From Sphingobacteriales bacterium TSM_CSS (GTDB lineage Bacteria > Bacteroidota > Bacteroidia > Chitinophagales > UBA2359), in NCBI GenBank assembly GCA_002212985.1, contig NBMY01000075.1, forward strand, positions 1-34,160: a DNA stretch of 34,160 nt, read 5' to 3'. The position numbers and the translations under genes were made by a program. Below, piece after piece: positions 1 to 34,160 of the stretch. Positions within the stretch are counted from its first letter, which is position 1, and the number at the start of each line of letters is the position of its first letter. The notes beneath the pieces were generated by a model. It saw only the letters and a program-made list of their open reading frames with translations. It searched no databases and had not been told where the DNA came from.

Positions 1-735
1 ATTATTTTTGAAATATGGCTGAAGCCATTGGGATGCATAATTTCAATTGCCTCCAAATTCAATTGCCTCCAGATAAATCTGGAGAACAATTAAAATGCAA
101 ATTCATAATGGCTTTAGCCGAAATTTTAATTGGGTTGGATTTCCCCGACTGCCGGAATTATAACCATCGGAATGGGCTAAAGCCACATTCCAATTTATAT
201 CAATAGGATTATTTTTGAAATATGGCTGAAGCCATGGGATGCTAAAAATTTTTGAATTGCCCACAGATTTCAATTGCCTCCAGATAAATCTGGAGAACAA
301 TTAAAATGCAAATTCATAATGGCTTTAGCCGAAATTTTAATTGGGTTGGATTTCCCCGCCTGCCGGAATTATAACCATCGGAATGGGCTAAAGCCACATT
401 CCTATTTAAATCAATATGATTATTTTTGAAATATGGCTGAAGCCATGGGAAGCTAAAAATTTTTGAATTGCCCACAGATTTGAATTGCCTCCAGATTTAT
501 CTGGAGAACAACTAAAATGCAAATTCATAATGGCTTTAGCCGAAATTTTAATTGGGTTGGATTTCCCCGCCTGCCCGAATACATAACCATCTAAAGCCAC
601 ATTCCTATTCAAATCAATAGGATTATTTTTGAAATATGGCTGAAGCCATGAGGATGCATAATTTCAATTGCCTCCAGATTTATCTGGAGGAAAAATAAAT
701 GGCAAATCCATTATGGCTTTAGCCAAAATGCTAAT
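1..735. repeat. Tandem array of hairpin-rich ~205-bp repeats (REP/BIME-like)
   Basis: Four head-to-tail units begin at 1, 208, 419 and 622, each opening with ATTATTTTTGAAATATGGCT; spacings are 207, 211 and 203 bp and the fourth unit is cut short next to the transposase stop codon. Each full unit carries several small perfect hairpins: ATGGCT-GA-AGCCAT, CTCCAGAT-(AA/TT)-ATCTGGAG, GGCT-TT-AGCC and GGCT-AA-AGCC. Units are nearly identical over long stretches, with small indels. No convincing gene lies here; short reading frames simply run through the repeat. The hairpin composition and the adjoining Y1 transposase resemble REP/BIME arrays associated with RAYT transposases; that link is an inference. 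Confidence 0.85.
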
Positions 736-1168
736 CCTTGAAATGCTGAAACCCATATTTAATAATGAGCTCATCATATTCTTCCTGAAATGTTTTCTTT
801 TTGTGGTGTTCTTCCTGGTTTTTGATATAATTACGAACCCTGTCAATCATGGACTCGGAAACTGAAACGGCAAAATATTCATCTTGCCATTCAAACTTCT
901 CTGTTGTTAAACCATGTTTGTTTATCCAAAATGAGGACTCTCCTTTTATTAATTGCATCACTTTTTGAATGGTTTGGTCAACACCTAATGAAACCAAACA
1001 GTGGCAATGGTCTGCATAGCCATTGACAAAATCAACAAAAATGCCTTTTTTTTGGGCATTGTCTTGTATATGTTTCCAGACCTTTGTACGCAACTCCTTG
1101 TTATCTAAAAACGGATAACGGTTTTTGGTGCTCCACACAAAGTGAATATAAACTTTTACAAATGGCAT
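731..1168 (-). CDS. IS200/IS605-like Y1 transposase (RAYT type)
   Basis: This 145-residue protein matches the Y1 (HUH) single-strand DNA transposase fold. The N-terminal strand motif is HFVWSTKNRYPFL (residues 9-21), the metal-binding HUH-type motif is H54-C55-H56 in DHCHCLV, and the likely nucleophile is Tyr114 in RNYIKNQ. Length is normal for TnpA/RAYT proteins, so it appears intact. Such enzymes cleave and join single-stranded DNA at hairpins. The stop codon lies only 7 bp from the last hairpin of the flanking array, and another copy of the repeat occurs at 3172-3345, which favours a REP-associated transposase over a plain IS200 copy. The start follows AAGGAG, but only 2 bases separate that motif from ATG, too close for a normal ribosome site. 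Confidence 0.85.
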   Translation of the reverse strand: MPFVKVYIHFVWSTKNRYPFLDNKELRTKVWKHIQDNAQKKGIFVDFVNGYADHCHCLVSLGVDQTIQKVMQLIKGESSFWINKHGLTTEKFEWQDEYFAVSVSESMIDRVRNYIKNQEEHHKKKTFQEEYDELIIKYGFQHFKD

Positions 1169-1257
1169 AACTCCTTATTTTTTATTAAAAATAAATGACG
1201 CACATCAATTTGTTAGTTCTTTATCTCCCACCACCTGCTCTTTTTCAAAAAATTTGG

Positions 1258-1275
1258 CTCCGCCTTACGGCGGAG
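1258..1275. other. Perfect 7-bp GC-rich hairpin downstream of TIR-FGE gene
   Basis: CTCCGCC and GGCGGAG are separated by four bases. Read on the minus strand (sense for the TIR-FGE gene) the loop is GTAA, a GNRA-type tetraloop. It lies about 140 bp beyond the TIR-FGE stop and 90 bp before the transposase start. It may be a transcript-end structure or a transposon subterminal hairpin; no clear U-run follows it. Confidence 0.5.
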
Positions 1276-1293
1276 AAGAACTTGCCCAATACC

Positions 1294-1362
1294 GTTTGCC
1301 TTGCAAAAAAAGCACACTGCGCCGCTACCGCTTGGCGCTGTTTTGCTTTTTTTGAGGCAAAC
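1294..1362. repeat. Long imperfect inverted repeat (69-nt stem-loop)
   Basis: The arm at 1294-1314 (GTTTGCCTTGCAAAAAAAGCA) pairs almost completely with 1344-1362, and inside it GCGCC at 1319-1323 pairs with GGCGC at 1334-1338, so one extended hairpin is possible on either strand. It sits between the TIR-FGE stop and the transposase start. It could end the TIR-FGE transcript, since a run of seven T follows on either strand within the arm. It could also be part of the transposase's DNA target. Confidence 0.6.
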
Positions 1363-1413
1363 TCTACCTACCCTACCGGAAGCTTAAAGGAAATGCCGGA
1401 ATAAGCTAACCGT

Positions 1414-1515
1414 TTACTGCGGGACGAAAGCGAGGCGGAAGCCGCAGTGGCTGCGGCTGTTGGGGGTGATGTTGAAGCGGTACGCCACCCGGCAGTACTG
1501 CGGATCGCTGTCCCA
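1414..1515 (-). other. Putative DGR variable region (VR) at the 3' end of the TIR-FGE gene
   Basis: From W523 to the stop codon the sequence shows the pattern of adenine-mutagenised DGR target genes. Residues D524, S525, Y529, Y534, F536, N537, I538, N541, S542, S544, H545 and C546 are encoded by GAC, AGC, TAC, TAC, TTC, AAC, ATC, AAC, AGC, AGC, CAC and TGC. All are NNC codons reachable from AAC by changes at the two adenines only. Framework residues between them (P527, Q528, R531, V532, A533, R535, T539, P540, R543, G547, F548, R549) fit the usual lectin-fold scaffold. The patch is richer in G+C, with C/G third positions, than the A/T-ending codons upstream. No template repeat or reverse transcriptase was found in the window. 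Confidence 0.55.
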
Positions 1516-3081
1516 ACCGCCACCGCGCAAAACACGGAGCGAACCAGTGTCGGGACCTTTGGGATTATTAGCAGGGCTGTTTGTATAATAACCAGCGTCA
1601 TACCAATCGCTACACCATTCCCACACATTACCGCTCATATCATACAGTCCCAATTCATTGGCTTGCTTTTCTCCTACGGGGTGGGTTTTGCTGCCGCTGT
1701 TATCTCTGTACCAAGCTACGCTACCAATATCATTGCTTCCTGCATATTTATAGCCCTTACTCTTATTGCCCCCGCGAGCCGCGTATTCCCATTCCGCTTC
1801 GGTGGGTAATGTGTAATTTTTGCCCGTTTTGCTGCTCAACCATTTGCAAAATTCCATCGCATCGTTCCAAGATATATGAATAACCGGATGACGGTCGTCA
1901 CTTTGCAATTTTCCATTAACATCGTGTCGCCAATTAATACCATCTTTTTTATTCCAATTGCCGTTTTCCCATATATAACTGCCATAACCATCGGTCCTTT
2001 TTTCGGCATCGGTTTTATACCCGCTGTCTTCAATAAATGCTTTAAATTGGGCAAGAGTTACTTCGTACTTGCCAATGTAGTAATTGTTTAGTGTTACTTG
2101 GTACACGGGTTTTTCATCAGCATTTACATCAATGCTGCCCATCATAAAAGTGCCTCCCTCTACCAAGACCATGTCATTTAGTAGTTGTTGTATGGGAGCA
2201 GGGAGTTTTTTTAAGCTTTCTGCTTGCTCTGAGGCTTGGCGTTTGGCTCTTGCCTTTTTTACCAAGTCTTGTAACTGTGTTTCGTAACTGTTTTGCAGTT
2301 CGGGTTTTAGCCCTATCGCCTTTTGTAGTTCGGCTATGGCTTCGGTGTATTTTTGTTGCGTTTCGTATTTTTGGGCGCGTTGCAGGTGGTCGGTAACCTG
2401 TAATTCTTCTGTACAGTCGTCTATACGTTGCTGTATTGCTTCTCGTGTTGGTTTAAAGCCGTTTTGGTGTTGTTTTAGGGCTTCGTTATAAAGGCGGCGG
2501 GCTTCTTTCCATCCTTTTTGTTCATAGGCTTCCTCGGCTTGGTGGCATGCTTCTATAAATAAAGTTAAGGGCGAAGGAGTTGAGTTGTGTATTTCTTCGG
2601 TTGTAACAATAGGTATCGGTGCAGGAGGAGATACCTTTTGCAAACTTTTCACCAATTCCACCAATCCCTCTAAAACACTATCCAATGCTTCCTCTTGGTT
2701 GCCCCAAGTAGTAATAGGTTTACCATCCTTGGGCAGGGCTTGCAGGGCGGCGAGTTCGGTGTATTTCCAGCCGCAAGGTTTTAAGATGATAGGCACCACA
2801 ATGCAACTGCCTTTGTGGTGTCGCTCCAATGCATCGGCTTTTTCTTTTTCCCAAAAATAATCGGAAGCTATGGCATCGGCACTCATCAATAGCAATATGA
2901 TGTCGGCGGCGTGCAGGTTGTCTTTAATGCTCTGTTCCCATTTTTCGCCGGGCATAATTATTCCATCATACCACATCTTGATGTCGTTGCGGCGTTCTAA
3001 GGGGCGCAAAAACACCCGTAGTAGCTTCAATAGTAGTTCATCTTCGCGGGCGTAGGCTATAAATATTTTAGTGGGGGTCAT
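1414..3081 (-). CDS. TIR-TPR-FGE fusion protein, candidate DGR target
   Basis: The protein has 555 residues in three parts. Residues 1-148 form a TIR domain of the bacterial TIR_2 kind: FIAYAREDE, then ASDYFWEKE with E80 at the position of the NADase glutamate, then a PIILKPCGW strand. Residues 171-290 are helical with two TPR-like repeats (around 182-206 and 236-262). Residues 303-555 form a formylglycine-generating-enzyme/sulfatase-modifying fold: VEGGTFMMGS, LPTEAEWEYAARGG, GLYDMSGNVWEWCSDWY, RVLRGGGW and a final GFRLAF. The first of the paired active-site cysteines of true FGEs is absent at the RGGGW-D position, so the domain probably binds ligand rather than oxidising cysteine. The last 33 codons look like a DGR variable region (separate entry). 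No signal peptide is present, so it is likely cytoplasmic. A NAD-cleaving or signalling role for TIR is family knowledge, not shown here. Confidence 0.9.
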   Translation of the reverse strand: MTPTKIFIAYAREDELLLKLLRVFLRPLERRNDIKMWYDGIIMPGEKWEQSIKDNLHAADIILLLMSADAIASDYFWEKEKADALERHHKGSCIVVPIILKPCGWKYTELAALQALPKDGKPITTWGNQEEALDSVLEGLVELVKSLQKVSPPAPIPIVTTEEIHNSTPSPLTLFIEACHQAEEAYEQKGWKEARRLYNEALKQHQNGFKPTREAIQQRIDDCTEELQVTDHLQRAQKYETQQKYTEAIAELQKAIGLKPELQNSYETQLQDLVKKARAKRQASEQAESLKKLPAPIQQLLNDMVLVEGGTFMMGSIDVNADEKPVYQVTLNNYYIGKYEVTLAQFKAFIEDSGYKTDAEKRTDGYGSYIWENGNWNKKDGINWRHDVNGKLQSDDRHPVIHISWNDAMEFCKWLSSKTGKNYTLPTEAEWEYAARGGNKSKGYKYAGSNDIGSVAWYRDNSGSKTHPVGEKQANELGLYDMSGNVWEWCSDWYDAGYYTNSPANNPKGPDTGSLRVLRGGGWDSDPQYCRVAYRFNITPNSRSHCGFRLAFVPQ

Positions 3082-3111
3082 GCTTAGGTCAACTTATCCT
3101 AACTAAAAGGG

Positions 3112-3119
3112 CAAAAATA
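3112..3119 (-). promoter_or_regulatory. -7 promoter element for TIR-FGE gene
   Basis: On the minus strand this reads TATTTTTG, an exact match to the Bacteroidota -7 consensus TAnnTTTG, 30 bp before the ATG at 3081. No good -33 TTTG is seen at the proper distance, so strength is uncertain. Confidence 0.4.
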
Positions 3120-3171
3120 CAGTTTTATGTTTAGTTAACTTGCATAAAAATTAATAAATTAACAGAATATT

Positions 3172-3345
3172 GGAATGGGCTAAAGCCACATTCCAATTTA
3201 TATCAATAGGATTATTTTTCTAAATATGGCTAAAGCCATTGGAGGATGTCCATAATTTCAATTAAACTCATATTTCAATTGCCTCCAGATTTATCTGGGA
3301 GGACAAATAAAATTCTGCCATATAGCTTTAGCTTCATGCAAATCT
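3172..3345. repeat. Second, diverged copy of the hairpin repeat
   Basis: The stretch from GGAATGGGCTAAAGCCACATTCC matches the tail of unit 1 of the left array (about 170-207). It then runs into a unit head with the same hairpins: TGGCT-AA-AGCCA near 3227 and a CCTCCAGAT/ATCTGG(G)AGG hairpin near 3282-3302 with a one-base insertion. It has the same orientation as the array at 1-735, so the transposase and the TIR-FGE gene are bracketed by direct copies. It is more diverged than the left units and fades out by about 3345. No gene is seen between here and 3470. Confidence 0.75.
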
Positions 3346-3470
3346 ACAATTCATCTTCTCCAAAATCCAGCTACCCCGCGCATAGTTTTAGCTTTGAATT
3401 ATATACCCCACTCACAAGGCACAGCCTTGCGCAGGTAAGCGGCACAAAACCAAGGTACAAAAAGTGAAAT

Positions 3471-4277
3471 TTACCCCATTCCATCGGGTCTTTTCTGGTT
3501 AAACACCCGGAGCATCATTTTAATATCTTCCAATTGTTCTTTCAACTCCTGTTGTTCTTTATACAGCCAGCCCACTGCAGCAATAAGCAGCACCAGTACA
3601 ATGGTAGAAATAACAGATGCCAAACTGGCGCCTGTTCCCGGCTTGCTGCTGTCTGAAACTTCGGTTACCTGACCATCGTTGGCCTGGTTGGCGGTGCCGG
3701 TTTCGGCAGGTTCAACGGTGCGGGGTTGGGGTTTATCGGGGGCAGGGCGGGTTTTTGCTTTTTCGCCGCCATAGGTATTTTGACCAATTTCCAACAGGGC
3801 ATTATTTACAATTACGGCTACTTCCTGCTCCAAACTTGCCGATGTTTGGTTGAAATCTTTGCATATACTGTTGCCCGATTTTGCATATTTATCGCATAAA
3901 TCGCTGTAAGATTGCACCGCAAGGGTTGCCAGATTGTCTAAGGTGGTTTCAAACAATACATACTCGCTGGGGTTATCTACTTTTGTTTTGTAGTTGTTAA
4001 CCTTGCTCAGTATGTCTAAAATATCTTGCTTGTACCCTTTGGTTTTGTTTTCCTGTACTTTGCGCACTTCCTTAACTACCGCCTCGTAGGTACAATCTTT
4101 TATTCCTCTTGCAAGAGAGGCCCGTTCAAAACTGATGAGCATTTTTTTGGCAAGTACGCAGTTAACATCATCAACGGCTTGCTTATAATCGGTTATCTGT
4201 TGCTGTGCCAAAACAGGTAGCCCGCTAAGCGTTAAAAGCAGGGCAAAATAAACAAAACAAAGCTTGTGCATAGTCAT
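3471..4277 (-). CDS. Unknown envelope protein: signal peptide, helical domain, C-terminal TM and coiled coil
   Basis: Family not recognised. The 268-residue product starts with a signal peptide (hydrophobic 6-22, likely cleavage after VLA at 22-24). A mostly helical domain with several cysteines (C40, C62, C128, C139) follows to about residue 170, then a Pro/Thr-rich low-complexity linker (172-215). One transmembrane helix lies at about 219-239, and a short charged coiled coil (EQQELKEQLEDIKMMLRVFN) ends in a basic tail. The topology suggests a single-pass inner-membrane protein with its main domain in the periplasm and a small cytoplasmic coiled coil. An alternative start two codons in (4271) is equally possible. 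It lies downstream of the channel gene, separated by a likely terminator, so it probably has its own promoter. Confidence 0.7.
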   Translation of the reverse strand: MTMHKLCFVYFALLLTLSGLPVLAQQQITDYKQAVDDVNCVLAKKMLISFERASLARGIKDCTYEAVVKEVRKVQENKTKGYKQDILDILSKVNNYKTKVDNPSEYVLFETTLDNLATLAVQSYSDLCDKYAKSGNSICKDFNQTSASLEQEVAVIVNNALLEIGQNTYGGEKAKTRPAPDKPQPRTVEPAETGTANQANDGQVTEVSDSSKPGTGASLASVISTIVLVLLIAAVGWLYKEQQELKEQLEDIKMMLRVFNQKRPDGMG

Positions 4278-4365
4278 ACCAAAATAATTGTATGGGCAGA
4301 GTATCCCGAATGTTGGTTTAAATTTTTATAAGTGGCGCTTTGTTTGGCAAAAATGCGCAATTTTT

Positions 4366-4444
4366 ACATAAAAACAACACAGCAAAGCCAAAAAGTGTTT
4401 GGGATGCCGCACAAAACGGCCGCTGTTGCAACCTGTTGCTGTGT
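4366..4444 (-). terminator. Probable terminator after the K+ channel gene
   Basis: On the minus strand ACACAGCAA (4436-4444) can pair with TTGCTGTGT (4377-4385), and a T-rich stretch TTGTTTTT follows immediately. The loop is long (about 50 nt) and itself structured, so efficiency is uncertain. Confidence 0.4.
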
Positions 4445-4474
4445 GCAAACCTGTAACTTCGGTATATTCTGCTT

Positions 4475-5452
4475 TTAACTTACCGTTTCATAGCGGTTCA
4501 TTGCGCCCAAATCCATGATGGTATTGCCTGTTTCCGATGGGTAAAACGGCGTTACAAATCTGGCATTCCATACAATTTCGTCCCACTTGTAGGAGGTTGG
4601 ACTATATACTTCCTGGGCAAATGAGTCGTCATAACCTTTTATAAGTACCAGAAACTCGGCATCTAAGTTTTTTAAATCTGCTGCCGTTTTGCCATATAAG
4701 GGGCTTTCGGGTGTTATGGGATGTACAATTGTCCAGTTAAGCGGAAAAAAGAATATACGGTTAGCGGTAAGGTCAATTTGGTAATAGCGGCGTTTAGGCG
4801 TTTGGTTTACCATTTCCAAAGTACTCAAAATAACATTGGCTTCGAGATTTACCAACTGGTTGCTGCGTTCATTGGCCAGTCTGAACTGAAAACTCCACCC
4901 ATCTTCAAAAGGAGCTATCACGGCGTTTTGACTAAAAAGGATTTTTGCCGATGGTCTGGAAAACCGCCCGTACAGCAACCCTGTTGCAAGTGCAAAGCCC
5001 ATAACGCCGGTTAATGCCTCGAAAGAGGAAATTGCCCCGGCTGCCACCGATTGAGGAGCCATGCCGCCATACCCGACAGTGGTAAACGTTTGTACGCTGA
5101 AAAAAAAGGCATGGTAAAAATGGGTGCTCCAAATGCCCGTATCGGTTCCGTTAATGTTTTCTATGCCTATGTAAAGGTAAAGCAGGGCAAAAAAACTGTT
5201 TACCCCCAAAAACACCAGCAACACCAAAAGGTAAAACTGCCACCACGGAGCCGCAAGTAAATGCTGGTACAAACTCAGCGCATTCCACTCCGAGCTTCCA
5301 ATGCGCTGAATGTTAAAACTGCCGTTTTTGTTGAGCAGGCGTTTACCCTGTGTTTTGGAACTAAAACCCCAATCTTCAGATAAACGCTGCTGTTGCGAGG
5401 GTTCCTCTGCAAACGGGCTATTTCTGTAAATACCTTTTAAACTTCTTGCCAT
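4475..5452 (-). CDS. KirBac-type inward-rectifier potassium channel
   Basis: A 325-residue two-TM channel. A cytoplasmic N-terminus with an amphipathic slide-helix region (about 55-70) precedes TM1 (72-95). The pore loop carries the K+ selectivity filter TVGYGG at 125-130, and TM2 (about 135-162) leads into a beta-rich C-terminal Kir domain (about 170-310). Length and order match bacterial Kir channels, which pass potassium through a tetramer in the inner membrane. I chose the ATG at 5452 (MARSLKG) because related proteins begin near this point and it leaves a 19-bp gap after the upstream lipoprotein gene. An ATG at 5491 would overlap that gene by 20 bp. The close spacing suggests co-transcription with the lipoprotein gene. 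Confidence 0.88.
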   Translation of the reverse strand: MARSLKGIYRNSPFAEEPSQQQRLSEDWGFSSKTQGKRLLNKNGSFNIQRIGSSEWNALSLYQHLLAAPWWQFYLLVLLVFLGVNSFFALLYLYIGIENINGTDTGIWSTHFYHAFFFSVQTFTTVGYGGMAPQSVAAGAISSFEALTGVMGFALATGLLYGRFSRPSAKILFSQNAVIAPFEDGWSFQFRLANERSNQLVNLEANVILSTLEMVNQTPKRRYYQIDLTANRIFFFPLNWTIVHPITPESPLYGKTAADLKNLDAEFLVLIKGYDDSFAQEVYSPTSYKWDEIVWNARFVTPFYPSETGNTIMDLGAMNRYETVS

Positions 5453-5471
5453 CTTGAATTTTGGATAACTA

Positions 5472-6101
5472 CTACATGGCTGCCATTTCACTTAAAGGCA
5501 TTAATTTGGCAACCGATTTCACCAACTCTGTGTCTTTTTGGTTGGTTGCCTGTATTTTCACCAAAAAACGCTCGCCTACTCCCAACAAAATACCGGCTTC
5601 CTTGTTTGCTTTGTCGTAGGTTTCCATAGCGCCCACATCAGGAATGCCCATATTGAGCGATTTCATGGATTGTTCGTTGTTTTCAAAAGTTACGTTGGCT
5701 TTAATCATGGCGGTTGCCATGGTAAACAAAGAAGGTACGCCATTGTAATCGTTAATAATAATGGTAAGCTCTTCATTGCCCGATTTATAGCGCTGCTGAG
5801 TCATAGAAAAACTCATGCCTTGTGCGCCTACGGTTTGTCCTTCGGGTTGGCCATCGGGAGTAAAGTTATTGACTTGTTTGGGTAAATAGTCTTTCAATTT
5901 GTCAAAATGAATAGGTATGGTATCGCCCTTTGCGCGGCGTGCCTCCATTTTTTTGCTACCTTCCTCAATGGCTTTTTGCATATTTTCGCCGGCTTTTTTC
6001 AGTTCCTGTCCTAATTCAATGTTTTCTTTTGTTTCCTTGGCCTGTTTACAACCGTACATCAAAAATACGGACACAATAAGTAGAAAAATAAGACTTTTCA
6101 T
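5472..6101 (-). CDS. Uncharacterised lipoprotein
   Basis: A 209-residue product whose N-terminus (MKSLIFLLIVSVFLMYGC) is a typical lipoprotein signal with lipobox cysteine C18. A charged helical segment (about 19-60) precedes a compact domain containing FTPDGQPEGQ, SMTQQRYKSGNEELTIIINDYNG and a Met-rich helix. I do not recognise a named family. The frame runs further upstream to an ATG at 6170, but that extension has no sensible signal peptide, so the ATG at 6101 is preferred. A partial -7 match (TTATTTTG, about 6123-6130 on the minus strand) lies just upstream. It is probably anchored to a membrane leaflet and transcribed with the following K+ channel gene; a functional link to the channel is only suggested by position. 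Confidence 0.75.
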   Translation of the reverse strand: MKSLIFLLIVSVFLMYGCKQAKETKENIELGQELKKAGENMQKAIEEGSKKMEARRAKGDTIPIHFDKLKDYLPKQVNNFTPDGQPEGQTVGAQGMSFSMTQQRYKSGNEELTIIINDYNGVPSLFTMATAMIKANVTFENNEQSMKSLNMGIPDVGAMETYDKANKEAGILLGVGERFLVKIQATNQKDTELVKSVAKLMPLSEMAAM

Positions 6102-6300
6102 GGTTTGAATGTTTAATTTTGTGGCAAAATAAACGGCAGTTGTTAAAAAAATGCAACAACCTTGTAACAAATGTACAACTATTTTGCCGTTTTTTTACCA
6201 AGGGCACGGCACTTAGTCTTTCATTTGTAACTGGCAACCTGTTCTTTTCAACCACAACTACATCTCAACTGTTTAGTAAATATCTCATGATAAAACCTAC

Positions 6301-7290
6301 ATGTATTCATCAATGGAACAACAACAAGCAGAAAAAGTAAAATGCCTCATTATTGGTTCGGGTCCGGCAGGTTATACGGCTGCCATTTATGCCGCACGTG
6401 CCAACCTTAAACCCGTATTATACACCGGTGTAGAAGTTGGCGGACAACTGATGCAGACAACCGAAGTAGAAAATTTTCCGGGTTACCCCGATGGTATTTT
6501 GGGTCCCGAAATGATGACTGACCTGCAAAAGCAAGCCGAAAGAATGGGAACCGACATTCGGTTTGGCTATGTAACTTCGGTAGATTTTTCGGGTAAGTTG
6601 CACAAAGTGGTGGTAGATGAAACCACCCAAATATATGCCGAAGCCGTGATTATTGCCACAGGCGCATCGGCAAAATGGCTGGGTTTACCCTCCGAACAAC
6701 GACTGAACGGCAGCGGTGTTTCTGCCTGTGCAGTTTGCGATGGCTTTTTTTACCGCGGTATGGACGTGGCAGTAGTGGGCGCCGGCGATACTGCCTGCGA
6801 AGAAGCCCTGTACCTCAGCAACCTCTGCCCGAAGGTACACATGCTGGTACGGCGAGATGAAATGCGTGCCTCCAAAATAATGCAGGAACGGGTAAAGGCC
6901 AAATCAAATATTCTTGTTCACTGGAATACCGAAACCGAAGAAATTTTGGGCGAAAACACGGTTACCGGTGTACGCGTACTCAATAGCCGCACCAATCAGA
7001 CAACCGAAATTCCTATTCAGGGATTTTTTGTAGCCATAGGCCACAAACCCAATACCGATATTTTTAAGGGCTGGTTAGATATGGATGCAGAAGGCTACCT
7101 CCTAACCAAAAGCGGAAGTTCGCATACCAATGTAGAGGGCGTTTTTGCATCGGGCGATGCGCAGGATAAAATTTACCGGCAGGCTGTTACCGCAGCAGGC
7201 AGCGGTTGTATGGCCGCCTTAGATGCCGAGCGCTACCTTTCGCACAAAGAATTTATGGAATCGCATAACTGGACAGCAGTTTCGCATTAA
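6301..7290 (+). CDS. trxB: Thioredoxin reductase
   Basis: A 329-residue FAD/NADPH-dependent disulfide reductase that keeps thioredoxin reduced in the cytoplasm. The FAD-binding motif GSGPAG is at 19-24, the redox-active CAVC at 143-146, the NADPH-binding motif GAGDTA at 160-165, and the second FAD motif (GVFASGDAQD) lies near the C-terminus. The length is normal for the low-molecular-weight TrxB class. The start could be the ATG at 6301 or the one at 6313 (MEQQQ). It is divergent from the lipoprotein gene, with about 200 bp between them that must hold both promoters. The next gene follows after 50 bp on the same strand. Confidence 0.95.
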   Translation: MYSSMEQQQAEKVKCLIIGSGPAGYTAAIYAARANLKPVLYTGVEVGGQLMQTTEVENFPGYPDGILGPEMMTDLQKQAERMGTDIRFGYVTSVDFSGKLHKVVVDETTQIYAEAVIIATGASAKWLGLPSEQRLNGSGVSACAVCDGFFYRGMDVAVVGAGDTACEEALYLSNLCPKVHMLVRRDEMRASKIMQERVKAKSNILVHWNTETEEILGENTVTGVRVLNSRTNQTTEIPIQGFFVAIGHKPNTDIFKGWLDMDAEGYLLTKSGSSHTNVEGVFASGDAQDKIYRQAVTAAGSGCMAALDAERYLSHKEFMESHNWTAVSH

Positions 7291-7340
7291 TTAATGATAC
7301 CTTGTTTTAGCCGGTTTACAACCCGCCAAATTTCGTAAGA

Positions 7341-8804
7341 ATGAATAATTACCATTATATTGGAATTATAGGTGCCGGATTTGGCGGGCTGACGGCCGCC
7401 TTGCGCCTTCAAAAAGAAGGCATTAACGATTTTATTATTTTTGAACGCGCCATTGATTTGGGGGGAACATGGCGCGACAATATTTACCCCGGTTGCGCCT
7501 GCGATGTGCCTTCGCACCTGTATTCCTTTAAAGACGAACCAAACCCCGAATGGACAAACGTTTTTTCGGGGCAGGCAGAAATTTGGCAATACATGAAACA
7601 AGTGGCGCAAAAACACCAACTTCAGCAACACATTCAATACAATACCGATATTGTAAAAGCCGTTTTTGAGCAGGATAGCGGGCATTGGCAACTTACCGAC
7701 CAAAACGACAGGAAGTTTGAGGTGAAAATGATCATTTCGGCCACCGGACCGCTTAACCGACCCAATATTCCGCCTATTAAAGGCATAGAGGATTATACGG
7801 GCGTAAAATTTCATTCCGCTCAATGGAACACCGGTTGTAAGATGGAAGGTAAAAAAGTAGCGGTAATTGGAACAGGTGCCAGTGCCATTCAAATTGTGCC
7901 GCAATTAGCGCCTATTGCATCAACATTAACCGTTTTTCAAAGATCGGCGGCATGGATTATGCCCCGCCGAAACCGCCCTTACACACAAGTTGAAAAAACT
8001 TTATTCCATTATTTTCCTTCACTGCAAACCTTTAACCGCGAGCGCATTTACTGGGTGGCCGAGTTGCTTGGAAACAACTTTACCGGCAACAAACTGCTCA
8101 ACCGGCTTGCTACCTGGCAAGCCCTGCAAAAGTTGAAAAAAGAGGTAAAAGACCCCGAAACCCGAAAAAAACTTACCCCCCACTACACCATTGGCTGCAA
8201 GCGCATTTTACTATCCGATGATTATTTGCCTGCCTTTAACCGTCCCAACGTACAACTCATAACCAACCACATAGACCACTTTACCACCACAGGCATAGTA
8301 ACTGCCAACGGTCAATTTTACGAAGCAGATGTGGTAATCTTCAGCACCGGTTTTCATGCTGCCGACACCAAAGATTTTGCCCTCTCCATTACAGGGTTAA
8401 ACGGGCGCAATCTTATTGAAGAATGGCAGAAAAAGGGCGTTGAGGCCTATAAAGGCATTACCATTTCGGGGTTTCCCAATCTGGCGCTTATTTTAGGGCC
8501 CAATACCGGGCTTGGGCACAACTCAGTATTGCACATCATGGACTCGCAAATGAATTACATCATTGATTATGTAAAACTGCTTAAAAATCAGGCAACTACC
8601 GGCGCTTTAAACCTTAAACCCAATGTTCAGGCAAGTTATAATCAACTTATACAAAGCCGGTTTGCCGGCACTGTTTGGGCTACCGGCTGCAAAAGCTGGT
8701 ATTTTGATGACATGGGCAGAAATACCACGCTTTACCCCCGTCTTACTGTTCACTACCGCAAAGAAACCCAACACATAAACCCGGCAGATTATCAGTCCAT
8801 TTAA
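7341..8804 (+). CDS. Flavin-containing (Baeyer-Villiger-type) monooxygenase
   Basis: A 487-residue flavoprotein with an N-terminal FAD Rossmann motif GAGFGG (11-16), the conserved GGTWRDNIYPGCACDVPSHLY-like stretch around 41-61, and an NADPH motif GTGASA (177-182). Between them, YTGVKFHSAQW (152-162) fits the Baeyer-Villiger fingerprint [F/Y]xGxxxHxxxW. Family members insert one oxygen from O2 into ketones to give esters or lactones, using NADPH; the substrate here is unknown. The frame is intact. A hydrolase gene follows after 21 bp, which fits a ketone-to-ester-to-acid plus alcohol pathway (inference). Confidence 0.88.
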   Translation: MNNYHYIGIIGAGFGGLTAALRLQKEGINDFIIFERAIDLGGTWRDNIYPGCACDVPSHLYSFKDEPNPEWTNVFSGQAEIWQYMKQVAQKHQLQQHIQYNTDIVKAVFEQDSGHWQLTDQNDRKFEVKMIISATGPLNRPNIPPIKGIEDYTGVKFHSAQWNTGCKMEGKKVAVIGTGASAIQIVPQLAPIASTLTVFQRSAAWIMPRRNRPYTQVEKTLFHYFPSLQTFNRERIYWVAELLGNNFTGNKLLNRLATWQALQKLKKEVKDPETRKKLTPHYTIGCKRILLSDDYLPAFNRPNVQLITNHIDHFTTTGIVTANGQFYEADVVIFSTGFHAADTKDFALSITGLNGRNLIEEWQKKGVEAYKGITISGFPNLALILGPNTGLGHNSVLHIMDSQMNYIIDYVKLLKNQATTGALNLKPNVQASYNQLIQSRFAGTVWATGCKSWYFDDMGRNTTLYPRLTVHYRKETQHINPADYQSI

Positions 8805-8825
8805 TAACCGCAGGGGGCAAGCAAC

Positions 8826-9698
8826 ATGGTACCCATAGAGCAAATAACCATCACTTATCTGCCAAACCGGCATATCAGCGCAATATTATCCATATTTCAC
8901 AAGAACCCTCCCAATTCAGCGCCGGTGTTACTTTGTCTTCCTGCAATGGGCATGGCAGCAAAACATTATGCCCTTTTTGCTCAGGAACTGGCTACACAGC
9001 TTAACTGCATTGCCATTACTACAGATTTGCGCGGATTGGGAACTTCATCGGTGCGCGTAAGAAAAGGGGTTGATTTCGGGTATAAAGAACTGCTGGAAGA
9101 TTTGGAACAAACACTTCATCTCATCAAAAACAAATATCCCGATAGTGAAATTTACCTTGCCGGACATAGCCTGGGCGGTCAGTTATCATGTATGTACAGC
9201 GCGTGGGGTAAAGTGCCGGTTAAAGGGTTAATTTTGGTAGCCTGTTGCTCTGTTTATTACAAAGGCTGGACGGGTTTGGCAGCATTGCGCATTCTGGCAT
9301 TTACCCAAACTGCACGATATCTTAGCCGGATCTTGGGTTATTTTCCGGGCAAAAAAATGGGTTTCGGCGGCACCGAAAGTAAAACCCTTATACAGGATTG
9401 GAGCCACTTAGCCCGAAGCGGACGCTTTGAACCACAAAACATGCAGTTTAATTTCGAAACGGGTATGGCAAAGGTTAATTTACCCATTTTAAACATTGCA
9501 ATTGCACACGACAACTATGCGCCTCCCAAAGCTATTGATTACCTCTGCGCAAAGTTTTCGGCCTCCGTGTCTGTTACCCGCATAACAATTGGCGAAAAAG
9601 AACAAAACACGCCCGTGTTAACCCATATTAACTGGCTAAAATATCCGCAGGTTGTGGTGCCGGTGTTCAAACGGTGGTTGCATGAACAGGACAGGTAA
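8826..9698 (+). CDS. Alpha/beta hydrolase (esterase/lipase-like)
   Basis: A 290-residue alpha/beta-hydrolase with the nucleophile elbow GHSLGG (Ser115) and an oxyanion-region strand VLLCLPAMGM (34-43). A late aspartate sits in NIAIAHDNYAPP and a candidate catalytic His in LTHINW. No signal peptide is seen, so it is likely cytoplasmic. The gene starts 21 bp after the monooxygenase stop and probably shares its transcript. Hydrolysis of the ester made by the monooxygenase is a reasonable inference, but the substrate cannot be read from the sequence. Other possibilities are a thioesterase or lysophospholipase-like enzyme. Confidence 0.8.
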   Translation: MVPIEQITITYLPNRHISAILSIFHKNPPNSAPVLLCLPAMGMAAKHYALFAQELATQLNCIAITTDLRGLGTSSVRVRKGVDFGYKELLEDLEQTLHLIKNKYPDSEIYLAGHSLGGQLSCMYSAWGKVPVKGLILVACCSVYYKGWTGLAALRILAFTQTARYLSRILGYFPGKKMGFGGTESKTLIQDWSHLARSGRFEPQNMQFNFETGMAKVNLPILNIAIAHDNYAPPKAIDYLCAKFSASVSVTRITIGEKEQNTPVLTHINWLKYPQVVVPVFKRWLHEQDR

Positions 9699-9717
9699 AC
9701 CCCGAAAACAGTTAGAA

Positions 9718-9731
9718 ATATTTGCAAATAT
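9718..9731. promoter_or_regulatory. Perfect 14-bp palindrome before the GH18 gene
   Basis: ATATTTGCAAATAT is an exact palindrome 54 bp before the ATG at 9786. Its left half (AATATTTG with the flanking base) resembles the Bacteroidota -7 element, so it could be an operator overlapping a promoter. No matching -33 element is clear. Confidence 0.3.
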
Positions 9732-9785
9732 AGTTTAAACCAACCGCCCGTGGCAGTGTCATAAACCCATAAAACACCCCAAGCC

Positions 9786-12506
9786 ATGAGAAGCCTGTTT
9801 ATACTTGCCTTGTTGACCGTTTTTACTGCCATTCAAGCTCAGGACACACAACTGCTGCCTCCTCCTGCGCAGGCAGCAGCTAACTTTATGTCGGCAAGGC
9901 AGCAGCAAATTGCTTTTTACAAACAGTTTGCCTTTGCCTCCGAAGCGCAGTACGACAGCCTGAACCGCATTATGTATGGCGAGGGGGTTAAAGGAGGTAG
10001 TACATCGGGTAAAGGAGTGCAAAAATCGGGCTCTTGTACCCTTAACCGGCAAGTGTACGGCTGGCATCCGTATTGGAACGGCGCATCGGTTTATGAAAAT
10101 TACGATTTTTCGCTGCTTTCTACTTTTTCCTATTTTGCTTATGAACTGAACCCCTCAACAGGCAGTTATTACGATATTCACTACTGGAAAACCACCAACT
10201 CCATTACCCTTGCACAGGAAGCAGGTGCAAGAGTAGATTTGTGCGTTACCAACTTTGGCACCACACCTAATATAACCTTCCTTGGCAACCAAACGGCCTG
10301 GCACCGCTTTGCCGATAGCCTGATTGTGCTGCTCAACTACCGAAATGCCGATGGGGTAAACATAGATTTTGAGGGAATGCCCGGCAGTCAGCGCAATAAC
10401 TTTACCAACTTCATCTCCTACCTCCGAAATCGCCTGAATGCCGACCGGCCCAGCACCACCATCAGCATTGCACTATATGCCGTTGACTGGACAAATGTGT
10501 TTGATATTACCGCCCTTAACCCCTTGGTTGATGCCTTTATTGTGATGGGTTACGATTACCACTATTCTGCCGACAGCCAGGCCGGCCCGGTATCGCCGCT
10601 GTACCACGGTACCCGTTGGGGAACCTACACCTTAAGCAGAACTGCCGATACCTATCTTACGCAAGGCGTTACTCCCGCCAAACTGCTCATGGGCATACCT
10701 TACTACGGCTACGACTGGAAAACCGAAACAACAAACATACCGGCTGCTACCATTGACAACGCCGATACCCGTACTTACAGCTACCTTCGCAATAATTTTT
10801 TCGGCACCTACACCCGTCAGTGGGATTTGCACAGCTTTTCGCCCTATTTCAGCTACACTTCGGGCGGTAGTACGCGGCAGTGCTGGTTTGAAGATGAACA
10901 AAGTCTTGCTGCCCGCTATGATATGGTGCTGAACCGGCAAATGGGCGGCATTGGCATTTGGGCTTTGGGTTACGACAACGGTTACCCCGAATTGTGGAAC
11001 CTCATAGAAGAAAAATTTACCGATTGCCATACCTATTGCAGCGGCAACTTTAATGATTCCGGTGGGCCGCAGGGCAATTACCGCAATAACGAAAACAGCG
11101 TTTTTACCCTTGCCTCACCCGACCCGGGCGGACAAATTACCCTGTCTTTTACCTCCTTTAATACCGAAGCCAACTACGATTTTTTGCGCATCTATGATGG
11201 GGCTACCACCTCTGCACCTCTGCTGGGAACGTTTTCGGGCAATATTAACCCGGGCACTTTTACCTCATCGGGAAATGCGCTTACCATTCGCTTCACTTCC
11301 GATAATGCTACTCTTGCCCCCGGCTGGGAAATTAACTGGTATTGCGGCTGCAACCACATTACCGCCATTGAACCGCTTGAAACACAATACAACAACGATT
11401 TTACCGCCTATTTTACCGAAACCGGCAACTGCAATGCAGGGGTAAAATATGGTTTTTACCAATCGCAGCAATCCTGGGGCGGCGCATGGCGCAGCAATAA
11501 CAATATCGGCTTTTTTAACGATGATTTTACCGCCACCGCCCTGCACCCCGATTGGCAGTCTGCATCGGGTAATTGGCAAATAACCGATGGCAGTGTTTGG
11601 CAAACCGATGATTCAAACAGCAACACCAACCTGTTTACCCCCGTTCATCAGTTTGGAACCGAAGTGTGGCTGTTTCACTGGCGGGCAAAAGCCGCCGGTT
11701 CCGATGTTTACAGCCGCCGCGCAGGTATGCATTTCTTTGCCTCCGATGGTAATGCAACTAACCGCGGCAACTCGTACTTTGCTTTTGCCCGGTTTGACGA
11801 CGATAAGGCACAAATTTATAAAGTTACCGGCAACACCTTTGAACTGATGGCCAATGCCGATTTTGATTTTGCTCCCAACCAATGGTACGATTTTAAAACC
11901 ATATACAACCCTGTTTCGGGACTCATTGAGCTGTATGTAAACAACGCCATGGCCACCTCCTGGACCGACCCAGAACCCTACTTGACCGGCGAGTATATTT
12001 CCTTGCGAACCGGCAATAGCAAAGCCTATTTTGATTTTGTGCGGGTGTACCGCGCCCGAAGCAATCAGGAAAACATATCGGTAGGCAACAGCCCAACCGA
12101 TGAGGTAAACCAAACAGCGCATGAATGCCGCATCTTGTCGTTATCCAATTATTCCGATAACAAATGGAGCAACTTAGCCCAAGCCGAAACCGGCATTGCC
12201 TTTACCGTAAACACTCAGGAAACGTTGCTGCCCGATGCGCAAAACAACCCCGCCCCTACCCTGTTGCTGTACCCAAACCCTGCCCATGATATGGTACAGG
12301 TTGTATTTACCGCCGCGGACTACGGTACCGCGCAACTTACCTTATACGACCTTGCCGGAAGGCAAGTGCAACAGCAGCCTCTTGGCATTATTGCCGGAAA
12401 CAATACCTTTCAGGTGATGCTGAACCAAATACCCGCAGGTATGTACCTGCTTTCCATTGTTGATGAAAACGGAAATGCCACCCAACAAAAATTGGTGGTG
12501 AGGTAA
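9786..12506 (+). CDS. Secreted GH18 glycosidase with CUB-like domain and T9SS type A signal
   Basis: A 906-residue secreted enzyme. A signal peptide (1-18, AQA|QD-like) is followed by a GH18 TIM barrel (about 85-410). It has the chitinase-family signature DGVNIDFEG at 189-197, with E196 as the expected proton donor, and the substrate-contact strand VMGYDYHYS. A CUB-like beta domain follows (about 425-520, NYDFLRIYDG and APGWEINWYC), then a LamG/lectin-like segment (about 575-755). The C-terminal tail (from LLYPNPAHDMV to KLVVR, about 828-906) is a type IX secretion signal. The likely role is hydrolysis of chitin, peptidoglycan or N-glycan outside the cell; family evidence does not decide which. 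The stop codon is followed by a weak GGCAA/TTGCC hairpin. Confidence 0.92.
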   Translation: MRSLFILALLTVFTAIQAQDTQLLPPPAQAAANFMSARQQQIAFYKQFAFASEAQYDSLNRIMYGEGVKGGSTSGKGVQKSGSCTLNRQVYGWHPYWNGASVYENYDFSLLSTFSYFAYELNPSTGSYYDIHYWKTTNSITLAQEAGARVDLCVTNFGTTPNITFLGNQTAWHRFADSLIVLLNYRNADGVNIDFEGMPGSQRNNFTNFISYLRNRLNADRPSTTISIALYAVDWTNVFDITALNPLVDAFIVMGYDYHYSADSQAGPVSPLYHGTRWGTYTLSRTADTYLTQGVTPAKLLMGIPYYGYDWKTETTNIPAATIDNADTRTYSYLRNNFFGTYTRQWDLHSFSPYFSYTSGGSTRQCWFEDEQSLAARYDMVLNRQMGGIGIWALGYDNGYPELWNLIEEKFTDCHTYCSGNFNDSGGPQGNYRNNENSVFTLASPDPGGQITLSFTSFNTEANYDFLRIYDGATTSAPLLGTFSGNINPGTFTSSGNALTIRFTSDNATLAPGWEINWYCGCNHITAIEPLETQYNNDFTAYFTETGNCNAGVKYGFYQSQQSWGGAWRSNNNIGFFNDDFTATALHPDWQSASGNWQITDGSVWQTDDSNSNTNLFTPVHQFGTEVWLFHWRAKAAGSDVYSRRAGMHFFASDGNATNRGNSYFAFARFDDDKAQIYKVTGNTFELMANADFDFAPNQWYDFKTIYNPVSGLIELYVNNAMATSWTDPEPYLTGEYISLRTGNSKAYFDFVRVYRARSNQENISVGNSPTDEVNQTAHECRILSLSNYSDNKWSNLAQAETGIAFTVNTQETLLPDAQNNPAPTLLLYPNPAHDMVQVVFTAADYGTAQLTLYDLAGRQVQQQPLGIIAGNNTFQVMLNQIPAGMYLLSIVDENGNATQQKLVVR

Positions 12507-12683
12507 TTCATCAAAGGGCAAATAAAATTGCCGGTAATGAGCTTATATTAACGTCAGGCAGACTTTTTTGGCATGCTCAAACGCTTACACTATTGCAAAA
12601 TGCCGGAGATAGATTTCGGTGCGCTGCATTTTTGCCAAACCAACACCATTAAAATTCATAGCGCTCTGAAATCCTGGCAACCG

Positions 12684-12856
12684 ATATTCTGGTTTGCTGA
12701 TTGATAAGAATGGCAATAAACGTTACGGCCAGCATCATCAACAACCCCGATAACCGCCTGAAACCGGGTATATGGCGCATATCGGCTTTGCGGTTTATGA
12801 GCAGCAGTGTGGCAATCATCACAATGATGGGTAAAAAATATACGGCGCATTTACCT
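12684..12856 (-). pseudogene. Duplicated fragment of the 185-aa membrane-protein gene
   Basis: This segment is almost identical to 13617-13790 inside the intact gene, in the same orientation and offset by 933-934 bp. Visible differences are single substitutions at 12690 and 12701 and a one-base deletion plus substitution near 12844. It corresponds to roughly residues 83-137 of the 185-residue protein (from about YFLPIIVMIATLLL to IILI-QQTRI) and has no start or stop of its own. The near-identity indicates a recent duplication or an assembly artefact. Confidence 0.85.
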
Positions 12857-13063
12857 TATTACTGTTAGATATCTGTTAGTCTTCTTTTACGCCCTTCTGA
12901 AAATCGGCGTTAAGAAAATCGGAACGTAGGGCGACCAAAAAGCGGCGCAACAAACGCCCTGATAAAGTTTATTTTGTAACCTTATGTTGGCGGCGTTTGT
13001 ATTGGCGCTTTCCGCCCGTAGTGCAGATTATTAGCCAGATTTTCAGGAAGGCTTGATTTTTTG

Positions 13064-13239
13064 CTACTTTTTTATCAAGCCCACTTTCCGCACCTTGAAA
13101 ATTTGAGGCTGATAATCAGTAATTTACACATAATGAATTCATTCTATGGATATTATATTATTATACAATAAAATGTTAGTCAGGTAATTACACATAATTT
13201 TCTGATTGGGTGCGAAAAGTGGGATCAAGAAAAAAGTAG
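13064..13239. repeat. 31-bp inverted repeat with internally inverted core (MITE-like)
   Basis: The arms are 13064-13094 and 13209-13239. They share CTACTTTTTT at the outer end and CCCACTTT(C/T)CGCACC at the inner end. The six bases between are ATCAAG in one arm and CTTGAT in the other, exact reverse complements of each other. The 114 bp between arms is A/T-rich and carries a copied GTAATT(T)ACACATAAT motif. No flanking target-site duplication is evident and no transposase is encoded. Confidence 0.6.
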
Positions 13240-13473
13240 ATGTATTTACAATGGGTTTGGCATTAAACTTATGCTGAGCTTGTAATATACATTCTGCTCT
13301 AAATCGCAAACTGTTCAGTACCCATTAGTACCCTCTAACCATTAAAATTATTTACACTTGTCTATTCTGGATTAGATAGGGCTGCGCCCGTTGTCTTTAT
13401 TAATTAAATAGCTTAAAATCTTTCTATAAAATGGTGTGAGCGTATATGCCGTTCCCACTTCGGGTTATTTGCA

Positions 13474-14031
13474 TCAATCTACGCGGTAGGTAGTTCCCTT
13501 ATCGGAATCGTCTTCATCTGAAGGGCTGAACAATTTGTTCCAACCAAGGTAAAACGCCACAAACAACACAATAAACAACCCGAAAAGATACACCACCGAA
13601 CCATGAAACACCACCCATATTCGGGTTTGCTGAATGATAAGAATGGCAATAAACGTTACGGCCAGCATCATCAACAACCCCGATAACCGCCTGAAACCGG
13701 GTATATGGCGCATATCGGCTTTGCGGTTTATGAGCAGCAGTGTGGCAATCATCACAATGATGGGTAAAAAATATACCAGCGCATTTACCTCCAGCAAGCT
13801 GCGCTGCCGTTCAAAAAACAGGGTGTAAACGCACAACACCAAAGCCATAATGCCCGGCACACTCGACATATACACCAAAGCGGAATAAAAATACTTCCAC
13901 GGATTTTGCCGGGCTTCCTCGCGGGTGGTCAGGCTGCCGGCAATGGCAGCGGCAACCGGCAACAGGATAAAATAAATAAGAACCGGAGCCGGGTTGGCTG
14001 CCAATATGTCAAAAAATTCCTGTAGAGTCAT
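13474..14031 (-). CDS. Uncharacterised multi-pass membrane protein
   Basis: A 185-residue protein with about five hydrophobic helices (approximately 16-34, 48-68, 82-100, 114-133, 139-160) and an acidic C-terminal tail (SPSDEDDSDKG) likely in the cytoplasm. I do not recognise a named family. It starts 12 bp after the gltX stop and so is almost surely co-transcribed with it; the pairing may be only operonic. An internal 170-bp part of this gene is duplicated at 12684-12856. Confidence 0.75.
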   Translation of the reverse strand: MTLQEFFDILAANPAPVLIYFILLPVAAAIAGSLTTREEARQNPWKYFYSALVYMSSVPGIMALVLCVYTLFFERQRSLLEVNALVYFLPIIVMIATLLLINRKADMRHIPGFRRLSGLLMMLAVTFIAILIIQQTRIWVVFHGSVVYLFGLFIVLFVAFYLGWNKLFSPSDEDDSDKGTTYRVD

Positions 14032-14043
14032 AGCCGTATAAAA

Positions 14044-15594
14044 TTAAGCTGGTTGAACAATGGCATCAAAGGCAGTCAATCCTTTGCTGAGGCGGTTATT
14101 TACCTCATCTGTTCCCAAAAGTGCGGCCATATCAAAAACCGGCGGGCCGGATATGGTTCCGGCCAGCATAATGCGCAGCAGGGGAAGCACATCGCCCATA
14201 CCCATCTGATGTTCCTGCATGGCGGTTTTAACCTCCTGCTCAATAACGACGGCGGTAAATTGCGGCAGTTGGCAAAGGCGGTCGGTAAGTTGGGTAAAAT
14301 AGGCGGCTGTTTTTGCGTTCCATTTTTTTTGCACCGTTTTTTCGTCGTAAACAGCCGGCGCGGCAAAGAAAAAATGTCCTTGTGTCCAGAAATCGGGTAA
14401 AAAGGTAACGCGTTCTTTCATCAGCGCACAAACGCCGGTAAGATAGGGCGCAGGAGTATTTTTCAGGTCATCGGGAGCAAACGGGCGAATGAGTTCTGCC
14501 AACTGCTCATCGGGTGTATGTTTAATATACTGCTGATTGAACCATTTGGCCTTGTCAAAATCAAATTTAGCGCCCGATTTCCCTATTCGCTCTACCGAAA
14601 AAGCCTCCACCAATTCCTGCATGGAGAAGATTTCCTTTTCTCCTTCGGGGTGCCAGCCGAACAAGGCCAGCATATTTACAAAGGCATCGGGCAAAAAGCC
14701 CATTTCGCGGAAACCGGTAGCCTGTTCATCTTGCAGCGGGTGTTTGTAGGCCAGCGGAAAAACGGTAAATCCAAGGCGGTCGGCATCGCGTTTGCTTAGT
14801 TTACCCTTGCCGTCGGGTTTCAGCATCAGCGGTACGTGGGCAAAATTAGGCATGGTATCGGTCCAGCCAAAAGCGCGGTACAGCAGCACGTGCAAAGGCG
14901 TAGAAGGCAGCCATTCCTCGCCGCGTATTACGTGGGTTATTTCCATCAGGTGGTCGTCCACCACGTTGGCGAGGTGGTAGGTGGGCATTCCGTCTGATTT
15001 GAGCAGTACTTTGTCATCCATTTCATGGGTATGTACGCTCACCTCGCCCCTTATGAGGTCGTTTACCGTTACCGTTTCGTTATCGGGTATTTTAAACCGC
15101 ACCACAAAAGGCTGCCCCGATTGCAGCAGTTCCTGCACCTCCTTGGGCGGCAGGGTAAGCGAGTTGTGCATGTGCATTCGGGTAACGGGGTTGTAGTTGT
15201 ACTGCGCCGTAGGAAGGTCTTTCAATTTCAGGCTTTCGCGCATGGCTTCCAAATCTTCCTGAGTATCAAAGGCGTAATAGGCATGGCCGGTATCTAATAA
15301 CTGCTGTACATAGCGGCGGTAAATTTCCTTGCGGTCAGATTGGCGGTAGGGTCCGTAAGCGCCGCCAACGTGTACGCCTTCATCGCAGGTAATGCCGCAC
15401 CAGTTAAGGGCATCAATAATGTATTGCTCGGCACCGGGCACAAAGCGGGCAACGTCGGTATCTTCAATGCGCAGCACAAAAGAGCCGTTGTTTTTACGGG
15501 TAAACAAGTAGCAATACAAGGCGGTTCTAATGCCGCCTATATGTTGAAAACCGGTAGGACTTGGCGCATACCGGGTGCGTACAGGTCGTTGCAT
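14044..15594 (-). CDS. gltX: Glutamate-tRNA ligase
   Basis: A 516-residue class I aminoacyl-tRNA synthetase that charges tRNA-Glu. Signature elements are RYAPSPTGFQHIGG (8-21, with the HIGH-type motif at 18-21), LRIEDTD (41-47), HVIRGEEWLPSTP (221-233) and the KMSKS-type loop KLSKR at 265-269. A C-terminal anticodon-binding helical region completes the normal length. The frame extends upstream to 15642, but the ATG at 15594 places the conserved TRYAPSPTG correctly and follows a good -7 element by 24 bp. The membrane-protein gene follows after 12 bp. Confidence 0.95.
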   Translation of the reverse strand: MQRPVRTRYAPSPTGFQHIGGIRTALYCYLFTRKNNGSFVLRIEDTDVARFVPGAEQYIIDALNWCGITCDEGVHVGGAYGPYRQSDRKEIYRRYVQQLLDTGHAYYAFDTQEDLEAMRESLKLKDLPTAQYNYNPVTRMHMHNSLTLPPKEVQELLQSGQPFVVRFKIPDNETVTVNDLIRGEVSVHTHEMDDKVLLKSDGMPTYHLANVVDDHLMEITHVIRGEEWLPSTPLHVLLYRAFGWTDTMPNFAHVPLMLKPDGKGKLSKRDADRLGFTVFPLAYKHPLQDEQATGFREMGFLPDAFVNMLALFGWHPEGEKEIFSMQELVEAFSVERIGKSGAKFDFDKAKWFNQQYIKHTPDEQLAELIRPFAPDDLKNTPAPYLTGVCALMKERVTFLPDFWTQGHFFFAAPAVYDEKTVQKKWNAKTAAYFTQLTDRLCQLPQFTAVVIEQEVKTAMQEHQMGMGDVLPLLRIMLAGTISGPPVFDMAALLGTDEVNNRLSKGLTAFDAIVQPA

Positions 15595-15618
15595 AGTATT
15601 GTTTCTTAAGTAAAGCCG

Positions 15619-15626
15619 CAAAAATA
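15619..15626 (-). promoter_or_regulatory. -7 promoter element for gltX
   Basis: On the minus strand the sequence is TATTTTTG, an exact TAnnTTTG match, 24 bp before the gltX ATG. A convincing -33 TTTG is not seen. Confidence 0.45.
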
Positions 15627-15774
15627 CACAATTCGGGGGCATTTTTTTGTGTAAAGCAGCACAGATTTGGTAAATAATGAATGATGGTTAATTTTTACCC
15701 CGGTTTATGTATCGGGCTTTCCTTTTCGGGGTAATTTCTTTACCACTTTTAGCCAACAGCCCGGAAAATTCCCG

Positions 15775-15782
15775 TAAATTTG
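15775..15782 (+). promoter_or_regulatory. -7 promoter element for the choice-of-anchor gene
   Basis: TAAATTTG matches TAnnTTTG exactly and lies 56 bp before the chosen ATG at 15839. It would fall inside the coding frame if the upstream ATG at 15707 were used, which supports the shorter start. Confidence 0.4.
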
Positions 15783-15838
15783 AGCAACTGAAAAATACAT
15801 TCATCAACCCTGTATCTAACCCGCTAATTTGTACCTAT

Positions 15839-18229
15839 ATGAAATATATTGGCAAATTCCTTGCATTTTTACTGCTGTTACATGTTTCGCCCTTTCTTTT
15901 GGGGCAATCAACTCCCATGGACTCGCTGGGCAATGTGTTTTACCCTGCCGGATTAAGCAGTTTGTGGGGATATACCGACGCACAAGGCCGCGAATATGCC
16001 TTGGTTGGCGCTGTTGACGGACTTTCGATAGTGGATATTTCGCAACCCGATAACCCGCAGGAGTTGTTTTTCCTGCCACAACCATCGGGTTTCTGGCGCG
16101 AAATTAAAACATGGCAACACTATGCTTATGTTGCCAACGAAACCGATGGCGGCATTTTTATTGTTGACCTTGGCCAACTGCCCGATACGGTTTATACCGC
16201 AAACTATACTGCAGACGGACTGATTAAAACCTCGCACACCTTGTGGATAGATGAGTTTGGGTACGCCTATATTTCGGGCTATAACAACATGGACGGAACT
16301 ATACCGGTAAACAACCGCGGTGTTGCCATTCTTGATTTGAATGTGAACCCCATGAGTCCGACTTTGGTGAACACCTATACCACACAATATGTGCATGATG
16401 TGTATGTACGCAACAACATCATGTATGCCTGCGAAATTTACGTTGGGCAGTTTACCGTTGTAGATGTTTCAGATAAAAACAACCTTACCGTGTTGGCCCA
16501 TCAAAGTACGCCCAGCCTGTTTACGCATAACTGTTGGTTGAGCGATAACGGACAGTTTTTATTTACCACCGATGAAAAAAACAATGCCTCTGTAACTGCC
16601 TATGATATTACAGACCTAAGCGATATAAAGGAGGTTGGCCGCTACAAATCGCATCCGGGCAGCAATTCCATGCCGCATAATGTGCATGTACTCAATGATT
16701 TTCTGGTAATTTCTTACTACCGCGACGGTGTGCGAATAGTAGATGCTCATGAACCCGATATACTGGTTGAAACCGAATATTTTGACACAACACCCCTTGC
16801 CGGGCCGGGTTCGCAGGGTTGCTGGGGTGTTTACCAGCTTTTCCCTTCGGGCAATGTTATTGCAAGCGACCGGCAGTTAGGGCTGTTCATCATGCAACCG
16901 CAATACAAACGCGCCGCATACCTTAGGGGTTTTGCACTCGATGAAGTATCGGGGCTTCCCTTGCCCGATGTTTCGGTGCAAATAACCGGAACCGGCATTG
17001 CTGCAACTTCCGATTTTACCGGCAATTTTAAGGCCGGACTTCCTTCGGGTGGTTTATACACGCTTCAGTTTTCAAAGTACGGATACGAAACGATTACTTA
17101 CTCCGATGTGTTTTTTACCGCCGGCGAAACCCTTGAATTAAACGTAACTTTAATTCCCGAAGCGCCCTACAATCTTACCGTACAGGTTGCCGATGCACAA
17201 ACCGCTCAAGGCATTGAAAACGCCTTTGTAGAATTGAGCCATTCTATGGGCGTTTACCAAAACCAAACCGGCAGCGCCGGCAATGCCATTTTCAGCAACC
17301 TCTATACCGATATTTTTGCTATTTATACAGCCGCATGGGGGTACTTGCCTCAATACTTGGGCGGACTGCCGGTAAACAGCAGTAACAATACCCAAAACCT
17401 AAACCTTGAACGGGGTTATTACGACGATTGCTATGCAGACCTTGGCTGGACAGTGAGTAATTCGGGTGCTAATGCCGATGGCGCATGGGCAAGGGTTGTT
17501 CCTATAGGAACCAATTACGCCGACCAATCGAGCAATCCGGATGTTGATGTGTCAGGCGATACCGGCGGTGTCTGCTTTTTAACCGGCAACGGCAACGGCG
17601 GTCCGGAATCTTACGACCTCGATAGTGGCAGTTCTACCCTGCTTAGCCCACACATGGATTTAACCGGTTATGCCGACCCATACCTGAGTTTCTACCGTTG
17701 GTATTCTGCCTTTAACTCCACCACCGGCGCCGATACCCTGAGTTTTTACCTGAGCAACGGCACGCAAACTGTTCTGCTGCGCACCCTCTACCCCGATGAT
17801 ATTACCCAACATCAATGGCACTTAGAAACGTTTAGGGTGTCCGATTTTCTTGCTCCTGCAGCCAATATGCAGTTTGTTGCCTTAGCACATGCCGGATCAC
17901 CCGAAAGCATCTTTGAATGCGGCATTGACCTGTTTAACATTACCGATGGGTATGCACCCGGAGTTGGATTGCCTGATATTGAGGCTACCGCCGGAAAAAT
18001 GTTGCAAATAACGCCCAACCCTGCCGGAAATGTTGCGCTTTTAACCGCACCGACTGCCATAACTGCCGTTTCGGTATATAATTTGCAAGGGCAGCTGCTG
18101 CAAACTTATGCAGCCACGGGTACAAATACCCTTCAACTTTCGGTTCATGAACTTAAACCGGGGTTGTACCCTGTACAGTGCCAAACCCAGAACGGCATGT
18201 TTACAGGCAAAATAGTGGTACTAAGATAG
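15839..18229 (+). CDS. Secreted choice-of-anchor B (LVIVD-repeat) protein with T9SS type A signal
   Basis: A 796-residue secreted protein. Signal peptide MKYIGKFLAFLLLLHVSPFLLGQ is at the N-terminus. A beta-propeller-like domain of LVIVD-type repeats follows (about 25-360, e.g. VDGLSIVDISQPDNPQE, GGIFIVDLGQL, GVRIVDAHEPD), as in the choice-of-anchor B family. Two carboxypeptidase-regulatory-like beta domains come next (about 365-445 and 448-520), then a jelly-roll-like module (about 530-690, with DADGAW-like and VCFLTGNG stretches). The type IX secretion tail (ITPNPAGN to GKIVVLR) ends the protein. It is probably a cell-surface or extracellular adhesion/scaffold protein; no enzyme motif is seen. 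I rejected the in-frame ATG at 15707 because the signal peptide begins at 15839. Confidence 0.88.
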   Translation: MKYIGKFLAFLLLLHVSPFLLGQSTPMDSLGNVFYPAGLSSLWGYTDAQGREYALVGAVDGLSIVDISQPDNPQELFFLPQPSGFWREIKTWQHYAYVANETDGGIFIVDLGQLPDTVYTANYTADGLIKTSHTLWIDEFGYAYISGYNNMDGTIPVNNRGVAILDLNVNPMSPTLVNTYTTQYVHDVYVRNNIMYACEIYVGQFTVVDVSDKNNLTVLAHQSTPSLFTHNCWLSDNGQFLFTTDEKNNASVTAYDITDLSDIKEVGRYKSHPGSNSMPHNVHVLNDFLVISYYRDGVRIVDAHEPDILVETEYFDTTPLAGPGSQGCWGVYQLFPSGNVIASDRQLGLFIMQPQYKRAAYLRGFALDEVSGLPLPDVSVQITGTGIAATSDFTGNFKAGLPSGGLYTLQFSKYGYETITYSDVFFTAGETLELNVTLIPEAPYNLTVQVADAQTAQGIENAFVELSHSMGVYQNQTGSAGNAIFSNLYTDIFAIYTAAWGYLPQYLGGLPVNSSNNTQNLNLERGYYDDCYADLGWTVSNSGANADGAWARVVPIGTNYADQSSNPDVDVSGDTGGVCFLTGNGNGGPESYDLDSGSSTLLSPHMDLTGYADPYLSFYRWYSAFNSTTGADTLSFYLSNGTQTVLLRTLYPDDITQHQWHLETFRVSDFLAPAANMQFVALAHAGSPESIFECGIDLFNITDGYAPGVGLPDIEATAGKMLQITPNPAGNVALLTAPTAITAVSVYNLQGQLLQTYAATGTNTLQLSVHELKPGLYPVQCQTQNGMFTGKIVVLR

Positions 18230-18250
18230 CGAACCGCGGGTAAGAATGTG

Positions 18251-18269
18251 CCCGACAATATACGTCGGG
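18251..18269. terminator. Small hairpin between convergent genes
   Basis: CCCGAC and GTCGGG, separated by seven bases, form a 6-bp GC-rich stem in the 50-bp gap between the stop codons at 18229 and 18280. It is suitably placed to stop transcription from both sides but lacks a clear T-run. Confidence 0.4.
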
Positions 18270-18279
18270 GGAGTTGCGT

Positions 18280-20730
18280 TTAGCGCAGCAACAGTATATT
18301 GCCTTTCGCAATCCGATGAGGGTCCTCTGCATCTTCGGCAAACTGGTATTCTAACTTCCAAACATATAAGCCAAGCGGCAAGGAGCGGTCGTTTTGCAAT
18401 CCGGCCCAGCTTTCATGGGGGTTGCTGCTTTCATAAACCTGCTGCCCCCAACGGTCAAAAACCAACAGCCTGAAATAACTTACCTCGCAATTAAATACTA
18501 CGGTAAACAGGTCGTTTACCCCATCGGCATTGGGCGAAAAAGCATCGGGCAGCAACGGACGGCAGCGCGGCGCCGAACAATCTTCAAAAGTAACCACCAC
18601 GGTATCGGCAGCCAACCCGCATTCGTTGCTCAGTTGTACCCAATAAGTACCGCTTACGGCAGTAGCGTAGGTGTTTTGCGTAGAGCCGTCTTGCCAAAGC
18701 AAATCGGTTTCGGGCAGGTTGGCGTTGAGGGTAATTACCTCACCTAAGCAAAGGGTAGTATCGGAGCCTAAATTAACAACCGGCACCGGTATGGCGCTTA
18801 CCGAAGCGGTACCGGTAACACTGCCAAAACAGTGTGCATCTTCAACCGATACCAATGTATATTGTCCGCTTTGTGTAGCAGAAAGGGTAAAATCGGGTAT
18901 TTCGGAACTAACCGGCAGTTGCGGTTCTCCGTCAATGGCGTAATACAATTCCCATGGAGCTTGCCCGGCAAATGATACCTGCAAATCAAGTGCACTCACA
19001 TTACCGTCGAGGCAGGCGCTTCCGCCGCCGGTTAAAATGGCAGCCGGCTGGCAAAGCACACAGTTAAAAGAGCCGGTAACAAGCGTATCGCAATGATAGG
19101 AATCTCCTGCACTGAAAGTATAAGTAGTACCGGTAGGTATGGGGTCGCTGGTAAAAACATTGCCGTTAAATGTGCCGGTATTACCGCTAACCTGATAAGT
19201 AGCAGCATCGCCGCCGGTCATGGTAAAAGAAACGGTATAGGCAGTTTTATCGGTATTGCAATCAATATCCAAATTACTTACCTGCGGTTTATCCTGAATT
19301 ACTGTAACTGTAACCGAAGCAAAAGCGTTGCAACTACCATTTACCGGCGTAACGGTGTAGGTAGTAGTAACCAGAGGATTGGCAATAGGGTTTGGGCAAT
19401 CGGTACAGCTAAGCCCAAGTGCCGGTGTCCAGGAAACTTCTCCTACGGCAAAACCGCCCTCGGTACAGCCCAATTTTACACTTTCTCCGCGACAAATACA
19501 AATATCATTTCCGGCGCAGGCATAGTTAATAGCGGCAGGCACAAAGGCAGCATTTAAAACCATGCGTTGTGTTTGCAAAATTTCTGCTGCATTGGCAGGT
19601 GTTGGAGCAATGGCAGTAAGGGAAAACTCATTGGCGCCGCAATAATACAGGTTGCCACCGGCAATAGCGCCATTTACATCGGCTGCATAGCAAACAAATT
19701 GGTTGGCTCCTACCGGCAGGTTCAGCAAAAGGCACGGATAGGTTGCCGGCCTCCACGAGCTGCCGGCAGCTAAGCCGAAAGTTCCCATATCGCCGGTTAA
19801 TCCTGCCGGAAAATTACCCTCAAACTGCAAAACCGGCATTGCCGAAGCCACATAGTTAAAAGGCGGGGTAATGGCAGTGTTGATACCCAAAATGCCGGCA
19901 GTGGTCATAAACAAACCCTGATTTTCCAACGCAAGCGCCATGCCCGATTGTGCCCAGAAATTACCGCCGCTGTTAATAAAATTGTTTACTGCAGCCACAT
20001 AGGTTGTTGTTACAGTAGCAGCGCCTGTGGCATTGGGCTGTAAAATAAAGGTATAGCAATCGGTAGCAGTTTGCAAATCGGCGTTCCCAATTTCGGAATA
20101 GGGTATGTGGGCAGCGTTAAATATTTGGGTAAAAGCCGCGGTGTTTCCGCCATTATTCAAAACGGCAATTTCGGGGGCAAACCGCAGCGTATAGCGCACA
20201 TCTATTGGCGTAGCGGTATTGAGCGTATAAACTGCCACATCGTTGCCAAAAGCCGTAATAAGGCTGTCAATATCAGGGAAAGCGGGGGTATTCACCGGGT
20301 TGCAAACCAATTGGTTAATATCGGCCATGTCAATAACAAAAACACTTCCCACAAAATCGGCAGTGGCAGGCGCCTGCGCCGAAGGGTATAATCGGGCAAC
20401 TGTGGCGGTAAAATCAATTCCATCTTTAGGTTTAGATGCTTTAATAGCCCATTTTACCGGAATGCCGTTTTGAAGCAAAAGATGAACCAGCCCGTAAGCG
20501 GCGAGGTTAATGCCAGAAAAAGTAAGTCCGTTTACTGCATCGGTGATGGTTGCCTGCTGTTTGCTTTGGTCGAGTGGTATCAGGTAGGCTCCCGATTCTA
20601 TATTTTGAACATTGGAAGCAGGCGGCGGCAATTCCTGCGCCTGTACTTTCACTGCCGATAGTATAGAAAACAAAAACAGGCACAAGGTTGCCGGCAGGCA
20701 TAACATGCGAAGCAAAGTTTGATATAACAT
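18280..20730 (-). CDS. T9SS type B (gliding-motility C-terminal domain) secreted protein
   Basis: An 816-residue secreted protein. The signal peptide covers about residues 1-32 (ends VQAQ). The first ~400 residues form a large domain I do not recognise, with a Rossmann-like flavour (VFVIDMADINQL, FNAAHIPYSEIGNADLQTA, YVAAVNNFINSGGNFWAQSG) that might be a class-I glutamine-amidotransferase-like or peptidase-like fold. A PKD/Ig-like segment follows (WTPALGLSCTDCPNPIANPLVTTTYTV), then further Ig-like repeats. The C-terminus (LLPDAFSPNADGVNDLF, VFDRWGQQVYES, GNILLLR) is the gliding-motility/T9SS type B sorting domain. An alternative ATG at 20706 would also keep the signal peptide. It is likely a surface-anchored or released large protein. 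Confidence 0.85.
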   Translation of the reverse strand: MLYQTLLRMLCLPATLCLFLFSILSAVKVQAQELPPPASNVQNIESGAYLIPLDQSKQQATITDAVNGLTFSGINLAAYGLVHLLLQNGIPVKWAIKASKPKDGIDFTATVARLYPSAQAPATADFVGSVFVIDMADINQLVCNPVNTPAFPDIDSLITAFGNDVAVYTLNTATPIDVRYTLRFAPEIAVLNNGGNTAAFTQIFNAAHIPYSEIGNADLQTATDCYTFILQPNATGAATVTTTYVAAVNNFINSGGNFWAQSGMALALENQGLFMTTAGILGINTAITPPFNYVASAMPVLQFEGNFPAGLTGDMGTFGLAAGSSWRPATYPCLLLNLPVGANQFVCYAADVNGAIAGGNLYYCGANEFSLTAIAPTPANAAEILQTQRMVLNAAFVPAAINYACAGNDICICRGESVKLGCTEGGFAVGEVSWTPALGLSCTDCPNPIANPLVTTTYTVTPVNGSCNAFASVTVTVIQDKPQVSNLDIDCNTDKTAYTVSFTMTGGDAATYQVSGNTGTFNGNVFTSDPIPTGTTYTFSAGDSYHCDTLVTGSFNCVLCQPAAILTGGGSACLDGNVSALDLQVSFAGQAPWELYYAIDGEPQLPVSSEIPDFTLSATQSGQYTLVSVEDAHCFGSVTGTASVSAIPVPVVNLGSDTTLCLGEVITLNANLPETDLLWQDGSTQNTYATAVSGTYWVQLSNECGLAADTVVVTFEDCSAPRCRPLLPDAFSPNADGVNDLFTVVFNCEVSYFRLLVFDRWGQQVYESSNPHESWAGLQNDRSLPLGLYVWKLEYQFAEDAEDPHRIAKGNILLLR

Positions 20731-21182
20731 GGTTTTATGAGCGGTTTCTTGTAATAGCAGGGTGGCATACTTTTTTTATAACCGGCAAATTGGTTATGGC
20801 AACTATTGACGGTACGGTATTGCGGCTATACTGCATGCAGATGCCATTGTATGCTTGCCGCGTGCCGAAGCCGGGTTTTGAATGGGTTAAGGGGAGGGCG
20901 TAAAGTTACAACTCGTTTTTTACTTTTAGCAGTTTAACGGCGCTTATGCAAAAAAGCTTGCACGTTGTCTTATGACAGGTAAAAACTCCGATGGTTAAAT
21001 GATTAAGGCAACTTTTTTAAGAGCAAAAATTGCAGCATCTTTGCAGCCGGTTCACCAGCAGTTGTTTGACGGCAGTTTTACCAATCCGGTCACACCCTGC
21101 CGGAGCGTTTTTTTACCCGAAACTGACTTAAAGGGGACTTAACCTACTTTTTTATTCACTTCATTAAAGTGCATTTTGCTAT
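20731..21182. other. Divergent intergenic region, no gene recognised
   Basis: 452 bp between the divergent T9SS gene and the first SDR gene. No credible coding sequence. It contains a 10-bp palindrome CTGCATGCAG (20831-20840) and a candidate SDR promoter at 21036-21043. Confidence 0.6.
21036..21043 (+). promoter_or_regulatory. Candidate -7 element before the SDR gene pair
   Basis: CATCTTTG (followed by CA) differs from TAnnTTTG only at the first base; a T-run at about 21013-21018 lies 17 bp upstream where a -33 element is expected. The leader to the ATG at 21183 would be about 130 nt. Confidence 0.3.
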
Positions 21183-21884
21183 ATGTTTGCAGTAATAACC
21201 GGCGCCACTAAAGGAATTGGCCGGGCATTAACCCGGCGTTTTGCCGCAGAAGGTTTTGACCTTGCCGTTTGTGCCCGCAATAAAATGGAGTTGCAACAAC
21301 TTAAAAACGATTTGGAACAGCATTTCCCCACCATTCGGGTACTGTACATTGCCACTGATATGGGCAATAAAACTGAAGTGCTTACTTTTGCAGAAATGGT
21401 AAACAAAGAATGCCCTACCATTGACGTACTCATTAACAATGCCGGCTTGTTTTTAACCAACCCTATATTGCGCGAACCCGATGGGCTGCTGGAACAAATG
21501 ATGGCTATTAACCTTTATGGACCCTATCACCTTACACGCGCACTACTGCCTAAGATGACCAACCAAAAATCGGGTCACATTTTTAATATTTGTTCGGTGG
21601 CAAGCCTTATCGGGTTTGAAGATTGCGTGTCTTATACAGCATCAAAACATGCCCTCTACGGTTTTTCAAAGGCTTTGCGCCAGGAATTAAAAACCTTTAG
21701 CATAAAGGTAACCAGCGTACTGCCCGGCGCAGTGTACACCGCTTCCTGGGAAAGCTCCGATGTCAATTCCGGGCGCATTATGGCGCCCGAAGACATTGCC
21801 GAGGCTGTGTACGGCTGTTACCGGCTTTCTGAAAGAACAGTTGTGGAAGATATTGTACTGCGCCCTATGCTGGGTGATTTGTAG
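21183..21884 (+). CDS. Short-chain dehydrogenase/reductase (SDR)
   Basis: A 233-residue classical SDR that uses NAD(P)H to interconvert a carbonyl and an alcohol. The cofactor motif TGATKGIG is at 7-14, the structural NNAG motif in DVLINNAGLF near 90, a catalytic Ser in NICSVASLIG, and the active-site YTASK near 160. A PG motif (SVLPGAVYT) follows. Substrate is unknown. A second SDR gene follows after about 47 bp on the same strand, and the pair ends at a strong terminator. Confidence 0.88.
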   Translation: MFAVITGATKGIGRALTRRFAAEGFDLAVCARNKMELQQLKNDLEQHFPTIRVLYIATDMGNKTEVLTFAEMVNKECPTIDVLINNAGLFLTNPILREPDGLLEQMMAINLYGPYHLTRALLPKMTNQKSGHIFNICSVASLIGFEDCVSYTASKHALYGFSKALRQELKTFSIKVTSVLPGAVYTASWESSDVNSGRIMAPEDIAEAVYGCYRLSERTVVEDIVLRPMLGDL

Positions 21885-21931
21885 GGCTGTGCAAACAACC
21901 CAATAGTTTGTTTATTTTACCCAACATTCGT

Positions 21932-22624
21932 ATGAACGTAATTGTTACCGGCGCAAGTGCCGGCATTGGTTTTGAACTGGTGCGGCAGTTATGCCAAAAC
22001 CCGATAAACAGGGTAATTGGAATTGCCCGGAATGAGAGCCGTTTGGCAGAATTGCAACATCTTTGCCCTTATAACAACATGATTGCCCTGCCTTTTGACC
22101 TTACCCAAGCAATTGAGGGCATTCTCCTGCCTGAAATTTATACCCATTTTACAAAAACCGATGTGCTGATAAACAATGCAGGGTATTTGCAAAACAAGCC
22201 TTTTACTGCCCTTAAGCCTGCCGATTGGGAACATACTTTTTCGGTTAACCTGTTTTCGGTAGTGCGGTTGTTGAAGGAACTTTACCCCGGTTTTGCCCGG
22301 CCAGGGGCGCATGTGGTAAATATTGGCAGCATGGGTGGGTACCAGGGAAGTCCCAAATTTACCGGGCTTAGCGCCTACAGCGCCTCAAAAGCGGCGCTTG
22401 CCTCCCTTACCGAATGCCTGGCAGAGGAATGGAAACATGAAGGTATTTCGGTAAATTGCCTTGCCTTGGGCGCCGTACAAACAGAAATGTTCGGCAAAGC
22501 TTTCCCGCAACAACAAGCACAGGTATCACCGCGTTCCATAGCAACGTTTATTGCCCAATTTGCCCAAACCGGTCACCACCTGTTTAACGGCAAGGTAATT
22601 CCGGTTTCTTTGTCAACTCCATAA
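21932..22624 (+). CDS. Short-chain dehydrogenase/reductase (SDR)
   Basis: A 230-residue SDR with TGASAGIG (6-13), VLINNAGYLQ, NIGSMGGYQG containing the catalytic Ser, and YSASKAALAS with the Tyr/Lys pair. The N-terminal sequence MNVIVTGASAGIG favours the ATG at 21932; an ATG at 21908 would add eight residues ahead of the first beta strand. It is clearly related to but not a close copy of the preceding SDR, so the pair is either an old duplication or two steps of one pathway. Confidence 0.88.
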   Translation: MNVIVTGASAGIGFELVRQLCQNPINRVIGIARNESRLAELQHLCPYNNMIALPFDLTQAIEGILLPEIYTHFTKTDVLINNAGYLQNKPFTALKPADWEHTFSVNLFSVVRLLKELYPGFARPGAHVVNIGSMGGYQGSPKFTGLSAYSASKAALASLTECLAEEWKHEGISVNCLALGAVQTEMFGKAFPQQQAQVSPRSIATFIAQFAQTGHHLFNGKVIPVSLSTP

Positions 22625-22628
22625 AAGC

Positions 22629-22661
22629 AAAAAGACAGCCTTGGCAAAAGCTGTCTTTTTT
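22629..22661. terminator. Strong bidirectional intrinsic terminator
   Basis: AAAAAGACAGC and GCTGTCTTTTT flank a 10-nt loop: an 11-bp symmetrical stem with A-run and T-run. It lies 5 bp after the second SDR stop and 28 bp before the stop of the small minus-strand gene, serving both convergent transcripts. Confidence 0.9.
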
Positions 22662-22688
22662 ATGGAAACCGCCAAATAAAGCAAACGG

Positions 22689-22838
22689 TTAAACATGTCC
22701 GAACAATTGCATTTTCCAGCGTGCTTCACGCTGTGCTTTTTCAATCTCCAACTGTTGGCGCTCTTTAAATGATAAGGTCAAATCTTCGGGTTGCGCGTTA
22801 TGCAACTCTTTTCGGGTTTTGCTCGTTTCGTTTTTCAT
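22689..22838 (-). CDS. Small charged protein of unknown function
   Basis: A 49-residue highly charged, probably helical protein (MKNETSKTRKELHNAQ, then FKERQQLEIEKAQREARWKM, ending FGHV). I do not recognise a family. An upstream ATG at 22892 would add 18 residues without improving the N-terminus. It lies immediately before a bidirectional terminator and is divergent from moxR. The downstream terminator and charged-helix composition support a real small gene, but there is no homology evidence. Confidence 0.5.
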   Translation of the reverse strand: MKNETSKTRKELHNAQPEDLTLSFKERQQLEIEKAQREARWKMQLFGHV

Positions 22839-22967
22839 GACTTTAAACTTTAAGTGATGTGTAACTTGTACAATCATGTAACCGCACAACAACTGTAATT
22901 GTTTCCAAAATGAGGTTAATAAATGTTAAAACAAACGTAAAAGTGCTTTTGTAACGGCAGAAAGCGT

Positions 22968-22990
22968 TTTTTACCGGCAGCCGGTAAAAA
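22968..22990. promoter_or_regulatory. Perfect 23-bp palindrome upstream of moxR
   Basis: TTTTTACCGGC and GCCGGTAAAAA flank a single central base. It lies in the divergent gap, 130 bp from the small gene and 83 bp before the moxR ATG. It can act as an operator or as a symmetric hairpin terminator; the site between two divergent starts favours a regulatory role. Confidence 0.45.
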
Positions 22991-23040
22991 CATTTTTAAC
23001 GGCACTTATAGGCAAATACAGCAAAATAACAAAAAAAAAC

Positions 23041-23048
23041 GAACTTTG
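23041..23048 (+). promoter_or_regulatory. Candidate -7 element for moxR
   Basis: GAACTTTG followed by CA resembles TAnnTTTG with one mismatch and is 25 bp before the ATG at 23074. No clear -33 element. Confidence 0.3.
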
Positions 23049-23073
23049 CACACCAGCTAAACAAGCCATTATT

Positions 23074-24057
23074 ATGAGCGAAGATACCTACTCATTTGAA
23101 AACCGCATTGACCTGAGCGGCATAGAGCAAATGTGTGCAGCGGTAAAGCGGCAAATCGGCAAAATTATTATAGGGCAGCAAAATTTTATAGATCTGCTCA
23201 TTGCCGCATTGCTTGCCGACGGGCACGTACTCATAGAAGGCGTACCCGGAATTGCCAAAACCCTTACTGCCAAACTGTTGGCAAAAACCGTATCGGCCGA
23301 TTTTTCGCGCATACAGTTTACCCCCGATTTAATGCCCTCTGATGTGTTGGGAACTTCGGTGTATAATTTCAAAACATCGGAATTTGAGTTTAAAAAAGGC
23401 CCTGTTTTTTCAAACATTGTACTCATTGATGAAATAAACCGCGCACCGGCAAAAACCCAATCTGCTTTGTTTGAAGTAATGGAAGAGCGGCAAATTACCA
23501 TAGACGGGCAACGCTACGAAATGCCGCCGCCGTTTTTTACCCTTGCAACCCAAAACCCTATTGAACACGAAGGCACTTACCGCCTGCCCGAAGCACAACT
23601 CGACCGGTTTTTATTTAAAATTGAGGTGCAATACCCTACTTTTGAAGAAGAAATTCAAATACTTTTGGGGTTTCACCAACGAAAAAACAACCACCAATTT
23701 ACCGATATTGAGCCGGTACTTAACATTAACCAACTCATGCAATACCGACAACAGGTAAAACAAATATTGGTTGACGAAAAACTGCTGCACTATATTGCCC
23801 GCATTGTTCATGCTACCCGAAACAGCAAAGACCTGTATTTGGGCGGCTCGCCAAGGGCTTCGCTGGCAATTATGGCATCGGCAAAAGCAATGGCTGCCAT
23901 GCAGGGACGTGATTTTGTTACGCCCGAAGATATTCAGTTTATGTGTAAACCTGTTATGCGCCACCGCCTCATTCTTAGCCCCGAAAAAGAAATGGAAGGT
24001 GTTAGCGCCGATCAGGTAATAGACATCATTGTACGCAGTATTGAGGTGCCCAGATAA
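23074..24057 (+). CDS. MoxR-family AAA+ ATPase
   Basis: A 327-residue AAA+ ATPase of the MoxR group, cytoplasmic chaperone-like proteins that help mature or activate partner proteins. The Walker A loop GVPGIAKT is at 56-63, Walker B VLIDE at 116-120, followed by the family signature NRAPAKTQSALFEVMEERQ. The sensor stretch ATQNPIEHEGTYRLPEAQLDRF and a C-terminal lid domain complete the protein. Usual partners (DUF58 and von Willebrand factor A proteins) are not next to it here; the following gene is a fatty acid desaturase, about 86 bp on. Confidence 0.93.
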   Translation: MSEDTYSFENRIDLSGIEQMCAAVKRQIGKIIIGQQNFIDLLIAALLADGHVLIEGVPGIAKTLTAKLLAKTVSADFSRIQFTPDLMPSDVLGTSVYNFKTSEFEFKKGPVFSNIVLIDEINRAPAKTQSALFEVMEERQITIDGQRYEMPPPFFTLATQNPIEHEGTYRLPEAQLDRFLFKIEVQYPTFEEEIQILLGFHQRKNNHQFTDIEPVLNINQLMQYRQQVKQILVDEKLLHYIARIVHATRNSKDLYLGGSPRASLAIMASAKAMAAMQGRDFVTPEDIQFMCKPVMRHRLILSPEKEMEGVSADQVIDIIVRSIEVPR

Positions 24058-24102
24058 CAAGCATTACAGGCAAAAGTTTTTGAGCATTCATTAGGCATAT
24101 TC

Positions 24103-24123
24103 GCCCAAAATTGGGTAAATTTG
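24103..24123 (+). promoter_or_regulatory. Hairpin motif plus -7 element before the desaturase
   Basis: CCCAA-AA-TTGGG (24104-24115) is followed directly by an exact -7 match TAAATTTG (24116-24123), 20 bp before the ATG at 24143. The same GCCCAAAATTGGG core occurs in the promoter region at 31398-31411. Confidence 0.4.
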
Positions 24124-24142
24124 TGGCAATGAAATAATTTTT

Positions 24143-25135
24143 ATGCCTCAATACATGAAAGCAAGTCGGTTTTTCAGCACAGAGGAAATTCAACTTCTCA
24201 GAAAAAAATCAAACTTTCGGGCAAGCCTCGAAATTTTGCATACATGGGGCTGGATAGCTTTTGCCTTGGCTTTGGCCGGTTTTTTTCCCAATTTCTTTAC
24301 CATTATTATTGCCTTGTTTATTTTAGGCGGTAAACAGTTGGCCTGCTCAATTATTATGCACGACGCTTCGCACAATGCCCTGTTTACCTCCAAAAAAGCC
24401 AACGAATTTATTGGCAACTGGTTGGGTGCTTACCCTGTTTTTCACAGCGTAGAGCAATACCGGCCTTATCACCTGCAGCACCACCTGCACACCGGCAGCA
24501 ACAACGATCCCGACCTTTTGCTTACCAAAGGCTATCCTGCTACGCCTGCCAGCATGGCCCGTAAATTTATGCGCGATTTGAGCGGTGCAACAGGCATTAA
24601 GGGTTATATAGGCGTATTTGCCATGCACCTTGGTTTTCTTAAATACAGCCTTGGCGGCGAGGTAATTACCCTACCCCAACAAGAACATACACCGCTAAAA
24701 GTAGTTCAAAATGCCCGGGCACACCTTTTAAACCCACTTCTGGCTCAATTAATTTTAGCAGGTATATTGTGGCTTTGCGGGGCACTCTGGCTCTACCTGC
24801 TTTGGATTAGCGCTTTGCTAACTACCTACAACTTTTGCATAAGAGTGCGCGCTATGGCAGAACACAGCATGGTTCCAGACCGCAACAATCCGCTTACCAA
24901 TACCCGCACCACATATGCCAACTGGCTGGAACGTATGTTGTTTGCTCCGCACTATGTAAATTACCATGTAGAGCACCATTTGCTTATGAGTATTCCGCCT
25001 TATAACTACCCCAAAATGCATACGCTCCTAAAAGAACGGGGATATTATGCAAACGGCGGGCTACTGGCAAACGGCTACTGGCAAATTATTAAATTGGCAG
25101 TCGCCAAACCCAAAACTACTCATGCGCAAGGTTAA
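24143..25135 (+). CDS. Membrane fatty acid desaturase
   Basis: A 330-residue diiron membrane desaturase that inserts a double bond into a fatty acyl chain using O2. Three histidine boxes are present: HDASH (73-77), HLQHH (110-114) and HVEHH (275-279), the last inside FAPHYVNYHVEHHLL. Hydrophobic helices lie at about 35-62 and 200-230. The start could be codon 1 or the ATG at codon 5. The P-type ATPase frame begins within its last codons or just after its stop, so the two are probably co-transcribed; both concern membrane function. Confidence 0.88.
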   Translation: MPQYMKASRFFSTEEIQLLRKKSNFRASLEILHTWGWIAFALALAGFFPNFFTIIIALFILGGKQLACSIIMHDASHNALFTSKKANEFIGNWLGAYPVFHSVEQYRPYHLQHHLHTGSNNDPDLLLTKGYPATPASMARKFMRDLSGATGIKGYIGVFAMHLGFLKYSLGGEVITLPQQEHTPLKVVQNARAHLLNPLLAQLILAGILWLCGALWLYLLWISALLTTYNFCIRVRAMAEHSMVPDRNNPLTNTRTTYANWLERMLFAPHYVNYHVEHHLLMSIPPYNYPKMHTLLKERGYYANGGLLANGYWQIIKLAVAKPKTTHAQG

Positions 25136-25139
25136 GAAC

Positions 25140-27785
25140 ATGGTGCCTCCCGAAAAAAATTTCTCACAATGGTATCATAAAAACACGGAAGAGGTTTTTA
25201 CCCTTTTAAAATCGCGCATTTCGGGGCTTAACGCCGACGAAGTGGCAGACAGAAGCCGGGCATTTGGACCAAACGAAATAGAAAGCACGCAAACACTATC
25301 GGCACTTAAAATTCTGCTGCGGCAGTTTACCGATTTTATGATTGTGGTTTTGCTGATAGCTGCAGTTATATCGGGTTATGTGGGCGATATTTCCGATACT
25401 ATGGTAATACTTGCCATTGTAGTGCTGAACGCGACCATTGGTTTTTATCAGGAGTATCGCGCCGGGCGCGCCATGGAAGCACTTCAACAAATGGCAGCTT
25501 CTATGGCTACTGTTTTAAGAAACGGGCTGCCGCACAGCATACCCGCATCGGAAATTGTGCCCGGCGATGTAGTCTTGCTGGAAGCCGGCAATATTGTTCC
25601 GGCAGATTTACGTCTGTTTGAAGCACGGTTGCTTAAAATTGAAGAAGCCTCGCTCACGGGCGAATCGGTGCCGGTAGAAAAACAACCCGAACGTATAACC
25701 GAACCAAACCTTATGTTGGCCGATTGTCTGAACATGGCCTTTAAAGGTACTTTTGTGGCAAGCGGCAATGGCATGGGCGTAGCCGTGGCTACCGGTATGC
25801 ACACAGAGTTGGGAAAAATTGCCCAAATGCTGGAAAAGGAAGAAGTACAAACCCCATTGCAAAAACGTCTTGCAGCTTTCAGCCGTAAACTGGCGTTCAT
25901 TTTTCTTTTTATTTGTGCAATTGTATTTGTTCTGGGCATTTTAAGGGGCGAAAAACCGGTACTGATGTTACTTACAGCCCTATCATTGGCAGTTGCCGCC
26001 ATACCCGAAGCGCTGCCGGCTATGGTTACCATTTCTCTTTCATTGGGGGCTAAAAGAATGGTAAAAAATAATGCATTAGTGCGCAGACTTCCTGCCGTAG
26101 AAACCCTTGGCTCTGTTACCTATATCTGTTCCGATAAAACCGGCACACTAACACAAAATAAAATGTCGGCCGAAGGCATTATTTACAAAGCCCAACAATA
26201 TGACAGCAGCCGGTTTGTCAAATTTATGCAGGAACCCGATGCTCAATGGCTGCTCACCGCCGCTGCGCTCAACAACGATATTCAGACCGGCGGTGATGGA
26301 AACCTTTTGGGCGACCCGACCGAAAAAGCCATGTATGAATTTGCCCTGCAATTTGGCTATCCCAAAGAATCGCTTCTGAAGCAATATCCTAAAATTGCCC
26401 ATATACCGTTTGATGCTACCCGAAAATGCATGACCACCATTCATGCGCTTAACAACGGAACTTTTATTGCTTTTACCAAAGGCGCTATGGATACACTGCT
26501 GCCCAATGCCGCCAACCTGAGTCACCACGAAAAAACAAACTGGGAAAAAGCGGTAAATTCCATGTCGGCAAACGGATTCAGGGTTTTGGGATTTGCCATG
26601 CGCACCTGGCAGCAACTACCCAACCCTTTGCTACCCCACAACGTGGAACAAGATTTCACCCTCCTTGGCGCTTTGGGTATGATAGACCCGCCACGCCCCG
26701 AAGCAGCTCAATCGGTTCATTGGTGTAAAACTGCCGGCATTCATACCGTAATGATTACCGGCGACCATCCTCAAACCGCACGATACATAGCACAAAAACT
26801 GGGCATCATAACCCATAAAAACGATCTGGTAATAACCGGTTCGGAAATGTTGCAAATGACAACCCATGAACTGGAAAGCAAAGTATCCCATATAAAAGTT
26901 TATGCCCGAGTTACGCCCGAACAAAAATTTGCTATTGTGGAAGCGCTTCAGAGAAAAGGGCAGTTTGTAGCCATGACCGGAGACGGGGTTAACGATGCTC
27001 CCTCCTTAAAACATGCCGATATTGGCGTTGCTATGGCCATTACCGGCACCGATGTGGCAAAAGAAGCCGCCCACATGATTTTGCTCGATGATAACTTCGC
27101 CACTATTGTTAAAGCCGTGCGCGAAGGAAGGCGTATTTTTGACAATATCCGCAAGTTTGTCAAATTTATTATGACAGGCAACTCTGCCGAAATCTGGACA
27201 ATTTTACTGGCGCCGTTTTTGGGATTGCCCATTCCGCTCCAGCCTATTCATATTTTATGGATTAACCTGGTTACCGATGGACTGCCAAGTCTTGCTTTAG
27301 CTGCCGAACCCGCGGAAAAAAACATTATGAGCCGACCGCCCCGACACCCAAAAGAAAGCATTTTTGCCAACGGACTTGGCTGGCATATTGTAATCATCGG
27401 GTTGCTTATGGGCGGCTTCACCCTGCTTACCCAATATATTTCCTACCATTCGGCTAATATTCACTGGCAAACCATGGTGTTTTGCACACTTTGTTTTTGC
27501 CAGTTAGCCTTAGCCCTCGCCATTCGGTCAGAAAGAGAATCGGTTTTCAAACTAAACTTCTTCTCCAATCCGTTCCTTCTAATTACCATAATTGTTACCA
27601 TACTTATTCAATTATGCACCGTTTACATTCCGATGATGAACAACGTTTTTAAAACCCAACCGCTGTCTGCAGTTGAATTGATGTGCACCTTTGCACCGGC
27701 ACTGCTAATTTTTATTGCCGTAGAAATTCAAAAATGGTACAGTAATTTCCGTTACTACAGGCAAACAAGCTTTATAAATGATTAA
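25140..27785 (+). CDS. Ca2+-type P-ATPase (P2A-like cation pump)
   Basis: An 881-residue P-type ATPase. It has an N-terminal cation-ATPase segment, the actuator motif TGES (173-176), the phosphorylation motif SDKTGTLT with Asp332, the hinge GDGVND (614-619), and a C-terminal cation-ATPase helical domain. TM4 carries AAIPEALPA and TM6 carries NLVTDGLP, both typical of the SERCA/PMR1 branch, so Ca2+ (or Mn2+) export is likely. Several ATGs are possible: 25047 and 25122 overlap the desaturase gene, while 25140 starts just after its stop and gives the usual N-terminus. The stop overlaps the next gene by 8 bp. Confidence 0.92.
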   Translation: MVPPEKNFSQWYHKNTEEVFTLLKSRISGLNADEVADRSRAFGPNEIESTQTLSALKILLRQFTDFMIVVLLIAAVISGYVGDISDTMVILAIVVLNATIGFYQEYRAGRAMEALQQMAASMATVLRNGLPHSIPASEIVPGDVVLLEAGNIVPADLRLFEARLLKIEEASLTGESVPVEKQPERITEPNLMLADCLNMAFKGTFVASGNGMGVAVATGMHTELGKIAQMLEKEEVQTPLQKRLAAFSRKLAFIFLFICAIVFVLGILRGEKPVLMLLTALSLAVAAIPEALPAMVTISLSLGAKRMVKNNALVRRLPAVETLGSVTYICSDKTGTLTQNKMSAEGIIYKAQQYDSSRFVKFMQEPDAQWLLTAAALNNDIQTGGDGNLLGDPTEKAMYEFALQFGYPKESLLKQYPKIAHIPFDATRKCMTTIHALNNGTFIAFTKGAMDTLLPNAANLSHHEKTNWEKAVNSMSANGFRVLGFAMRTWQQLPNPLLPHNVEQDFTLLGALGMIDPPRPEAAQSVHWCKTAGIHTVMITGDHPQTARYIAQKLGIITHKNDLVITGSEMLQMTTHELESKVSHIKVYARVTPEQKFAIVEALQRKGQFVAMTGDGVNDAPSLKHADIGVAMAITGTDVAKEAAHMILLDDNFATIVKAVREGRRIFDNIRKFVKFIMTGNSAEIWTILLAPFLGLPIPLQPIHILWINLVTDGLPSLALAAEPAEKNIMSRPPRHPKESIFANGLGWHIVIIGLLMGGFTLLTQYISYHSANIHWQTMVFCTLCFCQLALALAIRSERESVFKLNFFSNPFLLITIIVTILIQLCTVYIPMMNNVFKTQPLSAVELMCTFAPALLIFIAVEIQKWYSNFRYYRQTSFIND

Positions 27786-28311
27786 GTTTATTGAAACAGA
27801 AAGACTTGTTTTATACCCCTGCACCCAGCAAATGGCGGAAGCCGCAATTCAAGGCAATAAGGCCCTCGCAAAACTGTTGCAGGTAAATGTTCCGCAAGTA
27901 TGGACAGAATTCGGAGCGCCTGCTTTTACCTTTACTCTTGAAAAAATGCGCCTGTTTCCTGATGAGTTTGGTTGGCTTACTTATTTGCCTGTTTACAAGC
28001 CCGATAATATGTTGGTAGGAAGTTGTGGCTATACCGGCAAACCCGATGCCGGCGGCATGGTAGAAATAGGATACGAAGTAGCACCGCACTACCGAAACAG
28101 AGGTATTGCTACCGAAATTGCCTCAGCACTTATTGCCCATGCCTTTGAATTTAATGAGGTACTCATAGTACAGGCACATACATTGGCCGAAAAAAATGCG
28201 TCGGGCAAAGTATTGCAAAACTGTGGCATGATATTAACCGATGAAATTATGCATCCCCAGGATGGTAAACTCTGGCTTTGGAAACTGCACCGGAACCAAT
28301 ATAACAAGTAA
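27778..28311 (+). CDS. GNAT N-acetyltransferase (RimJ/RimL-like)
   Basis: A 177-residue acetyl-CoA-dependent N-acetyltransferase. The acetyl-CoA loop is YRNRGIAT (around 103-110), preceded by the beta strand VEIGYEVAP and followed by the RimJ/L-type NASGKVLQNCGM. Substrate unknown. The start codon lies inside the end of the P-ATPase gene (8-bp overlap), so translation is coupled and the three genes from the desaturase on form one operon. It converges on the PhzF gene with a 27-bp gap that shows no clear terminator. Confidence 0.85.
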   Translation: MIKFIETERLVLYPCTQQMAEAAIQGNKALAKLLQVNVPQVWTEFGAPAFTFTLEKMRLFPDEFGWLTYLPVYKPDNMLVGSCGYTGKPDAGGMVEIGYEVAPHYRNRGIATEIASALIAHAFEFNEVLIVQAHTLAEKNASGKVLQNCGMILTDEIMHPQDGKLWLWKLHRNQYNK

Positions 28312-28338
28312 CTGTCTGCAATATTAGAGAAGAGGATT

Positions 28339-29151
28339 TTATAAAACTTCGGGTAAATACAGGCACCCTTTCATATAGGTAGCCGCATGCCCGCTTATCA
28401 GCACCCTGTTGCCCGATAATTCGCAAAAAAGAGTGCCGCCGCGAGCCGATACCTGTTTGGCTTGAAGTTGATTTTTACCCAATTTTTCTGCCCAATATGG
28501 AATAAGCGTGCAATGCGCCGAACCGGTAACCGGGTCTTCACCAATAACCGAGTTGGGTACAAAAAACCGAGATACAAAATCGCAACCCATGTCATTTCCG
28601 GGAGCAGTTACAATAATACCCAATGCCTCGTTTCCTAATTGATTAAGATGCATAAAATTGGGTTGCAATTGTAGAATTTCGGCAGCGGTGTTATACACGA
28701 GCAGATAATCTCTCGATTTATGTACTGTTTCCGGCTGCAAGTTAAAACCTGCCCTAAGCGTTTCGATAAGCGGGGCTGCTTGTGCCTTTCGCACCGGAAA
28801 GTTGAGAGTCAATAAGTCCCGGTTTCGCAAAACATGCAAGTTGCCGCTCAAGTGCGAGTAAAAATGTATCTCATCGCCACTGTGCAATAAATGCTCAAAC
28901 AATACGTGCCCTGCTGCCAGCGTAGCATGTCCGCACAAATCTACCTCCACTTCGGGAGTAAACCAGCGCAAATGGTAGCTTCCGTCAATTTGGGGCACAA
29001 AAAAAGCCGTTTCAGACAAATTGTTTTCCTCTGCTATGTGTTGAAGGAGTGTATCTGGCAGCCATTCCTGCAAAGGGCATACGGCAGCAGGGTTGCCTTT
29101 GAAAACAGCATCGGCAAAAGCATCAATCTGATATATATCAACAGTTTTCAT
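28339..29151 (-). CDS. PhzF-family isomerase-like protein
   Basis: A 270-residue member of the PhzF/DapF-like fold, known for isomerising trans-2,3-dihydro-3-hydroxyanthranilate in phenazine synthesis. The catalytic-type Glu47 lies in NLSETAFF, and conserved motifs are VDLCGHATLAAGHVLF and GEDPVTGSAHC. There is no other phenazine gene here, so this is most likely a general member of the family with unknown substrate. It is the last gene of a minus-strand operon, 12 bp after the DinB-like gene. Confidence 0.9.
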   Translation of the reverse strand: MKTVDIYQIDAFADAVFKGNPAAVCPLQEWLPDTLLQHIAEENNLSETAFFVPQIDGSYHLRWFTPEVEVDLCGHATLAAGHVLFEHLLHSGDEIHFYSHLSGNLHVLRNRDLLTLNFPVRKAQAAPLIETLRAGFNLQPETVHKSRDYLLVYNTAAEILQLQPNFMHLNQLGNEALGIIVTAPGNDMGCDFVSRFFVPNSVIGEDPVTGSAHCTLIPYWAEKLGKNQLQAKQVSARGGTLFCELSGNRVLISGHAATYMKGCLYLPEVL

Positions 29152-29163
29152 TCAAAATAAAAT

Positions 29164-29709
29164 TTAAATGCCCTCTAATTTTTCCCTGCTTTGCAAGATT
29201 TTGAGATGGTGGCCGGTATGGTATATGGTAAAAAACAATACTTCCCGAAGGGTCATTTTGCCCAGTAACGGATGCGGTACTATGCAATTATCCAACTGTT
29301 CATCGGTTATGCGCTGTAAACTTCCGGTAAGTTGCTTTAACTGGCTTAAAAAGATCTTCAACAGTTTTGCTCTTTGTGCAGCCATAACCGGCTTGGGCAC
29401 ATACCCGCCTGTAGCTACTGCACCGTTAGCCAAAACTGCCCGGTATTTTTCCACAACCTCGTTGTAGTTGCGCCCGGGGCGGTTGTTGCGTTTACCAAAC
29501 AGCAGTATCAGCAACCAGCCCGGCAAGCGCAAAGCCAGATTTACGGGTTTTGTACTTAAAATCAGGTGTTCTAAATGCTGCCCGGCCGACCAACTTCCAT
29601 TGGGCGTTTGGGTAAAGAGGTCGTCGGGCAATTGCTTAATTAAAGCAGCAAATTGGGTAAATTCCTGTTGTAAGGCACTTTCAACAGAAAGTTTGTTGTG
29701 AGGCATCAT
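29164..29709 (-). CDS. DinB-like four-helix metalloprotein
   Basis: A 181-residue DinB/YfiT-like helical-bundle protein. Metal-binding histidines are expected in GQHLEHLIL (about 43-51) and in the C-terminal IYHTGHHLKIL. Family members include thiol transferases and metal-dependent enzymes; activity here is unknown. The start may be the ATG at 29709 or the one at 29706. It sits 20 bp after the GNAT-nitrilase gene and 12 bp before the PhzF gene, so it is the middle gene of the operon. Confidence 0.8.
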   Translation of the reverse strand: MMPHNKLSVESALQQEFTQFAALIKQLPDDLFTQTPNGSWSAGQHLEHLILSTKPVNLALRLPGWLLILLFGKRNNRPGRNYNEVVEKYRAVLANGAVATGGYVPKPVMAAQRAKLLKIFLSQLKQLTGSLQRITDEQLDNCIVPHPLLGKMTLREVLFFTIYHTGHHLKILQSREKLEGI

Positions 29710-29729
29710 ATAACTTAAATTGGTCTGTG

Positions 29730-31262
29730 TTAAGCTTCGGGTTTTCGGTAAATAAGGCTGTACAGGTCGCTACGGCGGTCTTTCAGGTTTTGTACGGTGC
29801 CGTATTCGTGCAACTCTTTCAGCAATTCCAGATTTACATCGGCAATCAATATCATTTCGGTATTAGGAGTAGCTTCTGCGCCAATGGCATCGGTAGGAAA
29901 AGCAAAATCAGACGGGGTAAAAATTGCCGATTGAGCATATTGTATATCCATATTGTTTACCTGCGGCAAATTACCCACACAGCCAGCAATGGCTACATAA
30001 CATTCGTTTTCAATAGCCCGCGCCTGTGCGCAGCGCCGCACACGGTTATAGCCATTTTGCGTATCGGTTAAAAAAGGAACAAATAAAATTTGAACACCTT
30101 GCTTGGCATATAAGCGTCCAAGTTCCGGAAATTCTATATCATAACATATTAAAATGCCAATGCGTCCGCTGTCTGTGTCAAAAATTTTAATTCGGTTACC
30201 GCCCGTCATACCCCAGCTTTTTACCTCCGAAGGAGTTGGATGTATTTTCTGATAGTACTCCCAAGTTCCGTCTCGGCGACAGAGGAAAGATATATTAAGC
30301 AATTTTTCATCTTCAACATAAGGCATACTTCCGGTAATGATGTTAATATTGTAAGACATGGCAAACTCTATAAACTTTTGCTTTATAGCATCGGTAAATT
30401 TTGCCAGTTCGCGTATGGCCTTTGCCTCTCCAAGGTAATCAAAGTCTGCCATCAGAGGAGCATTAAAAAATTCAGGAAACAAAATGAAATCGGCTTGGTA
30501 GCCGCTTACGGCATCAATAAAGTATTCGGCTTGTTTCATAAGGGCGTCAAAATCATCAAACAGGCGCATTTGCCATTGCACCAAGCCAAGTCTTGCCGTA
30601 GTTTTGGGGGTATTTATGAGGCGCTCTTCTTTTTGGTAGTAAATGTTTATCCACTCCAGCAAGGTAGCATACTCCTTAGATTGTGTATCGCCGGGCAAGT
30701 AATTGCGTAATACCCTTCGCACGTGGAAATCGTTAGACAGTTGAAAGGCCAGTGTTGGGTCAAATATTTCCTTCATTTTAACCTTCTCAATGTATTGCCG
30801 TGGGGTTAACTGGTTGGCATACAGTTCATAGTTCGGAATACGTCCGCCGGCAATGATGGAGCGCAGATTTAGATTTTCGCATAGTTCTTTCCGGGCATCG
30901 TACAGCCTGCGCCCCAACCGCAACCCCCTGTATTGCGGGTGAACAAAAATTTCTATCCCATACAGCACATCGCCGTCGGGGTCGTGCGTATTAAAGGTGT
31001 AATTCCCAATAATCTGCTCATAGGTGTGGTTATCGCCAAATTTTTTGTAATCCACAATAATAGATAAAGCGCTGGCCACTACCTTGCCATCTACAGTTAC
31101 GCAAAGTTGCCCTTCGGGAAAAATGGAAAGCAGCCTCGATAATTGCTGTTCGTCCCAAAAATCGCCTCCCATTCCCGAATAGGCCTCTATAGAGGCATTT
31201 TTCAGGTCTAAATAATCTTCCAGCAACAGGTTGCGCAATTCAATTTTCTGGTTCTGTTTCAT
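29730..31262 (-). CDS. GNAT / carbon-nitrogen hydrolase fusion
   Basis: A 510-residue two-domain protein. Residues 1-200 form a GNAT acetyltransferase domain with the acetyl-CoA loop QYRGLRLGRRLY (110-121). Residues 222-505 form a nitrilase-type carbon-nitrogen hydrolase with the E-K-C triad: Glu264 in LFPEFF, Lys339 in YYQKIHPTPSE and Cys373 in ILICYDIEFPE. This fusion is a known architecture of bifunctional amidase-like proteins; substrates are unknown. The ATG at 31262 gives the normal GNAT start; an upstream ATG at 31352 adds a non-conserved stretch. It is the first gene of a three-gene operon with DinB-like and PhzF-like proteins. Confidence 0.92.
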   Translation of the reverse strand: MKQNQKIELRNLLLEDYLDLKNASIEAYSGMGGDFWDEQQLSRLLSIFPEGQLCVTVDGKVVASALSIIVDYKKFGDNHTYEQIIGNYTFNTHDPDGDVLYGIEIFVHPQYRGLRLGRRLYDARKELCENLNLRSIIAGGRIPNYELYANQLTPRQYIEKVKMKEIFDPTLAFQLSNDFHVRRVLRNYLPGDTQSKEYATLLEWINIYYQKEERLINTPKTTARLGLVQWQMRLFDDFDALMKQAEYFIDAVSGYQADFILFPEFFNAPLMADFDYLGEAKAIRELAKFTDAIKQKFIEFAMSYNINIITGSMPYVEDEKLLNISFLCRRDGTWEYYQKIHPTPSEVKSWGMTGGNRIKIFDTDSGRIGILICYDIEFPELGRLYAKQGVQILFVPFLTDTQNGYNRVRRCAQARAIENECYVAIAGCVGNLPQVNNMDIQYAQSAIFTPSDFAFPTDAIGAEATPNTEMILIADVNLELLKELHEYGTVQNLKDRRSDLYSLIYRKPEA

Positions 31263-31371
31263 GTTTAATGAGTGATAGCATAGGAATGTGAATGGCAGAA
31301 TATTGTTTGCGGCAAATGTTTTTGCCCAATACTTTATTTGCGCCAATTGCAATGCCTCTTACTAAATTGCC

Positions 31372-31411
31372 CAAAAATAGGCAGAATTACATAAAATGCC
31401 CAAAATTGGGC
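31372..31411 (-). promoter_or_regulatory. Promoter with hairpin operator for GNAT-nitrilase operon
   Basis: On the minus strand TTTG (31401-31404) is followed after 21 bp by TATTTTTG (31372-31379), an exact Bacteroidota -7 element. The palindromic hairpin GCCCAA-AA-TTGGGC (31398-31411) overlaps the -33 element. The leader to the ATG at 31262 is about 110 nt. Confidence 0.5.
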
Positions 31412-31488
31412 AACGAAATATGGGATATGCCATCTCCTGCCACAAAGCGCCGTTAACAGGCAAAATGATGGCATAAGTGGTATTTCTC

Positions 31489-34160
31489 TCATCTTACAAG
31501 AGTTATATTTCCCTTTTTATACTGTTCAAAACCATCGGCAAAACTGTATTTTATGGCGTAAACATATACCCCAATTTCCTGTTCCTTGCCATTGTAGGTA
31601 CCGTCCCAACCTTCGGCAGGGTTGTTGGTTTCAAAAACAAGATTGCCCCAACGGTTATAAATGTACAGGGTAAAACTGTTCAGCAGTTGACTGCTAAATA
31701 CGTTAAACACGTCATTTTCGCCATCATTGTTAGGGCTGAAAGCATTGGGCACAAGGAGTTTCTCCCCCGCCGGCGTTACAATTACCGTAAACGAAACTGC
31801 TTCTGAACAGGCATCATCAGAACTTACCACATAGGTGGTTGTTTCATCAGGCGCTGCTATTGGATTGCTGCAATTGGTACAACTTAGCGTAGGGCTAGTC
31901 TGCCATGTGTAATTGCTTGCGCCCGTGGCGATTAGTTGGGTAGTTTGCCCCTGAGCAATGGTAGCATCGCCACTTACGCTAATAACCACCTGCGGCTGTA
32001 CAGTTAACATCAGCGAGTCGATGGCAGTATTTCCACAGTCATCTGTAACTTCCAAATATAAATTAACACTGCCGGTTACCAATGGGGTAAAATTACCCGA
32101 AAGCGAAGTTGCATTGCTGAAATCGCCGCTTCCGGGCGTTGCAGCCCAGTTTACCGAAGCAGCTATGCCCGAAGTAATTAACCCCGAAAGTGCCGCCGCA
32201 TTGCCCTCACAAATGTTGATATCCGGGCCGGCATCGGCATTAATGCCAGAGGCGGTTATTGTAACTGCTACTGTATCACTGCCTGCACATAAACCGCCGG
32301 TTGTATAAATCACCTCAAAACTGCCTCCTGCCGGAACAGAAGACAGGTCAATTTCGCCGGTAACAGCATTAACCGTTAACCCGTTTGTTGCGCTGAACGT
32401 ACCGCCCGGGGTGCCGCTGACAATAGGTATAGGGTTTGTATTGCCGGCACAAAAGTTGGTTGCAGGATATGTAAATGCGGCACTTTCCTGTGGTAATATC
32501 TCAAAGGTGGCTGTAATTTGGGTGCTTACACATAAATCGTTGCCGGTTTCTACTGCCTGCGCAAAATAGTTGCCCGGCAGCGAAGGCACAAATGTATTTC
32601 CGGTGTCTAATGGGTTGTTATTGCTGTCAAACCATTGCACATAGGTGTTGGGTTGAGTGGTTACCACAAAAGCGGCATTGTTAATATTCCCGTCACAAAT
32701 ACTCAACAAACCGGTTATCAACACAGGTGGCGCCGGCGGTGTACATGTGGTACAGTCAATAACCGATATATTAAAAGTTTCAGTATCGGCACAAGTTCCG
32801 GGTGTGGTATAAGTTATGGTAAAAGTTCCGGCCAGATTAAACGTTATTTCGCCCGATGCCGGGTTTACCACAAGCCCGCCCGATGCAGAAAATGTACCGC
32901 CCGATGTTCCGGTGATGTCAGGAAGTGCAGAGGGGTCACTTAGGCAAAACTGGGTGCCGGAGTAGGTAAAATCGGCGTTTTCTGTTGGCAACTCGGTAAG
33001 GGTAAAGGGCACCTGAGTGCTGGTGCATAAATCGTTGTCATCAAGCACAGCCTGTGCAAAATAGGTGCCGGGTATTGTTGGCATAAACGTAGTTCCGTCT
33101 GCAATAGGTAAGCCGGTTGCCGCATCAATCCAAATGATATACGTACCTGCCACTGTAGTTGCTTCAAAAGCAGTGGTATTTGCCTCCCCAGCACATACTG
33201 CAACATCTGTAACAACTCCCAACGGCGGCGGAGGCGGTGTACAGGCACAAACAGCCATAACCGTTCCGGTTTGCATACAATCGGGTGCGCCGTCGCCGTT
33301 GGCATCGGGCGCGCCGGCAACATAGGCTCTCCATTGTGCTGTTTCGCCCATTGCTGGAGCCGGATTTGGCACATTCCCACTCCAGGTGCCGTCTGTTTGC
33401 TGGTATTCTATGGTAAGCAGATTGCCACAGTTGTCTTGCACCTGCAACGTGCAGCCGCCTGCCGGAGAAACTGTAGAGGGTTGTGGAAATACAGTAAGGG
33501 TAAGGGTTCCGGCAGGTACCGGGTTGCCTGCCGTACACAAAACGGCAACATACAGGGTAAAGGTCTCGGCCGCGCAAGCGCCCGAATGGGCATAGTCGGC
33601 AGCGGTAAGCGGGTTGGTAAGCGCTGCATCTGAAAACCATGCAAAGCCATTGGCAGTTCCGTCGGCATCGGTTATAACAATTTGTGCTTCCAAAGCAGCC
33701 CAATCGGGTACATCACCGTCGCAAACGGGCAGATTGGCAGCAAGGGGCACGTCAACCACCGGGCAACCGTTGCAGGTGTAGGTGTAGGAGACTGTTTCGT
33801 CAATACAGGTGCTGCCGTTGTAACTTACACTCCAGGTGGCGTTATTGCTGCCGGGCTGTGGCGCAGGCACAGATACCTGTGTAAGCACATACTCTGCGCA
33901 CGCCGATGTAAGTGTTGGCAGGTTGATGCAATTGGGCGCAAAGGTAAGTAGAGTCGGGTCATAGGAAGGAAAAACGGTAATATCAAAAGTTTCCGAATCC
34001 CAAACCGCCGAAGGGTCATTGGAGCAGTAAATACTGGCTGTAACCTGTACGGTTTGAGGAGTGCAGCCGATTACGGTAGGGGCAGTAAGCACAATGCTTT
34101 GTCCGCCGCCTGCAAAAGCGCCGTTTACCGCCCATTCCACATCGGCAAGGGTAATAAAAT
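31489..34160 (-). CDS. Large T9SS type B repeat protein (5' end outside window)
   Basis: The visible part is about 890 residues, and the frame stays open to the right edge, so the N-terminus and signal peptide lie outside. It consists of Ig/PKD-like beta modules. Two related blocks repeat in tandem: one with AVCAGEANTTAFEATT, GTYFAQAVLDDNDLC and SALPDITGTSGGTFSASGGL, the other with SICDGNINNAAFVVTT, GNYFAQAVETGNDLC and NPIPIVSGTPGGTFSATNGL. A further PKD-like module (WQTSPTLSCTNCSNPIAAPDETTTYVV) follows. The C-terminus (LVPNAFSPNNDGENDVF, YNRWGNLVFET, GNITLVR) is the gliding-motility/T9SS type B domain. It is probably a long surface adhesin. The internal GTG at 34138-34140 is not a true start. 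Confidence 0.88.
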   Translation of the reverse strand, partial: FITLADVEWAVNGAFAGGGQSIVLTAPTVIGCTPQTVQVTASIYCSNDPSAVWDSETFDITVFPSYDPTLLTFAPNCINLPTLTSACAEYVLTQVSVPAPQPGSNNATWSVSYNGSTCIDETVSYTYTCNGCPVVDVPLAANLPVCDGDVPDWAALEAQIVITDADGTANGFAWFSDAALTNPLTAADYAHSGACAAETFTLYVAVLCTAGNPVPAGTLTLTVFPQPSTVSPAGGCTLQVQDNCGNLLTIEYQQTDGTWSGNVPNPAPAMGETAQWRAYVAGAPDANGDGAPDCMQTGTVMAVCACTPPPPPLGVVTDVAVCAGEANTTAFEATTVAGTYIIWIDAATGLPIADGTTFMPTIPGTYFAQAVLDDNDLCTSTQVPFTLTELPTENADFTYSGTQFCLSDPSALPDITGTSGGTFSASGGLVVNPASGEITFNLAGTFTITYTTPGTCADTETFNISVIDCTTCTPPAPPVLITGLLSICDGNINNAAFVVTTQPNTYVQWFDSNNNPLDTGNTFVPSLPGNYFAQAVETGNDLCVSTQITATFEILPQESAAFTYPATNFCAGNTNPIPIVSGTPGGTFSATNGLTVNAVTGEIDLSSVPAGGSFEVIYTTGGLCAGSDTVAVTITASGINADAGPDINICEGNAAALSGLITSGIAASVNWAATPGSGDFSNATSLSGNFTPLVTGSVNLYLEVTDDCGNTAIDSLMLTVQPQVVISVSGDATIAQGQTTQLIATGASNYTWQTSPTLSCTNCSNPIAAPDETTTYVVSSDDACSEAVSFTVIVTPAGEKLLVPNAFSPNNDGENDVFNVFSSQLLNSFTLYIYNRWGNLVFETNNPAEGWDGTYNGKEQEIGVYVYAIKYSFADGFEQYKKGNITLVR

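What the first reader, a model, noticed from the sequence alone, without database searches (positions are those of the whole stretch)
1414..1515. TIR-FGE protein ends in a DGR-like hypervariable region
Twelve of the exposed positions between W523 and G547 are NNC codons that differ from AAC only at its two adenines (GAC, AGC, TAC, TTC, ATC, CAC, TGC, AAC), while the intervening framework residues match the constant scaffold of FGE/C-type-lectin DGR targets. The patch is visibly richer in G+C with C/G third positions, while the gene upstream uses A/T-ending codons, as expected if this end is rewritten by retrohoming from a template elsewhere. DGRs with such C-terminal FGE-fold variable regions are established knowledge; that this gene is one of them is inference from the codon pattern.
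Basis: partly seen in the sequence, partly recalled or inferred. Interest (0 to 1): 0.88.

Follow-up and report, generated by a model that had tools for sequence, protein, structure and literature searches.

The report
TIR sensor with hypermutable DGR end
In a draft genome of an uncultured Bacteroidota bacterium, a gene that joins a TIR domain to a lectin-like fold ends in a patch with the codon signature of retroelement-driven hypermutation; the patch is likely rewritten from a template that this assembly lacks, which would give the cell a changeable sensor, probably for defence.

Summary
Observation confirmed. The gene at 1414-3081(-) encodes TIR-TPR-FGE and ends in a 40-codon, C/G-ending patch. 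Comparison still supports a DGR (diversity-generating retroelement) variable region. Nine FGE genes of the genus end in related patches. Against four real DGR templates of the same family, window and C129 differ at 18 bases, 15 of them at template-adenine columns, with 0 of 34 third positions changed against 104 of 175 upstream. Of 116 template-AA codons in the nine, 113 end in C or T. A 92%-identical orthologue differs at all three variable residues it covers before it breaks off. The shared cassette runs past the stop into a 69-nt hairpin with a GGTA loop, which fits the GRNA rule for DGR targets and recurs behind the variable region of a complete DGR in same-genus UBA2322. Conclusion: a remote DGR target, rewritten in trans or recently orphaned. 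The TIR is ThsB-like. TIR- and kinase-linked DGR targets are already known, so this is a new member of a known kind; the missing template and the shared hairpin address are the interesting parts.

The parts
1414..3081 (-). TIR-TPR-FGE gene, 555 aa
   Evidence: open frame; Pfam FGE-sulfatase 225 bits, TIR_2 41.8 bits, TPR_2 20.3 bits (below its cut-off of 27)
2737..3066 (-). TIR domain (residues 6-115)
1429..2178 (-). FGE/C-type-lectin-fold domain (residues 302-551)
1435..1536 (-). variable region, codons 516-549 (variable codons lie in 524-546)
   Evidence: differences to C129 at 15 of 27 template-A columns and 3 of 75 others, 0 of 34 third positions
1363..1413 (-). non-coding block behind the stop, shared with the other VR genes; possible homing-initiation region (inferred)
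   Evidence: alignment of seven genus members
1294..1362 (-). 69-nt hairpin with GC-GGTA-GC apex; likely DGR target-recognition element (inferred)
   Evidence: folds at -25.9 kcal/mol, z -6.1, as single-stranded DNA; a stem pattern hits 7 places in three genus genomes, 6 of them behind VR genes; apex shared with the VR of the complete UBA2322 DGR

Best explanation
The TIR-TPR-FGE gene carries, in its last 40 codons, the codon signature of a diversity-generating-retroelement variable region, and is likely a remote target rewritten in trans by a reverse transcriptase and a template RNA that are missing from this assembly. By the known DGR mechanism, an RT would copy an AAC-rich template with random bases opposite its adenines, and the cDNA would replace the end of the gene, with the conserved block behind the stop and the GGTA-loop hairpin at 1294-1362 marking the site. 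The exchanged residues lie on an FGE/C-type-lectin fold. In the alignment to true FGEs the first cysteine of their cysteine pair faces S525, a variable residue, so the domain is predicted to bind and not to catalyse. Binding of a ligand, probably a phage or other foreign antigen, would switch on the ThsB-like TIR domain (NAD+ cleavage or a cyclic-ADP-ribose-type signal). Shown here: codon signature, shared cassette, hairpin, fold matches of the predicted model, and a complete related DGR in a same-genus genome. Inferred: trans activity, present activity, the ligand and the immune role. I give about 0.8 to 'DGR-made variable region' and about 0.55 to 'still rewritten'.
For: Four complete DGRs of the family (UBA2322=G001, G004, G005, G009) have FGE-type variable ends and templates of the same frame; template-to-VR substitutions at template A are 16 of 17, 14 of 17 and 17 of 20 (two G004 targets), 14 of 17 and 16 of 17. 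With a mask from these four templates, all 10 within-group pairs of nine genus VRs are skewed to mask columns (Fisher p 6e-11 to 5e-4, pairs not independent). Third positions: C7-C129 0 of 34 in the VR against 104 of 175 upstream (p 2.8e-12); C7-C103 4 of 34; C53-C86 0 of 35; C21-C53 1 of 35; C110-C238 4 of 35. 113 of 116 template-AA codons end in C/T. Orthologue P0001, identical at 477 of 517 residues upstream, differs at 3 of 3 variable residues seen. Hairpin with GRNA-type loop in 6 of 7 testable genus VRs and behind the UBA2322 VR; GRNA loop and stem rules from PMC3240598 (abstract and section 10 read).
Against: No RT or template in the own genome, and no template for this cassette family in G001, rated 99% complete, or in G002. 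The UBA2322 template is not the donor: 22 non-A mismatches to the window VR. C103 has three codons outside the NNY rule. Over all nine VRs, 28 of 76 non-mask columns also vary. A paralogue pair in G001 (C223 copies) shows third-position differences in the VR at the upstream rate (7 of 35 against 47 of 202). The hairpin lies 51 nt behind the stop and is longer than the 7-10-bp stems 4-34 bp behind the VR that PMC3240598 gives for phage DGRs. No population data were seen.
Confidence: 0.8

Rival explanations
1. Orphaned variable region: a DGR made the diversity in the past, RT and template were then lost in this genus lineage, and the VRs are now frozen binding surfaces.
For: No template for this cassette family in three genus genomes, one rated 99% complete; the single clear RT of G001 belongs to another template; C103 and the C223 copy pair show changes outside the pattern.
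Against: 0 of 34 third-position changes between C7 and C129 next to a strongly diverged FGE domain argue for a recent common template; P0001 differs at 3 of 3 variable residues at 92% identity; contigs end just behind or inside the cassette in C223 and C86, so a template could be lost in assembly.
Confidence: 0.3
2. No retroelement at all: positive selection on exposed residues, plus gene conversion among FGE paralogues, gives variable surface codons and a uniform frame.
For: Paralogous FGE genes with related ends exist in each of the three genus genomes, and conversion could copy the 3' end and its flank.
Against: Selection on residues does not hold third positions at C/T in 113 of 116 codons or keep K, E, Q, M and W out of 8 of 9 VRs, and the variable columns coincide with template adenines of independent DGRs.
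Confidence: 0.06
3. An ordinary conserved FGE C-terminus that happens to be GC-rich.
For: FGE ends are conserved in many proteins, and a paralogue in the same genome, C52, has an FGE tail without the pattern.
Against: NNC excess with a binomial tail of 3.3e-6 and the comparative tests.
Confidence: 0.02

Closest known systems
DGR targets of Thiohalocapsa PB-PSB1 (PMC10907252; passages read)
   Same: Lectin-fold (CLec, incl. FGE) C-terminal VRs on proteins with TIR, kinase or NTPase domains; some targets are remote and best explained by trans activity, others sit at loci with disrupted machinery
   Different: There some templates match remote VRs at all non-adenine sites and diversification was seen in populations; here neither template nor population data are at hand
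Cyanobacterial remote variable proteins (PMC7517822; passages read)
   Same: CLec domain grafted to Ser/Thr kinase and, less often, TIR-like domains; many remote targets, matches near 3' ends
   Different: Remote targets there are tied to a template in the same genome; here the host is Bacteroidota and no template is found
BPP-1 phage DGR and its target hairpin (PMC3240598; abstract and section 10 read)
   Same: Hairpin behind the VR, stem sequence free to differ, GRNA loop (here GGTA or GGCA)
   Different: Here the hairpin is 69 nt long, has an inner bulge and lies 51 nt behind the stop; its function is untested
Treponema denticola variable protein 2y3c
   Different: No TIR or TPR match was reported for it; only the fold of residues 294-554 was compared
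Thoeris ThsB
   Same: Best PADLOC match of the TIR part, E 5.2e-36 over residues 4-150
   Different: Here the TIR is fused to a TPR-like stretch and an FGE domain, and no ThsA partner was identified (uninformative)

Membership tests
Complete (cis) DGR | DGR-type reverse transcriptase in the same locus or genome | tested here: not met
   No RVT_1 match in the own genome while 3 of 14 control genomes rang; the UBA2322 RT finds nothing there. The draft is 86.9% complete.
Complete (cis) DGR | Template repeat in the same locus or genome | tested here: not met
   DNA searches with C7, C110 and C21 VRs give VR genes as the strong hits and no template; short matches with E above 0.02 were not inspected one by one
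Remote DGR target (variable region) | Variation concentrated at template adenines, first and second codon positions | tested here: met
   Tested against the adenine mask of four templates of relatives, not against its own template
Remote DGR target (variable region) | Match to its own template at the non-adenine sites | tested here: inconclusive
   No own template found; the UBA2322 template fits its own VR (1 non-A mismatch) and not this one (22)
Remote DGR target (variable region) | C-type-lectin/FGE fold carrying the VR at the C-terminus | tested here: met
   Pfam; predicted model aligned to solved FGEs and to DGR variable protein 2y3c
Remote DGR target (variable region) | Hairpin behind the VR with a GRNA loop | tested here: met
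   Sequence and folding only: GC-GGTA-GC apex, z -6.1; shared with 5 other genus VRs and the UBA2322 DGR; C103 lacks the apex. Effect on homing untested.
Remote DGR target (variable region) | Variants within a population | not testable with these tools
   No reads at hand; one orthologue (P0001) differs at 3 of 3 variable residues seen
Thoeris | ThsB-type TIR protein | tested here: met
   PADLOC ThsB E 5.2e-36 over residues 4-150; by profile only, NADase activity untested
Thoeris | ThsA effector partner | tested here: inconclusive
   PF18185 (STALD; its link to ThsA is recalled) matched none of four genomes, but no control genome rang either; of three neighbouring genes scanned, one is a Y1 transposase, one an IRK channel, one has no Pfam match

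The most novel reading that the evidence does not exclude
A genus-wide network of dispersed sensors (a ThsB-like TIR protein and several Ser/Thr kinases) shares one homing cassette and one hairpin address with a GGYA loop, and an off-site DGR, perhaps on a plasmid or phage that assemblies lose, rewrites them in trans: a somatic-like repertoire plugged into TIR and kinase signalling.
Probability: 0.3. Interest if true: 0.75.

Novelty: new member of a known kind. Interest (0 to 1): 0.52.

Why it matters
If the gene is still rewritten, the cell owns a TIR switch whose recognition surface is changed by a dedicated machine, and the same cassette sits on kinases elsewhere in the genome. The shared hairpin suggests a way to find remote DGR targets without knowing their template; PMC8144416 states that its survey of metagenomes would not detect remote targets (passage read).

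Tried and rejected
Template in the window: the 20 largest direct-repeat families listed include no copy of the VR. Template in the own genome or relatives: strong hits are VR genes only; G001 C138 is not an FGE or template stretch; short hits with E above 0.02 were not inspected one by one. G003 (another genus) has an FGE gene with an in-frame stop and an AAC-rich VR-like end, noted but not claimed as template. Exact predicted-template pattern: 0 hits in viral contigs and 0 in genome contigs. Scaffold pattern: 0 in viral contigs, 5 stretches in genome contigs: 1 in UBA2322, 2 in TSM_CSM, 1 Streptomyces stretch without an FGE frame, 1 Ectothiorhodospiraceae FGE gene with a VR-like end. UBA2322 template as donor: rejected. 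G002 C28 weak RT hit (E 0.009) with a tandem repeat: not taken as a DGR. TIR relatives: 26 of 198 genomes matched; of 10 regions fetched around such hits, 2 showed an FGE VR-like end by my regular expression, and my RT expression found none in 19 loci, but that expression was never tried on a known RT, so this is inconclusive. RNAalifold on loosely cut hairpins found only the inner stem. The 14-mer hairpin apex hits 5 places in the genus, 3 behind VR genes and 2 in G001 that are not. STALD search uninformative. Literature: 8 searches; DGR + FGE-sulfatase + TIR, DGR + TIR domain + Bacteroidota, and ThsB + formylglycine gave 0 papers each; Thoeris + DGR gave 2, seen as listings. This is no proof that nothing is in print.

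Rows left out of counts: the tenth VR of the genus (first C223 copy) was aligned but left out of the pair tests there and absent; it was compared. G003 C238, G003 C71 and L089 were left out as lying outside the genus. C223 and C86 end at contig ends, so their hairpins could not be folded.

Full report

The observation. In codons 524-546, 17 of 23 codons are NNC, against 26.8% in codons 1-515. Third-position G+C of codons 516-555 is 0.85 against 0.43-0.44 in the rest. In the alignment to true FGEs the first cysteine of the pair in their 'LC....YC' stretch faces S525 and the second faces C530 (read). That this pair is catalytic is recalled; the titles of the C336S and C341S mutant structures fit it. 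So the domain is probably a binder.

The own genome has no RVT_1 match, while 3 of 14 control genomes rang, and the UBA2322 RT finds nothing there. Searches with three VRs (C7, C110, C21) gave VR genes as the strong hits in the genus genomes and no template; weaker short hits were not inspected one by one. A predicted-template pattern had no exact match in viral contigs or genome contigs. Alone this would count against the idea. But the draft is incomplete, contig C223 of G001 ends about 75 nt behind the stop of one VR gene, contig C86 of G002 ends inside the post-stop block of another, and the orthologue P0001 breaks off inside the VR. A repeated cassette could break assemblies in this way (inference).

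Complete DGRs in the family. In UBA2322 an FGE gene (L060 4572-5288), an RT (6102-7094) and a template (7206-7335) lie together; template and VR differ by 17 substitutions, 16 at template A. G009, G005 and G004 also show template/VR pairs near RTs, with 16 of 17, 14 of 17, and 14 of 17 and 17 of 20 substitutions at template A. The four templates share the frame GGSW-NN(N/K)-xx-N-CR-xx-N-R-NNN with the window's end.

Test with an independent mask. Columns with A in at least three of these four templates (29 of 105) were taken as predicted variable. Nine VRs of the genus were compared within three groups set by their post-stop block. Window C7 against C129: 18 differences, 15 in 27 mask columns, 3 in 75 others, none at a third position. 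All ten within-group pairs are skewed (Fisher p 6e-11 to 5e-4; not independent). Upstream, in the FGE domain, the same pairs differ most at third positions: C7-C129 104 of 175 codons against 0 of 34 in the VR, p 2.8e-12; in the VR C7-C103 4 of 34, C53-C86 0 of 35, C21-C53 1 of 35, C110-C238 4 of 35. Of 116 template-AA codons, 113 end in C/T; K, E, Q, M, W occur 3 times, all in C103. Against the reading: those three C103 codons, 28 of 76 non-mask columns that vary over all nine VRs, and a paralogue pair in G001 whose VR third positions differ about as often as upstream (7 of 35 against 47 of 202).

A close orthologue. P0001 (523 aa) is identical at 477 of 517 residues up to G521, then reads S-W-L-N-F-P where the window reads G-W-D-S-D-P, and ends. 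Three of three variable residues differ; each could come from an AAC or AAT codon by changes at the adenines.

The cassette continues past the stop. C7 (TIR), C110, C238 and C103 (Ser/Thr kinase domains), C129 (5' end cut off by the contig end), C21 and C53 (FGE only by Pfam) share the non-coding block behind the stop. Three of the seven FGE-family hits of the own genome carry the VR-like end (C7, C129, C110). A hairpin follows in all seven members whose flank could be folded: z -3.4 to -7.3 for six, and -6.1 for the window in its full cut (a cut that lost one arm gave -1.6). Two different outer stems occur, but six of seven keep the apex GC-GGYA-GC; C103 does not. The same apex sits behind the VR of the UBA2322 DGR and was not seen in the 120 nt behind its template. 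A pattern from the window's stem hits 7 places in the three genus genomes: 6 behind these VR genes, the seventh inside an open frame of G002 without a VR. A scan for GC-GRNA-GC hairpins in 29 loci (308,943 bases, many chosen because they hold VRs) found 9 places, 7 behind VRs; mononucleotide shuffles gave 6 in 20 x 84,162 bases. The scan was designed after the first hairpins had been seen. For BPP-1, Guo et al. report that the stem's sequence can vary while a GRNA loop is needed (abstract and section 10 read); GGTA and GGCA fit GRNA.

How it most likely works. As a remote DGR target: an off-site RT and template rewrite the patch, with post-stop block and hairpin as address. Trans activity, and targets at loci with disrupted machinery, are described in PMC10907252, and remote targets in PMC7517822 (passages read). 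The variable surface would sense a ligand, probably from an invader, and the TIR would signal. I give about 0.8 that this is a DGR-made variable region, about 0.55 that it is still rewritten, and less for an immune ligand. E80 of the TIR is invariant among nine aligned homologues; that it is the catalytic glutamate is recalled.

Known or new. TIR-like and kinase domains on DGR lectin-fold targets are in print (PMC7517822, PMC10907252), and FGE-type domains in such conflict systems too (PMC7159879, passages read). So this is a new member of a known kind. What I did not find in the passages read or in my eight literature searches is a ThsB-like TIR-TPR-FGE target in Bacteroidota or a comparison of hairpin addresses across remote targets.

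Noticed in passing
window 731-1168(-), repeats at 1-700 and 3180-3300: A Y1 (IS200-like) transposase gene lies behind the TIR-FGE gene; AT-rich repeats of up to 211 nt lie on one side of the pair and return on the far side of the TIR-FGE gene, as if the two genes were bracketed by the same repeat family.
   Followed up: partly
window 12680-12843 and 13613-13776: A 164-nt direct repeat at 98% identity; the second copy lies in the 3' part of a predicted membrane-protein gene (13474-14031), the first is a detached copy.
   Followed up: no
L071 (G003 C238), about 5912-6030(-): An FGE gene with an in-frame stop just before an AAC-rich, VR-like end (NRNNNTP...), perhaps a decayed target close to its template.
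   Followed up: partly
L068 (G004 C654), behind the three VRs: All three targets of this DGR carry a shared long hairpin with another apex (GAGCGTTAAGC) that was not seen behind the template, so DGR lineages may have their own hairpin addresses.
   Followed up: partly
L060 (G001 C106) 2702-12129: The complete UBA2322 DGR lies among a caspase-like gene and genes that look by eye like LRR/GTPase-TIR proteins (a TIR match lies in this stretch), a neighbourhood of the conflict-system kind.
   Followed up: partly
L089 (Ectothiorhodospiraceae bacterium T3Sed10_218), 1000-1032: An FGE gene end in a very distant bacterium matches the cassette's scaffold pattern exactly.
   Followed up: partly
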